Assembly (NCBI RefSeq): GCF_024746815.1
Contig: NZ_CP080525.1
Location: forward strand, 806,001-870,000
Direction of reading: 5' to 3'
DNA from: Mesorhizobium sp. AR07
GTDB lineage: Bacteria > Pseudomonadota > Alphaproteobacteria > Rhizobiales > Rhizobiaceae
Length of the DNA: 64,000 bases
Part shown: piece by piece, positions 1 to 64,000 of the stretch
How the letters are laid out: each line of letters begins with the position of its first letter
How positions within the stretch are numbered: the first letter of the stretch is position 1
Program-made: the position numbers and the translations under genes
Notes under the pieces: generated by a model
The model's input: the letters and a program-made list of their open reading frames with translations, nothing else
Database searches by the model: none
What the model was told of the DNA's origin: nothing

Positions 1-569
1 CCCCTGGGCGCGGCGGATGCATGGGCGGCCAAGGTCAGCGCCGCGAACATCACCGAGGCGGCGAGCCAGACACTGAGGTAACCGGCGACCAGCACCAGCG
101 GAAGGACCACCGGCTCGCCTTTGATCCGAGCCGTATCGGCGATTTCGCAATAGGTGCGGATCATCGGCGCGGCGGAAGGCAGCATCGTCGCGATCGCCAT
201 CAAGAACCACATCAAGACGAGCGCACCAGCCAGCAGGCCGACACTTGCGTCCAACGGTGCCGGCGAGAGGCAGAGCGTGAAGAACCGTTCCAGGAAATCC
301 GGCAGCGGCAATTGCGGCAGGTTACGCAGCATCGTGTCGCCGGGGGCGCCGAGGCCTGCACCCCGCCCTTCGGCGCCGCGGATTGCTATCGCCGCAAGGG
401 ACAGCCACGCGAGCAGGATACAGGCGCCGATGACGATGTTCACGGTTACACGGGGACTGCGCGCGATGTTCGCCATGGCGCGGCCGGCGCGGTCGAGATG
501 GCTGAAATCGTCTTGCTGCCCGGTCATGACATCCGAATGGGCCGAATCTCCGCGTTGATCAAGCGGCAT
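1..569 (-). CDS. DUF2182 integral membrane protein (3' end outside window)
   Basis: The reverse-strand frame stays open from about 569 to the window edge. It translates to a hydrophobic protein with a predicted membrane helix near residue 35 (VNIVIGACILLAWLSLAA) and the motif MLPSAAPMIRTY, followed by a second hydrophobic stretch. That motif followed by membrane helices is typical of DUF2182, predicted metal-binding membrane proteins of unknown function. The start is uncertain: ATGs lie at 569 (MPLDQRGDS), 527 (MTGQQDD) and 476, none with a strong Shine-Dalgarno. The gene is divergent from the UbiH-like gene. Confidence 0.7.
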   Translation of the reverse strand, partial: MPLDQRGDSAHSDVMTGQQDDFSHLDRAGRAMANIARSPRVTVNIVIGACILLAWLSLAAIAIRGAEGRGAGLGAPGDTMLRNLPQLPLPDFLERFFTLCLSPAPLDASVGLLAGALVLMWFLMAIATMLPSAAPMIRTYCEIADTARIKGEPVVLPLVLVAGYLSVWLAASVMFAALTLAAHASAAPR

Positions 570-639
570 GAATTGACCTATATGCTCATCGACTGGCAGG
601 TCGAATGGCCTGCCTCGCATTGCAAGCCGGAAGCCGATC

Positions 640-1848
640 TTGGAGCATCAGCAAACTGCGCGGATATTGATCGCTGGCACGGGGCCGGCGGGGCTGATCG
701 CGGCGCTTGGTTTTGCCGATGCCGGTTTCCCGGTGACGCTCGCCGGGCCTGAGGCCACTGCCCCCGACGGCCGCACGACAGCCCTGATGAACCCCGCCTT
801 GAAGGTGCTTGCGCGGCTGGGCGTGCTCGATGCCGTCAAGCCCAAGGCGGCGCCTCTGAAGGTGATGCGCATCGTCGATGCGACCAGGCGACTGCTCCGC
901 AGCCCCGTCGTCACCTTCCGCGCCAGCGAGATCGACGAGGATCAGTTCGGGCTGAACCTGCCCAACAGCGTCCTCAATCCGGCACTCGCCAGCACAGTTG
1001 CCGCGCATGCTGGCATCGAATGGCGACGGTCGATGGTGGCGAGCTGGCATCTCGATGCCGGGCACGCCCGTGCCGTCCTGAGCGACGGCAGCACGGTGGA
1101 CGCATCGCTGGCCGTGGCCGCCGACGGACGCCTGTCGCCGGCTCGCCAGGCGGCCGGCATCTCGACCTCGGCCCGCTCCTACCCGCAGGCAGCGTTTGTC
1201 CTCAATTTCGGTCACAGTGGCGACCACGCTTTTACATCGACCGAGTTCCACACCGAGACGGGTCCGTTCACGCAGGTTCCGCTGCCCGGCAATCGCTCGA
1301 GCCTTGTCTGGGTGGTGAAACCCGAGACCGCTACGGAACTCGCCGCATTGGACGATGCAACGCTTTCGCTGCGGGTCGAACAGCAGATGCAGTCGATGCT
1401 GGGCCGGGTGACGGTCGAGCCGGGCCGGCAGATCTATCCGCTTTCGACGGTGACGCCGTTGTGTTTCGCTCGGGAGCGTGTGGCGCTGGTCGGCGAAGCC
1501 GCCCATGTGTTTCCGCCAATTGGCGCCCAAGGCCTCAACCTCGGCATCAGGGACATCGACGATCTCATTGGGATTGCTGGTGAAAATCGCACAGACCCTG
1601 GCTCAGCCAAGGCGCTTGCAGCCTACGACTTCAAACGCCGCCCCGATATTCTGGCGCGCAGCAGCGCGGTCAATCTGCTCAACATGTCGCTGCTCTCCGA
1701 CATGCTGCCGGCCCAGATGGCCCGCGTTGCCGGGCTCGGCGTGCTCGGCGGCTTCGCGCCGCTTCGCGCTTTTTTCATGCGCGAGGGGCTTCGCCCCGGC
1801 AGCGGCTTCGCGGCGCTGGCCGGCGGCCTGCGAAGGCAAGTGCGCTGA
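640..1848 (+). CDS. UbiH/UbiF-like FAD-dependent monooxygenase
   Basis: This is a 402-residue flavoprotein hydroxylase of the ubiquinone-biosynthesis type. The N-terminus has the dinucleotide-binding motif GTGPAG (about residues 13-18). The second FAD motif GEAAHVFPPIGAQGLNLG lies in the C-terminal third, as in UbiH, UbiF, UbiL and VisC proteins that hydroxylate the polyprenyl-phenol ring. The length is normal for the family. The chosen start is TTG with GGAAG about 7 bases upstream; no in-frame ATG fits better. The family call is firm. Which ring position it hydroxylates cannot be read from sequence. Confidence 0.85.
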   Translation: MEHQQTARILIAGTGPAGLIAALGFADAGFPVTLAGPEATAPDGRTTALMNPALKVLARLGVLDAVKPKAAPLKVMRIVDATRRLLRSPVVTFRASEIDEDQFGLNLPNSVLNPALASTVAAHAGIEWRRSMVASWHLDAGHARAVLSDGSTVDASLAVAADGRLSPARQAAGISTSARSYPQAAFVLNFGHSGDHAFTSTEFHTETGPFTQVPLPGNRSSLVWVVKPETATELAALDDATLSLRVEQQMQSMLGRVTVEPGRQIYPLSTVTPLCFARERVALVGEAAHVFPPIGAQGLNLGIRDIDDLIGIAGENRTDPGSAKALAAYDFKRRPDILARSSAVNLLNMSLLSDMLPAQMARVAGLGVLGGFAPLRAFFMREGLRPGSGFAALAGGLRRQVR

Positions 1849-2017
1849 CAGCGATCTCCCGGACGTTTCCGATAATCCGCGTCGTCGACGATCGTCGGCA
1901 TCCACCGCATGCGACAAAACTTTTGCGCCGCATCCTGCGTAGCTTCAAGGCGCGCCCAAACGCTTCGGGATTGAATTGGCGCACGGTCTGCGCCAAATAA
2001 GTCTAAGGAATTCAGTG

Positions 2018-2350
2018 GTGAGTACGATGAAAACGGCCAAATTCGCAATCGGACAGGTGGTGCGCCACCGGCTGTTTCCATTCAGGGGCATCATTTTCGA
2101 CGTCGACCCGCAATTCGCCAACACCGACGAATGGTACGAAGCCATCCCCGCCGACGTGCGGCCACGCAAGGATCAGCCTTTCTATCATCTGCTCGCCGAG
2201 AATTCGGAGACCGAATACATCGCCTATGTGTCCGAGCAGAATTTGCTGGAGGATCAATCAGGTGAGCCGGTCCGGCATCCGCAGATCAAGGAGATGTTCG
2301 ACAAGAAGCCCGATGGGCGCTACGAACCGAAACGGCATTCCAGGCATTAA
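2018..2350 (+). CDS. hspQ: Heat shock protein HspQ
   Basis: The protein (about 110 residues) carries the HspQ/YccV-like hemimethylated-DNA-binding fold: KFAIGQVVRHRLFPFRGIIFD near the start, then DEWYEAIP, QPFYHLLAE and YVSEQNLL. In Escherichia coli HspQ binds hemimethylated oriC DNA, represses dnaA and acts as a Lon specificity factor. The Shine-Dalgarno AAGGAA at 2005-2010 fits GTG 2018 (7-base gap) better than ATG 2027, which is also in frame. The gene ends in a terminator shared with the convergent ialB-like gene. Confidence 0.88.
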   Translation: MSTMKTAKFAIGQVVRHRLFPFRGIIFDVDPQFANTDEWYEAIPADVRPRKDQPFYHLLAENSETEYIAYVSEQNLLEDQSGEPVRHPQIKEMFDKKPDGRYEPKRHSRH

Positions 2351-2370
2351 TCGACCAAATGACAGGTGCA

Positions 2371-2399
2371 AAAAAAGCGGGGCATGACCCCGCTTTTTT
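2371..2399. terminator. Bidirectional rho-independent terminator
   Basis: Six A residues, a GCGGGG / CCCCGC stem with a 5-base loop, then six T residues. The symmetric A and T tracts let it work on both strands. It lies between the convergent hspQ and ialB-like genes. Confidence 0.9.
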
Positions 2400-2423
2400 A
2401 TGAGCCCGACAAAAATCGGCTGA

Positions 2424-3053
2424 TCAGTTGGCGGTCTTCGCCTTGTCCTGCTCGTCCTTGAGCTTCTTGGCGAAATCCTGGTTGTTCTTGGCGACGAAGT
2501 CCTGGAGCTTCTTCTGCCGGTCCTCGATGTCCGACTGCTGCAGCGCCGGGCCGTCATAGGCGCCGCTGAAGCCCTGCAGGGCGACCTTGATCGGATTGGG
2601 CTGGTTCTGGAAATTGACCGAGGTCAGCGTAATCGCCTGGCCCTTCTTGAAAGCTGCCACGAGCTGATCGGTGAGCGGCACTTCCGCCACGCAACGATCC
2701 GGAAAGCAGATCACATAGTCGAGCTTCACCGCCTTGCCGGTGTCGATCTGCAGGCCGATGCCGGGAGGCACCAGACGACCGGTCGGGACCGTGACCTGGA
2801 ACACCTTGCGGTTCACCTTGCCCTTCAGCTCGATCAGGCTGACACCGGTGACCAGCTGGCCGTTGCCGGCGGTGGTGATGTTCTGGACGTTGCAGATGTC
2901 GACGTCTTCCTGCTTGGTGCAAGCCTTGAACCAGCCTTGCGGAATCTGCTGTTGCTGCTGTGCGGAAGCAGCGGGAAGCCCTGCGCCCAGAAAGCCGATC
3001 ACGCCAGCGGCCATGACCGACAGGCGGTACGCGTTGCTGTTCAGGCTCGTCAT
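2424..3053 (-). CDS. IalB-family invasion-associated locus B protein
   Basis: A 209-residue secreted protein. The signal peptide runs from a basic start through a hydrophobic core to AASA/Q near residue 31. The body matches the IalB family: WFKACTKQ near the start, two pairs of cysteines (including the conserved CFPDRC segment), and a predicted beta-rich domain. IalB supports erythrocyte invasion in Bartonella; free-living rhizobia carry several paralogues of unknown role, probably periplasmic or envelope proteins. The C-terminal tail after about residue 170 is a charged, Lys/Asp/Gln-rich probable coiled coil. GAGGAAG precedes the ATG. Confidence 0.88.
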   Translation of the reverse strand: MTSLNSNAYRLSVMAAGVIGFLGAGLPAASAQQQQQIPQGWFKACTKQEDVDICNVQNITTAGNGQLVTGVSLIELKGKVNRKVFQVTVPTGRLVPPGIGLQIDTGKAVKLDYVICFPDRCVAEVPLTDQLVAAFKKGQAITLTSVNFQNQPNPIKVALQGFSGAYDGPALQQSDIEDRQKKLQDFVAKNNQDFAKKLKDEQDKAKTAN

Positions 3054-3285
3054 GTGGTTTACTTCCTCTCAAATGATCCCGGGACCGGCTTCTTCGCGCC
3101 GTGTGGTCCAGCTACCTGTTGCCGAAATGAGGCAACAGAATGACTTCGGACGGCGTGTTACACTGCAAGCGATGTCGAATCCAGCCCGATACTCGCAATT
3201 GTTGAGCGCGCGGTTGGCCGGCGCCTAGCCGCCTCATGCTAGGGTGCGCACCGAATCATCAAGCCGACCCAGTAAGGAGACGGTC

Positions 3286-5106
3286 ATGGGCCGCGTTCTT
3301 GTTTGGCTGATCGCCGCGATATCGTTTCTCGCCCTTTCGCATCAGCCGGCCGCATCGGAGCCGAAGCACGCCATCGCCATGCAGGGCGAGCCGGCGCTGC
3401 CGCCCGACTACACGCATTTCAACTACGTCAATCCGGATGCGCCGAAGGGTGGCTCGATCACCTATTGCGTGGTCGGCAGTTTCGACAATCTCAACCCTTT
3501 CATCCTCAAGAGCCTGCGCACGACGGCGCGCGGCATGATGGATCAGAACTACGGCAATCTCGTCTTTGAGCCGCTGATGCAGCGCAATTACGATGAGCCC
3601 TTCAGTCTGTATGGCCTCCTTGCCGATACGGCCGACATGGACCCCGAGCGCCAAAGCATCGAGTTTCATCTCAACCCAAATGCCAAATGGTCGGACGGCC
3701 AGCCGGTGACGCCGGAGGATGTGCTGTTCACCTACGATGTCTATACCGACAAGGGTCGCCCGCCCTACAGCGCGCGGATGAGCCTGATAGCCAAGCTTGA
3801 AAAGACCGGCGACCACAGCGTGCGCTTTACCTTCAACGACAAGGCCAATCGTGAGACGCCGCTGATCATAGCGCTGACGCCGATCCTGCCGAAACATGCC
3901 TTCAACAAGGAAACCTTCGACAAGACGACGCTGAAGCCGCTGATCGGCAGTGGCCCTTACACCGTTGCGCAGGTACAGCCTGGCCAACGCATCGTTTTCA
4001 AACGCAACCCGGACTATTGGGGCAAGGACATCCCGGCCAAGCGTGGTTTCGACAATTACGACCAGATCACCATCGAATATTTCCTCAACGCCAACGCCAA
4101 GCTCGAAGCCTTCAAGAAGGGCCTCTGCGCCATCGACGATGACAGCGATCCGGTGAAGCGCGAGCGCGATCTCGATTTCCCGGCCTTCCACAAGGGCGAC
4201 GTGGTCGCCGAAACCTTCGACACCGGCATTCCACCTGTTGTGACCGGTTTCCTGTTCAACATGCGGCTGCAGAAATTCGCCAGCCCGGTGGTGCGGCGTG
4301 CACTCGGCATGCTCTACGACTTCGAATGGGCCAACAAGAACCTGTTCGGCGGCAAATACGCGCGCGCGATGAGTTACTGGCAGAATTCCGAGCTTTCGGC
4401 GCTCGGCCACCCGGCCGACGACAGGGAAAAAGCACTTCTGGCGCCCTACCCCGGCCGCGTACCGGCCGATGTCATGGATGGCACGTACCGGCCACCGATC
4501 ACCGATGGTTCAGGGCAGGATCGCAAAGTGCTGAAAGCGGCCTTCGATCTTTTGAAAGGCATCGGCTATCACGTGCAGAACGGGACAATGCTCGATCCAG
4601 ACGGCAAACCCTTCGGCTTCGAAATTCTGGTTGCTTCGCAGGACGAGGAGCGCCTCGCGGGCATCTACCAGCGTACGCTGGAGAAGATCGGCATCGACGT
4701 CACCATTCGCAGCCTTGACGGCGATCAGATCCAGTCGCGCAAACAGCGCTTCGATTTCGAGGCGCTGATCGGATCGAGTGGCTTCAGCAATTCATTGTCG
4801 CCGGGAATAGAACAACTCGGACGCTGGGGATCCGAAGCGGCCAGGGCCGAAGGTTCGTTCAACCTCGCCGGGGTAGCCGATCCAGCGGTTGATGCGGCGA
4901 TCGACGCCATGCTGCGTGCTCGTTCGAAGGAGGACTATGTCGCTGCCGTCAGGGTCCTCGACCGGCTGCTGATCTCCGGCAACTACATGGTGCCGACGCA
5001 ATACAACACGCAGCAATGGATCGCCTACTGGAACTATCTGGCACATCCGCAAAAGACGCCCATATTTGGGTATCAACTGCCGACCTGGTGGCGCAAGCCG
5101 AACTGA
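3286..5106 (+). CDS. ABC transporter substrate-binding protein, family 5 (oligopeptide type)
   Basis: A 606-residue periplasmic binding protein (SBP_bac_5). It has an N-terminal signal peptide (VLVWLIAAISFLALSHQPAASE), then GSFDNLNPF, the conserved WSDGQPVTPEDVLFTYD segment and a long C-terminal lobe. It most resembles YejA/microcin C-type binding proteins. Start ATG 3286 follows AAGGAG with ideal spacing; an upstream in-frame ATG at 3244 has no Shine-Dalgarno. No permease or ATPase genes lie beside it, so it is either an orphan or works with a transporter encoded elsewhere. Confidence 0.87.
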   Translation: MGRVLVWLIAAISFLALSHQPAASEPKHAIAMQGEPALPPDYTHFNYVNPDAPKGGSITYCVVGSFDNLNPFILKSLRTTARGMMDQNYGNLVFEPLMQRNYDEPFSLYGLLADTADMDPERQSIEFHLNPNAKWSDGQPVTPEDVLFTYDVYTDKGRPPYSARMSLIAKLEKTGDHSVRFTFNDKANRETPLIIALTPILPKHAFNKETFDKTTLKPLIGSGPYTVAQVQPGQRIVFKRNPDYWGKDIPAKRGFDNYDQITIEYFLNANAKLEAFKKGLCAIDDDSDPVKRERDLDFPAFHKGDVVAETFDTGIPPVVTGFLFNMRLQKFASPVVRRALGMLYDFEWANKNLFGGKYARAMSYWQNSELSALGHPADDREKALLAPYPGRVPADVMDGTYRPPITDGSGQDRKVLKAAFDLLKGIGYHVQNGTMLDPDGKPFGFEILVASQDEERLAGIYQRTLEKIGIDVTIRSLDGDQIQSRKQRFDFEALIGSSGFSNSLSPGIEQLGRWGSEAARAEGSFNLAGVADPAVDAAIDAMLRARSKEDYVAAVRVLDRLLISGNYMVPTQYNTQQWIAYWNYLAHPQKTPIFGYQLPTWWRKPN

Positions 5107-5123
5107 AGATTCAGGAGATAGAG

Positions 5124-5804
5124 ATGAGCGAGCTGAACGCCATCACCGTCGATGTGGTGTCCGACGTCGTCTGCCCATGGTGCTTCATCGGTCAGAAGCG
5201 GCTCGACAAGGCGATATCAGCGGTTGGCGATACCAAGGTGCATGTCCGCTGGCGGCCGTTCCAGCTCGATCCGACCATTCCGCCGCAGGGCAAGGACCGC
5301 CACGACTACATGCTGGCCAAGTTCGGTAGCGACGAACGCATCCGCGAGATTCATGCCCGCATCGAACCGCTGGGCGAAGCCGAAGGCATTGCCTTCGCTT
5401 TCGACGCCATCAAGGTCGCCCCCAACACTTTGGATGCGCACCGCCTGATCCGCTGGGCTGGTGCTGCCGGCGAAGCCGTGCAGAACCGGCTGGTGCGCCG
5501 CCTGTTTCAGATGAATTTCGAGGAAGGTGTCAATATCAGCGATCACACCGTGCTGGTCGAAGCCGCGCGCGAGGCCGGCATGGATGCATCCGTGGTCGAA
5601 ACACTTTTGCCGACCGATGCCGATGTCGAGGCGGTTCGCACCGAGATCGCCACCGCCTCGCGCATGGGCATATCAGGCGTGCCCTGCTTCCTGCTCGAGG
5701 GCAAATATGCGGTCATGGGCGCGCAGGATGCCGATACCCTGGCCGACGCCATCCGTCAGGTGGCGGCAGCCAAGGCGCGCGGCGAATTGGAAAAGGTCGG
5801 CTGA
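5124..5804 (+). CDS. DsbA-family (FrnE-like) oxidoreductase
   Basis: A 226-residue cytoplasmic thioredoxin-fold protein with no signal peptide. The redox motif CPWC sits at residues 17-20 just after a beta strand, followed by FIGQKRL, as in FrnE/2-hydroxychromene-2-carboxylate isomerase-like DsbA proteins. The cis-proline region GISGVPCFL is near the C-terminus. FrnE-like proteins take part in disulfide exchange and oxidative-stress resistance. The gene starts 17 bases after the solute-binding gene, with AGGAGA before the ATG, so the two are probably co-transcribed. Confidence 0.85.
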   Translation: MSELNAITVDVVSDVVCPWCFIGQKRLDKAISAVGDTKVHVRWRPFQLDPTIPPQGKDRHDYMLAKFGSDERIREIHARIEPLGEAEGIAFAFDAIKVAPNTLDAHRLIRWAGAAGEAVQNRLVRRLFQMNFEEGVNISDHTVLVEAAREAGMDASVVETLLPTDADVEAVRTEIATASRMGISGVPCFLLEGKYAVMGAQDADTLADAIRQVAAAKARGELEKVG

Positions 5805-6315
5805 GGCCGGCCGTCGTTCCTTATACGAAAAGAGCTGGAGATGGTGGGCAAGCCCGTGTTGACCCTATCGGGGACAACAGGGCTCGCCGACGACAACGTT
5901 TAACTCGATGCTCGTGCTGAAAACGCCCGGCGGCGATGTCGGCACCTCGATTCCGGCGCCTGTTCGGGCGTGTCGGGTTCCAGATGGCGGCAAGCCTAGC
6001 GAGTCACGAACAGCACATTTTCAGGCGTTCAGGTCAGCCCTCGATAGGAAAATCGACCGCCCCTGACGATTTTCGAGTTCACAAAGCCGTGTGAAAGGCT
6101 TCCCCGGGGGAAGCTGCGCCGTCGGCGCGTTCGCGCCGAGCAACAGCTTGAAATCAATGGTGATATTCTGATTTTTCCGATCGTTTTGACGGCGTTTCAG
6201 CCCTGCAATCTGTTGCCTCATGGCAACGGCCGCGGAGGCAATCCGGTCGGCCTGGTTTTTAAATTAATAGAAAATGATCAATTGGTGTTACCATCCGTAA
6301 CAAAAGAAAAAAGGT
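5805..6315. other. Intergenic region with hairpins, no confident gene
   Basis: 511 bases. A perfect 8-bp stem with one-base loop lies at 6098-6114 (GCTTCCCC / GGGGAAGC), followed by a second GGCGCG-type inverted repeat near 6120-6140. An AT-rich stretch (6255-6310) before the ABC gene is a likely promoter area. A reverse frame of 66 residues (6021-6221) has no recognisable domain and is not called. Confidence 0.5.
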
Positions 6316-8313
6316 TTGGGCGGGATCGTGATTCGGGTCGGTAGACCATCGCAAGAGTCAGTACCGGAAAAAACACCTCGCGATGCCGCACGGCCATCGC
6401 TTCTGACGCCGGTATCGTCGATGCGCAGCTTCTGGGGGCTGATGCGGGCCTACTGGGTCTCGGACCGCTGGAAGGAAGCCTGGACACTGACGCTGGTGAT
6501 CGCGCTGCTCACGGCGCTGTCCAGCAAGGCTGGCGTCTGGTTCGCCGTGGCCTCCGGTGAGCTGGTCAACTCGATCGCCTTCTTCCACGACGCCGCCAAC
6601 ACCACGCCGCTTCGCACGCTGCTGGTCAATGCCGGCATACTCGTGCTGCTGGTTGTGCTCAAGGACGCCGGCTTTACCGGCATCCGCAATCTGGTCTCGG
6701 CGACATTGCACCGCAAATGGCGCGGCTGGCTGGACAGCCGCTTCAACGAAGCGTTGCTGGACACCAATCATACGCATTTCCACGCCCAGCATGCCTCGAC
6801 CGGCAGCGGCGCACCGGCGCCCGACAACATCGACCAGCGTGTCCAAGAATCCATCAAGGACATGACCGGTGGCGCCATCGGCCTCGCCATGGGCGTGCTG
6901 GGTGTCGCCACCTCGCTCTATTTCGTCGGCCAGAAGCTGCTCGAAACCTCGGTCGAGGTGAAGGGGCTGGAGTTCCTCGGCAGCTATGGCAGTGCCGTCC
7001 TCGCCTTCCTGGCGGTCGCCACCTATGTGCCGCTGAACACATGGATCGCGGTCAAGCTCGGCGGCCTGCTCGAGCGCCTCAACGTCAGGATGCAGCAAGC
7101 GGAAGGCAGCTACCGCGGTGAGCTGACGACGTTCCTGCGCCGCAGTTTCCATGTCGCGGCGTCGCAGGGCGAAGGCGTGCAGAGGACCATGCATGGCCGG
7201 CTCTATGTCGATATCGACGGCACCTGGACGCGCCTGAACATCGTCAACACCGTCTACATGTCGTTCGAACTGATCTACAATTTCATCGGCGCCCGCATTG
7301 TCGCCTATGGGCCGGGCCTGGTGCCGTTCATCCACAACGGCCTCGACCTCAAGGGCTACATAACCGGCTCCGAGCTGGTCAATTCTCTGATTGGCCAATG
7401 TTCGTGGTTCATCCACGTCATGCCGGCCATCGCCACGCTGCGTGCCAACAGCCAGCGCGTTACCGAGCTCGCCAACGCGATCGAGAATGTCCAGCACCCG
7501 CGGGAGTTCTACAGCCAGACCGGCCGTTCCGACTTCCGCTACGCCAGCCAGAACCCGGTTTTCGGCCTGACCATCCAGAAGCTCGAACTGGCGCATCAGG
7601 GCGAGGACGCGACGCCCTTCCTCAGCGCCGCCAATTTGCGCTTCCGGCGCGGCGAATGGACGTTCCTGAAAGGCGAATCCGGTTGCGGCAAGACCTCGCT
7701 GATCAAGGCGATCAACGGCCTGTGGCCCTATGGCCACGGCACAATCGTCTTCCCCGAGGGCGTGAAGAGCTTCTATGCCGCCCAGGAGGTCAAGCTGCAG
7801 CAAGTGTCGCTGAAACAGCTGGTCTGTCTGCCGGGCTCCGAGCACGACCATGGCGATGCGCAAGTCGCGGCGGCGCTGTACAAGGCCGGGCTTGGCGACT
7901 TCATCTCGCATCTTGCCGACGAAAGCCGCGAAGGCAAAAGCTGGGATCAGGTCCTGTCAGGTGGCCAGAAACAGAAGCTGGTGGTGGCTCGCATCGTGCT
8001 GCAGCAGCCGGGGCTGCTGTTCCTCGACGAGGCGACCGGGGCGCTCGACCCGGAGGGCAAGGTCGCCTTCCACCAGGCCATCAAGGACAACTGTCCCGAT
8101 GTTACGGTGATCAGCGTCATGCACGAGGCTGTTGCGCCGAGGTCGCTGACCGGCAGCGAGTTCTATCACAGCATCGTCGCGATCGCCGACGGCGTCGCCA
8201 CCAAGAAGCCCCTGGTTCCGACCCTGCCTGTCGAACTCACCACCATTCTGGCCCAGCCAAGGCCGGTCGAGGACAAATGGCTGCGCTTCTCACGCCGGCT
8301 GAAGCAGAAATAA
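6316..8313 (+). CDS. ABC transporter, fused permease-ATPase (SbmA/BacA- and ABCD-like)
   Basis: A 665-residue half-transporter. The first 390 residues form a transmembrane domain of the ABC_membrane_2/SbmA type (W-rich start FWGLMRAYW, then YRGELTTFLRRSF and an EGV segment). The C-terminal ATPase has Walker A GESGCGKTS near 453, signature LSGGQ near 547 and Walker B LLFLDEAT near 570. Family members such as E. coli YddA and Mycobacterium Rv1819c move peptides, cobalamin or long-chain fatty acyl compounds. TTG 6316 has AAGG very close to it; GTG 6328 and ATG 6421 are alternative starts. Confidence 0.85.
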   Translation: MGGIVIRVGRPSQESVPEKTPRDAARPSLLTPVSSMRSFWGLMRAYWVSDRWKEAWTLTLVIALLTALSSKAGVWFAVASGELVNSIAFFHDAANTTPLRTLLVNAGILVLLVVLKDAGFTGIRNLVSATLHRKWRGWLDSRFNEALLDTNHTHFHAQHASTGSGAPAPDNIDQRVQESIKDMTGGAIGLAMGVLGVATSLYFVGQKLLETSVEVKGLEFLGSYGSAVLAFLAVATYVPLNTWIAVKLGGLLERLNVRMQQAEGSYRGELTTFLRRSFHVAASQGEGVQRTMHGRLYVDIDGTWTRLNIVNTVYMSFELIYNFIGARIVAYGPGLVPFIHNGLDLKGYITGSELVNSLIGQCSWFIHVMPAIATLRANSQRVTELANAIENVQHPREFYSQTGRSDFRYASQNPVFGLTIQKLELAHQGEDATPFLSAANLRFRRGEWTFLKGESGCGKTSLIKAINGLWPYGHGTIVFPEGVKSFYAAQEVKLQQVSLKQLVCLPGSEHDHGDAQVAAALYKAGLGDFISHLADESREGKSWDQVLSGGQKQKLVVARIVLQQPGLLFLDEATGALDPEGKVAFHQAIKDNCPDVTVISVMHEAVAPRSLTGSEFYHSIVAIADGVATKKPLVPTLPVELTTILAQPRPVEDKWLRFSRRLKQK

Positions 8314-8583
8314 CGATGCTTTCACCGTGACTTGCCGGATCGCGCGGCAGCCGGCGATCACAGTCTCGCGATTGAAGCCATTCGGCACCGTTTTCCGTCT
8401 TGCCGCGATTGACTCGGCAAGGCGCGCTCCTATGTTGCGCCGGCTTGCAGATAGTCAAACGCGCACCCGCAAGTGGAAAGGTCACCGCGCCATGCCTGGC
8501 GACAGTATTAGTCGAACGCAACCGCCGTCCGCCTAGACGTGACCTCGATGGTTCATGTCCTGCCGGACGGCAAGGAGTGAGCC

Positions 8584-9948
8584 ATGAACGAATTAGTCCC
8601 TGTGGCGAGCGACGAAGCCGTAGCAATCGCCCGTATCCTTGCCAACGATCACGTCGCCGACATTGTCGAGGCCCTGAACAGGGCGCCGCGAGAAATCGCG
8701 ACGGAACTGCTCTGTGAAGTGACGTTCGAGCGGCTGGTCGAGATCTTCGACCAGCCGGAACTCGACGGCGCGTCCGAACTCATGGAGGCGCTGCCGCGCG
8801 GCAAGGCGGGCAAGCTGCTCACCGCGATGTCGGAAGACCGCGCCGCCGACATCCTGCGCGAACTTGAGGAGCCGGCCCGTTCCGAGCTGCTCGGCGGGCT
8901 TGCGCCACCGCTGCGCGCCACGCTGCTTGCCATTCTGGGTTATCCCGAAGGCAGCGCCGCATCGATCATGACGACGGAGTTCGTCAGCGTGCCCTCGGAC
9001 TGGACCGTGGGCCGCACGCTCGACTACATTCGCAAGGTCGAGCGGACGCGCGAAACCGTCTACGCGATTTATATCGTCGATCCGGAAACGCACCTTCTGG
9101 TGCGGTCGACCGGCCTGCGCCGGCTGATCACCGGTGAACCGGACGACTCGATCATGACGGTGGCGCCGGATCGTGTCCCGGTGACGGTCACACCGCTGAC
9201 CGATCGCGAAACCCTGGCGCAGACGATCTCGAAATACGATCTGCTCGCCGTCCCGGTCGTCGACCACGGCAAGATCCTCGGCATCGTCACCATCGACGAC
9301 ATTATCGACGCGATGATCGAGGAGACGACGGAAGACGTGCATCGTTTTGGCGGCATGGAAGCCCTGGACGAGCCGTATATGAAGATGAGCTTCCTCGCCA
9401 TGATCAGGAAGCGGGGCGGCTGGCTGTGCGCGCTGTTCATCAGCGAGATGCTGACGGCCAATGCGATGCAGAGCTACGAGAGCGAGCTGGAAAAGGCGAT
9501 CGTGCTGACGCTGTTCATCCCGCTGATCATGAGCTCGGGCGGCAATTCCGGTTCGCAGGCGACCTCGCTGGTCATCCGGGCTATGGCGCTGCGCGAGATC
9601 GGGCTTCGCGACTGGTGGCGGGTGGCGCTGCGCGAGCTGCCCACCGGCCTCGTACTCGGCGCCATGCTCGGCGTGGTCGGCATCTGCCGCATCGCGCTCT
9701 GGCAATACATGGGCTTCTATGACTATGGGCCGCATTGGCCGCTGATCGCCACGACGGTCGGCGTGACGCTGGTCGGCATCGTCACCTTCGGCTCGCTGTC
9801 GGGCTCGATGCTGCCGTTCGCCTTGAAACGTATCGGCTTCGACCCGGCCAGCGCATCGGCCCCGTTCGTCGCCACATTGGTCGATGTCACCGGGCTGGTG
9901 ATCTATTTCTCGGTGGCGCTGGTGATCCTGCGCGGCACGCTGCTGTAG
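8584..9948 (+). CDS. mgtE: Magnesium transporter MgtE
   Basis: A 454-residue MgtE with the standard plan: an N-terminal helical superfamily domain (residues 1-130), two CBS domains (about 135-255, with SIMTTEFVSVP and VVDHGKILGIVTIDDIIDAM), a linker helix, and five C-terminal membrane helices containing PLIMSSGGNSGSQ, the pore-lining region. It conducts Mg2+ inward and is gated by cytosolic Mg2+ through the CBS domains. AAGGAG lies 9 bases before the ATG. The 270-base upstream gap (8314-8583) shows no clear M-box; a short TGCCGGACGGCA inverted repeat lies just before the ribosome-binding site. Confidence 0.93.
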   Translation: MNELVPVASDEAVAIARILANDHVADIVEALNRAPREIATELLCEVTFERLVEIFDQPELDGASELMEALPRGKAGKLLTAMSEDRAADILRELEEPARSELLGGLAPPLRATLLAILGYPEGSAASIMTTEFVSVPSDWTVGRTLDYIRKVERTRETVYAIYIVDPETHLLVRSTGLRRLITGEPDDSIMTVAPDRVPVTVTPLTDRETLAQTISKYDLLAVPVVDHGKILGIVTIDDIIDAMIEETTEDVHRFGGMEALDEPYMKMSFLAMIRKRGGWLCALFISEMLTANAMQSYESELEKAIVLTLFIPLIMSSGGNSGSQATSLVIRAMALREIGLRDWWRVALRELPTGLVLGAMLGVVGICRIALWQYMGFYDYGPHWPLIATTVGVTLVGIVTFGSLSGSMLPFALKRIGFDPASASAPFVATLVDVTGLVIYFSVALVILRGTLL

Positions 9949-10009
9949 CATGCGGAATCCCCATCGCGGCAACGGGGCGCCGCAATGGCTCTTCCTCAAG
10001 CGCATTGCT

Positions 10010-11401
10010 TCAATCCACGCGCTGGCCGTCCTTCACGCGGTAAGTCGGCTTGTACATGGTGACCAGCTCTTCCGCCGCTGTCGGGTGCACTGCCATCGTG
10101 CGATCAAAGTCGTCCTTGGTCAGCCCGGCCTTCAGCGGAATGCCCAGAAGCTGTGCCATCTCGCCGGCATCCGGCCCCAGTATGTGCGCGCCGAGCACCT
10201 TTTTCGACGTGCCGTCGACGACCAGCTTCACTAGCATCTTCTCGTCGCGGCCGGACAGCGTGTGGCGCATCGGTCGGAATGTCGCGCGGTAGATCTCGAT
10301 GTCCGGGAAGCGCTTGGCGGCATCATCCTCCGACAGGCCGACCGTGCCGATTTCGGGCTGTGAAAAGACGGCGGTCGCAATCGTATCGTGGTCGGGCGCC
10401 GTCGGATTTCCCTTGATGGCTGTTTCGATGAAACACATCGCCTCGTGGATCGCCACAGGCGTCAGCTGGACGCGATTGGTGACGTCGCCGATCGCCCAGA
10501 TGTTGTCGATGTTGGTGCGCGAGTATTTGTCGACCGCGATCGCACCGGTCTTGGTCATCTCCAGGCCGATGCCTTCCAGACCCATATTCTCGGTGTTTGG
10601 AATGCGGCCAATGGCCAGCATCACCTGGTCGACCGTCAGCACCTTGCCGCCGGTGACGAGGGCGTCGAGCCGGCCGTCCGGCCGCTTGCGGACCCATTCC
10701 GACACGGAATGGCAAAGGATTTTTATCCCCTTCTTTTCCATCGTCTCGTGCAGCATGCGCCGCAGGTCCATGTCGAACCGACTGAGGATCTCCTTGCCGC
10801 GGTAGACCAGCGTGGTGTCGACGCCGAGGCCATGGAAGATGTTGGCGAATTCGACGGCGATGTAGCCGCCGCCTTCGATCATGATCGCCTTGGGCAATTG
10901 CTTGAGATCGAAAGCCTCGTTGGAAAAGATGCAATGTTCATGGCCGGGCAGCGCCGGATGCGCCGCCGGGCGGCCGCCGGTGGCGATCAGGATCTGGTCG
11001 GCAGTAACGGTGCGATCCTCGCCCAGGAGATGCACGACATGCGGATCGACGACCATGGCGCGCGAGTGAAAGGTCTCGCCGCCGGCGCCCTCGACATTCC
11101 TTTTGTAGATCGACTCCAGCCTGCTGATCTCTCGGTCCTTGTTGGCGACCAGCGTCTGCCAGTCGAAACTGGCCTCCGGCACCGTCCAGCCGTAACCGGC
11201 GGCATCGGCAAAATGCTCCGGAAATTGCGAGGCATAGACATAGAGCTTTTTCGGGACGCAGCCTCTGATAACGCAGGTGCCGCCATAGCGGTATTCCTCG
11301 GCGATGCCGACGCGCTTGCCCAGTGCCGCCGCGACGCGCGCCGCCCTCACCCCGCCCGAGCCGCCGCCGATGACGAAAAGATCGTAGTCGTAACCGGCCA
11401 T
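10010..11401 (-). CDS. gor: Glutathione-disulfide reductase
   Basis: A 463-residue pyridine-nucleotide-disulfide oxidoreductase. It has FAD motif GGGSGG (12-17), the redox pair in GGTCVIRGCVPKK (Cys43/Cys48), an NADPH-binding region with GGGYIAVEFA, and the C-terminal active-site His in HPTAAEEL. The GCVPKK variant and C-terminus fit glutathione reductase rather than lipoamide dehydrogenase or mercuric reductase. Start ATG at 11401 (MAGYDYD) follows GGGGAG; an in-frame upstream start at 11416 has no such signal. It is convergent with mgtE. Confidence 0.93.
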   Translation of the reverse strand: MAGYDYDLFVIGGGSGGVRAARVAAALGKRVGIAEEYRYGGTCVIRGCVPKKLYVYASQFPEHFADAAGYGWTVPEASFDWQTLVANKDREISRLESIYKRNVEGAGGETFHSRAMVVDPHVVHLLGEDRTVTADQILIATGGRPAAHPALPGHEHCIFSNEAFDLKQLPKAIMIEGGGYIAVEFANIFHGLGVDTTLVYRGKEILSRFDMDLRRMLHETMEKKGIKILCHSVSEWVRKRPDGRLDALVTGGKVLTVDQVMLAIGRIPNTENMGLEGIGLEMTKTGAIAVDKYSRTNIDNIWAIGDVTNRVQLTPVAIHEAMCFIETAIKGNPTAPDHDTIATAVFSQPEIGTVGLSEDDAAKRFPDIEIYRATFRPMRHTLSGRDEKMLVKLVVDGTSKKVLGAHILGPDAGEMAQLLGIPLKAGLTKDDFDRTMAVHPTAAEELVTMYKPTYRVKDGQRVD

Positions 11402-11452
11402 GTAGCGGCTCCCCAAGCTTCAGAAATCCACAGACAGGTAGGCCGCAAAGCG

Positions 11453-11482
11453 TCAAAAGAAAAGCCCGGACAAGCCGGGCTT
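11453..11482 (-). terminator. Rho-independent terminator after the rpiA-DUF2059 unit
   Basis: Read on the minus strand, an AAGCCCGG / CCGGGCTT 8-bp stem (11462-11482) is followed by TTTCTTTT. It sits downstream of the DUF2059 gene and upstream of gor, separating the two transcription units. Confidence 0.75.
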
Positions 11483-11496
11483 CATCGATGGCCGCT

Positions 11497-11621
11497 AGAG
11501 CATGGTCCCGAAAAGTGGAATCCGGTTTTCTCGGACAAACGGAAACCGTTTGTCCAGAGATCATGCTCAAACAAAGAGCTAGAGCCCGGCCCGATTCCAT
11601 CGGGATGGAACAGGCTCTAGC
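11497..11621. repeat. Two rhizobial palindromic intergenic repeats
   Basis: The first unit (11497-11568) is bounded by GAGCATGGTC and GATCATGCTC, near-perfect inverted copies, with CCGAAAAGTGGAA and CGGTTTTC between; this is the abundant rhizobial intergenic palindrome. The second unit (11579-11620) is bounded by CTAGAGCC / GGCTCTAG with an inner CCCGAT / ATCGGG hairpin. Both would fold as RNA in the 3' untranslated region of the DUF2059 transcript, upstream of the terminator. Confidence 0.8.
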
Positions 11622-11639
11622 CCGTTTGAAAACGCAGGA

Positions 11640-12260
11640 TCAGTTCTGCGTGTCGTCTGCTGGGGCCGAACCATCGGCGGGCGCGGCGCCGTCCGCCGGG
11701 GCGGCTCCGTCCGTAGGCGCCGTGGCATCGGCAGGCGCAGGCGCTGCCGGCGCATTTGCCTTGGCGGACGCGGCCAGCGTTTCGCCGACCTGCTGGGCGA
11801 GATCGCGGGCAAGGCCGTTCTGCCAGATGTCGGCTGCCTTGACCAGTTCGCGGGTCACCGTCGGGCCGCTGTCGAGCAGCTTCTTGCCCGAATCGGAATT
11901 GTAGAAGGCGGCGATATCGGTCAGTTCCTTTTCGGAGAACACTTTTGCATAGGCGAGTGCGGCTTCCTTTTCGAGGTCGGCGCGGCGCGAGGCCAGCGCC
12001 AGCGCCTTGTCGTTGATGGTCTTGCCGATCAGCTCCTGCATGTCCGGGTTCTTCTGGATGAGCTGCGATTCGAGCGCGGCTGCCGCCTGCGGCAGGATGC
12101 TGTCGAACGGGTCGGTCGCGTGGATCGCCGCGACCGCGGCGCGGGCGGCCTTCAGGTGCGAGTCCGTGACATCCTGCGAAAACGCCGGCGAAGAGAAGGC
12201 GAAAACGACTGAGGCCGCCAGAAAGATGGAAAGGCTGCGAACCCGGTTATGCAACATCAT
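11640..12260 (-). CDS. DUF2059 secreted protein
   Basis: About 206 residues. The signal peptide ends at AFS/Q near residue 29. The DUF2059 helical domain follows ([32 protein letters not shown]). The last 40 residues are a low-complexity Ala/Pro/Asp/Gly repeat built on APADGA. The domain's function is unknown; members are periplasmic. The start (two adjacent ATGs, 12260 and 12257) lies inside the end of rpiA, so the two genes are probably translationally coupled. Confidence 0.85.
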
Positions 12261-12978
12261 GATCGATAGAACTCCCTGGTTTTCGGGCGGCATGGACAGT
12301 TTGGATACCGTCGCCGCCGGCGATGATGGCCGCTGACGCCAGCCCGATGAAAAGACCATGCTCGACCACGCCCGGAATGGCGTGGAGAGCATTCGAAAGC
12401 GCTCTTGTATCCGGAATGCGGCCAAAAGATGCATCGAGGATAAAATGGCCGCCGTCTGTAACAAAAGCCTGCCCCCCCGTCATCCTCAATATGACCGGAC
12501 CTGAAAGGCCGAGTTCTTCGGCCGCGTGGCCGATCGCGATTTCGGTTGCGCGCAAGCCGAACTGGTTGACTTCGATCGGCAGCGGAAACCGGCCGAGCGT
12601 GTCGACCATCTTCGACCGGTCGGCAATGACGATCATGCGCTGGGAAGCCGCCGCAACGATCTTCTCGCGCAACAGCGCGCCGCCGCCGCCCTTGATCAAG
12701 GTCAGCGCCGGATCGACCTCGTCGGCGCCGTCGATGGTGAGATCGAGCTCGGGCGTTTCCTCCAGCGTCGACAGCGGCACGCCAAGCTCGCGGCAGAGCG
12801 AAGCGGTGCGCTCCGAAGTCGGCACGCCGATGATGGTCATGCCGGTGGCGACCTTGTCGGCAAGCAGCCGCACGAACTCTTCGGCGGTGGTGCCCGAGCC
12901 GATGCCAAGCCGCATGCCGTCGCTCACATGGGCGAGCGCCGCGCGTGCGGCTTCAACCTTCAATTGTCTTGCATCCAT
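12247..12978 (-). CDS. rpiA: Ribose-5-phosphate isomerase A
   Basis: A 243-residue isomerase that interconverts ribose 5-phosphate and ribulose 5-phosphate in the pentose-phosphate pathway. Conserved RpiA motifs are present: [11 protein letters not shown] (phosphate loop), [19 protein letters not shown] (catalytic Asp cluster) and [14 protein letters not shown] (catalytic Glu/Lys). The last residues extend 13 bases into the DUF2059 start. It is divergent from gph, with 175 bases between the two starts. Confidence 0.95.
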
Positions 12979-13153
12979 GCCGCTTGCTACCCCGGAAACT
13001 GCTGAGGGCTCCTAGCATTTTTGCCGGTCTGGTCAAAGCCCTTGGCCGCGATCTCGCCCGCCGGCTTGCACTCACGAGCTTGCCCAGCCGCTTGCCTTGA
13101 CGCGCCGCAGCCTTTATCGCCTGCCACTTGTACAAACCTGCGCAGGACAGACC

Positions 13154-13834
13154 ATGACCCGACCGATCATCGTGTTCGACCTCGACGGTACGCTGATCGA
13201 TACGGCGCCGGACCTGCTCGACAGCCTGAACCACAGCCTTGCCGCCAGCGAGATCGCGGCGGTCGACGAAACCGGCTTCAGGCGCTTCGTCGGTCACGGC
13301 GGCCGCGTGATGATTGAGCGGGCGCACGCAGCCCAGCAGCGATCCCTTGATGTCGAGGAGCACGACCGGCTGCTCAAGCTTTTCCTCGATCACTACACAG
13401 ACAACATCCCCGGCAAGTCGCGCCCCTACCCCGGTGTCGTCGAGGCGATCGCGCGCTTCGAGAAGGCCGGCTATCTCCTGGCCATCTGCACCAACAAATA
13501 CGAAGCCAACTCGCTGGCGCTGATCGAGGCGCTCGGCCTGACGAAGCATTTCGCGGCAATCGCCGGACAGGACACATTCGCCTTCCGCAAGCCCGATCCG
13601 CGCCATCTCATTGAAACCATCAAGCTGGCCGGCGGCGACCCGCACCGCGCCCTGATGGTCGGCGATTCGCAAACCGACATCGACACCGCCAAAGCCGCCG
13701 GCATTCCGGTGGTGGCGGTCGATTTCGGCTACACCGACCGCCATGTGCGCGAATTCGAACCCTCGGCGGTGATCTCGCATTTCGACGCGCTGACGCTCGA
13801 TCTGGCGCAGAAGCTGATTGCCGCCGCAGGGTAG
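13154..13834 (+). CDS. gph: Phosphoglycolate phosphatase (HAD family)
   Basis: A 226-residue HAD hydrolase. Motif I is DLDGTLIDT (nucleophile Asp9, Asp11), motif II ICTNK, motif III Lys in FRKPDP and motif IV VGDSQTDIDTA. The helical cap after GHGG matches Gph, which hydrolyses 2-phosphoglycolate formed from DNA-repair products or Rubisco oxygenation. Start ATG 13154 was chosen because the family begins a few residues before motif I; an upstream in-frame ATG (13097) would add 19 atypical residues. Confidence 0.88.
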   Translation: MTRPIIVFDLDGTLIDTAPDLLDSLNHSLAASEIAAVDETGFRRFVGHGGRVMIERAHAAQQRSLDVEEHDRLLKLFLDHYTDNIPGKSRPYPGVVEAIARFEKAGYLLAICTNKYEANSLALIEALGLTKHFAAIAGQDTFAFRKPDPRHLIETIKLAGGDPHRALMVGDSQTDIDTAKAAGIPVVAVDFGYTDRHVREFEPSAVISHFDALTLDLAQKLIAAAG

Positions 13835-13916
13835 TAACGGAAAGCAGCCGGCGCCACGTCGGAGACACGTGCCAAAGGAAGGCAAATCGATCCTTGTCGG
13901 AACGCAGGACACTGCC

Positions 13917-13946
13917 TTGACTTCCCGCACCTGCCTCCCTTATATC
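13917..13946 (+). promoter_or_regulatory. Sigma70-type promoter of tRNA-Val
   Basis: TTGACT (13917-13922), an 18-base spacer and TATATC (13941-13946), placed about 30 bases before the mature tRNA start. Confidence 0.65.
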
Positions 13947-13975
13947 GCGGCTCGCTTGGCCTTCGGGCAACGAGC

Positions 13976-14050
13976 GGGCGATTAGCTCAGCGGGAGAGCA
14001 CACCCTTCACACGGGTGGGGTCGCAGGTTCAATCCCTGCATCGCCCACCA
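13976..14050 (+). tRNA. tRNA-Val (anticodon CAC)
   Basis: Seven-base acceptor stem GGGCGAT / ATCGCCC, D arm GCTC..GAGC, anticodon stem CACCC / GGGTG with loop TTCACAC giving anticodon CAC, T arm with GGTTCAATCC, and an encoded 3' ACCA. It lies 73 bases left of the prophage target duplication, so it is a neighbour and not the attachment site. Confidence 0.95.
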
Positions 14051-14123
14051 TTTACTTCCCTGAATACCAGACACCTAACAACAACAGCTTGCCCCTTCCC
14101 CGCCAAGTTCTTCTGGGCGAAAT

Positions 14124-14128
14124 TCAAG
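14124..14128. repeat. Left copy of 5-bp target-site duplication (TCAAG)
   Basis: TCAAG immediately precedes the TG that opens the prophage. The same five bases (58867-58871) follow its terminal CA. A 5-bp duplication is the hallmark of Mu-type transposition. Confidence 0.9.
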
Positions 14129-14154
14129 TGTGACCCGCAAGATCGGATGGCATC
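14129..14154 (+). promoter_or_regulatory. Prophage left terminus and transposase site L1
   Basis: Begins TGTGAC, then CCGCAAGATCGGATGGCATC, a variant of the site consensus GCGCAA-8 nt-TGGCACC. It pairs as an inverted copy with the right terminus (58841-58866). Confidence 0.85.
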
Positions 14155-14272
14155 TGCCGGCTAAGGCTGGGAAAAGGTGATAATTGGCGGGAACAGCCGC
14201 AAGAAGCCCGGAAAACAAGGGCTTTGCGGGCGAAATGGCGGGGCCGGAACGGCGGAGAGCCAGATACCGGCC

Positions 14273-14292
14273 GCGCAACTTCACTTGGCACC
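14273..14292 (+). promoter_or_regulatory. Transposase-binding site L2
   Basis: GCGCAACTTCACTTGGCACC, with AAACC directly after it. Same orientation as L1 and L3. Confidence 0.85.
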
Positions 14293-14316
14293 AAACCTGC
14301 CAAACCGGCCATCCCG

Positions 14317-14336
14317 GCGCAACTTCACATGGCACC
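14317..14336 (+). promoter_or_regulatory. Transposase-binding site L3
   Basis: GCGCAACTTCACATGGCACC, again followed by AAACC. It differs from L2 at one position, 44 bases away. Three sites at the left end match the L1-L2-L3 plan of Mu. Confidence 0.85.
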
Positions 14337-14390
14337 AAACCAGGCCGTAAAGCCGCATAAGACCGGCATTTCAGGGGTTTTAACGCCAAT

Positions 14391-14465
14391 CCCAAGGTGG
14401 GAACTCACCTCCCACCTTGGATGTGAGGAAAATCAACGACTTAGCAATTTGAGGTGGGAACTGAC
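14391..14465. repeat. Inverted and direct repeats built on AGGTGGGAACT
   Basis: CCAAGGTGGGA (14392-14402) and TCCCACCTTGG (14410-14420) form an 11-bp stem with a 7-base loop. AGGTGGGAACT recurs directly at about 14452. The hairpin lies downstream of the leftward gene at 14491-14847 and may terminate it. Confidence 0.55.
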
Positions 14466-14490
14466 CGAAATGGTCGACTTTGCCCCCGGT

Positions 14491-14847
14491 TCACTCCGGA
14501 AGGCACTGCCCATTGAAGGCGATGGATTTGTAAGGTGGCAGATATACAAAGTGCTGGAAGCCGACATAGCCGCCGAAACCATTCTTGCCGTTGAACTCGC
14601 CGCAGACCACGTCGTAGTCACTGCCTGATAATTTTGCCATCCTGAGCCGGCGCAACTGAAGCGAAGTCGGATCGGTGAGACGTTCGGCGAAGGCATCCCT
14701 AATACCCAGCATCAGTTCCGGTCCTATCGCGACTGCAGTGGTGTCTACGACTTCCTGGGCGAAGGACCTATCCAACGACCCGAACAACAATGCCGTCGTC
14801 GTGAACAAACCCAGGCCGGCAGCCGCCAATGATACAGACCTCGTCAT
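14491..14847 (-). CDS. Small secreted protein of unknown function (left-end moron)
   Basis: A 118-residue protein. A signal peptide (hydrophobic run to SFAQ near residue 31) is followed by DPTSLQLRRLR and VVCGEFNGKNGFGGYVGFQ. This DPxS...VCGxxNxKNxFGGYxGF pattern is shared by many small secreted proteins in rhizobial genomes; I know no assigned function. GGGGGAAG precedes the ATG. It lies between the phage left end and the repressor, a position not needed for phage growth, so it is a likely lysogen-expressed cargo gene captured from a host. Confidence 0.75.
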   Translation of the reverse strand: MTRSVSLAAAGLGLFTTTALLFGSLDRSFAQEVVDTTAVAIGPELMLGIRDAFAERLTDPTSLQLRRLRMAKLSGSDYDVVCGEFNGKNGFGGYVGFQHFVYLPPYKSIAFNGQCLPE

Positions 14848-14986
14848 AACTTCCCCCTTGAAAAACCAGTGAATACATTCACCGGTTGTGAACCATTGCT
14901 GGATCAATCGACAGTACCGCCTCAGGCCAACAACGCAGCGACGGTCGGGCAGTAGTATGATGCGAAAATCCACGCTTTTACGACCA

Positions 14987-15469
14987 TCAAGCCGAACGTT
15001 TGCCGGTACCGGGAGCGGCGGCCGCTTCATGCAATTCCTTTCGTATTCGGTTTTCGAGCCACGGCATCAACGCCTTCGCTTCGTTGACGTCCCCAGGTTC
15101 CTCCATTCGCTCGATCAGGTCCGGGTAGTAGCGAGCAATCTCCGACACCAGTGAAACGCCGGGCAGCTTCACCTTCGCGTCGCGGTAGCTCGCTGCGATG
15201 GTATCACCCACTAGTTTTATGATCTCGCCGATCGTCTCGACCACCTGCGTCGATCTTGTATTCGGCGATGGCACGTCCAACCCAAATAGCCAATCGATGC
15301 TAACTCCGTAAGTTGCAGCGATGTGCCCGGCAACGTCCAACGGCGGAAGGTTTCTGCCCGTTAGATAGTTCTTCATCGTCGTGTACTTCACGCCGCATCG
15401 CCGTGCGAACTCGGCATCCGAGGCGTCGCCCTGCAAGACCCTCAAGCGCTCCAAAAATCTGGTGGTCAT
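14987..15469 (-). CDS. Phage repressor with N-terminal HTH (CI/c-like)
   Basis: A 160-residue protein with an XRE-type helix-turn-helix at residues 5-60 (DAEFARRCGVKYTTMKNYL), then PLDVAGHIAATYGVSIDWLFG, typical of phage repressors. The C-terminal half is helical with no visible Ser-Lys peptidase dyad, so LexA-like autocleavage is unlikely. It is transcribed leftward and divergently from Ner, as c and ner are in Mu. Start ATG 15469 was chosen over the in-frame TTG 15484. It should hold the lysogen by binding the TACGCA repeats at 15498-15523. Confidence 0.85.
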   Translation of the reverse strand: MTTRFLERLRVLQGDASDAEFARRCGVKYTTMKNYLTGRNLPPLDVAGHIAATYGVSIDWLFGLDVPSPNTRSTQVVETIGEIIKLVGDTIAASYRDAKVKLPGVSLVSEIARYYPDLIERMEEPGDVNEAKALMPWLENRIRKELHEAAAAPGTGKRSA

Positions 15470-15497
15470 AGCACCATTACCCAAATCCGTAGATTTT

Positions 15498-15539
15498 TAC
15501 GCATTTGCGTTGACTCCTACGCAATTATGGAGCTATGCC
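15498..15539 (+). promoter_or_regulatory. Early promoter and repressor/Ner operators
   Basis: ACGCATTTGCGT (15499-15510) is a perfect 5-bp inverted repeat. A second TACGCA lies at 15518-15523. They overlap a possible promoter: TTGACT at 15510-15515 and TATGCC at 15534-15539 with an 18-base spacer. The site lies between the divergent repressor and ner genes, where the Mu early operators sit. Confidence 0.65.
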
Positions 15540-15633
15540 TTGTTCGCGGCCCGATTTGCCGGGCCACCTTTGTACCGCGTCGATCAACAAAAAGCGGCCT
15601 GCTCCAACAGTCCGCCTCAAGTCAGGAAGTCCT

Positions 15634-15924
15634 ATGGCCAGAAAGAAGTGGAACCGGCACCTGATCCTCGCCGAGCTGCGCAGCAGGGGCATGACCCTGG
15701 CGAAGCTGGCGGAAATCTCCGGCATCAGCCCTCATTCCGTCCGGCACATCTGGAACCGGCCCAACCAAAAGGCCGAAAGCGCCATCGCCGATTTTCTCGA
15801 CATACCCGCCGAGGAACTCTTCGAAGACCGCTATCCCAAACGAACCGCCACCATCCTCTCTAGCAGATGGGACGATGCCGTCGCGAGTCCGAATTCTCCG
15901 CGCGCCGTGAGGGACGCGGCATGA
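15634..15924 (+). CDS. ner: Ner-like DNA-binding regulator
   Basis: A 96-residue protein of the Mu Ner/Nlp family. The helix-turn-helix TLAKLAEISGISPHSVRHIW (about residues 18-37) is followed by AESAIADFLDIPAEELF, the Ner signature. Ner damps early and repressor transcription during lytic growth. AGGAAGT lies 4 bases before ATG. Its stop overlaps the next possible start (ATGA at 15921). The last 20 residues are a non-conserved tail. Confidence 0.88.
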   Translation: MARKKWNRHLILAELRSRGMTLAKLAEISGISPHSVRHIWNRPNQKAESAIADFLDIPAEELFEDRYPKRTATILSSRWDDAVASPNSPRAVRDAA

Positions 15925-16100
15925 GCGGCGGTTCGCCGCTGATCGAGCGCATGATCGAGGCTGCTAGCCGCGACCGCGCTTTCGAGCAAAGTGCGCCGAC
16001 TGCCGTCGAGCGCCAGCCAGACGTTCCGACAGGTTCGTCCCAATCAGATGAACCCTGCCTCGCATCTCCTCGTCAGGAATATCCGGAAGGTGAGCGTTGA
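15921..16100 (+). CDS. Possible small early protein (uncertain)
   Basis: A 59-residue reading frame beginning in the ATGA overlap with ner, in line with the dense overlapping layout of the early operon. It begins MSGGSPLIERMIEAASRDRAFEQ and then becomes Pro/Ser-rich with no recognisable domain. It is overlapped on the other strand by the 15964-16257 frame, which looks more protein-like, so at most one is likely to be real. Confidence 0.3.
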   Translation: MSGGSPLIERMIEAASRDRAFEQSAPTAVERQPDVPTGSSQSDEPCLASPRQEYPEGER

Positions 16101-16257
16101 TGTGCTCGCTCGAATATTCACCATCAAGGTGTCGGCGAAATGCCGGACTAGCGCCTATGCGCTCAGCCAGAAGCGTCTCTATCAACATCTCGAGTGCCCC
16201 GACGCGCGTGGCCAGCACCGCGACACGCGTTTTCAGGAATTCAATCTCCTGCTCCAT
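15964..16257 (-). CDS. Possible coiled-coil protein, reverse strand (uncertain)
   Basis: A 97-residue frame. The first 35 residues form a heptad-like coiled coil (FLKTRVAVLATRVGALEMLIE), followed by an acidic segment with PDIPDEEMRGRVH. GAGAGG stands 5 bases before the ATG. It runs against the early operon. No family recognised. The coiled coil and ribosome-binding site favour a real gene. Confidence 0.45.
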   Translation of the reverse strand: MEQEIEFLKTRVAVLATRVGALEMLIETLLAERIGASPAFRRHLDGEYSSEHINAHLPDIPDEEMRGRVHLIGTNLSERLAGARRQSAHFARKRGRG

Positions 16258-16410
16258 CGGTGCCTCTCAGGTCATGTGTGAGGTTTCGGTAGGTTCCGGG
16301 CTGCGTTGCCTCGCGGCCCGGAACCGAATTGCCCGGCGACCTAGCCCGGAATTGTGCGGCGCCACCAGAGCAAATCGCAGCGCTGTTTTTGACATGGGAG
16401 GCCGCTCCTG

Positions 16411-17256
16411 ATGGCCGATCTGTCAAAACCCGCCGTCATTTCTGACATTGACATCGCGCTGGTGGACGTCGCAGACGGCCGGCGCCGCCTCGACCCGGCC
16501 TGGGTCAAAACGCTATCCGACCTGTTCGCCAGCCAAGGGCAGCTCTCGCCCATAGAGGTCGTCGACGCTGATGGCCGCTTCAAACTTGTCTTCGGCGGTC
16601 ACCGCCTGGAGGCAGCCAAGCTGGTCGGATGGACCAAGATCGCGGCGGTCGTCAAGGATACCGCCGCCTTTGCCGGCGCGGCGGAAATCATGCTGCGCGA
16701 GATCACCGAGAACATCGCCCGGCGCGACCTTTCGGCGCTTGACCGGTCGGTCGATGTCGCCCGCTGGCGCGAGCTTTTTGAGGCGGCGAAGGGAACCGTA
16801 AGACGCGGCCGGCCGTCGAAATTGTCGCAAGTTGCGACAATTTCCGATGACGTTGTCGACCGGTTTGCGGCGAGCTTCTCGGAGACGGCTCGTAAAGTGC
16901 TTGGGATGAACCGCGACGCGATTTCGCGTGCGATGCGCATTGCCTCGATCCCGGCCAGCGTCCGCGACGAAATCTCCCTTCGTCCAATAGCCGACAACCA
17001 GTCGGACCTACTGCTTCTCGCGGCTATCGACGATATCGGGCGGCAGGCGGCCATTGGAGTGGTGATCGGCAGCCAGCAGGCAACAACATTCGCCGAAGCC
17101 ATCGCCATCCTCGACCGCGCACCGAAGCCACGTCCGGAGCCGAAATGGCAGAAGCTCGCCCAGGACTTCTCAAAGATGAAGGATGGCGAACAGGACCGGT
17201 TCTTCGAGCTGCATGAAGCAGCCATTCGGCGGTGGCTGAAAGGGCGCGCCTCCTGA
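16411..17256 (+). CDS. ParB/Srx-like nuclease-domain protein (phage early)
   Basis: A 281-residue protein with an N-terminal ParB-like domain: QLSPIEVVDADGRFKLVFGGHRLEAAKLVGW (residues 43-75) contains the GGHR motif, and EIMLREITENIARRDLSALD follows as the second ParB motif. A predicted helix-turn-helix region follows (about 125-180). ParB-fold proteins in transposable phages of Rhizobiales and Rhodobacterales sit in this early position; the biochemical role is not known (CTP switch, nuclease or DNA binding). GGAGG precedes the ATG by 8 bases. Confidence 0.8.
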   Translation: MADLSKPAVISDIDIALVDVADGRRRLDPAWVKTLSDLFASQGQLSPIEVVDADGRFKLVFGGHRLEAAKLVGWTKIAAVVKDTAAFAGAAEIMLREITENIARRDLSALDRSVDVARWRELFEAAKGTVRRGRPSKLSQVATISDDVVDRFAASFSETARKVLGMNRDAISRAMRIASIPASVRDEISLRPIADNQSDLLLLAAIDDIGRQAAIGVVIGSQQATTFAEAIAILDRAPKPRPEPKWQKLAQDFSKMKDGEQDRFFELHEAAIRRWLKGRAS

Positions 17257-17714
17257 TGAGCCGTCGCCGCGACCAGCTGACCGCAGACTTGTTCCGGGAC
17301 TACCGGCCGGAACCGGTTGTCGAGCGGTTCGACGCGGCTGCGGTGCAGGCCTGGTCGCCGGAGGCCCGGCTCTCCAAGGCCGTGGCGCTGACCATGGATG
17401 AAGCCGGCATGTCGCGCGACGAAATCGCTGCGGCGATGTCGGCGGCACTCAAGGCGACAGTCTCGAAGGCGACGCTGGACGGATACGCCAGCCAGGCGCG
17501 CGAGCAGCATTCGATTTCGGCCGTGCGCCTCGCCGCCCTGATCGAGGTGACCGGCGACGCCCGAGCACTCAACGTCCTTCTCGAACACTCGGGGCTGATC
17601 GTCGTCCCGCAAAAATACGAAGCGCTCCTGCGTCGCGAAAAGGCTCGCGAACTCAAGGACCGCGCCGAGCGTGAAGAACAGGCGGCCGACGCAGAGTGGA
17701 AAGCAAAACGATGA
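17256..17714 (+). CDS. Phage early protein with HTH-like core, unknown function
   Basis: 152 residues starting in the ATGA overlap with the ParB-like gene. A central segment (MSRDEIAAAMSAALKATVSKATLDGYASQA) looks like a helix-turn-helix that would choose between DNA-bound and free states. The C-terminus is a charged helix (LLRREKARELKDRAEREEQ). It probably acts with the ParB-like protein, given the coupled starts. No family name can be assigned. Confidence 0.65.
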   Translation: MSRRRDQLTADLFRDYRPEPVVERFDAAAVQAWSPEARLSKAVALTMDEAGMSRDEIAAAMSAALKATVSKATLDGYASQAREQHSISAVRLAALIEVTGDARALNVLLEHSGLIVVPQKYEALLRREKARELKDRAEREEQAADAEWKAKR

Positions 17715-17857
17715 AAGGCTTTCACATGAAACGCGCACTTCTCGACCTGGCGCAAGACGTCGCCAGCTTGCTCGCCATGGCCGCTTTCCTGGCCTTCGCC
17801 TTTTACGGCTCCGCCGGCCTGTCGGCGGCGACGATCGCTTCGAGGATCGGCCAATGA
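17711..17857 (+). CDS. Small single-pass membrane protein
   Basis: 48 residues with one hydrophobic segment (VASLLAMAAFLAFAFYGSAGL). The start ATG overlaps the stop of the previous gene and the stop overlaps the next ATG (ATGA at 17854), which supports translation. Function unknown. Confidence 0.55.
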   Translation: MKGFHMKRALLDLAQDVASLLAMAAFLAFAFYGSAGLSAATIASRIGQ

Positions 17858-18021
17858 ACCCGATCCTCGTCGCCTGCATCAGCGGCACGATCGCCTGGGC
17901 CATCGTCCTCGTCGGCGTCCATTGCCTCTACACGGCGCACTATCGCCGTCGCGCCGCCACCGGCGCGGCCTTCCGCCGTCGCCTCGACAAGCACGTCCTA
18001 CGCGGAGGCATCTGGTCGTGA
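17854..18021 (+). CDS. Small membrane protein
   Basis: 55 residues. One membrane helix (ILVACISGTIAWAIVLVGVH) is followed by a strongly basic cytoplasmic tail (HYRRRAATGAAFRRRLDK). It overlaps both neighbours by 4 bases. Function unknown. Confidence 0.6.
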   Translation: MNPILVACISGTIAWAIVLVGVHCLYTAHYRRRAATGAAFRRRLDKHVLRGGIWS

Positions 18022-18308
18022 CCCCGCACCGCTGCGCCATGCCTGAGTGCCCGAACGAGGCGACCGGCATCTTCTGCCCCGACCACTACGTCAAGCTTCA
18101 GCCGACACAGGCGAAGTGGCTGGTGCGCTGGCAAATCAAGATGATGCGCTGCGACGACGCCGACACCAAGCAACACATGCGCGAGCAGCTGCACGGCTAC
18201 ACCCAGGAAGCCATTCGCGCGATCCAATCCGCCGAGGCGATCTCCCAAGCCGCCACGGCCAGCGCCCGCCGCTCGGCGGCGGGCGCCAACCCACAGGCGC
18301 ATCCATGA
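18018..18308 (+). CDS. Small Cys-rich phage protein
   Basis: 96 residues from a GTG start overlapping the previous stop. The N-terminus has a Cys-rich zinc-binding-like cluster (RCAMPECPNEATGIFCPDHY: three Cys and a His). The rest is helical and Gln/Ala-rich. It may bind nucleic acid; function unknown. Confidence 0.6.
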   Translation: MTPHRCAMPECPNEATGIFCPDHYVKLQPTQAKWLVRWQIKMMRCDDADTKQHMREQLHGYTQEAIRAIQSAEAISQAATASARRSAAGANPQAHP

Positions 18309-18490
18309 AGACGCTGAAATCCAGATTGACCGACGCCATGGCTCTGCTGGTCCACGCCGAGCAGATCATGAGCACCAACAGCCAGGACGATGACGGCAAG
18401 GCCCGCAGCCTCCTGAACGACCTCCGCTGGCTGCGCGATCGCTACGTCGATCGGCTGCGGATCGAACAGGAGATCCGCACCAATGGCTGA
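18305..18490 (+). CDS. Small hypothetical phage protein
   Basis: 61 residues, predicted all helical (MALLVHAEQIM, LLNDLRWLRDRYVDRLRIEQE). It overlaps the previous stop (ATGA) and the next start by 8 bases. No family recognised. Confidence 0.55.
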   Translation: MKTLKSRLTDAMALLVHAEQIMSTNSQDDDGKARSLLNDLRWLRDRYVDRLRIEQEIRTNG

Positions 18491-18863
18491 CGGCATCCAC
18501 CCCGATCTCGTCATCCCCTGCCGTTGCTGCGGTCGGCCGCTGATCTCTCAACTGACCGTGGACGAAACCATCATAGCCGCGAGGCTCGCGCCGACCATGG
18601 CTGCCATCCTGCGCATTTTGGGCGATGCGAAAGGCCATTGGGTGTCCGGCTCGGAGCTGGTCGAGCGGCTATACGCGGAGGGCGGGCCCGTTTCGGCAAG
18701 GAACGCCATTAGCGTCCACATCCATCATATGCGCAAGCTGCTCGCAACGGTCGAGGCGGCCTTCGAGATCGACAACCACTCAAACTATGGCCGCCGGTTG
18801 ATTGCCGTCCCTGAGAGCCAGCGCGGACGCAATGCCACCGGCTACCGATTGGTGATGGAATGA
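18483..18863 (+). CDS. Winged-helix DNA-binding protein with N-terminal CxxC pair
   Basis: 126 residues. CRCCGRPL at residues 13-20 suggests a small metal site. Residues 35-105 resemble an OmpR/PhoB-type winged helix: LRILGDAKGHWVSGSELVERL, then AISVHIHHMRKLL as recognition helix and a wing ending GRRLIAVPES...GYRLV. No receiver domain is present. It ends 4 bases into the transposase gene. It may regulate the early operon or replication genes. Confidence 0.7.
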   Translation: MADGIHPDLVIPCRCCGRPLISQLTVDETIIAARLAPTMAAILRILGDAKGHWVSGSELVERLYAEGGPVSARNAISVHIHHMRKLLATVEAAFEIDNHSNYGRRLIAVPESQRGRNATGYRLVME

Positions 18864-21034
18864 AAGAGTGGCTGACCGCCCGCGAGATCGCAGCGGAAGC
18901 GTTGCCGGACTTGCCGACCTCGAAGCGAGGCGTCAACGAATTGATCGATCGCGAGGGTTGGAGCCAGAGCGCTCTCTGCCGCAAACGCATGGGTCAGGAC
19001 GGCGGCGGCGGGCTGGAGTACCACTTCGAACTCTTTCCGGTGCTCGCCCAGGTCGCCTATTCCCAAAAGTACATGGTGGTCGAGCCGGCGCCCGTGATGG
19101 CGCCGCCTGATCCCGATAACACCGTCTCCGCCAGGGCACAGGAAGAACGCGACGCAAGGCTGGCGATCGTCGCCGCCTTCGAGAAATTCAGTCATGGCCT
19201 CCAGCTCGGCTACGCGACGCGCGTCCAGGTGTTCTGCGACCGCTACAATGTCGGCATGATCGAGGTTTCAAAGTTCGTCCGCGAGACGATGCCCGCGATC
19301 TCCAAGCGCTCGCTGGCGCGCTGGCAGGCGACCAAGCGGGCCGGGAAAGCCAATTCGCTCGGTCACGATCCGGCCAAATCGCGCAAGGGCACCGGCGCGC
19401 TGGAAACAGCCAATGGCGGAGCCGTCAAGGCTTACATCCTCGGCCTCATAGCGCACCGGTCGCATTTGTGTGCCGACGATGTCCGGGTGCAGTGCCGGGC
19501 TGAGTTCGGCGATGTCCTGACGGTCGTTTCAAAAGGCGTTGAAACGGTCATTCCGATGCCGCCAGTGCGGACCTTCCAGCATGCTCTCAAGCATCTGAAG
19601 GTTCGATACAAGGTCGAGCTGCTCAAGCTCACCAACCCGGATCTCTATCGGTCGACAATGGCGCCGGCCGGCGTCGGCATGCTGCGCCACATCACGGAGC
19701 CGAACCAGATGTGGCAGATCGATGCCTCGCCGGTCGACGCGCTCTGTGTCGACGGCCGCCACTCGATCTATGCCTGCATCGACATCGCGACCAGGCGCAT
19801 GATCTTTCACGTCAGTCGCACACCTCGCGCTTCCGCCGTGGCGTTGCTGCTGCGCAAGGCCATCATCGCCTGGGGCGTTCCGGATCTCGTCAAGACGGAC
19901 AACGGGTCCGATTTCGTGGCGCGCGAGACCGAGCGGCTGTTCGCCTCGCTCGGCATCGAGGTCCGGAGATCCCGCGCCTACAGCCCGCAGGAGAAGGGGC
20001 ATATCGAGCGTGGCATCGGCACCTTCCAACGCAAGGTCGGCCCGCATCTGCCGGGCTTCATCGGCCATGACGTGACCGACCGCAAAGCGATCGAAAGCAA
20101 GAAGGCTTACGCCCAGCGGCTCGGCGAAAGCGACGCCGATACGTTCGGCGTGACGCTCACCGCAAGGGAGCTTCAGGACAAGGTCGATGAATGGGCTGAC
20201 ATCAAGTACCAGAACACTCCGCATGAGGGGCTGGACAGACGCACGCCCTTCCAGGCCGCCCTGGCGTCGACGCGCACGATCCGCAAGGTCGATGAACGCG
20301 CCCTTGACCTGCTGCTGATGCCCGTGGCCGGCGGCGGTGGCCGCCGCATCGTCCAGAAGCAGGGCATCGAGATCAACCGCTACCACTACATGCCGGAAAG
20401 GATCATGCCCGGCACCGAGGTGCTCGTGCGGATGAACACCGAGGACCTCGGGCGGGTGCATGCCTTCACCCTGGATGGCGGCGAGTATCTCGGCGATGCG
20501 ATCTGCCCCGAGCTGTCCGGCCTGAACCCCCAACAAGTCGCGGCCCAACGCAAGGCTGCCGCCAAGGCGTTTCATGAGGAAAGCACCGCGCCAATCCGCG
20601 CCAAAATGAGACAAATCGATCGCGGCGGCCCGGCGATCGACCGGCTGCTGGAGGTCGCGCGACGCGAAGTGCCGAACGTCATCGCGCTGCCGAAGCGCGA
20701 GGAGGTCCACGAGACGCCGCAGATCGTAGCGGCCATCACCGCGATGGAGAGCCGGACGCGGCCGCCCGAGACCAAGCTGTCCGGCCGCGCGGCGGAGATC
20801 CATGCCGAGCTTCAGGTCCAGCAGATCGCAGCGCCGCCCGGCGTGACGATGCTGCGCACCGAGGAAACGCCGCAACAGCGCTTTCGCCGCGCGCTCGACA
20901 TGCGCTCGCGCCTGGAGGCCGGCGAGCGCCTCTCCGATCAGGAGCTGCTCTGGCTGGGCGGCTACGAGGCCGGTCCCGAATTCAAGGGGCTGAAGGCCAT
21001 GTACGACGACTTTGGCGGCGTCATGAGCATGTGA
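18860..21034 (+). CDS. MuA-like DDE transposase
   Basis: 724 residues. The N-terminal part has a Mu-type DNA-binding domain (WLTAREIAAEALPDLPTSKRGVNELI). The catalytic core carries Asp288 (QIDAS), Asp347 (KTDNGSDF) and Glu383 (KGHIERG), with 35 residues between the second Asp and the Glu, as in rve/Mu transposases. A Mu-transpos_C-like beta domain follows (about 490-560), then a C-terminal tail that in Mu contacts MuB and ClpX. It cuts and joins the phage ends at the L and R sites. All catalytic residues are intact. Confidence 0.95.
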   Translation: MKEWLTAREIAAEALPDLPTSKRGVNELIDREGWSQSALCRKRMGQDGGGGLEYHFELFPVLAQVAYSQKYMVVEPAPVMAPPDPDNTVSARAQEERDARLAIVAAFEKFSHGLQLGYATRVQVFCDRYNVGMIEVSKFVRETMPAISKRSLARWQATKRAGKANSLGHDPAKSRKGTGALETANGGAVKAYILGLIAHRSHLCADDVRVQCRAEFGDVLTVVSKGVETVIPMPPVRTFQHALKHLKVRYKVELLKLTNPDLYRSTMAPAGVGMLRHITEPNQMWQIDASPVDALCVDGRHSIYACIDIATRRMIFHVSRTPRASAVALLLRKAIIAWGVPDLVKTDNGSDFVARETERLFASLGIEVRRSRAYSPQEKGHIERGIGTFQRKVGPHLPGFIGHDVTDRKAIESKKAYAQRLGESDADTFGVTLTARELQDKVDEWADIKYQNTPHEGLDRRTPFQAALASTRTIRKVDERALDLLLMPVAGGGGRRIVQKQGIEINRYHYMPERIMPGTEVLVRMNTEDLGRVHAFTLDGGEYLGDAICPELSGLNPQQVAAQRKAAAKAFHEESTAPIRAKMRQIDRGGPAIDRLLEVARREVPNVIALPKREEVHETPQIVAAITAMESRTRPPETKLSGRAAEIHAELQVQQIAAPPGVTMLRTEETPQQRFRRALDMRSRLEAGERLSDQELLWLGGYEAGPEFKGLKAMYDDFGGVMSM

Positions 21035-21065
21035 CCGACAATAAGCGAAACGAGGAACCATACGA

Positions 21066-21818
21066 ATGACTTCAAATCATCTGCGCGTCAACCCTTCCGG
21101 CACCATCGCGCCGATCAAGAACGTCGCTGCCTGTCGCGCGCTGGTCGAGGCGCTGATCACCGCTCCGGCGCATGTTCCCAATGTCGGCATGTTCTCCGGG
21201 TTCTCGGGCTACGGCAAGACCATGGCTGCCGACTATTGCCGCAACACGACCGGCGCGATCATGATCGAGGTGTTCGACAGCTGGACGCGCAAGAAGTTCT
21301 GCGCCAGCCTGCTGATCGAACTCGGCGTGCCGAAGCCACGCGGCTCGCTCTCCGACATGATGGATGAAATCGTCGAGCGGCTCGGCGACGATCCGCGCCT
21401 GATCATCATCGACGAGGCGCACACGGCCGTCGACCGCTCCATGGTCGAGCTGATCCGGCAGATCAACAAGCTGGCGCATGCACCGATGCTGCTGGTCGGC
21501 GAGGAAGACCTGCCGAAGAAATTGTCGGCTTTCGAAAATGCGGACAATCTCGTGCTGGAGCGGGTGCTGGCGCAACCGTGCGATCTCGATGACGCCCGCG
21601 CCCTGGCTCGCCTTTATGTCCCGCGCGTCGAGATAGCCGATGATCTTTTGGCGGCGTTCGTGCGCGAGACCGGGGGGCGGGCACGGCGCATCGTGTCGAC
21701 GCTGCAGGCTGCAAACACCTGGGCCGTGAACACCGGCTCGGCCGAGATCGACGCTTCCAGCTATCGCGGGCGCATCGTGACCGGGGCGCTGCCGACGCGC
21801 CGCCAGAGGGCCGCCTGA
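21066..21818 (+). CDS. MuB-like AAA ATPase, target selector
   Basis: 250 residues with Walker A GFSGYGKT (45-52), Walker B IIIDEAH (113-119) and a sensor region near VGEEDLP. This is the AAA_22/MuB-type ATPase that filaments on DNA, attracts the transposase to target DNA and gives target immunity. It lies 31 bases after the transposase gene, the Mu A-B order. It lacks the N-terminal HTH of Mu MuB, like many MuB homologues in B3-like phages. Confidence 0.9.
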   Translation: MTSNHLRVNPSGTIAPIKNVAACRALVEALITAPAHVPNVGMFSGFSGYGKTMAADYCRNTTGAIMIEVFDSWTRKKFCASLLIELGVPKPRGSLSDMMDEIVERLGDDPRLIIIDEAHTAVDRSMVELIRQINKLAHAPMLLVGEEDLPKKLSAFENADNLVLERVLAQPCDLDDARALARLYVPRVEIADDLLAAFVRETGGRARRIVSTLQAANTWAVNTGSAEIDASSYRGRIVTGALPTRRQRAA

Positions 21819-22453
21819 TGGCTCTGGTCCTGAAACTCACCGTCACCAAGGCGGAGCCGGTGCTGCGCGGCCAGGAGCATGTCTGGCGCGTGATCCGAAC
21901 GCTCGGCGCCGACGATCGCCACTTCAGCGCTGGACAGGTGGTTTCCGTCTCGCAGGAACCACATTTCGGCGCGGTCACCACGTTCCTTCGCCGGCTGATG
22001 CTGGCGGGGTTCGTCGAGCGGGTCGAAGCAGGCCGCTCCACGAATGGCAGGCTGGAAAATCGGTACAGGCTGCTGCGCAGCCCGGAGCAGACGCCGCGTG
22101 TCTCCCGCGACGGCGCCATCGAGCGTCCGACATCGGCACGCCAGCAGATGTGGAACATCATGCGTGGCGCCGCCGGGCGCTCCGGCTTCACCTATCTCGA
22201 CCTGATGGTGCTGGCATCGACCGAGCATGTGCCGATCGCCGCCAACACCGCCAAAAGCTTCATCCAGGAAATCAAGGCCGCGTATCTGCTCCAGATCGAC
22301 CATGGCGGTCCCGGCCGGCCAGCGACCTGGCGCCTTCGCCCGGCGCGCAACACCGGGCCGCTGCCTCCAATGGTCCTGCGGGCCAAGATCGTATTCGACC
22401 AGAACACCGCCGGCATCGCCGGCGACGTCATAGCCGAGGAGGAATTGGCATGA
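21818..22453 (+). CDS. Phage protein with tandem winged-helix folds
   Basis: 211 residues starting in the TGATG overlap with the ATPase gene. Two similar segments appear: HVWRVIRTLGADDRHFSAGQV (about 21-41) and QQMWNIMRGAAGRSGFTYLDL (about 110-130), each followed by a helix and a basic Arg/Gly wing. This suggests two winged-helix DNA-binding domains. No name can be assigned; the position is typical of Mu-like early gene products of unknown role. Confidence 0.65.
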   Translation: MALVLKLTVTKAEPVLRGQEHVWRVIRTLGADDRHFSAGQVVSVSQEPHFGAVTTFLRRLMLAGFVERVEAGRSTNGRLENRYRLLRSPEQTPRVSRDGAIERPTSARQQMWNIMRGAAGRSGFTYLDLMVLASTEHVPIAANTAKSFIQEIKAAYLLQIDHGGPGRPATWRLRPARNTGPLPPMVLRAKIVFDQNTAGIAGDVIAEEELA

Positions 22454-22860
22454 ACCGGGGTCCAGCCAAACACTCACGGCCGGCAGGGCCGACGTTTTTC
22501 GAGAAGGTGAACGCGGCCTTCGGCAACCCGCCGGACTGGCTGGTCGAGCTGGCGACGTTCGCCGATCGCGAAGGCTTGGCCGGCGCCGAACGCCGCGTCG
22601 GCTACAGCCGCTCGGCGGTGTCGAGCATCCTTGCCGGCAAATACCGTGGCGATCTCGGCCGCGTCGAGCAGATGGTGCGCGGCGCGCTGATGGCCGAAAC
22701 GGTCGGCTGCCCGGTTCTCGGCGAGATTGGCCGCAACCGGTGCCTGGAGTGGCAGAAGAAGCCATTCGCCGCGACGTCGTCGCATCGCATGACAATGTAC
22801 CGCGCGTGCCGGGCGGGCTGCGAGCATGCGCGGCGTAACGCTGGTGACGATCATGAATAG
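22450..22860 (+). CDS. HTH-containing phage protein
   Basis: 136 residues, ATGA overlap with the preceding gene. The central part (LVELATFADREGLAGAERRVGYSRSAVSSILAGKYRGDLGRVEQMV) reads as an XRE-like helix-turn-helix, a common Mu-like early protein type. A C-terminal CP...C...C...C arrangement (CPVLGEIGRNRCLEW, CRAGC) hints at a metal site. It is probably a transcriptional regulator. A 21-residue frame follows at 22853-22918, too short to support. Confidence 0.65.
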   Translation: MNRGPAKHSRPAGPTFFEKVNAAFGNPPDWLVELATFADREGLAGAERRVGYSRSAVSSILAGKYRGDLGRVEQMVRGALMAETVGCPVLGEIGRNRCLEWQKKPFAATSSHRMTMYRACRAGCEHARRNAGDDHE

Positions 22861-22920
22861 CGCCGTCTCCCACATTGGGCATCGCACCTGCAAAACCTGC
22901 CCCCAAAGGAGGAAATAGCC

Positions 22921-23241
22921 ATGGGCGAAAGACTGTCTTTGGCGCTCTCGGACGGCCTGTCCGAACTGCGCGACCTGATTTCAGACTATCAGCACGAACC
23001 CCGCACCCTCGACCCCGAAGACGCCCGCGTGCTCTGCGAGTGCATCGCGGAACTTCATTCCAAGGCGCGCGAGATCGAGAACCGGTTGAGCTGCAAGGTC
23101 TGGAACGACCAGGCGCGAACAGAGCGAGACGCCGAGGCCGAGCGCATCGCCGAGGCGGCGTTCCGGCCGGGATCGAATATCCGCTTGTTTCCCGCGATCC
23201 AGCGTCCGTTCTCGGACGGCCGACCGGGAGGTCGCGCGTGA
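22921..23241 (+). CDS. Hypothetical phage early protein
   Basis: 106 residues preceded by AAAGGAGG, the strongest ribosome-binding site in the early operon. Mostly helical and acidic (LSELRDLISDYQHEP, CECIAELHSKAREIENRL), ending Pro/Arg-rich. No family recognised. Confidence 0.6.
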   Translation: MGERLSLALSDGLSELRDLISDYQHEPRTLDPEDARVLCECIAELHSKAREIENRLSCKVWNDQARTERDAEAERIAEAAFRPGSNIRLFPAIQRPFSDGRPGGRA

Positions 23242-23519
23242 GCAGCCTGCAGGAAGCCGAAGCCCGCGCGGCGCAGATCGTCAAGCAGCTGGTCCCGGCT
23301 CTGACGGCCGAGCTGATCAAAAAGCCGGAGCCTCGCCCGCTGACGCCGCAGGAAGAGGCGATCATGATCGCTTGCGGCGAGGTAGGCCGCGCGGTCGATC
23401 GTTTCGATGCGGTCAGATACACGGCAGCCGAGCGCCGGGCGCGCGTCTGCGTGGAAACCGCCGCCCGCAACCTTCGCAAACTGATCGACCTGCGGGAGGC
23501 CAAGCATGCCCGCAAGTGA
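23238..23519 (+). CDS. Hypothetical phage early protein
   Basis: 93 residues from a GTG start that overlaps the previous stop. Helical, with a repeated Glu/Ala/Arg pattern (EAEARAAQIVKQL, AERRARVCVETAARNLRKLI). It overlaps the next gene by 14 bases. No family recognised. Confidence 0.55.
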   Translation: MSSLQEAEARAAQIVKQLVPALTAELIKKPEPRPLTPQEEAIMIACGEVGRAVDRFDAVRYTAAERRARVCVETAARNLRKLIDLREAKHARK

Positions 23520-23835
23520 GGCCCTTTTAGCCGCGGTCTCCCGGCTCGACATGATCGAGCTTTGCAGCCGCATCATCACCAATCCCGAACGCAACGCGCC
23601 GAGGGCAACCGTCGCCGAGGTCTATGCCCTGGCCAAGGCCACGGAAGGCCTGTGGGCGATCGCCCTTGAAACTCACATCCTGCTCGCGGCTCTCGAAACA
23701 GTGCCCTGGACCGTGTCGGCCGACATCGAATGCCAGAAGCGGGTTGACCGTCAGTTGGCCACCGTCCGCGACCTTCTCACGCCACTGAGCCCAATCCCCA
23801 CCCGACAGGAGAACGACCATGCAAGCAGCAACTGA
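23506..23835 (+). CDS. Hypothetical phage early protein
   Basis: 109 residues, overlapping both neighbours. Predicted helical: LAAVSRLDMIELCSRI, VAEVYALAKATEGLWAIALE. No known domain. The overlaps on each side and matching codon use argue that it is translated. Confidence 0.55.
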   Translation: MPASEALLAAVSRLDMIELCSRIITNPERNAPRATVAEVYALAKATEGLWAIALETHILLAALETVPWTVSADIECQKRVDRQLATVRDLLTPLSPIPTRQENDHASSN

Positions 23836-24466
23836 AACCTCCGCCACCGGCGCGATCATGGTCGGCGAGAAATTCTACATGCCCGACGCCAAGGGCAACC
23901 TGGTCCCGGTCGAGGCAATCAAGGCCGCCGACAAACTGGAAGACGAAACCGTGCGCAAGATCATCGGGCATGCGGTCGAACTGTCCGCCCAGGTCGCCCG
24001 GTTCAAGGAACACACGTTCGACGATCTCTCCGCTTTTGAGGCGCTGCTCGCCCAGGATTACGGTGCGAGCAAGGGCGGCGCCAAGGGCAACAAGACCTTC
24101 ATGACCTTCGACGGCCTGAAGAAGGTGTCGGTGCAGGTGGCCGACCTGATCGATTTCGGCTCGCAGCTGCAGATCGCCAAGGGCCTGATCGACGAGTGCC
24201 TTACGGAATGGTCAGCAGACAGCCGGACCGAAATCCGGTCGATCATCTCGCGCGCCTTCAACGTCGAGAAGCAGGGCCAGATCAACCGAACCGAGATCTT
24301 CATGCTGCTGCGCCTCGACATCGAGGACCAGCGCTGGCAGCGCGCCATGGAGGCTATCCGCGACGCCATGCGCGTCATCGGCTCCAAAACCTATGTCCGC
24401 TGCTACGAGCGTGACCGCCAGGATGCGGAGTGGCGGGCGGTCACCATCGATCTGGCGAAGGCGTAG
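23819..24466 (+). CDS. DUF3164 family phage protein
   Basis: 215 residues of the DUF3164 family, found in Mu-like phages between MuB and GemA. Features seen: FYMPDAKGNLVPVEAIK near the N-terminus, the FEALLAQDYGASKGGAKGNKTFMTFDG core, and DSRTEIRSIISRAFNVEKQGQINRTEIFMLLRL, conserved in the family. Its function is not established; its position suggests replication or host-takeover. Confidence 0.85.
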   Translation: MQAATETSATGAIMVGEKFYMPDAKGNLVPVEAIKAADKLEDETVRKIIGHAVELSAQVARFKEHTFDDLSAFEALLAQDYGASKGGAKGNKTFMTFDGLKKVSVQVADLIDFGSQLQIAKGLIDECLTEWSADSRTEIRSIISRAFNVEKQGQINRTEIFMLLRLDIEDQRWQRAMEAIRDAMRVIGSKTYVRCYERDRQDAEWRAVTIDLAKA

Positions 24467-24501
24467 CTGCAATGGGCAAACTCACGCGTTCTGATAAGCC
24501 G

Positions 24502-25173
24502 TCACGCGGTTGGTTTGGTATCCATCTTGACCAAATAGCCGGCGACAATCGCGCTGGCCGACTTCGCGGCACTGATGTCGTGAACAAATCTCTGAAAACG
24601 CAGTTTGCCCTCGCCATTGAGGTCACCGCTCTTGAATTCATCATGTATCGCATCGCGAGATGCGGCGATTTTCGTTACTCTTTTGCTCAGGGTTTCAAAT
24701 ACCGCAGCGGCTCGTCCGTCCAGCAGTTCCTTGGCACTCGTTGCATTAATTTCTCGGAAGAGTTCGATCAATTCATCGGCAGCGAGAATGGCATCGACGG
24801 CATTGTCGAACGCGAACATGTCGACTGCTCGATCGGACAAGCGAAAGCCGGCTGCCTCAAGTTCTTCGAACGATTTGATCCAGTTTACCAGCCGGGTTTT
24901 AGCGGTCCATTGCACGCGAGCAATACGCCGGCGTTCGTCGCGCAGTGTCAAATCGACCAATTGCAAGTGACGTTCTTTCTGGCCGATATCAGAGACTCGC
25001 ATTTGACTAACGGTCCAGGCGGCAGCGGCGATAGCGAGAACGCCTGTGATCAAGGTCTCCCACTGGAGACGCTCCGGCCAGCTATTCAGCGGCGACAGCA
25101 TTTCGCCGGCAAGAAAGCCGACCACTGCAGCAGTAAGCGCCAATACCACCTTATTCAGTCGATCGTTCCCCAC
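24502..25173 (-). CDS. Reverse-strand membrane protein (cargo or superinfection gene)
   Basis: 223 residues with two N-terminal membrane helices (VVLALTAAVVGFLAGEML and LITGVLAIAAAAWTVSQM), then a long helical cytoplasmic part rich in charged residues. A GTG start lies 6 bases after GGGAGG. It is transcribed against the early operon, between DUF3164 and GemA, and its codon use is looser than its neighbours'. It is probably expressed in the lysogen as a moron. The layout resembles membrane-anchored exclusion proteins, but there is no homology evidence for that. Confidence 0.75.
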   Translation of the reverse strand: MGNDRLNKVVLALTAAVVGFLAGEMLSPLNSWPERLQWETLITGVLAIAAAAWTVSQMRVSDIGQKERHLQLVDLTLRDERRRIARVQWTAKTRLVNWIKSFEELEAAGFRLSDRAVDMFAFDNAVDAILAADELIELFREINATSAKELLDGRAAAVFETLSKRVTKIAASRDAIHDEFKSGDLNGEGKLRFQRFVHDISAAKSASAIVAGYLVKMDTKPTA

Positions 25174-25223
25174 GCTTTTCCTCCCTCAACGTCCACCGCA
25201 TCATACACAGGAGGGTCAAGGTT

Positions 25224-25832
25224 GTGAGCGCCCTCGCAGCAATCCACGTCGCCAACAAGCATCTCTGTCTCGACGACGACGCTGCTCGCGACCTATACGA
25301 GCGGGTGACCGGCAAGCGCAGCCTGCGCCAGATGAACGACAGGGAACATCAGCGCATCATCGAAGAGCAGCGCCGGCAGGGTTTCAAGCCCGCTGAAAAG
25401 GGCCTTCAAGGGCCGTTCGCCAAGAAGCTCCAGGCGCTGTGGATTGCCGCCTGGAACCTTGGCATCGTCCGCGACCGCACCGATGCCGCGATGCTGTCCT
25501 TCGTCAAGCGGCAGACCAGCATCGAGCACACTCGCTTTCTCCTGGACGCCGATGATGCCGCCAAGGCTATCGACGCGCTCAAGGCATGGATGACGCGGGA
25601 GGCCGGCGTCGACTGGAGCCAAAGCGTTGCCACCGCCGATTGGCTTCGGCCTGCCGGTGCAAAAATTGCACTCGCCCAATGGCAGGTTCTTTCGGTTTTC
25701 AAGGCGGTCGACCCGAAAGGCCTCCGGCAGTTCGTTTGGGACAACGCCAAGCCGCTCGACCAGATGACCGACCGCGACTGGCCAGCCGTGATGAACACCC
25801 TCGGCGACATGGTCAGGAAGGCGAAAGCGTGA
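25224..25832 (+). CDS. gemA: GemA-like regulatory protein (DUF1018)
   Basis: 202 residues, GTG start. Family features: IHVANKHLCLDDDAARDLYERVTGKRSLRQM at the N-terminus, QGPFAKKLQALWIAAWNLGIV, and a repeated helical C-terminal segment. In Mu, GemA (gp16) modulates host gene expression and gyrase. It sits directly upstream of the Mor-like activator, as in Mu-like phages. Confidence 0.88.
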   Translation: MSALAAIHVANKHLCLDDDAARDLYERVTGKRSLRQMNDREHQRIIEEQRRQGFKPAEKGLQGPFAKKLQALWIAAWNLGIVRDRTDAAMLSFVKRQTSIEHTRFLLDADDAAKAIDALKAWMTREAGVDWSQSVATADWLRPAGAKIALAQWQVLSVFKAVDPKGLRQFVWDNAKPLDQMTDRDWPAVMNTLGDMVRKAKA

Positions 25833-26074
25833 GCGTGCGTCGTCGTCACACCGGCCGGGTCAAGATCGACTTCGCCAAGATCGAGGCCTTCGCGGCGTCC
25901 GAGCTGGCCAGCAATGCGCTCGCAGCGGCAAAGGACTGCGAGTGGACCCTGACCAAGCATTCCGCGCTCTACCGCTGCCGCAGCGGCCTCTACACGCTGT
26001 GCCTGATCTGGCGTGGGCCGAACCGCGAGACGCTCACCACCACCATGCGCGGCCTCAAGCTGGAGGTGGCGTGA
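25829..26074 (+). CDS. Small hypothetical phage protein
   Basis: 81 residues from a GTG start in a 4-base overlap with gemA. The N-terminus is basic (SVRRRHTGRVKIDF). Two Cys in CEWTLTKHSALYRCRSGLYTLC flank an aromatic-rich segment. No family recognised. Confidence 0.6.
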   Translation: MSVRRRHTGRVKIDFAKIEAFAASELASNALAAAKDCEWTLTKHSALYRCRSGLYTLCLIWRGPNRETLTTTMRGLKLEVA

Positions 26075-26466
26075 GCGACCACGATCCCGATCGCGCCTGG
26101 TTCTCGCCTCTGCTGAACAAGATCGCAGAGGTTGCCGGCGATCGGGCCGCGCTCATCCTAGGGCGCGACAAGGCTTGTGAGACGGTCTACATCCCGCGCC
26201 GGGTCGGGCCGAGCCATTGGTTGAGCAAGCTGGTCGGCGAGGAAGCCGCATCCGCCCTGGCCAGCGAGTTCGGCCCGACCAAGCTGGAAATCCCTCCGGC
26301 ACTCAACGGCCAGAAACGCAAGCGCCGGGCGGCGATTGCCCAAATGACCGACAAGGGTTATTCAATCAACAAGATCACGCGGACGCTCGGCGTCGCGCGG
26401 TCTACCGTCAAGGATCATCGCCGCCGCATGCGCCGCGATGACGACGATCAGGGCTCTCTGTTCTAG
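26071..26466 (+). CDS. Mor-family transcription activator
   Basis: 131 residues, GTG start in the overlap with the previous gene. It follows the Mor/C family plan: an N-terminal dimerisation region (WFSPLLNKIAEVAG), YIPRRVGPSHWLSKLVGEEAASALASEFG, then KLEIPPALNGQKRKRRAAIAQM and a C-terminal helix-turn-helix (SINKITRTLGVARSTVKDH). Mor turns on middle transcription in Mu. It ends just before the lysis and head genes, which it probably activates. Confidence 0.88.
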   Translation: MSDHDPDRAWFSPLLNKIAEVAGDRAALILGRDKACETVYIPRRVGPSHWLSKLVGEEAASALASEFGPTKLEIPPALNGQKRKRRAAIAQMTDKGYSINKITRTLGVARSTVKDHRRRMRRDDDDQGSLF

Positions 26467-26576
26467 CCCGTAGGGCGATTTCGCCCCCATGATCATTTCC
26501 CGCTGAAAGACCAGTGTCGGGCCTCAATCGGCCGGCGATTTTTGTCTCCGGCCTTTGTCGCACCCGGAGACCTTCG
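26467..26576 (+). promoter_or_regulatory. Probable middle/late promoter region
   Basis: A 110-base gap between the Mor-like gene and the lysis/head genes. It contains a 6-bp stem GGGCGA / TCGCCC (26473-26486) and a GGCCGG..CCGGCC inverted repeat (about 26530-26553). The position suits a Mor-activated promoter; no standard -35 box is visible, as expected for activator-dependent promoters. Confidence 0.4.
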
Positions 26577-27347
26577 ATGCAGTCGAACTTTGCAGCAGCA
26601 CTTGCCATCACTCTGGCATATGAGGGCGGCTACTCCACCATCAGGAGCGACCCCGGCAACTGGACCGGCGGCAAGGTCGGCAGCGGTATGCTGAAGGGCA
26701 CGAAATACGGCATCGCCGCCTCGGCGCATCCCGATCTCGACATCAAGAGCCTGACGCTCGCCGACGCCGGCAAGATTTACAAACCGCAATACTGGGACAA
26801 GGTGAGCGGCGATCGCCTGGCGTCGGGCGTCGACCTGGTCACCTGGGACTATGCCGTGAACTCCGGCCCGTCCCGCGCCTGGTCGGTGCTGCTGGCCTCG
26901 ATCGGCGGCTCCGATGTCCAGACGGTCCAAAGGGTCTGCGCGAAACGGCTAGGCTTCCTGCAATCGCTGGCGATCTGGAAGACGTTCAAGGGCGGCTGGT
27001 CATCCCGAGTCGCGTCCGTGGAGGCGAAAGGCGTTGCCTGGGCGCTCGCTGCCCTCAGGGGGCCAGCAGCGGTGAAGGCTGGGCTGATCGACGAACAGGC
27101 GGCTGCGAAGAAAGCCGCGACCAAGAACACCGCCGCCGCCAGCACGACAGGTGCGGCAACGACTGTCGGCGGCGGCGATGCCGCGCTGAACCCGCAGCAT
27201 GCCGACCAGCTTGCGGGTTGGGTGCTTGGCGGGCTCCTTGGCGTCGCCGCGATCGTCGTCGTGTTTCTCATCGTGCGAGCCATCATCCACAAGCAGCGCG
27301 CCGACGCTTACGCGGCCGAGGCGGCAGCCGTCGTGACGGGAGCGTAA
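26577..27347 (+). CDS. GH108 endolysin with C-terminal membrane anchor
   Basis: 256 residues. The N-terminal domain is a glycosyl hydrolase 108 N-acetylmuramidase: the catalytic Glu16 in YEGGYS, GTKYGIAAS, PQYWDKV and DYAVNSGPSRA. An Ala/Thr-rich linker (about 180-215) leads to one membrane helix (VLGGLLGVAAIVVVFLIVRAII). The membrane segment at the C-terminus is unusual for a phage endolysin and may keep it inactive at the membrane until the holin acts. ATG 26577 follows GGAGA. Confidence 0.87.
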   Translation: MQSNFAAALAITLAYEGGYSTIRSDPGNWTGGKVGSGMLKGTKYGIAASAHPDLDIKSLTLADAGKIYKPQYWDKVSGDRLASGVDLVTWDYAVNSGPSRAWSVLLASIGGSDVQTVQRVCAKRLGFLQSLAIWKTFKGGWSSRVASVEAKGVAWALAALRGPAAVKAGLIDEQAAAKKAATKNTAAASTTGAATTVGGGDAALNPQHADQLAGWVLGGLLGVAAIVVVFLIVRAIIHKQRADAYAAEAAAVVTGA

Positions 27348-27348
27348 A

Positions 27349-27876
27349 ATGGAGGCCGTTGTCGCAAGCGTTCTGCTCGATGTCGCCGCCAAGGTCGGCG
27401 CGCCACTGGTCAAGGGATTGCTGGAGAAGATCGGGCTCGGCGGTGCGGCCGGCGAGATCGCCGGCACCGTCATCGACAGCGTGGCCGAAAAGCTCGGTGT
27501 CGCGCCCAGCGAGATCCCGAACCAGCCTACCGGCGCAGTGGAGGCGGCGGTCAAAGCGACAGAGGCCGAAACGCCGGACCTGGTCATGGCCTGGGCAAGG
27601 CAGCAGGAGCTTTCCAATCAGCTCCAGCTGGCCGAGATGAACAAGGCGGGGGAGCCGACCTGGACGTGGGCGTGGCGGCCGGCCTGGATGTGGTTCCTCG
27701 GCTTCCTGTTCCTGTTCCGCCTGGTGCTGGTCCCGATCGCCGATGCCGCCCTCGGTTCGAATGTCGCCGCCACCGTCGACCTCGGCACCATGATGACGCT
27801 GACCACCTGGTTCATGGCGCTCTACATGGGCGGCCACACGGTCAAGGACGCTATCACGAAGTGGGCGGGCAAGTGA
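27349..27876 (+). CDS. Holin, 3TM type
   Basis: 175 residues. The N-terminal half is a soluble helical region (LLEKIGLGGAAGEIAGTVID). The C-terminal half carries TWAWRPAWMWFLGFLFLFRLVLVP and a second hydrophobic run (MMTLTTWFMALYMGGHTVKD), the pattern of the 3TM holin family seen in alphaproteobacterial phages and gene-transfer agents. It follows the endolysin after one base. It should permeabilise the inner membrane at lysis. Confidence 0.85.
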   Translation: MEAVVASVLLDVAAKVGAPLVKGLLEKIGLGGAAGEIAGTVIDSVAEKLGVAPSEIPNQPTGAVEAAVKATEAETPDLVMAWARQQELSNQLQLAEMNKAGEPTWTWAWRPAWMWFLGFLFLFRLVLVPIADAALGSNVAATVDLGTMMTLTTWFMALYMGGHTVKDAITKWAGK

Positions 27877-28106
27877 GCGTCTCCAACCGCGCCTTCGAAC
27901 TCGCCGATCGCCGCGCCGAGGAAGAGCGCGCTGCCGGCATCCGGCGCGTCCAGCAGGCGATCCGCTCGGCGATCGAAGTCACAGTCTCGCCGTTCTGCGA
28001 CTGCGGCGAACCCATCCCCGACGCCCGCCGCCAGGCTGTGCCGAACGCCATCCGGTGCATCGACTGCGAAACCTTCGTCGAACGACAGAACCGGAGAAGT
28101 GCCTGA
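27873..28106 (+). CDS. TraR/DksA-type C4 zinc-finger protein
   Basis: 77 residues, GTG start in a 4-base overlap with the holin gene. CDCGEPIPDARRQAVPNAIRCIDCE contains four Cys in the TraR/DksA C4 zinc-finger spacing. Short TraR-like proteins bind the RNA-polymerase secondary channel and mimic DksA with ppGpp. The N-terminal helix (residues 8-35) is of the right length for the coiled-coil arm. It sits in the Mu-like late operon, as in many Mu-like phages. Confidence 0.82.
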   Translation: MSVSNRAFELADRRAEEERAAGIRRVQQAIRSAIEVTVSPFCDCGEPIPDARRQAVPNAIRCIDCETFVERQNRRSA

Positions 28107-28477
28107 TGGATTTGAACCTGCTCATGCCTTGGCTCGGCGCTGCGGCGTTGATCCTATCGCTCGGCAACACGGTCAACGGCTTCTTCACGTCAGGTGCCAA
28201 GCAGACCGCCAAGGATCTGACCACGACAAAAAACGATCTGGTGGGGCTGATCTCGACGCTCACCAAACTTGTCGAGGATCAGGATCGCAGGTTGCAGGCC
28301 GTCGAGATCGAGATGAAGCATCTGCCCGACGCAAAATCCTTCATGGAACTTCGACTGTCGATCTCCGACATGGCCGGAAAAATGGGCCGGCTGGAAGAGA
28401 GCCAGCTGGGCGTGTCCCGGACAGTGCGACGCGTGGAAAACTTCCTGATGAAGCAAGGGGCGAGTGAAGAGGAATGA
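28106..28477 (+). CDS. DUF2730 family phage protein (possible spanin or holin component)
   Basis: 123 residues. The N-terminus has one membrane helix (LMPWLGAAALILSLGNTV), then a long coiled coil (TAKDLTTTKNDLVGLISTLTKLVEDQDRRLQAVEIEMKHL). It overlaps the zinc-finger gene by one base. DUF2730 proteins accompany the lysis genes of Mu-like phages. A membrane-anchored coiled coil is compatible with a spanin-like role; this is inference. Confidence 0.75.
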   Translation: MDLNLLMPWLGAAALILSLGNTVNGFFTSGAKQTAKDLTTTKNDLVGLISTLTKLVEDQDRRLQAVEIEMKHLPDAKSFMELRLSISDMAGKMGRLEESQLGVSRTVRRVENFLMKQGASEEE

Positions 28478-28776
28478 GCGGCACTTTCGATGACTACCTG
28501 ACTGCTGACGCGCGCCTGGTCATCTTGCGCGAGCTGAACCAGCAGACGGACGGCCGTCTCAATGAGGTGATGCTGACGAAGGCACTCGACGGCTTCGGTC
28601 ACAACCGCTCGCGCGAGTGGGTCCGCACCCAGTTGCGCAAGCTCGCCGAGCTGGGCGCGGTCAGAGTGACGGAGGTCGGCACCGTCATGGTCGCGGCCGT
28701 CACCCGCAGCGGCGTCGACCACGTTGAACGGCGGTCGATCATCGAGGGCGTGGCGCGTCCCTCGCCGGAGGCCTGA
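28474..28776 (+). CDS. Mu gp26-like protein (VpaChn25_0724 family)
   Basis: 100 residues. Matches a small Mu-like late protein family: MSGTFDDYLTADARLVILREL at the start, then a winged-helix-like segment (LGHNRSREWVRTQLRKLAELGAVRV) and a C-terminal GVARPSPEA. Always found next to the small terminase gene. The exact role is unknown. Confidence 0.8.
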   Translation: MSGTFDDYLTADARLVILRELNQQTDGRLNEVMLTKALDGFGHNRSREWVRTQLRKLAELGAVRVTEVGTVMVAAVTRSGVDHVERRSIIEGVARPSPEA

Positions 28777-28777
28777 T

Positions 28778-29371
28778 ATGGCGCGCAAAGGCCGTGGACA
28801 ACTTTCACTAATCGAGCGTCTGCCCGAAGAGTGCGGCCCGATCATCAGTTGGGCCGCTACCGCCCTGCAGGACCGCGACCGCACCCAGACCGAGATCTAC
28901 GAAGAATTCTTCCTGAAGATGCAGGCCTTGCAGGCCGAGCACAAAGGCGAGCTGGAATTCGTCATCCCGTCCTTCTCGGCGTTCAACCGCTATTCGATCA
29001 AGCTGGCGATGATGACGCGCCGGCTGGAGGACACCCGCGAGATCGCCGCCACCATCTCCAAGCGGTTCGACGCGCAAAGCTCCGATGATCTCACCCTGAT
29101 CGCGGCCGAGGCAATCAAGACGCTGGTGTTCGAGCTGCTGACCGATGCCGGCGAAAGCGGGCTGGCGCCGATCGGCGCCATGCAGCTTGCCACGGCACTG
29201 AAGATGGCCACGCAGGCGCAGAGCGTTTCCAGCGATCGCCGGACCAAGGTGGCGAAGGAATTCAAGGCCGATGTCGAGAAGGCCGTCGACACCGTGGCCA
29301 AGGCCAAGGGCATGTCGGCGGATACCGCCGAGGCGATCAAGGCGCAGATCCTCGGCGTGAAGGCCTCCTGA
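28778..29371 (+). CDS. Small terminase subunit (DUF3486, Mu gp27-like)
   Basis: 197 residues of the DUF3486 family. RKGRGQLSLIERLPEECGPIISW at the N-terminus, LQDRDRTQTEIYEEFFLKM, and a long Ala-rich helical C-terminus. It recognises phage DNA for packaging with the large subunit. Start ATG 28778 follows the previous stop by one base. Confidence 0.87.
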   Translation: MARKGRGQLSLIERLPEECGPIISWAATALQDRDRTQTEIYEEFFLKMQALQAEHKGELEFVIPSFSAFNRYSIKLAMMTRRLEDTREIAATISKRFDAQSSDDLTLIAAEAIKTLVFELLTDAGESGLAPIGAMQLATALKMATQAQSVSSDRRTKVAKEFKADVEKAVDTVAKAKGMSADTAEAIKAQILGVKAS

Positions 29372-29372
29372 G

Positions 29373-31064
29373 ATGAGCGGTCCGATCCCACAAGAGGACT
29401 GGGTCAGGGTTCGCCGCGAAAGCGTGGCGAACCTCGACCATGTCATTGCCAGCGTCGGCCTGCCCAACGTGCTTCTCGGCTATCAGGGGCGCACTGTCTC
29501 GCTTCTCGAAAGCACGGCCGTCCGCGTGCTGTTCATCGAGAAGAGCCGGCGCATCGGCGAGACCTGGGCGCTGGCCTCTTATGCCGTGCTGCGCGCCGGC
29601 CGCGCCAAGGATGCGGGCGGCATGGACGCCATGTACATCTCCTATTCGCAGGAGATGACGCGGGAATTCATCGACGCTTGTGCCATGTGGGCGCGGGCCT
29701 TTGCCCAGGCTGCCGTTGCCCAGGAAGAATTCCTGTTCGACGACACCGATCCTGCCCATCCGGAAGAGACCCGGCAGATCAAGGCGTTCCGCATCCAGTT
29801 CGCGTCCGGCTTCGAGATCCTGGCCTTGTCGTCAGCGCCGCGCACCCTTCGCGGCAAGCAGGGCCTGGTCATCATCGACGAGGCGGCGTTCGTCGACAGC
29901 CTGAAGGAACTGCTGAAGGCGGCGCTGGCCAACCTGATGTGGGGCGGCCAGGTCGTGGTCTGCTCGACCCATAACGGCTCCGACAACGAATTCAACGTCC
30001 AGGTCCAGGACATCCTCGGCGGTCGATCGAAGTACAGCCACCTCAAGATCGATTTCGACCAGGCGCTGCTGGAGGGCCTTTACGAGCGCATCTGTCTGGT
30101 CACTGGCCGCGAGTGGTCGCCCGAGGCCGAAGCGGAGTGGCGCCAGGGGATCATAGATTTCTACGGCGACGGCGCCGACGAGGAGCTTTTCTGCGTTCCG
30201 TCCATGGGCTCCGGCGCGTGGCTGACGACGCCGCTGATCGAAGCGCGCATGACGCTGACGCCGGAAGAGGCCCCGGTCATCCGCATCGATCTGCCGCTCG
30301 ACTTCCTGCAACGGCCCGAGCTGGAGCGCCGTCATCTGATGGCGCCGCATCTGGACGCCATCAAGGTGGCGCTCGACGGGTTGGACGAAAACCGCCAGCA
30401 CGCCTTCGGCTATGACCCGGCGCGCAAGGCCGACCCGGCGATCATGTCATTGCTGTCGATCGACAAAGTGCTGCGGCGCAAGGCAGCGCTAACCGTCGAG
30501 CTGCGCAACGTGCCTTTCCAGGAGCAGAAGGAAATCGCCACGCTGATGTTGCGTACGGCGCCGCGCCTCTGCGGTGCGGCGATCGACGCGACCGGCCTCG
30601 GCATGAACCTTTCCGAGGATCTCGGTCGCCTCTTCGGCCTGCATACCGAGCAGACGCCGGGCGGCCTGGTCTGGCAGATCACCCTTAGCCAGAACTGGTA
30701 CAACGAGAATTTCCCGCCGCTTAAAACCGCCTTTGAAGACGACAACATCGCGCTGACCAGGGACGCCGAGCATGCGGTGGATCTCCGCCTGGTCAAGGTG
30801 ATCAGGGGCATCCCATCAATTCCGCCGGAGCGCGTCGGCACAGCCGGAGCGAAGCGGCACGGCGACTTCGCGGTTGCCCTGGTGCTCGCCTACTTCGCTA
30901 GCCGCATGCAGTGGCACGAATACGACTATGTGCGGGCGCCGATCGCCAAGAGCCGGTTCGAAGAGCGCGCCCAGGGCGGAGGCGACGGCTGGCGCGATCG
31001 GCCTGACCAGAAATCAGGCGGCTTTCGTCTCGCATCGCTTCGCCGCAGCTCAGGGATCTTCTGA
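29373..31064 (+). CDS. Terminase large subunit (Mu gp28-like)
   Basis: 563 residues. The ATPase has a Walker A variant EKSRRIGETW (56-65) and Walker B LVIIDEAAF (about 164-172). The C-terminal nuclease domain carries acidic residues, including FGYDPARKADPA (near 348) and AAIDATGLG (near 405), as in RNase H-like terminase nucleases. It translocates phage DNA into the prohead; in Mu-like phages packaging begins from the left end and continues into host DNA. Confidence 0.9.
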   Translation: MSGPIPQEDWVRVRRESVANLDHVIASVGLPNVLLGYQGRTVSLLESTAVRVLFIEKSRRIGETWALASYAVLRAGRAKDAGGMDAMYISYSQEMTREFIDACAMWARAFAQAAVAQEEFLFDDTDPAHPEETRQIKAFRIQFASGFEILALSSAPRTLRGKQGLVIIDEAAFVDSLKELLKAALANLMWGGQVVVCSTHNGSDNEFNVQVQDILGGRSKYSHLKIDFDQALLEGLYERICLVTGREWSPEAEAEWRQGIIDFYGDGADEELFCVPSMGSGAWLTTPLIEARMTLTPEEAPVIRIDLPLDFLQRPELERRHLMAPHLDAIKVALDGLDENRQHAFGYDPARKADPAIMSLLSIDKVLRRKAALTVELRNVPFQEQKEIATLMLRTAPRLCGAAIDATGLGMNLSEDLGRLFGLHTEQTPGGLVWQITLSQNWYNENFPPLKTAFEDDNIALTRDAEHAVDLRLVKVIRGIPSIPPERVGTAGAKRHGDFAVALVLAYFASRMQWHEYDYVRAPIAKSRFEERAQGGGDGWRDRPDQKSGGFRLASLRRSSGIF

Positions 31065-32620
31065 TGGCAATGACCTGGTACGATGCCTTCGGCCGCAGGG
31101 TCGACCTCACAGCTCTGAAAGAGGAGCAGGCCGCGCCCGTCGTTGGCAGCGTGCGCCGGCATGACGCGCTGCACCCGGCCGCCGGCCTCACGCCAGGGCG
31201 GCTTGCCCAGATCCTGCGTGACTCGATCGACGGCGACCCTGAGAACTATCTCGCCCTGGCCGAGGACATGGAAGAGCGCGACCCGCATTACGGTTCGGTT
31301 CTTTCCACTCGCAAGAGCCAGGTGGCGGGCCTCGACATCACGGTCGAAGCAGCCGGCGACGACACGAAGAGCATCGAGATCGCCGACATGGTGCGCGAAT
31401 ATGTCGGCCGCGACGAATTCGAGATCGAGCTACGCGACATCCTCGACGCGACCGGAAAGGGCTTCTCCTGCACTGAAATCGTCTGGGACACCTCGGAGAG
31501 CCAGTGGCGGCCCAAGCGGCTTGCCTGGCGAGATCCGCGCTGGTTCCTCTTCGATCGGGTCGATGGCGAGACGCCGCTGCTGCGCAACGGCGGCACCAAT
31601 GACCCTTTGAAGCCGTTCGGCTGGATCTTCCATTCCTTCAAGGCCAAGTCCGGACTGCCCATTCGCGGCGGCCTGGCGCGTGGTGTGGCCTGGCAGTTTC
31701 TGTTCAAGAGCTTCACGGCCAAGGATTGGGCGATCTTCTGCGAGGCCTATGGCCAGCCGCTGCGGCTTGGCAAATACGATGCCGGCGCCAGCGAGGCGGA
31801 CAAGGAAAAGCTGCTTGAGGCGGTGACCAACATCGGCACCGACTATTCGGCGATCGTGCCGGTGTCGATGGCGATCGAATTCATCAAAGCGGATATCGCC
31901 GGCAGCCACGAACTTTACGAAAAGCGCGCCGACTGGCTCGACCGTCAGGTTTCCAAGCTGGTCCTCGGCCAGACATCGACCACGGACGCCCAGAAGGGCA
32001 GCTACGCGGTCGGCAAAGTGCATGACGGCGTGCGGGACGATATCGAGAAGGCTGATGCCAAGGCGCTTTCCGCCACGCTCAACCGGGACTTTACCCGCCC
32101 CTTTGTCGATCTCAATCATGGGCCGCAAACGAAGTACCCAAAGATCCGTATCGGCCGGCCGGACGAAGTTGACGTCGAAGCGCTGGTCAAGAACGTCACC
32201 GCCCTGGTGCCGCTCGGCCTACCCGTCAGCAAGAAAACCATGCTCGACAAGATCGGCCTTCCCGAGCCCAAGGCAGGCGAGGAGCTGCTGGTCGCGGCAA
32301 AGGTAGCCGCGCCGGTCGATCCAAATGCCAACCCCGCGCAACTGCCGCCGAAGTCAGGGGTGGCCGTCAATTCGGTTGGCGGTGTGAAGCGCGACGCGAT
32401 CGAGCGCGCGGCCGCCGAGATGATGGGCGACTGGATGCCGTTGGTCTCGCCGATCGTCGCCGGCCTCGAAGCCGAGATCGCCGCTGCCTCTTCCGTCGAG
32501 GACGTGAAAGCGCTGCTGGCGAAGCGCTTCGAAGGCCTCGACGCGGCGGCGATGACGGAGCTGCTGGCGAACTCGGCTTTTGTTGCTCGCCTTGCGGGCG
32601 TGGTTGACGATCAGCTCTGA
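31064..32620 (+). CDS. Portal protein (DUF935, Mu gp29-like)
   Basis: 518 residues, TGATG overlap with the terminase gene. DUF935 features: LTPGRLAQILRDSIDGDPENYLALAEDMEERDPHYGSVLSTRKSQVAGL, then GLPIRGGLARGVAW and the FCEAYGQPLRLGKYD segment. The portal is the ring at the capsid vertex where DNA enters and leaves. The last 150 residues are Ala/Val-rich and helical. Confidence 0.9.
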   Translation: MAMTWYDAFGRRVDLTALKEEQAAPVVGSVRRHDALHPAAGLTPGRLAQILRDSIDGDPENYLALAEDMEERDPHYGSVLSTRKSQVAGLDITVEAAGDDTKSIEIADMVREYVGRDEFEIELRDILDATGKGFSCTEIVWDTSESQWRPKRLAWRDPRWFLFDRVDGETPLLRNGGTNDPLKPFGWIFHSFKAKSGLPIRGGLARGVAWQFLFKSFTAKDWAIFCEAYGQPLRLGKYDAGASEADKEKLLEAVTNIGTDYSAIVPVSMAIEFIKADIAGSHELYEKRADWLDRQVSKLVLGQTSTTDAQKGSYAVGKVHDGVRDDIEKADAKALSATLNRDFTRPFVDLNHGPQTKYPKIRIGRPDEVDVEALVKNVTALVPLGLPVSKKTMLDKIGLPEPKAGEELLVAAKVAAPVDPNANPAQLPPKSGVAVNSVGGVKRDAIERAAAEMMGDWMPLVSPIVAGLEAEIAAASSVEDVKALLAKRFEGLDAAAMTELLANSAFVARLAGVVDDQL

Positions 32621-32635
32621 TAGGGGAAAATTTCG

Positions 32636-32788
32636 ATGACGTATCTCTTCCTGTTTTTCGCTTTCGGCGCGCTGGCCGGCATCCTCCACAATTCGTTGCG
32701 CCGCAACGGGCATGGCATGGCCTGCAGTGCCGTCATGCTGGTCATCTGGATAGCCGCCGCTCTCTGGTGGTCGGGCCGGATCGGCTGA
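32636..32788 (+). CDS. Small two-helix membrane protein
   Basis: 50 residues: MTYLFLFFAFGALAGIL, a short charged turn (RRNGHG) and MLVIWIAAALWW, i.e. two membrane helices. TAGGGG lies 10 bases before the ATG. It fills the gap between portal and gpF genes. It may be a second lysis membrane protein. Unknown family. Confidence 0.5.
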   Translation: MTYLFLFFAFGALAGILHNSLRRNGHGMACSAVMLVIWIAAALWWSGRIG

Positions 32789-32791
32789 AGC

Positions 32792-33592
32792 GTGGATGCC
32801 ATTCTAACGCCGCTGCCGCCGCGCGACGCGATCGCCGCGCTGTTCGCGCGCGGCCAGCGGCTCGACCCGGAATTCTCCTGGCTGGACACCTGGCAGGACG
32901 TGCATGCCCGCAGCTTCACGGTGGCGAAGTCGGCCGGCTTCGACATCCTGGACGATATCTACAAGGGTCTGCTGAAGGCACTTTCCGAGGGCAAGACCTT
33001 CCGCCAGTTCGCGGCCGAGCTGACGCCGCTGCTCCAGGACAAGGGTTGGTGGGGACAGCAGCCGGCCTTCGACCCGCTGACCGGAGAGACGCGCTGGTCG
33101 CAGCTCGGCAGCACCAGGCGGCTGACCACGATCTTCGACGTCAACATGCGCGTGAGCTACGCCGCCGGCCACTGGTCGACCTTCGAACGCAACAAGGCTG
33201 CGCGGCCGTTTCTTCGCTATGTCCATCTGGAGGGCCAGGAACATTCGCGCCCGCTTCATGCCCTCTGGCATAACACCGTGTTGCTGGTCGACCATCCCTG
33301 GTGGAACACCCATGCCTGCCCAAATGGCTGGAACTGCCATTGCACGCTGCAGAGCCTCAGCCAGCGCGATATCGATCGCCTCGTGCGCGAGGGCGAGGTG
33401 CTGAAATTCGAACCCGTGCCAGGCACGATGCGCAAGTTCGTCAACAACCGAACCGGCGAGGTCACAACCGTGCCTGACGGCATCGATCCGGGCTGGGCTT
33501 ACAACCCTGGCAAGGCCGGCTACCTCTCGGTCGTCGCGGACGATCTGGCGCGAAAGACCGGTGCCTCCGATTGGGTGCCGCGCCCGTCCTGA
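32792..33592 (+). CDS. Head morphogenesis protein (Mu gpF-like, SPP1 gp7 family)
   Basis: 266 residues, GTG start 3 bases after the previous stop. The gpF/minor head core is clear: TIFDVNMRVSYAAGHWSTFERN, RYVHLEGQEHSRPLHALWHNTVLLVDHPWW, then PNGWNCHCTLQSLS, the Cys-containing motif of the family. gpF is a minor capsid component, ejected with or retained near the portal. The N-terminal F domain is shorter than in Mu. Confidence 0.88.
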   Translation: MDAILTPLPPRDAIAALFARGQRLDPEFSWLDTWQDVHARSFTVAKSAGFDILDDIYKGLLKALSEGKTFRQFAAELTPLLQDKGWWGQQPAFDPLTGETRWSQLGSTRRLTTIFDVNMRVSYAAGHWSTFERNKAARPFLRYVHLEGQEHSRPLHALWHNTVLLVDHPWWNTHACPNGWNCHCTLQSLSQRDIDRLVREGEVLKFEPVPGTMRKFVNNRTGEVTTVPDGIDPGWAYNPGKAGYLSVVADDLARKTGASDWVPRPS

Positions 33593-33885
33593 CCGCCTCG
33601 CAGGATCGCCGCACAGGCGCGCAGCGACCCGTTGGCGCGGGGCGTTGGTGCCGGAAGCGGCGTTTCGCGCCCTAGACCCGTTCAAAACCGATTTTAAGGC
33701 CTATCCCTCCCGCATCGAGCCAATTTCGAAAACCGATTTTTGGCAGCCTTGCCGATCGGCCACCTCTCGGCTACCGTCGAAGCGCCTATTCGCCGCTTGA
33801 GCGCATCCCACAGTCGAAGCTCGCGGCGAGCACCCCAACAAACCATCGGATAGCGGACGGAGGGCGAATTCGGCCTCCCGACTTA
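33593..33885. other. Intergenic gap in the head operon with repeats
   Basis: 293 bases, the longest non-coding gap in the structural operon. Contains the AAAACCGATTTT repeat pair described separately. A 79-residue forward frame (33561-33800) crosses the gpF stop and looks like a shadow. It may hold an internal promoter for the protease/capsid genes. Confidence 0.5.
33684..33740 (+). repeat. Direct repeat pair AAAACCGATTTT
   Basis: Identical dodecamers at 33684-33695 and 33729-33740, 45 bases apart (about four helical turns). Each is itself a partial palindrome with AAAA/TTTT arms. The surroundings are also alike: TTC upstream and TTCG upstream of the two copies. This is a candidate regulator-binding pair. 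Confidence 0.6.
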
Positions 33886-35070
33886 ATGGCAGCGGCAAGC
33901 AATTGTCCGGCGATGCACAACGCACTTGCCGCCCTCCTTTCGGCCGCCCTGGTCGCCTCGCACTCGACTGCGCTCACCGCAGCCGATGCCGATGGTGAAA
34001 AATGGGTGCAGTTGGTGCCGGCCGGCACGTTCTCCGGTCGCAATGGTCAAGGTCCTTGGACCACCGGCGACAAGGCGTCGATGGAAACGATCGTCGCCAA
34101 TACCCGTCAGTTGGCCGGCTCGACCGAGCCCGTCATCGACTATGACCATCAGGCTGTCTTCGCGGCCGTGCCTGGCGTCGGCGGCAGGGCGCCAGCTGCC
34201 GGCTGGATCAAGGAGTTCAAGGTTCGAGACGACGGCATCTGGGGCCGCGTCAAATGGACCGCTTCGGCTGCATCCGCGATCAAGGCGGAAGAGTACCGCT
34301 ATCTCTCGCCGGTCTTCTTCCACGAAAAGACCACCGGCCGGGTGCTCGCCATCCGCATGGCCGGACTGACCAACACGCCAAACCTCGACCTGGTCGCGGT
34401 CGCGGCGAGTGCATTTTTTCCCCTCAACAACCAAACCGGAGACAGCATGGACAAGATCCTTGCGGCCCTTAATCTTGCCAAGGGCACGAACGAAGACGGT
34501 GTCGTTGCCGCAATCAACGCGCACCTGACCAGCAGCACGGCGATTGCCAGGGCCGCTGGCCTCACCGAGACGGCCAAGCCGGAAGAGATCCTGGCTGCGG
34601 TCAATTCGATCGTCACCGACCGCACCAAGTTCGCCCAGGCCGCCGGCCTGGCGGCGACGGCCAAGGCCGACGAGATCGTCACGGCCGTTCAGTCGGCGAT
34701 CGCTGGCAAGGTCGACCCGACGAAGTTCGTGCCGATCGCTGCGGTGACCGAACTGCAGACCCGGCTGAACAAGCTGGAAAGCACGGTCGGCGACGACAAG
34801 GCCGAGGAAGCCGTCAACAGTGCCATGAAGGCGGGCAAGCTGATCCCGGCGCTGAAGGAGTGGGGTTTGTCCCTGTTCAAAGCCGATCCGACCAAATTCG
34901 AGACGTTTGTCGGCTCGGCGCCGGTCCTGACCGACCCGCAGCTCAAGACGCCCAAGAAGGGCGAAACCGCCGAGGCGCTCGATGAAGCGCAGCTCGCCAT
35001 CTGCTCGGCCCTGGGCATTTCCCCGGCCGAGTATCGGAAAACGATTGCCGCTGAACAGGAGGCACGCTGA
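33886..35070 (+). CDS. Phage protease with C-terminal scaffold domain (Mu gpI/Z-like)
   Basis: 394 residues. The first 185 residues form the Mu gpI-type head maturation protease: EKWVQLVPAGTFSGRNGQGPW, VIDYDHQAVFA, GGRAPAAGWIKEF and EYRYLSPVFF. The C-terminal half is a helical Ala/Lys-rich scaffold-like region with LQTRLNKLESTVGDDKA (coiled coil). The start is uncertain: ATG 33886 or ATG 33913 (MHNALAALLSAA); neither has a good Shine-Dalgarno. Confidence 0.87.
   Translation: MAAASNCPAMHNALAALLSAALVASHSTALTAADADGEKWVQLVPAGTFSGRNGQGPWTTGDKASMETIVANTRQLAGSTEPVIDYDHQAVFAAVPGVGGRAPAAGWIKEFKVRDDGIWGRVKWTASAASAIKAEEYRYLSPVFFHEKTTGRVLAIRMAGLTNTPNLDLVAVAASAFFPLNNQTGDSMDKILAALNLAKGTNEDGVVAAINAHLTSSTAIARAAGLTETAKPEEILAAVNSIVTDRTKFAQAAGLAATAKADEIVTAVQSAIAGKVDPTKFVPIAAVTELQTRLNKLESTVGDDKAEEAVNSAMKAGKLIPALKEWGLSLFKADPTKFETFVGSAPVLTDPQLKTPKKGETAEALDEAQLAICSALGISPAEYRKTIAAEQEAR
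34447..35070 (+). CDS. Internal in-frame start giving a scaffold protein (gpZ-like)
   Basis: ATG 34447 lies in frame in the protease gene, preceded by CGGAGACAGC, a good Shine-Dalgarno. It would produce a 207-residue scaffold (MDKILAALNLAKG onwards) lacking the protease domain. Mu makes protein Z the same way from gene I. Confidence 0.65.
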   Translation: MDKILAALNLAKGTNEDGVVAAINAHLTSSTAIARAAGLTETAKPEEILAAVNSIVTDRTKFAQAAGLAATAKADEIVTAVQSAIAGKVDPTKFVPIAAVTELQTRLNKLESTVGDDKAEEAVNSAMKAGKLIPALKEWGLSLFKADPTKFETFVGSAPVLTDPQLKTPKKGETAEALDEAQLAICSALGISPAEYRKTIAAEQEAR

Positions 35071-35480
35071 TGGCTGCGCTTACAAAGGGCCGCAACACGC
35101 TGGAGCGCTCCGGTAACATTTCCGAGCCGCCGGTCAAGGGCGCGACCAAGATCTACGCCGGAGGCCTGACCGCCATCGACGGTTCGGGCCGCGCGGTCCC
35201 GATGACGACGGCCGTCGGCCTGGTCGGTCTCGGCCGGGCCGAACAGAGCGTCGACAATTCGGCCGGCGCTGATGGCGACAAAAACGTGCGCGTCGGGCGC
35301 GGCATCTACCAGTTCGCCAACTCCTCGGCTGGCGATCTGATCACCCGCAATGACATCGGCGCCACCTGCCACGGCATCGACGATCAGACGGTGGCCAAGA
35401 CCAACGGCACGAACACCCGTTCGCCTGCCGGAAAAATCCACGACGTGGACGCCAACGGCGTCTGGGTCAAGTTCAACTAG
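35070..35480 (+). CDS. Capsid decoration protein
   Basis: 136 residues, overlapping the protease stop by one base. Beta-rich and Gly/Ala-rich: GATKIYAGGLTAIDGSGRAVPM and VRVGRGIYQFANS resemble head-decoration or DUF2190-type proteins between protease and major capsid genes. Likely a trimeric spike on the capsid. Confidence 0.7.
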   Translation: MAALTKGRNTLERSGNISEPPVKGATKIYAGGLTAIDGSGRAVPMTTAVGLVGLGRAEQSVDNSAGADGDKNVRVGRGIYQFANSSAGDLITRNDIGATCHGIDDQTVAKTNGTNTRSPAGKIHDVDANGVWVKFN

Positions 35481-35488
35481 GGGTCACC

Positions 35489-36382
35489 ATGAAGATCAAC
35501 TCCGCCTCCCTCGACGCCCTGCGCGTCGGCTTTAAAACCACCTTCCAAGCGAGCCTGGGCGCTGCTGCATCACAGCAAGCTCGCGTCGCAATGAAGGTGA
35601 CTTCTACCGCCAAGTCGGAAAAATACGGCTGGCTGGCCAACATTCCCGGCATCCGGGAGTGGATCGGCGATCGTCTCGTCCAGAACCTCGGCGAGTACGA
35701 CTACGAGATCAAGAACCGGCCGTTCGAGCAAACGATCGGCGTCGACCGCGACGACATCGATGACGACACTCTCGGCACTTATGGCCCGCTGTTCCAGATG
35801 ATGGGCGACAACGTCGGGTTATTCCCCGACACGTTGGTCTGGCCTCTGCTGAAGGCCGGCTTCTCTACCAACTGTTTTGACGGTCAATTCTTCTTCGACA
35901 CCGACCATCCCGTCATCCAGGCCGATGGCTCGACAGCAACGGTCGCCAACACCGATGGTGGCGCCGGAACGCCCTGGTATCTGTTGTGCACCAAGAAGCC
36001 GATCAAGCCGATCATCTACCAGGAGCGCAAGCCTTTCGACTTCGTGTCGAAGGACAAGCCGACCGATGACAACGTCTTCAACCAGAAGAAATTCCTCTAC
36101 GGCGTCGACGGTCGAGCAAATGTCGGCTTCGGCCTCTGGCAGCTCGGTTGGGGCTCGAAGCAAACCTTGAATGCCGCGAACTACGCAATCGCCAGGGCGG
36201 CGATCGCCAGCTTCCGGGCTGACTATGGCCAGCCTCTTGGCCTCATTCCTGATCTTCTCGTCGTCCCTCCTACACTGGAGGGCGCCGGCAAGGCCGTCTT
36301 GTCCTCACAACTGGTCAATGGCGGCGAAACCAACCCGTGGGCAGGCACGGCCGAGTTGCTGATGGTTCCCTGGCTGGCCTGA
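35489..36382 (+). CDS. Major capsid protein (Mu gpT-like)
   Basis: 297 residues of the Mu gpT/HK97-fold family: LRVGFKTTFQASLG at the N-terminus, KYGWLANIPGIREWIGDRLVQNL, YEIKNRPFEQTIGVDRDDIDDDT and DGQFFFDTDHPV. This forms the icosahedral head shell. GGGGTCACC upstream of the ATG provides a weak ribosome-binding site. Confidence 0.92.
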   Translation: MKINSASLDALRVGFKTTFQASLGAAASQQARVAMKVTSTAKSEKYGWLANIPGIREWIGDRLVQNLGEYDYEIKNRPFEQTIGVDRDDIDDDTLGTYGPLFQMMGDNVGLFPDTLVWPLLKAGFSTNCFDGQFFFDTDHPVIQADGSTATVANTDGGAGTPWYLLCTKKPIKPIIYQERKPFDFVSKDKPTDDNVFNQKKFLYGVDGRANVGFGLWQLGWGSKQTLNAANYAIARAAIASFRADYGQPLGLIPDLLVVPPTLEGAGKAVLSSQLVNGGETNPWAGTAELLMVPWLA

Positions 36383-36405
36383 TCAAAGAGCCCAAATCCC
36401 CCAAG

Positions 36406-36469
36406 CCCGCCGGCCACGAGCCGGCGGGTCTTTCGGAAGCAGCTGGACGCTGGCTGCTTCCGAAAGACC
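36406..36469 (+). terminator. Double hairpin after the major capsid gene
   Basis: First stem CCCGCCGG / CCGGCGGG (36406-36428), then a perfect 17-bp inverted repeat (36427-36443 with 36453-36469, arms beginning GGTCTTTCGG), loop TGGACGCTG. No T-run follows the second stem, so it may be a processing or attenuation site that gives more capsid than downstream products, not a full terminator. Confidence 0.65.
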
Positions 36470-36487
36470 CGAAGAGAGGACTGAAGC

Positions 36488-36859
36488 ATGAGAACCCCGA
36501 AAACCGCGCGCATCAACCCCGAGAGCGACGACCAGGGCGTAGCCGGCGATCTGGCCGGCTACGCAGGCCTGCATCGTCTCCTGGCGGTGGCTGCTGCTCA
36601 ACTCGCCGATAGCACCCTCGACCCACAGGAGGCCCTGAAAGCCAAGTTCCCAAACCTGCTGGCCGCGCTTGAGAAGGCGCACGCTGATGGTGTGCCTGAG
36701 CCAACGGGTCTCCGCGTTGTCGCGATGCGGGAAGGTTTCTGGCGCGGTGGCATCGCGCACTCGCGCGCTCCCGCCGTCCATGCCTTTGAGCATTTCACGT
36801 CAGCCGAGCAGCTGGAACAGATCTTTGGCGAGTCCTTGCTGGTCGTGGAGCTGATCTGA
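36488..36859 (+). CDS. Hypothetical head-tail region protein
   Basis: 123 residues, first gene after the capsid hairpin. AGAGAGGA precedes the ATG. Segments: YAGLHRLLAVAAAQLADS, FPNLLAALEKAHADG, then VVAMREGFWRGGIAHSRAPA. The plan is similar to the small protein found between T and gp36 in Mu-like phages. Function unknown. Confidence 0.6.
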   Translation: MRTPKTARINPESDDQGVAGDLAGYAGLHRLLAVAAAQLADSTLDPQEALKAKFPNLLAALEKAHADGVPEPTGLRVVAMREGFWRGGIAHSRAPAVHAFEHFTSAEQLEQIFGESLLVVELI

Positions 36860-36863
36860 CCTG

Positions 36864-37295
36864 ATGAGCTACGCCGTCAAACAGGATCTGATCGACCGGT
36901 TCGGCGAAAAGGAGCTGCGGGAGCTGACCGACCGCACCAACCGGCCGCCGACGACGATCGACGACACGGTGGTCGGCCGCGCCCTGGCTGACGCCACGGC
37001 CCTGATCGACGGCTATGTCGCCAAGAAGTACAGCCTGCCGCTGGTGACCGTGCCGGACATCCTGGTGAAGATGGCTGCGGATATCGCGCGCTACTATCTG
37101 CATGGCAAAGCCGCCGACAAGGACAGCCCGGTCACCGCCGCCTACAACCAGGCTGTCGCCTGGCTGAAGGATGTCGCCAAGGGCCTGGTCGAGCTCGATG
37201 ACGGCGGCGAGACGCCGGAGCCGGCCGGCGGCGGTGGCATCAAGACCAGCGCGCCGAACCGCGAGTTCACCCGCAACAGCCTCAGGGGTTTCTGA
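36864..37295 (+). CDS. DUF1320 head-tail connector (Mu gp36-like)
   Basis: 143 residues: MSYAVKQDLIDRFGEKELRELTDRTN at the start, ALADATALIDGYVAKKYSLPL, then ADIARYYLHG. This is the classic DUF1320 signature. In Mu it forms part of the head completion/neck. The C-terminal Gly-rich loop (GGGGIKTSAPNREF) is usual. Confidence 0.88.
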   Translation: MSYAVKQDLIDRFGEKELRELTDRTNRPPTTIDDTVVGRALADATALIDGYVAKKYSLPLVTVPDILVKMAADIARYYLHGKAADKDSPVTAAYNQAVAWLKDVAKGLVELDDGGETPEPAGGGGIKTSAPNREFTRNSLRGF

Positions 37296-37870
37296 TGGCT
37301 GACGGGATCAAGCTCGTTCTCAACGATAAGCGGGTCCTCGCTCGGCTCGACCAGCTCGCGCGCGCCGCCGAAAATCCGGCAGGCGCCATGGAGGCGATCG
37401 GCCTCTACATGGTCGGCGCCACACAGCGACGGTTTCAGCGCGAGACCGGGCCTGACGGGCAGAAATGGCAGCGGCTGTCGGCGCGCACCGCCAATCGCCG
37501 TGTCGGCCGCTCCCAGCGTGGCTATGGGCACATCCTGCGGCTCAATCTGCGGCTCTACTCAAGCATCGCCTACTTGGCCGATCCTGATCGCGTCGAGATC
37601 GGCACCAACATGGCCTATGCGGCTGCGCATCAGCTCGGCGCCGAAATCAAGATCCCGGCGCGCGAGCAGGACATCCACCTGGGCGACACCAATCGCGGCA
37701 AGCGGTTCGTCAAGGCGTCGCGCAAGCGCAAGCAGACCCTGCGCGTGAAGATCGGCGGCCACACCATCACCATCCCGGCGCGGCCCTATCTCGGCGTCGA
37801 TACGGAAGACCAGGCCGAGATCCTCGCTATCGCCGAAGACTTCCTGCGGACGGAGGCCGGCGAGCAATGA
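37295..37870 (+). CDS. Phage virion morphogenesis protein (gpG-like)
   Basis: 191 residues, TGATG overlap with the previous gene. Family features: PAGAMEAIGLYMVGATQRRFQRETGPDGQKWQRLS, then NMAYAAAHQLG and RPYLGVDTEDQAEIL. Completes the head-tail joint; Mu G and P2 gpS are relatives. A 20-residue basic insertion (RGKRFVKASRKRKQTLRVK) is seen before the C-terminus. Confidence 0.87.
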   Translation: MADGIKLVLNDKRVLARLDQLARAAENPAGAMEAIGLYMVGATQRRFQRETGPDGQKWQRLSARTANRRVGRSQRGYGHILRLNLRLYSSIAYLADPDRVEIGTNMAYAAAHQLGAEIKIPAREQDIHLGDTNRGKRFVKASRKRKQTLRVKIGGHTITIPARPYLGVDTEDQAEILAIAEDFLRTEAGEQ

Positions 37871-38301
37871 GCCTGGTCTCTGAACTGATCGCGAGACTAA
37901 AGCCCGGTGGTGGCGAGGATGCCTTCGCGCTCGTCGAAGGCGCGACCGAGTTCGCGGCGATCGACAGCGTTCCGACCGCGATGCCGGCGGCCTACGTCAT
38001 GACGCTCCGCGAAGCATCCGACGCAAACAGCCGCGCCACCGGCCGGGTGTTGCAGCGGTTGGAGGCCGACATCGCCGTCGTGATCATCACCAGCAACCTG
38101 TCCGACGTTCCCGGCAGTGCCGTCTCGTCCGACGTCGAGGATCTCAAGGCCTGGGTGCGCGGGCGCCTGGTCGGATACGAGGCGCCGAGTTCCGCAGATC
38201 CGATCGAACACGTCTCGGGCGAACTGCTCAAAACCAAGAATGGCACCGTCTGGTTCGAAGACGTCTTTGGTGCCGCCAGCTACCTCACGGAGAACAGTTG
38301 A
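37867..38301 (+). CDS. Tail terminator / tail completion protein (gp37-like)
   Basis: 144 residues overlapping the G gene by 4 bases. MSLVSELIARLKPGG start, FAAIDSVPTAMPAAYVM and a predicted beta sheet with DIAVVIITSNLSD. This matches the gp37 family tail terminator found before the tail tube protein. It would cap the growing tail and join it to the head. Confidence 0.75.
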   Translation: MSLVSELIARLKPGGGEDAFALVEGATEFAAIDSVPTAMPAAYVMTLREASDANSRATGRVLQRLEADIAVVIITSNLSDVPGSAVSSDVEDLKAWVRGRLVGYEAPSSADPIEHVSGELLKTKNGTVWFEDVFGAASYLTENS

Positions 38302-38302
38302 A

Positions 38303-38488
38303 ATGGCGCAGATCACGACGCCGCTCGCGGGCGGCAGCTACATCCGAAACAAGGACGGCAGCCTGAAACAGGTCGCCGGTACCGAGCCGGCGGCCGCGCC
38401 GGCTGCGGCCGTCGAAGCCGCGGTCGTTTCGGCGCAAACCACCGAAGCCAGTGAGGTCGTCACCGACCCGTCCAAGAAGGGGAAATAA
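38303..38488 (+). CDS. Small tail protein (DUF2635/gp38-like)
   Basis: 61 residues: MAQITTPLAGGSYIRNKDGSL, then Ala/Val/Glu-rich tail ending SKKGK. Small proteins of this kind sit before the sheath or tube gene in Mu-like phages. It follows the terminator gene by one base. Confidence 0.6.
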   Translation: MAQITTPLAGGSYIRNKDGSLKQVAGTEPAAAPAAAVEAAVVSAQTTEASEVVTDPSKKGK

Positions 38489-38491
38489 CCG

Positions 38492-39424
38492 ATGCCGGAG
38501 GATTTCCGTCGTTTCAAGAAACTCGCCGCCTTGCTCAAGATGGAGACGGTGGAAGGCACGGACGCGACCCCCACCGGGCTCGCCAACTTCATCCAGCTTA
38601 GCGACGTGACCTTCACGCCAATGGCCGGCGATGAAGAAGCCCGCAACCTCATGCAGCCGAAACTTGGCCACCAGGGCGTCTATCTGACAGGCAACTACAT
38701 CCAGGCTCAGTTCTCGGTCGAGATGGCCGGCTCCGGCGTCCTGGGCACTCCGCCAGCCTGGGGGCCGCTGCTTCGCTCATGCGGCTTCGCTGAGACGATC
38801 ACTGTCGCCACAGACGTTCAATACGACCTGGTGCATGACAATTTCGAGAGCAGCACGTTGTACTGGAACGAGGACAAGGTGAGGCACATTGCTCTCGGCG
38901 TGCGCGGTACGGCCACTCTAAGCTTCATACCGAAGAAGATCCCGCGCTTTCAATTCACTTTGAAAGGGCTCGAAGGCACCATCACCGATACAGCTCTTCC
39001 TACGGTCGACAGGTCTATGTGGATCGATGCGGTTCCGGTCTCTAAGGCAGTCACGACCATGTCACTACATGGCTGGCCGGCAGTCTCCGAGAGCCTGAAC
39101 CTCGACTTGGCCAACCAGGTGGTTCCGCGTCACCTGATCGGCAAGGAAAACGTGGCGATCACCGACCGGCAGGCCACGGGCACTACTGTTGTCGAAGCAA
39201 AGACGCTGGCGACCATCAACTGGTTTGCCATTGCCAAGGCCCACACCAAAGGCCCGTTGGCGCTTACGCATGGAAATGTCGTCGGCAACCGCGTCGGGGT
39301 CACCGCCGACGCCATCCAGATCGGCCGGCCTGCATCCGGCCAGACCGACAACATCCGCAACTACTCACTGCCGCTGATGGTCACCAGCCTCGGTTCGAAC
39401 GAGCTGAAGATCACCGTCACTTGA
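38492..39424 (+). CDS. Tail tube protein
   Basis: 310 residues. Start MPEDFRRFKKLAALLKMETVEGTDATPTG, TFTPMAGDEEARNLMQPKLGHQ and a beta-rich core ending SNELKITVT fit the long tail-tube protein of siphovirus-type Mu-like phages such as B3 and RcapMu. No sheath gene is found nearby, so the tail is flexible and non-contractile. Confidence 0.82.
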   Translation: MPEDFRRFKKLAALLKMETVEGTDATPTGLANFIQLSDVTFTPMAGDEEARNLMQPKLGHQGVYLTGNYIQAQFSVEMAGSGVLGTPPAWGPLLRSCGFAETITVATDVQYDLVHDNFESSTLYWNEDKVRHIALGVRGTATLSFIPKKIPRFQFTLKGLEGTITDTALPTVDRSMWIDAVPVSKAVTTMSLHGWPAVSESLNLDLANQVVPRHLIGKENVAITDRQATGTTVVEAKTLATINWFAIAKAHTKGPLALTHGNVVGNRVGVTADAIQIGRPASGQTDNIRNYSLPLMVTSLGSNELKITVT

Positions 39425-39475
39425 AGGCGGTTTGAGCCGCCTTTCAACGCCCTTTGAAGCTTAGGAAAACGTGCC

Positions 39476-39850
39476 ATGAAATTCGTACCGACCGCTGAAT
39501 ACACCTACTGGTGGCCGATCAAGGTCAAGATGCCACATCCAGACAAGTCGGGCCTGTGGATCACTGAAACGTTCGAGATGCAGTTCGCCTCCGTGACCTC
39601 GGACGAGGCGGGACGTATCCGGAAAGAACTCGCCGAGTTGAGGGGCGACGAGCGCACCAGCCATGAGCATGATCAGTTGCTCAACGCTTGCCGCGATTGG
39701 CGCGGCGTCGTCGATGACGACAAGAAGGCGATCGCCTTCGACCGCGAACTCCTGGTCACCATGCTGAAGGCCGGCCCCTGGTACCGCCAGGGCATTTATG
39801 AGTGCTACGGCAACTCCCTCATCAGCGACGCGGCACGAACGGGAAACTGA
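39476..39850 (+). CDS. Tail assembly chaperone G-like
   Basis: 124 residues. KFVPTAEYTYWWPIKVKMP and FEMQFASVTSDEAGRI resemble the gpG-type tail chaperone. Its stop codon TGA (39848-39850) directly follows a slippery GGGAAAC, and a second open frame continues in the -1 phase. The chaperone coats the tape measure before tube polymerisation. Confidence 0.8.
   Translation: MKFVPTAEYTYWWPIKVKMPHPDKSGLWITETFEMQFASVTSDEAGRIRKELAELRGDERTSHEHDQLLNACRDWRGVVDDDKKAIAFDRELLVTMLKAGPWYRQGIYECYGNSLISDAARTGN
39841..39847 (+). other. Programmed -1 frameshift site GGGAAAC
   Basis: G_GGA_AAC in the zero frame, directly before the UGA stop. The sequence matches the X_XXY_YYZ rule; lambda G/T uses GGGAAAG. Slippage gives GGG AAA CTG and enters the downstream reading frame. 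Confidence 0.8.
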
Positions 39851-40254
39851 AAGAGGCCGCGCGCGCCTGGGCACTGTCGAGAACCGGCCAGACCGATCCG
39901 ACAGCGCCATCGCGGCCCGATCACCAGGTGCGGATGGATGCGGAGGCGCTGGGCGTTCCAGCCGAGAGCCTGCCCGAGGCCGCAAACGACGAAGAGATCG
40001 ACGTGTTCAACGTTTGGGACATCAACATGCCGGTAGTGCGGTTGTTTCTCGACTGCGAGACGCAATGGCGGGTGGTCGCGCGTGGCATGGTCGGCATCCT
40101 TCACTATGTCGGCATCGACTATGCCTCGGCGTCGGCTCTCCTCGAGGCGCGTTCGCGCAGCGAGCAGCGCAAGCATCCGGCGCGATGGATCTTCCGGGAT
40201 CTCCGTGAAATGGAGCGCGCCGCTATCCCGATCTTGAACGAGGCCGGCCTGTGA
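39847..40254 (+). CDS. Frameshift extension of the tail chaperone (GT fusion, T part)
   Basis: 135 codons open in the -1 frame from the GGGAAAC site. The fused GT protein would be about 259 residues. The segment LKEAARAWALSRTGQ through IDYASASALLEARSRSEQRKHPARWIFRDLREMERA is helical. An ATG at 39802 in this frame lacks a ribosome-binding site, so independent initiation is less likely than frameshifting. The last codons overlap the tape-measure start (GTG 40251). Confidence 0.75.
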   Translation: MKEAARAWALSRTGQTDPTAPSRPDHQVRMDAEALGVPAESLPEAANDEEIDVFNVWDINMPVVRLFLDCETQWRVVARGMVGILHYVGIDYASASALLEARSRSEQRKHPARWIFRDLREMERAAIPILNEAGL

Positions 40255-41630
40255 CGCTGAACCTCGCCCTGGTCATTTCCGGCGAAGCCTCGGGCGCAAA
40301 GCGCGCCTCGGCCGAGACGGCGGCCGGCGTCCGCGAAGTCGGCGTCGAGGCCGGCCGCTCGGCCGCCGCCATCACGGCCGCCAATGACCAGGCTATCGCG
40401 TCGTCGCGACGGGTGACCGAAGCGCTGGTTGGGCAGACGGCGGCTCAGCGGCAGCTGCAGGCCGGCGTCGAACGGATGATCTCGGCGGGCACGCCGACCG
40501 ACGATGCGAGCTATCGCCAGCGCGCGGCCGATATCGCGGCCTACGGCAACAGTCTCGACGCATTGCGAGGGCGCTTCAATCCGCTCTTTGCCGCGTCGAA
40601 GCAGTATGAAGCCGAGCTGAATGACCTCAACGACGCGCACCGCCTCGGCGCGTTCACCAGCGTCAAGGAATATGACCTCGCACTGGAAGGCCTGAATTCC
40701 CGCTACACAATGCTCGCCCAAGGGCACGCGCGGACAGTTGGCGGGCTCGGAAGTGTCGGCGGTGCCGCGCAACTGACATCCTTCCAACTGTTGAACCTGT
40801 CACGCCAGGGCAACGACGTCGTCACCATGTGGCTGCTCGGCGCTCCGGCCATGCAGATCTTCGCCTCGCAGGCCGGCCAGGTCTACGATGCGCTTGAGAG
40901 CGGCCCCAGGGGCCTGAAGGGCTCGCTGGCCGGCATCGTCACCGGAGTTAGGTCAGCCGCCACCGCTTTGGGCAGCTTCATGCTGACGCCCCAGGGAATA
41001 GCCGTGGCGGCGGGTGCTGCTGTCGTGGCGGGCGTCACAACCTACATTCTTTCGACGAAGCAGCAGGTGAAGAGCCTCGACGATCTCCTGACACAGCACG
41101 CGGACGTGCTGCGCGGCATCGGCGATATCTACGAGAGCATCGGCCAGAAGGCCAAGGATGCGTTTTCGGGCGAGAGCGTGAACGGCCTTCGACTGCTTTC
41201 GTCGTCGACACAGGCGGGTCTTCAGATCCAGATCGCCAACCAGACCCAAGCAGCAATGGGCGACCTTGGTCGGTTCATCAATCCCGGTAAAAGCGCTGGC
41301 GGCTTCTTTGCGGCGAGCGGCGAGTTTAAGGAATTCGCCGATGAGATCGCCTATCTGAGAAAAACGGCAAGGGACGGTACGCCGGACATCGTCGGTTTTA
41401 TCAAGAGGGTGGAGGACAAGTGGGCGCTCGATGCCAACAATGCCGCTCTCACCGTCAGCGCCGGCAAGCTGAAGGAGTTGTTCAAAGATGCCGACGCGGC
41501 TGCCCGAGCGCTTCAGCAGCTCAAGATCATCCAGGACGAACTGGCGAGAAATGTCGGACCGGGCAACATTCCCCTTCGCAGAGGCAATCTGTCGACCGAG
41601 GATATGGGATCGTACGATCTATCATGTTGA
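40251..41630 (+). pseudogene. Tape-measure protein, N-terminal part (interrupted)
   Basis: The first 453 codons of the tape measure from a GTG start overlapping the GT stop. LNLALVISGEASGAKRASAETAAG begins a helical tape-measure domain; VTMWLLGAPAMQIFASQAGQV and a hydrophobic segment (GIAVAAGAAVVAGVTTYIL) follow. From codon 454 the true sequence is replaced by the recombinase element, which adds a few foreign codons and a TGA. The C-terminal part resumes at 44079 in the same phase. Confidence 0.9.
41608..41619. repeat. Left attachment core of the recombinase element
   Basis: GATCGTACGATC is a perfect 12-bp palindrome containing the shared octamer TCGTACGA (41610-41617). The same octamer recurs at 44079-44086 in the same codon phase of the tape-measure gene. 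Confidence 0.85.
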
Positions 41631-41635
41631 TACCC

Positions 41636-43699
41636 TTATTCGGTAGCAGGTGGGTTAAAGTCGAGGTGTTGCCGCACGCCGGATTTGAGCTCTTGTATTG
41701 CGGCGATTGTTGCAGCGGCATCTGGAAACAGAACGCGTTTGTGAAGGGCGTTTTGGCGGACACTGATCACGCCATTGCGGATTCGATGCCGGATCCAGGA
41801 GCGAGAAACGTCCGCTGCCATCGCTAGTTCAGACACCGTTAGCCACCCGGGAATGTGGTGAGAGCGGGCTGGTGTAGACTGCCTCAATACGCGATGGCGT
41901 TGTCGGACGATCTGGACTGTGCGCACAGGAACGTAGCTGCGGCGCGGTGAGCGGAAGCCTTCCTTAGTCAGTTTGGCCGCTATCGCCGCGTCGTCGTCCC
42001 CTTGATGAGCCAGTTCGAGCAGCCGGACCTCCATCTCGGCGCCGCGAGACAGGGCGCTCAAGGCATGCACCCTCGGCTCGACCTCGCGTTCGGTAACTTC
42101 ACCGCCTCGCCAAACGATGCGGATCGTAATCCGATCTCGGACCACCCGTTGCAGGATCACTTTGTCGATCAGGCTGCGTAGTAAGGCTTTCTTGCGTCCC
42201 CACTCTATGTCAGGTCTCTGCCAAAATTCGGGAAGTTGCGAACCGGCAGCGATAAAATCATTCTGTTCTGTCGGCGTCAGATCATCAGATTGACTTTGCA
42301 TTGCGCGACGGCGCTCAAGTGCATCCTCCGCTTGACGAAGCTCACGCAGAGCCCCCTCCCAACGGCGCTCCAACTCGGCCGCAATCAGGCGATTGTCAGG
42401 GTCAACCCGATTGTATTGCCGTTCTGCGAGCAGCGCTTGATAACGCAGCCGCTTGATCTGCTGCTCTTCAGCGCGCTCAAAAGCCTCGTCTGCCTGCTGA
42501 CGAGCATCTTTGGCGTGCATCAACTCGGCCAACTCGGCCGGACTGGCCGCCGCGAAGAGGGCCTCAACGACGCGGGCGTCGATGGGATCGGCTGGCAAAT
42601 GCTGGCATAAGGCTCCGCCCTGGCTGCGTGCCAGGAAGTTGCAGACGTAACGATTGCCGTTCTTGTATTCGACGCCCATTTTATGGCCGCATCGCCCGCA
42701 CCAGACAATGCCTTGCAACACCGCCGCGCCATCACGCGGCGCACCGCGTGTCTGGTTTCGTCGGTATTCAGCGTGATTGTCGCTCAGCATGGTCTGGATC
42801 CGCTCGTAACGCTCCCAATCGCAATAAGCAGGATAACGGTCTTTAACTACGATTTTCCACTCTGCCATTGGCCGGCGTCGCGAGATGATTTTACCACTCG
42901 CATACCTGGCGTGACAGGACTGGGTGCGGCCATAGACGAAGGCGCCGGCATAGGCCGGGTTCTTCAACATCCCGGCAAGCATGTTGGCAGTTGGGACGCG
43001 CCAGACAACGTCGCCAAATCGATTTCGCCGCGGTATGGTGAGCGCACGATCCCGCAAGGAACGGATCACTTTTCCGACGGTGCCCAACTCCCAAAATGCA
43101 GAGAATATCAGGGCAATCCGGTCCTGCACTTCCTGGTTTGAATCCTTCATCACGACACCATTGGTATCCCGCTCCAACCCGGCTGGTAACAGCAAAGCCA
43201 ACTCACCCCGTTCAGCCTTGCTGAGCAGACCAGCCGTCAGGCGGCCACGAAGCGTGTGCAATTCCACTTCCGAGATCGTACCCTTCAGGCCAAGCAACAG
43301 GCGCCCGTTGGCCGAGCCCGGGTCGTAAATTCCGTCGCGGTCGCCGATGAGGCATTGCCGATAGCCGCATAAATCGAGGAGTGGGTACCAATCGGAACAA
43401 TTGCGGGCAAGCCGTGTCACTTCATACGAGAGAACGATGCCAACTTCACCCAATGTGACGCGTCCAAGGAGATCTTTGAAGCCGGCACGGTGAGCCGCCG
43501 CAGCTCCACTCTGGCCAAGGTCCGCGTCGATCACTTCGATATTGGTGTCGTCCCAGCCGAGATCCCCCGCACGCTGATGCAATGCATACTGCAGCCGCAG
43601 GCTTTCCTGGTTGTTGACCATCTGATGTGGTGTCGATTGCCGGATGTAAATCACGGCTTTTCGGCACAAATGCTGGGTTGTTATCAGATCCGACATCAT
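41636..43699 (-). CDS. Large serine recombinase
   Basis: 687 residues. The resolvase domain starts at residue 15 with AVIYIRQS (nucleophile Ser22 in YxRxS), then SYEVTRLARNCSDW and GRLTAGLLSKAERGEL. A recombinase domain follows (about 190-300), then a zinc ribbon WCGRCGHKMG...YVCNF...GGALCQ (about 340-375), a long coiled coil (EAFERAEEQQIKRLRYQALLAE) and a C-terminal excisionase-like HTH (WLTVSELAMAADVSRSWIRHRI). It should integrate and excise the element at the TCGTACGA core. The start overlaps the stop of the upstream gene. It appears intact. Confidence 0.92.
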   Translation of the reverse strand: MMSDLITTQHLCRKAVIYIRQSTPHQMVNNQESLRLQYALHQRAGDLGWDDTNIEVIDADLGQSGAAAAHRAGFKDLLGRVTLGEVGIVLSYEVTRLARNCSDWYPLLDLCGYRQCLIGDRDGIYDPGSANGRLLLGLKGTISEVELHTLRGRLTAGLLSKAERGELALLLPAGLERDTNGVVMKDSNQEVQDRIALIFSAFWELGTVGKVIRSLRDRALTIPRRNRFGDVVWRVPTANMLAGMLKNPAYAGAFVYGRTQSCHARYASGKIISRRRPMAEWKIVVKDRYPAYCDWERYERIQTMLSDNHAEYRRNQTRGAPRDGAAVLQGIVWCGRCGHKMGVEYKNGNRYVCNFLARSQGGALCQHLPADPIDARVVEALFAAASPAELAELMHAKDARQQADEAFERAEEQQIKRLRYQALLAERQYNRVDPDNRLIAAELERRWEGALRELRQAEDALERRRAMQSQSDDLTPTEQNDFIAAGSQLPEFWQRPDIEWGRKKALLRSLIDKVILQRVVRDRITIRIVWRGGEVTEREVEPRVHALSALSRGAEMEVRLLELAHQGDDDAAIAAKLTKEGFRSPRRSYVPVRTVQIVRQRHRVLRQSTPARSHHIPGWLTVSELAMAADVSRSWIRHRIRNGVISVRQNALHKRVLFPDAAATIAAIQELKSGVRQHLDFNPPATE

Positions 43700-44078
43700 G
43701 GCTCGCCCTCCAGAGAACCATGCGGTTCCGATCGGGGTGATTCGGTTTCTGACGTCAGGCTATCATGCTCAGCCATATCGCCGGAACTTCGCGGCGCCTG
43801 CGCCTTTGCGCAACTGACCAGGCGAATAAAATCGCGAACGCTCGCAGTCGAAAGCTTGGCTGACGGCGAATCTGGTGCCGATGGATACAGATTGGTGGCC
43901 GAGATCGGAATCTTCAGGAGAACATCATCGCGGTAAACGACAAGAAGCTGACGATAGGCGCCGGCGCCGCTCGGTCCTGCCGCTAAAATGAAATCGCGCC
44001 CATAAAGAGGGTGTGCCGGATCAGTAACTGTTATGCGCTGATCATCTCCAAATCTAATTGGGGCATTAAGATGTGTGC
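43696..44078 (-). CDS. DUF5372-like accessory protein of the element (start supplied only on circularisation)
   Basis: The frame ends 43696 in an ATGATG overlap with the recombinase. Its body, RITVTDPAHPLYGRDFILA followed by LLVVYRDDVLLKIPIS, resembles DUF5372, small proteins often found beside such recombinases. In the integrated state no ATG or GTG exists between the element edge and the conserved region; the frame simply continues into the phage gene. If the element circularises, the other end supplies ATG at 41625-41623, preceded by AAGGG, giving an in-frame protein of 132 residues beginning MIDRTSTHLNAP. Confidence 0.75.
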
Positions 44079-44086
44079 TCGTACGA
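44079..44086. repeat. Right attachment core (TCGTACGA)
   Basis: Octamer TCGTACGA identical to 41610-41617; here it reads TCG TAC GAC in the tape-measure frame, just as TCG TAC GAT on the left. Confidence 0.85.
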
Positions 44087-46082
44087 CCAGTATCTTGCTG
44101 GTCAGCGCGTTTCGGCGCAGCGAGCACAACAGGCCTTCGAAGCGCAGCAGCAAGCACTCTATGCCAAGTCGCCAGCCGAATTGGCGGCGGCCGCCAGGGC
44201 ACAAGCAAGCGCGCAGTACAACGACAACGAAAATCCTGCCGCCCGCGCCGACCGGATCGAAACTGCCGGCAAGCTGGCTCTGGCGACCGCAAACAACACG
44301 CTGTCTGAAGCCCAGAAGGAGCGCGCCCGCTCGCTCGACCAGACGCTTGCCGGACAGCAGCTCGATATCAGCCTGATCGGCAAGACCGCAGGCGAGACGG
44401 CTCGGCTGCGGTTGGAGTTCGACCAGATCGCCCAGGTGCGCGCCGAAGCCGCGCGCAACAACGTCGCGGTCGACGAGGCCGAGATCCTGCGTATCAAACA
44501 AAAGGCAGCCGAATACGGCAAAGTCGCTGACGCTGCCGCCCGCGCCAATCTAGCCCACGACCTATCCTTCGAGCGCGACCAGCTCTTCCGTTCGCCGCAG
44601 GACCAGGACGTCGCCTCGCGGCTCCAGTCGGCCGGGCTGCCGGTCGACCTCAATTCCTATGAGGCCGGTCTGATCCGCGCCAATCAGCAGCTCGAAATCC
44701 AGCGCAAGCAATGGGAAGACATCCGCGATGTCGGCCGCGACGCCATCGATACGCTGCTCGACCCGGACAGCTGGAATAATTTCGGCGACGCGGCCAAGAA
44801 GATCGGCCTCGACATCCTGGGCGAGTTCACGAAGCTAAGCCTGAACAACCCGCTGAAGAACCTGTTCTATGGCGACAATTTGCCGACGCTGGACAGCGCT
44901 GGCGGCATCGGCGGCTTCATCGGCACGCTGCTCGGGGGCGATTTCGCAGGCGGCGCCAGCAAGTCGGTCGGCGCGATGTCGGTCAACGCCGGCAGCGTCG
45001 TCGTCACCGGCTCGATCGGCGCCACCGGCAGCCTCGGCAGCCTCGCTTCCAATGTCACGAAACTGCTGACAGGCGGCAACGACAACAGCGCGGCCGGCGC
45101 TGGCAACATGTCGCTGTTCGCCAGTGCCATCAAGTCGATCGAGAGCAGCGGCAACTATTCGGCCGTTGGTCCGGTCCTCGGCAACGGCGACCAGGCGCTC
45201 GGCGCGTACCAGGTGATGAAGAGCAATCTTCAGTCGTGGACGCAAGAGGCGTTCGGCAAGGCGATGTCGGCCAGCCAGTTCCTCGCCGATCCCGGCGCCC
45301 AGGACGCCGTGTTCCAGCAGCAGTTCGGCAAGCTCCTGTCCAAGTTCGGCAATTCGCAGGATGCGGCCTCGGCGTGGTTCACCGGCGGGCCGCTGTCGAA
45401 AAACGCCGGTGCGACCGACGTGCTGGGCACCACCGGCTCCGCCTATGTCGACAAGTTCAACGCCGCGCTGGCGAACCTCGACAGCACGACGACGGCGGCG
45501 ACGAAGAGCCTCGGCGGCTTCGGCAGCGGCCTCGGTCAGCTCGGCAACGCGCTCAACCAGTTTCCGGCGGCACCGTCCCTGGGCGGCGGCGGCCTCGGCA
45601 GCTGGCTTAGCAGCCTTCTTGGCGGCGGCATGTCGCTGTCACCGGCCGCTGCCGGAGACATCGCGTCGGGCTCTTGGGGCCTCTTCGACATAGGCGGCTA
45701 TACCGGCGACGGCCCAAGGCGCAAGCCGGCCGGCATCGTCCATGCCGGCGAAGTGGTCTGGAGCCAGGACGATGTTTCGCGGGCCGGCGGCGTTGGCGTG
45801 GTCGAAGCCATGCGGCTCGGCCGGCGCGGCTACGCCACCGGCGGCGCGGCGATCGAGGGCGGCTTCGCGATGCCAGCGACGGGCACCTATGGCGGCGGGC
45901 CGACCTGGTCGAGCAACGGCGGTTCGCAAACTCGGGAAGTCCTGCATCGCATCGTCGTCGAGGAAGGCCCGATGTTCCGGACCACCATCCGATCGGAAAG
46001 CCAGGATGTGGCCGTCGAGGTCGTGCGCGGCAACGACGCGGCCAGGGCCGACTATTACAACGCCGGAGGCAACCCGCGCTGA
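44079..46082 (+). pseudogene. Tape-measure protein, C-terminal part (interrupted)
   Basis: 667 codons in the same phase as the upstream half. A long helical region (AQRAQQAFEAQQQALYAKSPAELAAAARAQAS) is followed by a lysozyme-like transglycosylase domain (AIKSIESSGNYSAVGPVLGNGDQALGAYQVM, with catalytic-type Glu) near residues 350-460 and a Gly-rich tail ending with GGYTGDGPRRKPAGIVHAGE, typical of tape-measure C-termini. An ATG at 44073 lies inside the element edge, without a good ribosome-binding site. Restored length would be 1,120 residues, in the normal range. Confidence 0.9.
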
Positions 46083-46735
46083 TGGCCACGATCATTGATC
46101 TTCCCGATATCGTCGGCTGGGAGAAATGCAGCTTTGACCCTGTGCGTGTTCGCACGCTCGACCGCATGGAAGGGCGGCGCACCGAAAGCATCAGCATGCC
46201 GACCGGCTGGTGGACCGCGTCCTACACGCCCGGATTTCTGTTTCCTGTCGACATGGGCAAGATGGACGCCTTCATGATGTGTGCCGGCGACGATGGCGAG
46301 GTGTTCCGCGCCTACGACCCGTTCCGGCCGCGCCCGATCCTGATGAACACCGGAGCGCCGCTTTCAGGCGTGAAGGCCGGCGGCGGTGCGTTTGACGGCA
46401 CGGCTGTCCTGAATTCCATCACCAACAGCCGCACGGTGATCATCAGCGGACTGCCTGCAGGTTTTCAATTCTCGTATGGCGACTACGTGGAATTCCGGCA
46501 AAACGGCCTGTCGTCACTGCATCGCATCCGACTGCCGGCGACGGCCAGCAGCGCCGGCCTGGTCACCCTGTCGATCAAATACGGCCTCGACACGCAAAAC
46601 TTCACCACTGCGGCCGTGGTGCGTCTGGAGAAGCCGTCCTGCCTGATGCAGATCGATCCCGGCTCCTATGACGGAACCAAGTCCACGAAGGATCGCCGGC
46701 CGAGCTTCACCGCTGCGGAGGTCTTCAACCCGTGA
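46082..46735 (+). CDS. Distal tail protein
   Basis: 217 residues, TGATG overlap with the tape measure. MATIIDLPDIVGWEKCSFDPVRVR and the GWWTASYTPGFLFPVD region point to a beta-rich baseplate hub or distal tail protein. The four tail-tip genes (46082-50325) are overlapping and in the order seen in gene-transfer-agent-like and B3-like tails. Confidence 0.7.
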   Translation: MATIIDLPDIVGWEKCSFDPVRVRTLDRMEGRRTESISMPTGWWTASYTPGFLFPVDMGKMDAFMMCAGDDGEVFRAYDPFRPRPILMNTGAPLSGVKAGGGAFDGTAVLNSITNSRTVIISGLPAGFQFSYGDYVEFRQNGLSSLHRIRLPATASSAGLVTLSIKYGLDTQNFTTAAVVRLEKPSCLMQIDPGSYDGTKSTKDRRPSFTAAEVFNP

Positions 46736-47346
46736 GCGTGAGCCTAGATCCTGCCGTCGAAGCCCTGGTTGACGCCGGACAGTTCGTCCTACTGGAATTG
46801 GTTCGCATCGACCTTTTCGGCAAGGGTGCCGTGCCGCCAAAGACGGTCGGCTACCACCGTGGCGGCCGGCCGTTCACGTTCAATGGCTTGACCTATCTGC
46901 CGAACCGCTGGCTGGCGCCAGGCGCGTTCACGGCGTCCGTTGGCCCGGCGCCGACCAAGCGCACCATCGCCTTTTCCTACGCGCCAACGGTCAATGCCGA
47001 CGACGCGATCGCCAAAATCCGCACCTACAACTATCTCAATGCCCCGGTCATCATCACCAACCTGGCTGGAGATCCAGCAACCGACCAGGTGGCAGGCATC
47101 CTCACGTCGATCATCTACAAGATCTACGCGGTGCGCTTTCCCAGAGGCGCGGCGGACAAGGATGGCAACCGCTCGCTGACGGTCGAAATCGACCTGGTGC
47201 CACCGGGCCGCTCGACGCGCGGCTCGACGCTGATCAAAATCAGCCCGGCCGACCAGAACTTCGACAACCACGCCACCGAGACCTCGCTCGAATACGTCGC
47301 CACCAACGCCACCATCACCGAGGAGTGGGGGCAGCGCAGTGGCTGA
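46732..47346 (+). CDS. Tail tip protein (DUF2163-like)
   Basis: 204 residues. LVELVRIDLFGKGAV-type start, GRPFTFNGLTYLPNRWL and TVNADDAIAKIRTYNYLNAPVIITN resemble the DUF2163/phage BR0599-like tail-hub proteins, which in alphaproteobacterial tails accompany an NlpC/P60 peptidase and a megatron-type tip. Overlaps its neighbours by 4 and 8 bases. Confidence 0.7.
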   Translation: MSVSLDPAVEALVDAGQFVLLELVRIDLFGKGAVPPKTVGYHRGGRPFTFNGLTYLPNRWLAPGAFTASVGPAPTKRTIAFSYAPTVNADDAIAKIRTYNYLNAPVIITNLAGDPATDQVAGILTSIIYKIYAVRFPRGAADKDGNRSLTVEIDLVPPGRSTRGSTLIKISPADQNFDNHATETSLEYVATNATITEEWGQRSG

Positions 47347-47749
47347 TCGTTTCCAGATCGTCGACGCGACCCTTAAGGCCGAACTCGCCAAGCCCTATGT
47401 CGAGGGCGAGAGCGACTGCTTTTTCCTCGGCAACCAGATGGCGGATGCGCTCGATCCGACGCTCGGCCTGGTCAAGCTCTACTGGCGCGCCTATTCGACG
47501 CTTCTTGGCGCGCAGAAGGCCTTGCGCAAGCGCGGCCACAAAACCCTTGCGGATCTCTATGCCACCCACCTGACGCCCTGTGCGCCGGCCGAAGCACAGT
47601 TGGGCGACATCGTCATTCTGCAGCTCGCCGACGGTCAGCATGTCGGCATCTGCCTCGGCATGCGCTTTGTCACCAAGACCAGCGCCGGGCGCTCGGATCA
47701 CTCCATTGCCGATTGCGTTGCCGCGTTTGAAACGGGTCGTGGCGCATGA
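47339..47749 (+). CDS. NlpC/P60-like tail peptidase (DUF6950-like)
   Basis: 136 residues. GESDCFFLGNQMADAL holds the candidate nucleophile Cys, and QLADGQHVGICLG holds the His, as in small NlpC/P60-like tail proteins that cut peptidoglycan during DNA entry. The third residue of the triad is not obvious. It overlaps the tip protein gene start. Confidence 0.7.
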   Translation: MADRFQIVDATLKAELAKPYVEGESDCFFLGNQMADALDPTLGLVKLYWRAYSTLLGAQKALRKRGHKTLADLYATHLTPCAPAEAQLGDIVILQLADGQHVGICLGMRFVTKTSAGRSDHSIADCVAAFETGRGA

Positions 47750-50325
47750 TCTTTGGCGCCATCATCACCGCCGTTGTCGGCCTGTTCAATCTGGGCGCGC
47801 TGGCGACCACACTGATCACCGGCGCGCTGTCCTACGCCGTCCGGCTGGGCATCAGCTACCTCTCGCGGCCGAAGGCCCGCAAGTATTCGGCGGTCCAGGG
47901 CGAAAGCCAGATCGGCGGCTCGGTGCCGGTCTCCACGCTCTTCGGCATGGGCAAGAACAGCAGCCCGCACCGGCTTTTCTACGCCAAATATGGCGAGGGC
48001 AATAAGTACAACGCCGAGGTTTGGCGACTGGCACACGGCTGGTGCGACGGCCTCGAACCCTACGTCTATTTTGGCAGCAAGAAGCACAATCTGATCGAGG
48101 CCGACCCGATCGTCGGCGGCAACGAGATCAAGCACTACCATGTCGAAGATTTCGACGCCAAAATCTCGATCCGGTTCTACGACGGCCGGCCCGGCCAAGG
48201 TCCTGATGTAAAGCTGGTCGCCGACACGGCTGCGCTCGGTCAGACTTGGAAATCGACGAGCGTCTGCGCCGGCATGACCTACGTCGTGGTCGAGGTCGAA
48301 TACGACGAAAAGCTCTTTCCCTCGGGCCGGCCGGCGATCCAGTGGGTGATGCGGGGTCTGCGCGAATACGACCCGCGCAAGGACAGCACCGTGGTCGGCG
48401 GCTCCGGCCCGCAGCGTATCGACAATCCGGCGACTTGGGTTTTCACCAAGAACCCGGCCGTGCATCGCTTGAATTACGAGCTTGGCCTCAGGGGCATGAT
48501 CTCCGGCCGCACCCTGATCGGCATGGGCAAGACCCTCGGCCAGCTCGACCTTGCCAGCTACTTCGCGTCGATGAACGTCTGCGACACGCTTCGCAGCGGC
48601 AAGCCGACCTATGAATGTGGCCTCTTCGTCAATTCGGATGACGACCATACGCAGATCCTCGCCGAGTTCGAGGACGCGATGGCCGGTTACGCCGTTAACC
48701 GGCGCGGCCTGTCCGGCGTCATTGCTGGCGCGCCGCAGATCCCGGTGCTGGAGATCACGGCCGATGATATCCCGCTCGATCGGCCTCGGCCGGACACCCA
48801 ATACGACAAGTCTGCCGGGGACCTTTACAACCAGCTTTCCGGGCAGTTCACCTCCATCGAAAAGATGTGGGAGGCCGAGAGCCTCAAGCCGATCATCGTC
48901 AATGCCGATATCGCGGCCGATGGCGCGCCGCGTGGCACGGCGAACGACTTCCTGCAGGTGTCCGACCCCGACATCGCTCAATACCTCCTGACGATCCGCT
49001 ATCGCCAGAACCGCAAGGGCGGAACGCAAACCATACCCGTCAGCCGACGTGTCGGCCTGGCTGTGATGGAGGGCGAATGGCTCACGCTTGAGGGCGCCAC
49101 CTGGCTGGTCACCAAATGGCAGGTCGACGAGAAATTCAGGATCACCTTGGGGCTCTCGGAAACCGGCGCGGACATCTACGCCGAGGGCGGCATCCAGCCC
49201 GGCCCGATCGTCATCCCGCCGAGCCCGCCGATCAATCCGTCGATCCTGACCACGGTGCAGAATTTCAGGGTGGAGGTTGGCACCATCGCAGGCGCGGGCG
49301 GCCAGCAGGTGCCGACCCTTCGCTTTGCCTGGGACCCGCCCAACGATCCGACGATCACGGCGGTGCGGTTCGACTATGTCATCGGTCCCGATCCGACTGG
49401 GCAGACCATCTACCAGGATAAGTGCGACAGCCCTCAGGCGGGGATTTATGAAACGTCGAAGGACGTGCAGCCGGGCGTTTTCTACACCGCCCGTGCCACG
49501 ATCACGACGGTTCCAGATCGCTTCAAGACGTTCACGGGCTGGCTGACTACCGCACAGGTGACCGCACCTGTTCAGGTCTATCCGCCCGGCCTCATCGCGC
49601 TGATCAACCAGAACGTCGATCAGGGGCTCTATTTCGTCGGCCAGGCCGCGCGTGATCTGCAAAACCAGCTGATCCGCAACACCTTGGCGACGGTCGAGCA
49701 GGACGGCCGAAACGTCCTCGACAAGCAGGAACTGCGCACGCTGCTGGTCGCGCATGTCGGCGTCTTCGACGCGAAGTACACGGACATCACCACTGTCATT
49801 GCCAGCAATATCGACGCGGTCTCGCAGCGCGTCCAGATCAATGAAGCGGCGTTGACGGGCTACAATAGTGTCAATGCGATCTCGACCGCCTTCTCAGCGC
49901 AGGCAGCCTCCGTCAGCCTGGTCGATGGCCGCGTCACGGCCGTCAGCAATGCTCTGACTGTTCTGGACACCACGGTCGGCAACTTCTCGGCCTCTGGGCG
50001 GCTTCGGATCAACTCGACCGCGACCGAAGCCGGTGCCGTCTCCACCATCGCGTTCAGTACGTCGGCATCGAGCGGCAGCGGAACGGTGACCGCAGCCATG
50101 CTGATGTCGGCGACGGCGGGCGGCCAGGCCATCATCGGGTTTGTCGCGGACCTAGTCTATTTCCGCGATGCGTCTGGGAACAAGGAATATCCATTCGCCT
50201 TCAGCGGCGGCGTGATGCGGGCGAACTTCGCCAACATCGGCACGATCACGGCTGGCGTCATCAAGAGCCCGGATAACAGGTACGTCAACACTGTCGCCAC
50301 CGGCACGCAGGAATGGTTTGACTGA
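47746..50325 (+). CDS. Tail tip / host-specificity protein (J-like)
   Basis: 859 residues. Starts with a hydrophobic segment (IFGAIITAVVGLFNLGALATTLI), then YLSRPKARKYSAVQGESQIGGSVPVSTLFG, a J-protein core, fibronectin-like segments (ILTTVQNFRVEVGTIAG...DPPNDPTITAVRFDY) and a long helical stalk with repeated NEAALTGYNSVNAIS units. This is the central tail fibre that meets the host receptor. Confidence 0.87.
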   Translation: MIFGAIITAVVGLFNLGALATTLITGALSYAVRLGISYLSRPKARKYSAVQGESQIGGSVPVSTLFGMGKNSSPHRLFYAKYGEGNKYNAEVWRLAHGWCDGLEPYVYFGSKKHNLIEADPIVGGNEIKHYHVEDFDAKISIRFYDGRPGQGPDVKLVADTAALGQTWKSTSVCAGMTYVVVEVEYDEKLFPSGRPAIQWVMRGLREYDPRKDSTVVGGSGPQRIDNPATWVFTKNPAVHRLNYELGLRGMISGRTLIGMGKTLGQLDLASYFASMNVCDTLRSGKPTYECGLFVNSDDDHTQILAEFEDAMAGYAVNRRGLSGVIAGAPQIPVLEITADDIPLDRPRPDTQYDKSAGDLYNQLSGQFTSIEKMWEAESLKPIIVNADIAADGAPRGTANDFLQVSDPDIAQYLLTIRYRQNRKGGTQTIPVSRRVGLAVMEGEWLTLEGATWLVTKWQVDEKFRITLGLSETGADIYAEGGIQPGPIVIPPSPPINPSILTTVQNFRVEVGTIAGAGGQQVPTLRFAWDPPNDPTITAVRFDYVIGPDPTGQTIYQDKCDSPQAGIYETSKDVQPGVFYTARATITTVPDRFKTFTGWLTTAQVTAPVQVYPPGLIALINQNVDQGLYFVGQAARDLQNQLIRNTLATVEQDGRNVLDKQELRTLLVAHVGVFDAKYTDITTVIASNIDAVSQRVQINEAALTGYNSVNAISTAFSAQAASVSLVDGRVTAVSNALTVLDTTVGNFSASGRLRINSTATEAGAVSTIAFSTSASSGSGTVTAAMLMSATAGGQAIIGFVADLVYFRDASGNKEYPFAFSGGVMRANFANIGTITAGVIKSPDNRYVNTVATGTQEWFD

Positions 50326-50720
50326 TGTCGCGCGGCTTCCTGGACGACATCGGCGGATCGAAGCGTCTGCGCATGGCGGTGGCGGGCGCCAATGCCCGCG
50401 ACATGTCGCTGCCCATGAACAAGGTGGCCTTCGACAGCACATGGTTAGGCACCGCCGGCATCGCCTTCACAGGGACCTTTACGATCTCGGCCAACGCCGC
50501 ACCGAATACGAGTTTCGTTACCTGGGCCACCCTTGGCGCTCCGCCGCTAGCCGAGATCGCATTCCTGAAATCTGGCTTGTACTCCAACCTTGCCGACGGG
50601 GATTTCGGCACCACCGTGGGCATAACGCTCCTGGTCGGAGCGACCGGCATCTCTGGCGACTGCAAGGGCCTGAATTATCCGATCGTCGTCGCCTATGTCG
50701 TCTACCGGATTTTCCCATGA
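50325..50720 (+). CDS. Tail fibre-associated protein of unknown function
   Basis: 131 residues, one-base overlap with the J-like gene. Beta-rich, Gly/Ala/Thr-heavy: DSTWLGTAGIAFTGTFTISANAAP. No family recognised. First of three similar-sized small structural-looking proteins that follow J. Confidence 0.65.
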   Translation: MSRGFLDDIGGSKRLRMAVAGANARDMSLPMNKVAFDSTWLGTAGIAFTGTFTISANAAPNTSFVTWATLGAPPLAEIAFLKSGLYSNLADGDFGTTVGITLLVGATGISGDCKGLNYPIVVAYVVYRIFP

Positions 50721-51112
50721 AGCGGGGAAAGATCGCTCTTGGAACACCCCTGTTTTTCAGGTTCTCGAAAACAGGCAAAGATGTCGATACGGGCACACAG
50801 GCAGATATGCTGATCCATGAGAGCGTCTTCCTCTCACAGATCCTCCAGTCGGGCACAGTCGCAAATCCGGGTAGCCCCACTTTCAGGGCAACGGTTGCGT
50901 TCGATCCGTCGCTTATCAACCCACTGCCAATCGTCTACCCCGTTTACTCGGGCAACGTCGCTTTTCCCGGACCCATGGCCTACGTGTCGGGCGCCCATGT
51001 TACCATCAAGACGGGCGTCTTCTGGAGCGTTTCGGGCAGCGTTCTGTCGATCCTGTTTCCGGCGATCGTGACCTCGGCACGCTACGCCATCATCAGGCAG
51101 GAGGCACCGTAG
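50717..51112 (+). CDS. Tail-region protein of unknown function
   Basis: 131 residues, ATGA overlap. MKRGKIALGTPLFFRFSKTGKDV, then FRATVAFDPSLINPLPIVYPVYSGN; beta-rich. No family recognised. Ends just before the next gene. Confidence 0.65.
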   Translation: MKRGKIALGTPLFFRFSKTGKDVDTGTQADMLIHESVFLSQILQSGTVANPGSPTFRATVAFDPSLINPLPIVYPVYSGNVAFPGPMAYVSGAHVTIKTGVFWSVSGSVLSILFPAIVTSARYAIIRQEAP

Positions 51113-51559
51113 ATGCCTCGCGCACGGTGGGACAAGACCGGCATCGCCATCGCTCGGCTGGGGTTCAATGTCGACACGGCTGGCCAGTCGAATATCCTGT
51201 TCAAATCGAACTCGGCGACAAGACGAATTTACATGCAGGGGACGATCGCTTTCGGTGGCGCGGTCACGATCGGCCCTTACAGCAACCACTATCAAAAGAG
51301 CACGGTGACTTTTGCGGCGCCCTTCGTGAAGGCCCCGCAAGCGCTTGTCGGCGTCAGGGACAACACCCTCAACAAGTTCATCCTGCCGACCCAGGCCATC
51401 GTCGGCGGCGAGACGGTTTCCGGCACCTGGTGGGACTTCTACGAGCCCGTGATCAGTGCCTTCACCTTCACCGACCGGATCGAACTCTACACGCGCTACG
51501 CGGCGGTCTCGCCACTTTCACACTTCGCCTACTGCGTTTTCGAGAACTCTGCGGACTGA
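51113..51559 (+). CDS. Tail-region protein of unknown function
   Basis: 148 residues. IAIARLGFNVDTAGQSNILFKSNSATRRIYMQGTI, then TVTFAAPFVKAPQALVGVRDN. Similar composition to its neighbour (beta-rich, aromatic-rich), so it may be a fibre decoration or receptor-binding component. Confidence 0.65.
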   Translation: MPRARWDKTGIAIARLGFNVDTAGQSNILFKSNSATRRIYMQGTIAFGGAVTIGPYSNHYQKSTVTFAAPFVKAPQALVGVRDNTLNKFILPTQAIVGGETVSGTWWDFYEPVISAFTFTDRIELYTRYAAVSPLSHFAYCVFENSAD

Positions 51560-51573
51560 GGAGAAGAGCATCA

Positions 51574-51954
51574 ATGATTGTCGTTCACGGCAAGGACGGG
51601 CGCATCGAGCAGACCCTAAGCATGTATCAAAAGGGCCACGGCAAGCACCTGCAGGACACTGGCGCCACCTTCATCATCGTCCTGGACATCCCGCCGGACG
51701 CCTATACGGCCTGGCGCGTGGTCGATGGCCAGCTGGAGCCGCGGCCTCCCTGTGAAGCCACGGTGACCGTCGCCGGCCGGGTCATTTCGCTAGCCGACGT
51801 GCCAGCCGGCTCGACCGTCAACGCCTCGATCGACGGCGTGCTCGTAACGGTGACCGAGACTTCGATCGAGATGGACGAGCCCGGTCCCGTCATCATCAGC
51901 ATTTTCCCGCCCTGGCCAATCATGGAGGCAGTTCATGTCCTTGAAATTGAGTAG
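51574..51954 (+). CDS. Tail-region protein of unknown function
   Basis: 126 residues. GAAGAG precedes ATG. MIVVHGKDGRIEQTLSMYQKG, then WRVVDGQLEPRPPCEATVTVAGRVISLADVPAGSTVNASIDG, which resembles an Ig-like beta sandwich. Overlaps the next gene by 20 bases. Confidence 0.65.
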   Translation: MIVVHGKDGRIEQTLSMYQKGHGKHLQDTGATFIIVLDIPPDAYTAWRVVDGQLEPRPPCEATVTVAGRVISLADVPAGSTVNASIDGVLVTVTETSIEMDEPGPVIISIFPPWPIMEAVHVLEIE

Positions 51955-52267
51955 AGCCGACATCCTCCGCCCGGAGGCCGAAGCCCGGATCGACTGGCAC
52001 TATGCGCGGAAGATTAACGACCTGATCGGCCCGCTGGGCGCCCTGCATCAGCGCAAGGTCGCGCGGGCCATGGTGGGGCGGAAACTCGGGGGGCCGCTGA
52101 TCGTGGACGAGGCCGACCGGCTGGCGATCGTCGCGGAGGCCGCCAAGCAGGACGAAGCCATTGCCGCCCTCGATGCCGAGCGCCGCCGGATGAAGGCCGG
52201 TGTGCGCGCGGCGACCACGGCGGCCGAGATCAACGTCATCCTTTCAAGGCTGGAGATCATCCAATGA
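51935..52267 (+). CDS. Small helical phage protein
   Basis: 110 residues. LSRADILRPEAEARIDWHYARKIND, then LAIVAEAAKQDEAIAALDAERRRMKAGVRAA; helical and charged. May be a chaperone for the fibres. No family recognised. Overlaps the next gene by 4 bases. Confidence 0.6.
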   Translation: MSLKLSRADILRPEAEARIDWHYARKINDLIGPLGALHQRKVARAMVGRKLGGPLIVDEADRLAIVAEAAKQDEAIAALDAERRRMKAGVRAATTAAEINVILSRLEIIQ

Positions 52268-52641
52268 ACGAGCAGAGAACGGTGCAGCTGGAGCCGCTTG
52301 TCGTCTTGAACCAGACCGCGCAACTAGCCGACCTCGACCGGGCGACGATGCGCAACCACATCATGCTCCTGGCGCAACGAGAGCATGATCTCGGCGTCAT
52401 GGCCACGCGGCAGGCAGAAGAGGTCGATCGCCTTCGGAAGGCGCTCGAAATAGCTCTCGTCCTGCCGCCTGAGGATCCCAACGAACCACCAGAGGTGGCA
52501 GCGCTACGCAAGTTGGCCAAGAGCGCACTGGCGCCGGCTCAACAGCCCGGCGCGCCGGCAGAGGAGACGCAGCCCAGGGCCGAGCCGACTGAAGCCGAGC
52601 AGATCGAAGCGCTGCGCCGGCACGCAATGGGAGAGGGCTGA
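52264..52641 (+). CDS. Small helical phage protein
   Basis: 125 residues. RATMRNHIMLLAQREHDLGVMATRQAEEVDRLRKALEIALVL is a predicted coiled coil, followed by a Pro/Ala/Glu-rich tail. Unknown function. Stop lies two bases before the fibre gene. Confidence 0.6.
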   Translation: MNEQRTVQLEPLVVLNQTAQLADLDRATMRNHIMLLAQREHDLGVMATRQAEEVDRLRKALEIALVLPPEDPNEPPEVAALRKLAKSALAPAQQPGAPAEETQPRAEPTEAEQIEALRRHAMGEG

Positions 52642-52643
52642 CA

Positions 52644-53561
52644 ATGCCGCTGACAGCTTATTACAGCGCCGGCACGGCGACACTGACCAATGGGTCGGTA
52701 AACGTCACCTTCCAGGCGCCTGCCGACATGACGACGGCCAATGTCGCGCCTGGTGACCGGATCGAGGCCGACGACGGCCGAACGGCAACCCTGGCCACTG
52801 TCGGCCCCGGCCCGCTGGTGGCCACCCTGGACAAGGCTTTCAAAGGCACCACACAGGCGGCGCAACCCTACAAGATATGGCGCACCTTCGACGCCCAATA
52901 TCTTATGGAGGGCGCGCGGAACGCGATGACGCTGCTCGGGTCCGGCAGCATCGCGGCGCTTGCTGCGTTAGCTGGCGCGGCCAATCAGGGCATGTATTTC
53001 ACTGGCCCCGGTGTCCTAGCGGCTTTCTCATTGACGGCCGCCGGCCGTGTGCTTCTGGCCGGTGCCGACGTCGCAGCGCAGCGTGCGACACTCAACGCAG
53101 TGAACAAGGCCGGGGACACGATGACCGGCCCGCTCAGGAACACCGGGCTGCCAATGTGTCGGGTGACGCGCAACAACAGCGCCGAAACTTTCGTGGTCAA
53201 TACGGAGTATGCGCTTCTTGGGTCTTTCAACCTCAATCAGGGCGGGTTCACGGCCGGCGCTGCCACCGCGCCTGCCGGTAGCGGCAACCGCCTCAAAGTG
53301 CCCGTCACGGGCTACTATTTTATAGCCATGGGGATTTATACAACGGTGGGCGGAGGTGGTCGCCTCAATGTCATCGTGAACGGGAATCCCATCAACGTCA
53401 TGGCGTTCGGTACGTCAGCGGTTGCGGGCCAAAAAACGTATGGCTTCGGCGTAGTGCTTTTGAACGCTGGCGATGAGTTGAGCTACTACTGCAATATTGC
53501 CGGTGCGCAGGTTTTCACGGCGAGCAATCACACGGACGTCACCGTCATTTATCTCGGCTAG
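52644..53561 (+). CDS. Tail fibre protein
   Basis: 305 residues. A repeated beta-turn N-terminal part (GTATLTNGSVNVTFQAPAD), then the phage-fibre-type segment AVNKAGDTMTGPLRN and a C-terminal globular domain (TEYALLGSFNLNQGGFT...YYFIAMGIYTTVGGG) with C1q-like beta features. This is the likely receptor-binding fibre. Confidence 0.8.
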   Translation: MPLTAYYSAGTATLTNGSVNVTFQAPADMTTANVAPGDRIEADDGRTATLATVGPGPLVATLDKAFKGTTQAAQPYKIWRTFDAQYLMEGARNAMTLLGSGSIAALAALAGAANQGMYFTGPGVLAAFSLTAAGRVLLAGADVAAQRATLNAVNKAGDTMTGPLRNTGLPMCRVTRNNSAETFVVNTEYALLGSFNLNQGGFTAGAATAPAGSGNRLKVPVTGYYFIAMGIYTTVGGGGRLNVIVNGNPINVMAFGTSAVAGQKTYGFGVVLLNAGDELSYYCNIAGAQVFTASNHTDVTVIYLG

Positions 53562-53571
53562 GGGGATCACC

Positions 53572-54180
53572 ATGGCAAAATTTGCAACCTTCAAACCCGA
53601 TGGCTTTGTGTTCCGTCTTTATGACGAGACGATTTATGGACTGCGGCTTCTGCCCGTCTATGGCGAGGCTCCAAGCCCGAGCGAGGAAAATCCAAACCCC
53701 GCGCGGCCAATCGTGAACTGGGCACAGAACCCCGACATTCCAGATGAAGCAATTGCCATCACCGAACAGCAGTGGACTGAGATTTTCAACGCTCCTCATT
53801 CGTGGCGATACGAAGCGGGGGCGCTACAGCCCTACGAGCCGCCGGCTACCGCTGACGACGTCAATCGGGAACGGGCGCGCCGGATAACCGCAGGCAAGAC
53901 CATTGACGGCATTGCCGTCACCGGCCGGGACGAAGATGCGCGCAACATGACGAACCTTGCCCTTGCCGCCCAGTTGCGCCTCGGCCAGGGCGACGCGACG
54001 ACGCTGACGACGTTCCGGGATGGCTCGAATACCGATCACGACCTGACGCCGCCGCAAGTGTTGGCGCTGTGGCAGGCCTCGGCTGAATACGTCTCGGCGC
54101 TCTATGCCGCTTCATGGGCGATCAAGGCCATGGACCCGCTGCCGGTCGACGTGACGGCGGATGGCTTTTGGCCGTCATAA
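53572..54180 (+). CDS. Tail fibre assembly-like protein (DUF4376-containing)
   Basis: 202 residues. ATG 53572 after GGGGGATCACC. The N-terminus carries FKPDGFVFRLYDE; the C-terminus has a DUF4376-like segment (ARRITAGKTIDGIAVTGRDEDARNMTNLALAAQLRLGQG). Such proteins lie directly after fibre genes. It ends 13 bases before the convergent Gtr-like gene. Confidence 0.72.
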   Translation: MAKFATFKPDGFVFRLYDETIYGLRLLPVYGEAPSPSEENPNPARPIVNWAQNPDIPDEAIAITEQQWTEIFNAPHSWRYEAGALQPYEPPATADDVNRERARRITAGKTIDGIAVTGRDEDARNMTNLALAAQLRLGQGDATTLTTFRDGSNTDHDLTPPQVLALWQASAEYVSALYAASWAIKAMDPLPVDVTADGFWPS

Positions 54181-54193
54181 GTCATCGGTTGCG

Positions 54194-55759
54194 CTACAGG
54201 CAAACTATGGCCAATTCGCCCTGAATGGTCGCGGCGTCTTGGGCGGGCCAACGTTGGTGGCTCCTGCAGTATTCCACAGCCGCTGTCTGCCCCTCAGGCT
54301 TTGCATACTTGACCGGGATGCCAGTCAACTCGGTTATCATCGGGGCAATCGCCCAAGGGTAAATCCAGTTCGAATCGTTGAACGCAGGAATCCCCGTTGG
54401 GATAGACGTTCCGGAATCGGCTGGATAGCCGACTACAGCGATTGTCTTCATGGCGGAGAAGTTTGGTAGGCCCTCCAGCCGCGCCATTAGGCGGATGGCC
54501 AAGTTATGGTCCCTCGTCGCGACCCGAGCCTGGTCAACGAAAATCTGATTGTTCGCCGCTATGAACGAGAACACCACCAGACCGAGAGCTGCGGAGAAAA
54601 CATGCCGTGGGATCACCACGCGGACAGTCAAGGCGACAACGGCTACCCCGGCCCATACAAGGCCGATCTGCGTCAGTATCCTCGGGGGCAGGAAGAGAAG
54701 AGTGAACAGTAGCGGGGCGCCCAACATGGCGAAGCCTGCTACGACAGGAGCAGCAACCACGACCACGCCGGCTATTATGGCGCCCCGCATATCGCTCGCG
54801 CGGCCAACCAATTCCACCAAGGCCGCGACGACGAATAACAACGGGATTGCGAGTATTGCCTTGGGCAGCAGATTGTTCCCGTAGACGCCGCCGGTTACAA
54901 AATGTCCGTACAAGAGGTTGAGCCCGAGTAGCACCCGGCTTGGGATATCTCCAAGGCCGATCATGACGCCTCGGGGATCTGTCCCATATCCATATGTCGA
55001 GACCTTGAGCAGGACCATATAGAGTGCGAAGCCGACGAAGAACGTCAGGATTCTGGCATAGAAGGTCCGGTCCCATAGGGTGTAGGAAGCAGGAACATCG
55101 TCGCTCTTGATGAAATGCCGGATTGCCCTCAAAGCGAGGTCGAAGCAGAGGAACACCGAAATATAGTTGATAGGGATCTGGTAGAGAGTCAGCCCGACCG
55201 CGAACAGCAGAGACGATAGCAATATCCGCCAAAGCCCGGGGCCTGCGACCATGATGGCGGCCACGGACAACACGAAAGCCAGAATGTGGTAAATGGCAAT
55301 CCCGCGAAACGTCAAAATCTCCGACGTGTAGGGGTGCGCCGCGATGATCACGATGAGAAGCGCCCGGATGAGATCGGGCAGATCGTAGGTCCAAAGTCGA
55401 AGGACAGCGTTGCCTATCCATGCGGACAGAATGACCGACGCCACGATACTTATAATCGGGGATCGAACCGGATCAAAGCCGACGAACCCAAACACTTCCG
55501 AAAGCCAGTATGTGCCAAAGCGGCCCTGACCAATCAGCGCTCCAGAGAGGGAAGAAAGCCCGTCAATGATCTGACGGTAGTCGTCAACGGCATAAGTGAA
55601 ATCGAAGGCGGCCTGGGCGCGGGCGAAAGCTACAAGCACAAGCGCAATCAGAAACGATCGGCGCTCGTCCTTTCTGATCAGCAATGGCGCCAGAAGACCG
55701 CCGAAAAAGGAATGAAAATCAGATGCCCCCGCTGGATCGCGGCCTACTTTTTCTAGCAT
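54194..55759 (-). CDS. GtrII-like membrane glucosyltransferase (serotype conversion)
   Basis: 521 residues, with about ten predicted membrane helices. FDFTYAVDDYRQIIDG near the N-terminus, then GRFGTYWLS, and a C-terminal periplasmic part with KTIAVVGYP. The pattern of the Glucos_trans_II family, which adds glucosyl groups to O-antigen in the periplasm from undecaprenyl-phosphate-glucose. Start ATG 55759 is chosen; TTG 55774 is in frame. It reads leftward, against the tail operon. Confidence 0.82.
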   Translation of the reverse strand: MLEKVGRDPAGASDFHSFFGGLLAPLLIRKDERRSFLIALVLVAFARAQAAFDFTYAVDDYRQIIDGLSSLSGALIGQGRFGTYWLSEVFGFVGFDPVRSPIISIVASVILSAWIGNAVLRLWTYDLPDLIRALLIVIIAAHPYTSEILTFRGIAIYHILAFVLSVAAIMVAGPGLWRILLSSLLFAVGLTLYQIPINYISVFLCFDLALRAIRHFIKSDDVPASYTLWDRTFYARILTFFVGFALYMVLLKVSTYGYGTDPRGVMIGLGDIPSRVLLGLNLLYGHFVTGGVYGNNLLPKAILAIPLLFVVAALVELVGRASDMRGAIIAGVVVVAAPVVAGFAMLGAPLLFTLLFLPPRILTQIGLVWAGVAVVALTVRVVIPRHVFSAALGLVVFSFIAANNQIFVDQARVATRDHNLAIRLMARLEGLPNFSAMKTIAVVGYPADSGTSIPTGIPAFNDSNWIYPWAIAPMITELTGIPVKYAKPEGQTAAVEYCRSHQRWPAQDAATIQGELAIVCL

Positions 55760-55797
55760 TTTAAAAGCCCCCAACCATCAGCCACACCCAGATGTGT

Positions 55798-56772
55798 TCA
55801 TACAGCCGTTTCCGTAGGTGGTGAAAACGTGGTCTCGCGAACGACGTACTGCGGCGAGTTATTCAGCCGGATATAGATGCGGCCGATATATTCGCCGAGG
55901 ATGCCTAGAAAGACCATCTGCAAGCCACCGATCAGGAGAATGGTGGCGATGATAGACGCCCAGCCCGGCTGCATTTCAGGATGCGTCAAGCGCTGGACTA
56001 CAATCAGCATCAGAAAGATGAGGCTTAGGGCTGCCATGCAGAAGCCGGTCACGGTAGCGATGCGAAGAGGGTAGACAGACGAGCCGGTGGCCATCTTCAG
56101 CCATAGTCCAACCGAGCGCCTTAGGTTGTAATTGCCGCGCCCGGTGAAGCGCTCTTGATGGGTGATGTCGATGGCCGCGATTGAGTTTGTCGCGCCAAGG
56201 ATCAGGCCATCGACGTAAGCGTAGGGGCCATCATAAGCGAGTATGGCATCGACAACCCCACGGCTCATCGCCTTGAACGATGAAAGATACAGGTCTCGAG
56301 GTTTTTTCAGAACCCAAGCTGCCACGATATCGTTGAGCCGGCTACCCCACTTCTTCCATGCGGCGTGCTTGCGTTCTTTGTAGTGGGTGTAGCAGACGTC
56401 ATAGCCGGCCTCGATCTTTTCGGCGAGCGCCAAAATTGCCGAAGGAGGGTGCTGGAGATCGTCGTCCATAACAATGACGATGCGACCGCGTGAATATCTG
56501 AGACCCGCCATGGTGGCGTTGTGCTGGCCGAAATTCTTGCGCAGGGAAAGCCCTCGGACCCAATGACATTCTTTGGCGCAGTCCTCAATCACGCTCCAGC
56601 TTGCATCGGGGCTGCTATCGTTGACGAGAACCAATTCATATTCGCCGTCATACTTGGTCCCGGCGAGTACATCGCGCACCTGCCGCACCAGTTCAGGAAG
56701 AACATCGGCGCTGCGATACACGGGGACAACGATCGATAGGGAGACAAAAGGGACTCTTTTCTGGACGTTCAT
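55798..56772 (-). CDS. GtrB-like bactoprenol glycosyltransferase
   Basis: 324 residues. A GT-A fold domain (SLSIVVPVYRSADVLPELV, VNDSSPDASW, MDDDLQHPP) and two C-terminal membrane helices (VTGFCMAALSLIFLMLIVV, IIATILLIGGLQMVFLGILG). GtrB moves a sugar from a nucleotide sugar to undecaprenyl phosphate on the cytoplasmic face. GAGGAAATTGCC precedes the ATG. Divergent from the methyltransferase gene. Confidence 0.87.
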   Translation of the reverse strand: MNVQKRVPFVSLSIVVPVYRSADVLPELVRQVRDVLAGTKYDGEYELVLVNDSSPDASWSVIEDCAKECHWVRGLSLRKNFGQHNATMAGLRYSRGRIVIVMDDDLQHPPSAILALAEKIEAGYDVCYTHYKERKHAAWKKWGSRLNDIVAAWVLKKPRDLYLSSFKAMSRGVVDAILAYDGPYAYVDGLILGATNSIAAIDITHQERFTGRGNYNLRRSVGLWLKMATGSSVYPLRIATVTGFCMAALSLIFLMLIVVQRLTHPEMQPGWASIIATILLIGGLQMVFLGILGEYIGRIYIRLNNSPQYVVRETTFSPPTETAV

Positions 56773-56870
56773 GGCAATTTCCTCAAAACCGGAAACTTGC
56801 AAGGACGCGCTTGTCGCGCGGCTGCTGCCGGTGGTAGTGGGTGGCATGCTATTAGCGGAGAAACTGCAAC

Positions 56871-57572
56871 TTGGGCAAGAACACAAATGGCAATGAGTTC
56901 GACGCATATCGCATCTCCTATTCGGAGGCTGTGAACAAGGCGATTTCCTTTTCCGGCTTAAAAGTCGATTTCTTCACGCGCGCCAAGGCCGCACGGCTGC
57001 TCGACCTTCTAGGGGGCACGCTAGGACCAGCCGAAAATCTTTCGGTTCTCGACGTAGGCTGCGGTATTGGGAACTACCACGCCTTGCTTCGTGGCAGGAT
57101 TGGCAGGCTTACGGGCGTCGATCCTTCCTCCGAATGCATCGACGAAGCGAGGCTGAGAAACCCCGACGTGAGCTATCAGATCTCGGATGGAGCAACGTTA
57201 CCCTTTGAGGATGGCGAGTTTGATGCCGCGTATGCGATCTGCGTCATGCATCATGTACCGCCTGCCAACTGGCTAAAGTTTTCCTCCGAGCTCGCTCGCG
57301 TCACTCGCCCCGGCGGCGCGGTGCTGATCTTCGAGCATAACCCATACAACCTTCTGACGCGCCGGGCCGTATCCACGTGCCCATTCGATGAAGACGCGGT
57401 CTTGCTAACAAAAAAGCAGGTGGCAGCATATCTCGAAGACGCGGGGCTGACGGACGTTGCGGGCCGCTACATCCTCACGGTTCCGGCTATCGATGGGGCG
57501 CTCAGGCGCATGGATGACGCATTCGGCTCGATCCCGCTTGGCGCCCAATATTACGTGATGGGCCGGCGCTAA
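56871..57572 (+). CDS. SAM-dependent methyltransferase (cargo)
   Basis: 233 residues from a TTG start after GGAGAAACTGCAAC. Class I methyltransferase motifs: LDVGCGIGNYHALL (SAM loop), GVDPSSECIDEAR, and ICVMHHVPPANW. Belongs to the serotype-conversion cassette; it might methylate a sugar or the bactoprenol-linked intermediate, but its substrate is unknown. Confidence 0.8.
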   Translation: MGKNTNGNEFDAYRISYSEAVNKAISFSGLKVDFFTRAKAARLLDLLGGTLGPAENLSVLDVGCGIGNYHALLRGRIGRLTGVDPSSECIDEARLRNPDVSYQISDGATLPFEDGEFDAAYAICVMHHVPPANWLKFSSELARVTRPGGAVLIFEHNPYNLLTRRAVSTCPFDEDAVLLTKKQVAAYLEDAGLTDVAGRYILTVPAIDGALRRMDDAFGSIPLGAQYYVMGRR

Positions 57573-57968
57573 ATGGTGTCTGGCGTGCGCCTTAGACAGA
57601 TCGCTGTTTTCATTGCAGTCGGCCTCTTTAACACCGGCGCCTACTTCCTCATCGCAAACGGATTGCACCTGATCGTCGGCCTCACCGAGACCTTCTCGGC
57701 CTTTTCGGCTTATGTTGCCCTGGTCCCGCTCTCGTTTGTTGGCCACCGAAAGCTTACCTTCGCTTCGAACGGATTGGTGGTTGGTGAGTTGGCCAAGTTC
57801 TGTGTCGTGCAGGCAACGAACGTGCTGGTGATCTGGGCGACGACTTACCTCGCGCACAAAGGCTTCTTCTCGGGATGGCAGACATTCGCAGTCATTAGCG
57901 TCCTCATCCCGGCGCTGAACTTCCTGACATTTCAGGCATGGGTTTTCGCCCAAAGAGTGACTTCGTAA
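57573..57968 (+). CDS. GtrA-like flippase
   Basis: 131 residues, with four membrane helices (QIAVFIAVGLFNTGAYFLI, AFSAYVALVPLSFVGHRK, VVQATNVLVIWATTYLA, FAVISVLIPALNFLTFQAWVF). The GtrA family flips undecaprenyl-linked sugar to the periplasm. It begins right after the methyltransferase stop. With GtrB and GtrII it completes the three-part conversion set, split over two directions. Confidence 0.87.
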   Translation: MVSGVRLRQIAVFIAVGLFNTGAYFLIANGLHLIVGLTETFSAFSAYVALVPLSFVGHRKLTFASNGLVVGELAKFCVVQATNVLVIWATTYLAHKGFFSGWQTFAVISVLIPALNFLTFQAWVFAQRVTS

Positions 57969-58281
57969 CCCCTCAATAGCTCCAGAACCGCCTCTACGGC
58001 GGAAAGGGATACGCCACGACCAACGCACCATCCGGTGCGGCGCTTTTGCTCGACCTGATCCGCTCGGATCAAATGACAGCAGAACAGGTGCGCCATTTGC
58101 TCGAAGACAATCCGGAGTTGCTATCAACGACGTTCCCAATATCCGCAAGGTCTTCGCCGGTTTCGATCTGCAGGAGGCGAATGTGCTATATGGCGTTGGG
58201 GGCGGCGCAAGACCGGCAAAGGAGCTTATCATCAGCTGCCCTTGATAAAGCGATACCCTTTGCGATGCCAGGGAGGGCAAA
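57969..58281. other. Gap with possible gene remnant
   Basis: 313 bases. A CCGCC..GGCGG hairpin (about 57997-58011) follows gtrA, and a short frame (58046-58300, 84 codons) starts MLDLIRSDQMTAEQVRHLLEDNPEL before losing protein-like character. It may be a decayed gene. Nothing else is seen. Confidence 0.35.
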
Positions 58282-58470
58282 GTGGCTACTTTTAAACTAG
58301 GTGACGCGGTGAAGGTGAAGCAAATCATCGCTCCGACGATGCTCTGCACCGACGGCGGCAGTGACGGTAAGGCCCAAGTGATTTTGTATAATCCCGTAAC
58401 CGGCAAATATGAAGAACGCTCCTTTCCTGAGACCTTCCTTGAGCTGGTAGCAGGGCCTGAAGTCTCCTGA
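58282..58470 (+). CDS. Small hypothetical protein
   Basis: 62 residues from a GTG start (VATFKLGDAVKVKQIIAP). A short FKLGDAVKVK motif is reminiscent of YodC/DUF2158-type small proteins, whose function is unknown. AGGGAGGGCAAA precedes the start. Confidence 0.5.
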   Translation: MATFKLGDAVKVKQIIAPTMLCTDGGSDGKAQVILYNPVTGKYEERSFPETFLELVAGPEVS

Positions 58471-58526
58471 TGGCTTAGCGTGACGGGTGGCAAGGGCCGG
58501 TCGGCAAGGGAGCTGATCATTGCGGG

Positions 58527-58766
58527 CTAGTGGTCCACGCGCAGCATCCCGCAGGCCTTGGCCGCAGCCAGGAACGCCTTTCTGGCGTCATCGGCCGTCT
58601 TGGTTCCCTCGACGGCATCTATGCACGCCTCGACGGCCTTGCGCCACGCGGCACCCTGCTTCTCCCAGGTCAGGAGTTCCTCGGCAGCCGCCTCGACGCT
58701 GCTCACCTCGCGGGTCATGCCCACGCGCTTTGTCCTGACGGGAACTGAAGGTGAGAACCAGAGCAT
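58527..58766 (-). CDS. DUF982 protein (right-end moron)
   Basis: 79 residues: LWFSPSVPV at the start, then VSSVEAAAEELLTWEKQGAAWRKAVEACIDAVEG and DARKAFLAAAKACG, the DUF982 pattern common in rhizobia. Function unknown. It lies 51 bases left of transposase site R2, within the phage. Start 58766 is chosen over the internal Met at 58718 because the family begins with the WFSP segment. Confidence 0.85.
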   Translation of the reverse strand: MLWFSPSVPVRTKRVGMTREVSSVEAAAEELLTWEKQGAAWRKAVEACIDAVEGTKTADDARKAFLAAAKACGMLRVDH

Positions 58767-58817
58767 CGCGCTAACGAAGCCTTTGACCTTTGAAGGGCCG
58801 TTAAACGGTACCGATCT

Positions 58818-58837
58818 GGTGCCAAATGAAGTTGCGC
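58818..58837 (-). promoter_or_regulatory. Transposase-binding site R2
   Basis: Minus strand reads GCGCAACTTCATTTGGCACC, one base from L2 and two from L3, in inverted orientation. Confidence 0.85.
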
Positions 58838-58840
58838 GGA

Positions 58841-58866
58841 GGTGCCAACCGATTTTGCGCGCTACA
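58841..58866 (-). promoter_or_regulatory. Prophage right terminus and transposase site R1
   Basis: Minus strand begins TGTAGC, then GCGCAAAATCGGTTGGCACC. It is the inverted partner of the left terminus; TCAAG follows on the plus strand. Confidence 0.88.
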
Positions 58867-58871
58867 TCAAG
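58867..58871. repeat. Right copy of 5-bp target-site duplication (TCAAG)
   Basis: TCAAG directly after the terminal CA, identical to 14124-14128. Confidence 0.9.
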
Positions 58872-59049
58872 GCGCTGCTGTAGCTTGTATAGCCCTGGAA
58901 CTGGCAAACGTTGGAGCCGCGCCGCACCTTTTGGCGCCTCCTTTTTCTCAAGCCGTCGCAAATCGATCGACCGAATCGTCATGCATTGCAGCTGGGGAAC
59001 AAACCGGCGTGGCAGCGAGTTTCTGTCCGACGCAACTTGAGGGAAAGCC

Positions 59050-59307
59050 ATGTCCAGATTTCTCCTGGCGACAAGCGTCGCCGTTCTTCTCGCCGGCGGG
59101 CCGGCTCTTGCAGCGGATAACACTCCGCTGCCGCCACCCAATGCCAAGAAACTGTCCGAAATCCTCGCCAAGGTCGAACAGCGCGACGGCTTTCGCTATG
59201 TGAAAGAGGTAGACTGGGACAAAGATGCCTACACGGTCACCTACTACACATCGGACAAGGCCAAGGTCGAAATCACCTATGATCCCGTGACCGCCGAGCC
59301 AAAATAA
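59050..59307 (+). CDS. PepSY-like small secreted protein
   Basis: 85 residues. Signal peptide SRFLLATSVAVLLAGGPALAAD, then a PepSY-like fold (LSEILAKVEQRDGFRYVKEVDWDKDAYTVTYYTSDKAKVEITYDPVTAE). Small secreted PepSY proteins are thought to inhibit peptidases or bind envelope components. GAGGG precedes ATG. First host gene right of the prophage. Confidence 0.8.
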   Translation: MSRFLLATSVAVLLAGGPALAADNTPLPPPNAKKLSEILAKVEQRDGFRYVKEVDWDKDAYTVTYYTSDKAKVEITYDPVTAEPK

Positions 59308-59420
59308 GGGTCGGCGGCGGACCACGTTTCCGACGCGAATTCACTGGCTTCGTTCTCGGCCGTGTCATCGGCCTTTCCGGGTGCTGGCGCCGCCCCTTGT
59401 GTGTTTGGAATATGCATAAT

Positions 59421-60531
<1,111 letters not shown>

Positions 60532-60545
60532 CAAACACAGTTGCT

Positions 60546-60690
60546 CACCTGCCTGCCGGCATCCTCTCCCCGTATAGTGATGGGAGAGGGACGCTCGCCG
60601 CCGATTTCGCCAATCACCGGCGTTGCGGCCAGCTTCTCTCTCCCCGTTTACGGGGAGAGATGTCCGGCAGGACAGTGAGGGGCGGCGTTG
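60546..60690. repeat. Rhizobial intergenic palindromic repeats
   Basis: CTGCCGGCATCCTCTCCCCG and its imperfect inverted partner CGGGGAGAGATGTCCGGCAG flank two inner hairpins (CTCTCCCC..GGGAGAG and TCTCTCCCCG TTTA CGGGGAGAGA). Typical Mesorhizobium intergenic mosaic repeats. Confidence 0.7.
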
Positions 60691-60844
60691 ACATCGGCGA
60701 TTGGTGGTCTCCGCCACCGGTCGAACTTGTCATTGGTCGGAAGCGATTGTCCTGGTCCCGCCCCAAATTGTCCACTGTTTGTGTATGGACTGATGCCAGG
60801 GCGTGGGCTGCGCCTTGGGCAATCCCGTTGGCTTGGGGGCAATC

Positions 60845-61582
60845 ATGCGATTTTCCGTTCGAACCTGTTTTTCGGCTGTGCCCGCCATCGTCCTGGCCGG
60901 CTCGGTCCTTGGGGCCGCACCGGCGCGGGCTGACGGGCCGTCCTTCGACTGCGGCAAGGCTGGCCTGCCGGCGGAGAAGGCGATCTGTGCCGATCCTCAG
61001 CTTTCGGCCATCGACCTGCTCATCTCCAAGGCGTTCAAGGGTTTCGAGCCGGAGTTCGGCGACAAGCGCAAGATCGCTCGTGGGCTGATCGCCGACCGGA
61101 ATGCCTGCGGGAGCGATGCTGCCTGCATTGTTAGCGCGCAGAACAACGCGCTGCTAACCTATGGCAATGGGCCGTCATGGGTGCAGGATTACAACATCGC
61201 GTTGATCGGCAAGAAGGCGCTGGAAGCCGCCGCGCGGAACCCGAAAGGGATTGACCAACCCCTGCCCTCGGCAATCGGGCAATGCGCGTCCACCCATATC
61301 GAGACGCTGACCGCGCGGCTTGGCGACGATCCACTGGAAACGGCCAGTCCGGATGCAGGCAGTGCCGCGACATTCACCAATGGCGGCACCGCTGTCTCCT
61401 ACGATCGCGAAGCAGGCCTGGTCAGTTCGAAAGTCGGCGAACCGGTCGTGATGTGCCTGATGTCGATTCCCAGGGATTGCCCCAAGGGCGATGAGCGTGG
61501 TCGGATCTATTATTCCCTAAACCTCGTCGCGAAAGGGACCTGGGCTCTGCCGGACTCACAGCATCTGTGCGGCGGCGCCTGA
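60845..61582 (+). CDS. Secreted protein with LprI/DUF1311-like N-terminal domain
   Basis: 245 residues. Signal peptide ending PARAD near residue 30. The mature N-terminus FDCGKAGLPAEKAICADPQLSAIDLLISKAFKG and RNACGSDAACI fit the LprI family (two or three disulfides), lysozyme-inhibitor-like. The C-terminal half is beta-rich with CLMSIPRDCPKGDERGRIYYSL and three more Cys. Function unknown. An upstream in-frame ATG (60803) is less likely than ATG 60845. Confidence 0.78.
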   Translation: MRFSVRTCFSAVPAIVLAGSVLGAAPARADGPSFDCGKAGLPAEKAICADPQLSAIDLLISKAFKGFEPEFGDKRKIARGLIADRNACGSDAACIVSAQNNALLTYGNGPSWVQDYNIALIGKKALEAAARNPKGIDQPLPSAIGQCASTHIETLTARLGDDPLETASPDAGSAATFTNGGTAVSYDREAGLVSSKVGEPVVMCLMSIPRDCPKGDERGRIYYSLNLVAKGTWALPDSQHLCGGA

Positions 61583-61703
61583 TTGGCTCTGCATCGTGCT
61601 CTGCGAAAGTTTGCCAAAGGGTAGCGCTCTGCGCCCCTCCTTGCGCCGGATCGTCTTTGATGGCTGAGTGGGCCGGTTGACTGCGCCGCATGGGGGGATG
61701 GGC

Positions 61704-62180
61704 ATGGTGACGGCGAAGCACATATTGAAGCGCGTTTTGATGATGTTTGCCGGCTACTTTGTGTCGGTACTGGTCGGCTTGATCGCAGTCGCTGCGATCT
61801 ACGCCGCACTCAGTTCGTTGCCGAACGCGCCGGGGTACTTCGACTTCGCGGGCGTTACGCCGCTGGCGGCGCTGGCGGTGCCACCACTCGGCATGTTCAT
61901 CTATTTCGTGACGATTGTGATTACCGCACTGCAGACACTCATCTTCGCGCTGATTGCCGAATTCTTCGCTCTGCGCAATTTCCTGCTGCACATGGTCTTC
62001 GGCGCCGCGGCCGCCGCCGGCGGTTTCTTCCTGATCTGGCCAAGTTCGGCGGAGGACATGGATCCTGAGCGCTGGGCCGACATCGGCATCATCGCCGCTG
62101 CCGGCCTTGTCGCCGGATTGGTCTATTGGCTGATCGCCGGGCGGGACGCCGGTTTTCGGCGGCCGCTGTCGGAGCATTAA
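61704..62180 (+). CDS. Small multi-pass membrane protein
   Basis: 158 residues with about four membrane helices (MMFAGYFVSVLVGLIAVAAIYAAL, PLAALAVPPLGMFIYFVTIV, FLLHMVFGAAAAAGGFFLIW, ADIGIIAAAGLVAGLVYWLIAG). Start ATG 61704 follows a G-run; ATG 61698 is also possible. Function unknown. Confidence 0.72.
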   Translation: MVTAKHILKRVLMMFAGYFVSVLVGLIAVAAIYAALSSLPNAPGYFDFAGVTPLAALAVPPLGMFIYFVTIVITALQTLIFALIAEFFALRNFLLHMVFGAAAAAGGFFLIWPSSAEDMDPERWADIGIIAAAGLVAGLVYWLIAGRDAGFRRPLSEH

Positions 62181-62203
62181 AAGCAGCCAAGAAGGACTTC
62201 TGC

Positions 62204-64000
62204 TCAACTCGACGGTGAGCGAACCGCCTCGGTGGCGTCCAACGCCTGCTTCAGCTTCGAGTCGCGATCGTAGACGTCGCCGAAATATTCGACCTTGCCG
62301 GACATGTCAGGCCAGGCGGTGAAATAGGCGACATAGACCGGGATCTTGCGCGTCACGTCCTCGGTCGAATGCCCGTGCTTCAGCTTCTCAGCGATATCGT
62401 CGACCGAGGTGCCGAGCACCGCCGCCGCCATGCCGCGCGGATCCTGCAGTCGCACGCAGCCATGGCTGAGCGCACGCATGTCCTGCTTGAAGAACGATTT
62501 CTGCGGCGTGTCGTGCATGTAGATCGCGTGCTTGTTGGGGAACAGGATTTTCAGCTCGCCCAGCGCATTGGCTTCGCTTGGCTGCTGGCGCACATTGAAG
62601 GGGATGTTGGCGCCATAGGCACCCCAGTTGACCGCCGACGAAGGGACACGCTTGCCGCGCGAATCGGTCACCTCGTAGCCGGCCCTGTCGAGATAGCCGG
62701 GGTCGTTGCGCAGTCTGGGCAGCATCTCGTTGACGATGATCGACTGCGGCACACCCCAATACGGATGGAAGTCGACCTGCTTGATCTGGTCGTAGAAGAA
62801 GGCGGTCTGGTTGGTGGTCCGGCCGATGACCGCACGCGTCTTCAGCTTTTCCTCGCCATTGTCGATGTAGCTCGCGGTGAAGGCCGGCTGGTTGATGAAG
62901 ACACGCGGGCTGCCGAGATCGGAAGGCAGCCAGCGCAGTTCCTCCAGCGCCACCTCAACCTTCAGCAGCCTGTCGGCCTTGGACGTTCCGGCCAGCGACG
63001 CGACGGTGCGCGGCCCGATGACGCCATCACCCTTCATGCCTGCCTTCTGCTGCACAGCCTTGATGACCGGAACCAGTTCCGGGTCGTAGAATTGGCTGCT
63101 GGCCAGCCGGGACAGGATTTCGCCATAGGCGCCGCCCATTTCGTCGTCCAGATTGCGCGCGATCAAGGTCAGCAGCTTCGGCAATTCCGGGCTGGTTTCG
63201 CCGGGCTTCAGCAATAGCTTGGGGTCGACGACGATTTCGTTTTCGGCGCTTGCCTGCAAGGATTCCAGTTCGACGCGCAGCGCCTGGTATTCCGCATTCT
63301 GCGGATGCCGCGATTCAAGATAGGTGCGCACTTCCTGGGTATGCGCCAGCGTTTTCAACACGCCTTGCAAGTCGAGCGGCTTGGCCGGGAAATCATAGTA
63401 GCCGGTCATGCGGTTGGGTTCGACGCGGCCGTTCTGGGCATCATGGGCATAGCGCAGCACGCGCGCCGACAGCGCCATCTCGAAACGGACGAGTTCTTTC
63501 AGTTGCGCATTGGCATCAGTCGTCGATGTGCCGGCAGCGGGCACGTCGACCGTATAGTCGGCGGGCGTGAGGCCGTAGCTTGAAGCCTCGCCGAGCACCC
63601 GCACCGCATCCTGCGCGCGGCTGTTGAGGCTGGTTCCGGTCACCCAGATGAAATCCGGATTGGCCGAGTAATAGGCGATCAGCGCCTTGGCGATGTCAGG
63701 CTCGGCGTAGAGTTCATAGTCGCTCAAGCCGGCAACCGCATCGCGAAAAGCGGCGCCCGTGGCCGACGGGACGAAAGCGGCGTCCTGTGGCGTCGCCGGC
63801 AGCGGTGCCGCGGCCAGTGCCGAAAAGTCGATGCGAACCAGTCGATCGGCCTTGTAGGTGTAATAGGACGGGCCGCTGATTTTCACGCCGCCGCCACCGC
63901 CGCCGGCCGGTGCTTTGGGCTTGTGCTTCGGCGGTGGAGGCGGAAATTCACCTTGCGGAGCGTGCTTGATGCCACCCCCGAAAAGCATTTCAAAGAGCCC
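62204..64000 (-). CDS. L,D-transpeptidase (YcbB-like), 5' end outside window
   Basis: 594 or more residues. The C-terminal YkuD catalytic domain has YMHDTPQKSFF and SHGCVRLQDP (nucleophile Cys). A peptidoglycan-binding domain (GMKGDGVIGPRTVASL) and an N-terminal scaffold domain precede it; the N-terminus is Pro/Gly-rich. It forms 3-3 cross-links in peptidoglycan. The frame stays open to the window edge, so the N-terminus with signal peptide lies beyond 64000. Confidence 0.88.
   Translation of the reverse strand, partial: GLFEMLFGGGIKHAPQGEFPPPPPKHKPKAPAGGGGGGVKISGPSYYTYKADRLVRIDFSALAAAPLPATPQDAAFVPSATGAAFRDAVAGLSDYELYAEPDIAKALIAYYSANPDFIWVTGTSLNSRAQDAVRVLGEASSYGLTPADYTVDVPAAGTSTTDANAQLKELVRFEMALSARVLRYAHDAQNGRVEPNRMTGYYDFPAKPLDLQGVLKTLAHTQEVRTYLESRHPQNAEYQALRVELESLQASAENEIVVDPKLLLKPGETSPELPKLLTLIARNLDDEMGGAYGEILSRLASSQFYDPELVPVIKAVQQKAGMKGDGVIGPRTVASLAGTSKADRLLKVEVALEELRWLPSDLGSPRVFINQPAFTASYIDNGEEKLKTRAVIGRTTNQTAFFYDQIKQVDFHPYWGVPQSIIVNEMLPRLRNDPGYLDRAGYEVTDSRGKRVPSSAVNWGAYGANIPFNVRQQPSEANALGELKILFPNKHAIYMHDTPQKSFFKQDMRALSHGCVRLQDPRGMAAAVLGTSVDDIAEKLKHGHSTEDVTRKIPVYVAYFTAWPDMSGKVEYFGDVYDRDSKLKQALDATEAVRSPSS

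Follow-up and report, generated by a model that had tools for sequence, protein, structure and literature searches.

A two-gene serine-recombinase element in the tape-measure gene of a Mu-like prophage of Mesorhizobium, with a likely TA exchange and an accessory gene that circle closure may complete

Introduction

The DNA analyzed here, a stretch of 64,000 nucleotides from Mesorhizobium sp. AR07 that we refer to as the window, contains a prophage tape-measure gene split in two by a serine-recombinase element, and thus raises the question of whether the interruption constitutes a switch operated by the phage or the trace of a mobile element that preys on it. The skin element and the comK prophage provide established instances of in-frame interruptions that are undone by precise excision, and the initial annotation of the window had likened the locus to them, while also allowing for a parasite that disables the phage. 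In this work we delimit the element, locate its relatives in this and other genomes and weigh the competing explanations. We consider it quite probable that the locus harbors a mobile element made up of a serine-recombinase gene and one accessory gene. This element likely inserted into the tape-measure gene of a Mu-like prophage through exchange at a TA dinucleotide; it splits a gene that precise exit would restore, and closure of the element into a circle would complete its accessory gene. The best reading of this insertion is that it is recent, and it is probably off-target.

Results

The window carries the genes of a Mu-like phage, including a Mu-type transposase (18860-21034, plus strand), a transposition ATPase (21066-21818, plus strand), an endolysin, a terminase, a portal and a minor head protein, together with head protease, major head, connector, tail and fibre genes; the remaining phage ORFs searched against protein families are open frames. 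Past the tail genes, the minus strand encodes an adjacent GtrII-type glucosyltransferase and family 2 glycosyltransferase (54194-56907), and an IS110-family transposase gene is located at 59503-60531.

Both halves of the interrupted gene match phage tape-measure families. The first part (40251..41630, plus strand), assigned from such families, including TMP_2, and from its sequence, consists of host DNA up to position 41612 and a shared TA, followed by element DNA up to its stop (...G-S-Y-D-L-S-C-stop). The second part (44073..46082, plus strand), assigned from tape-measure families and the ORF list, has a listed GTG start that lies inside the element. As the initial annotation had noted, the two halves carry the octamer TCGTACGA in the same codon phase, at 41610-41617 and 44079-44086, where both copies read S-Y-D in the tape-measure frame; no third occurrence exists in the window. 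The distance between octamers (2,469 bp) is a multiple of three and the halves total 1,120 codons, in agreement with an in-frame interruption of the gene by a serine-recombinase element, the removal of which, we infer, would leave a single 1,120-codon gene. The octamer alone is weak evidence, since 0.49 occurrences are expected and at least two were found in 8 of 100 shuffles. The joint rises above chance because the five copies of the element in this genome have the same ends and because three relatives are collinear across it. The halves were searched separately against the ORFs of relatives, in genome sets with one genome per species, and the second half was matched in 19 of 146 genomes, its own included. 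In three relatives (L035, L046 and L051), which alone make up the test of the joint, as the others lack a match close to it on one of its two sides and were not counted, both halves are matched at exactly consecutive positions of one uninterrupted open frame, the alignment of the first reaching residue 454-456 and that of the second beginning at its residue 1 or 19, and the joint neither adds nor removes a residue. The comparison with related tape measures that the initial annotation had called for came out in favor of its joint.

While present, the element likely deprives the phage of a full tape measure and of a normal tail, since a shortened tape measure and a separate fragment whose start is weak make normal tails unlikely. 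Precise exit, as judged from the joint, would make the gene whole again.

The element spans 41615..44081, between the two shared TA dinucleotides, and is 2,467 bp long. At the left junction (TCG-TA-CGA, 41610..41617), located through comparison with the junctions of other copies, TCG belongs to the host, TA is shared and CGA belongs to the element; at the right junction (TCG-TA-CGA, 44079..44086), TCG belongs to the element, TA is shared and CGA to the host. Wherever both junctions could be read in the clade of this element, TA is present at both ends, and no further base is shared between the ends throughout the sites, with host DNA running up to TA on one side and resuming after it on the other. 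The adjacent TCG and CGA are the two ends of the element in close copies, and a Rhodovastum relative differs at one end. The reading of the octamer as a duplicated 8-bp target was rejected on these grounds, the central TA alone being common to both ends at other sites; the match looked like a duplication because the host also carries TCG and CGA in the tape-measure gene. The arms of the element form imperfect inverted repeats around TA.

Two ORFs make up the entire gene content of the element. The large serine recombinase (687 aa; 41636..43699, minus strand) is intact and contains Resolvase, Recombinase and zinc-ribbon domains, all three above Pfam curated cut-offs, with a GIYDP motif at residue 124. 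The presence of these three domains in one protein and of a two-base core common to both junctions agrees with a large-serine-recombinase element. The body of the small accessory ORF (43696..44082, minus strand) has no nearby start and its stop overlaps the recombinase start (ATGA), while an outward-facing ATG (41623..41625, minus strand), with AAGGG just upstream, would provide its start if the ends of the element were joined. The structural model of the accessory protein (mean pLDDT 69.8) displays a few strands and one helix and yielded no fold match at E≤0.001. DUF5372 (PF17342, cut-off 25 bits) was approached most closely by the relative P0033, with 21.4 bits, and did not match the accessory ORF of the window at E≤1.

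Five full copies of the element are found in the genome: the one in the window and those at C5:26928, C5:160871, C5:590613 and C5:719550. Four of them, each at a different site, are identical over 2,461 bp (0 mismatches), which points to very recent movement; the C5:160871 copy is one base longer and its recombinase is frame-shifted. These recent, identical copies suggest recombinase-driven excision and integration. The listed contamination of the genome is 10.97%, so that contigs C1 and C5 might in principle stem from two organisms, and the presence of identical copies on both is compatible with one source organism or two.

The C5:23004-31910 region (L052) contains an older copy of the element, broken near the G-T-I-S-E motif of its recombinase by another serine-recombinase element, with CTTC common to both broken edges. 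A fresh copy of the element lies inside this second serine-recombinase gene, leaving recombinase genes nested in one another.

All four C5 copies interrupt other genes for serine recombinases, always at one and the same tyrosine codon within the catalytic domain, the three identical copies in three unrelated recombinase genes and the longer copy in yet another. To extend this observation we considered a clade set defined by recombinase identity of at least 67%, or by fragments more than 90% alike in DNA, with copies from Mesorhizobium, Rhizobium, Sinorhizobium, Microvirga and Rhodovastum. These copies occupy 14 distinct sites, three of them read at one junction only, and 13 of the 14 are the tyrosine codon of serine-recombinase genes, the remaining one being the tape-measure gene. 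In this count, C5:160871, L068 and L069 were taken as one site because of a common flank; outside it stand the short loci L067, L070, L071, L078, L079 and L098, as well as hit H7 and any second location within a plasmid record. The target motif is [IVTL]-Y-[DE], mostly within D-x-D-G-x-Y-D-P, and its location within the catalytic domain makes inactivation of the target enzyme likely. All nine upstream target pieces submitted to Pfam, out of 13 (L094, with an internal stop, and three others were left out), matched Resolvase and ended at profile positions 89-100 of 145. Nine of the 14 sites hold the element in the orientation seen in the window and five hold it reversed; a palindromic core predicts both orientations.

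The tape-measure gene is, by contrast with these sites, most likely a secondary, off-target landing, helped by the local match to the element's own joint TCGTACGA, because beyond the core it does not resemble the 13 recombinase sites. A weight matrix built from those sites did not single it out: at width 8, 14 of the 952 other TA sites in the window score as high or higher, and more do so at greater widths. Its score (-3.1) compares with 3.4 to 21.8 for left-out true sites, whereas the GIYDP of the element's own recombinase reaches 15.8 at the same width, scoring like a true site, so the element's own recombinase gene looks like a target.

A sister clade, with recombinases of approximately 51-54% identity on rhizobial and other plasmids, shares the layout of the element, and its members measure about 2.48 kb. 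Its flanks point to a different target: all eight flank pieces analyzed with Pfam, from 11 TnpB-like pieces, correspond to IS66 TnpB and end at profile position 90-91 of 101, with both orientations represented by four pieces each. Read from the sequences, the core here coincides with positions one and two of codon x in M-L-x-[ED]-G-[IM]-D-W or close variants of this motif. In Microvirga ossetica, a 57% relative is present in two copies, one in a DDE transposase gene and one in a DctP gene.

Across the wider family, the two core dinucleotides agree in 15 of 18 copies and differ in three (L082 TT/CT, L084 CA/CT and L090 AG/TG), unlike in the TA clade; in L090 the left flank derives from a different gene than the right flank. 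The differing cores may mean that the sister clade tolerates mismatched cores.

Joining of the element ends in silico brings ATG-N6-CG-core in frame into the accessory ORF in all 18 copies with both ends, representing eight lineages. The joined ORF has 132-134 codons in 17 of them and is frame-shifted inside, at 65, in the other. We placed the ends manually and looked for the start in the form of the ATG-N6-CG pattern, so that the common frame is the result of this analysis; L086, with its 5' end cut, was dropped, and L081, the same element as L080, was not entered. Given that the eight lineages share ancestry, this amounts to conservation and not to eight independent trials. In all lineages examined, down to approximately 51% recombinase identity, the accessory body lies at one end and the ATG at the other.

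It might be argued that the joined ORF is a by-product, the outward ATG serving some other purpose and the normal start residing in the element or in host DNA. Such starts do occur. The public annotation of the M. mediterraneum copy places the accessory start inside the element (291 bp), and several database accessory proteins, of which 30 of 35 were read as sequence, are short internal versions. In P0003 and P0004 the start (GTG or ATG) is supplied by the target gene in the minus orientation, and a similar host-supplied start may be deduced for P0001, P0006 and P0008. Yet the ATG-N6-CG pattern ahead of the core and the open frame across it persist throughout the eight lineages, and a strong AGGAGGGG precedes the outward ATG in much of the IS66 clade, the window copy having AAGGG only. 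We regard the by-product explanation as unlikely. Among the 35 database relatives, P0005, P0023 and P0033 begin like the joined form, as judged from the proteins alone, on contigs of at most 784, 2,159 and 2,502 bases. Host-supplied starts in the minus orientation imply that expression from the circle only is no strict rule; completion only in the circle would fit the orientation seen in the window, but not serve as a general rule.

In the DNA of L073 and L095, also in the minus orientation, a GATGG or GGTG of the target provides a start for the accessory ORF in another frame. A partial accessory protein from Mesorhizobium sp. M0060 (P0021) is encoded on a contig of 2,482 bases, about one element length, which might represent either a collapsed repeat or a circle in linearised form.

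A second alternative holds that the tape-measure insertion is a dead end, a single landing by an immobile element that leaves the prophage permanently tailless. Serine integrases usually require a helper for excision, and no such helper was identified here. The recombinase is broken in one of the genomic copies, and the joined form was found in none of 397 genome assemblies for the IS66 clade and, for the element's own clade, in one of 146 genomes, where the left junction of the window itself accounts for the hit, at 2 mismatches. The intact recombinase of the window and the very recent movement suggested by the four mismatch-free copies (2,461 bp) speak against immobility, and we deem a dead end improbable.

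A developmental switch, by which the element would keep the tape measure off in the lysogen and leave on induction, was set aside as very improbable even though the joint is precise, in-frame and scar-free and satellites that leave prophage late genes on induction offer a precedent (PMC10111431), because identical copies reside in unrelated genes of the same genome, the recombinase has no relative at E≤1e-40 among 50,697 phage records, relatives align through the joint without the element and neither of its two genes is a phage-type regulator. The parasite that the initial annotation had offered as an alternative fits better than a skin- or comK-like switch. Nothing was found pointing to excision timed to phage induction; viral contigs gave no confirmed match to the recombinase and two weak matches to the first tape-measure half.

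Discussion

Several known systems share features with the element described here. Like the skin element and the comK prophage, it interrupts a gene in frame in a manner that precise excision would undo. In contrast to them, it is multi-copy and has sites in unrelated genes, and we found no indication that its excision is programmed; where skin and the comK prophage recur in the same gene across strains, 13 of the 14 sites of this clade fall in recombinase genes and the tape-measure site appears once. XisF, of the fdxN element, and the Ccr proteins of SCCmec are related recombinases of gene-interrupting or island elements, but the window recombinase scores far below their curated cut-offs (89.1 bits against 375 for the NCBIfam XisF profile; 31 to 34 bits against 700 to 900 for the Ccr profiles).

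Helper-embedded satellites (HE-PICIs), as portrayed in the available part of PMC10111431, are elements that integrate in prophage late genes, which become whole again after excision, and in this they resemble the element, integrated as it is inside a prophage late gene that its exit would restore. They differ in having several gene zones and in their integrases, all of which are placed in a single clade whose tropism is for prophage late genes, and the text contains no mention of the word serine; the element has just two genes, encodes a serine recombinase and usually inserts into recombinase genes. AlpA, primase and replication genes, which make up the PICI gene set, are absent from its two ORFs. 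The departure of HE-PICIs from their late gene on induction, as given there, makes the switch idea testable (PMC10111431).

The nearest precedent for entering other mobile elements that we have located is provided by streptococcal elements with serine integrases, which, according to the portion of PMC4701971 at hand, enter traG of another conjugative element, generate 2-8 bp direct repeats and use secondary sites in genes, and some of which, at rumA, swap the ends of two genes upon integration. These elements are large and conjugative, many carry three integrases, and neither a recombinase-gene nor an IS66 target is given for them in that portion. Large serine recombinases at large recognize a dinucleotide core and some have many sites (PMC10083194); within the available main text of that source IS66 is absent and no recombinase-gene target is named, and its multi-targeting clade is marked by DUF4368, a domain that is not among the Pfam matches of the window recombinase. 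Among the open-licence papers listed by our literature searches, no title or abstract opening dealt with recombinase elements targeting recombinase genes or IS66 tnpB.

According to the mechanism that we propose, the recombinase would join the ends of the element into a circle, the form in which the element would move. Closure of the circle would bring the start-less accessory ORF, located at one end, together with the ATG of the opposite end, and the accessory protein and, via the overlapping start, the recombinase would likely be made mainly by the circle. Such boosted expression would favor quick re-insertion, and the circle would then enter a GIYDP codon or, rarely, another site.

A broader interpretation, which we lean toward by a modest degree, is that of a family of minimal serine-recombinase elements preying on mobile elements, in which each clade would target one conserved codon of a rival recombination gene, the accessory gene would remain split until circle closure and occasional misfires would silence a phage tail gene without a scar. 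The codon would be the tyrosine of GIYDP in serine recombinases or codon x of M-L-x-[ED]-G-[IM]-D-W in IS66 TnpB, and entry in either orientation would break the enzyme of the rival.

If these readings are true, a serine recombinase seeks out the catalytic core of other serine recombinases, including those of its own type, in what would be an arms race fought in one codon. The palindromic two-base core and the occurrence of both orientations offer a natural setting in which to test the choice of direction by serine integrases, and the joining of start and body by circularisation would constitute a simple switch between an integrated, quiet state and a free, active one. For the phage, the loss of its tail would be reversible and scar-free.
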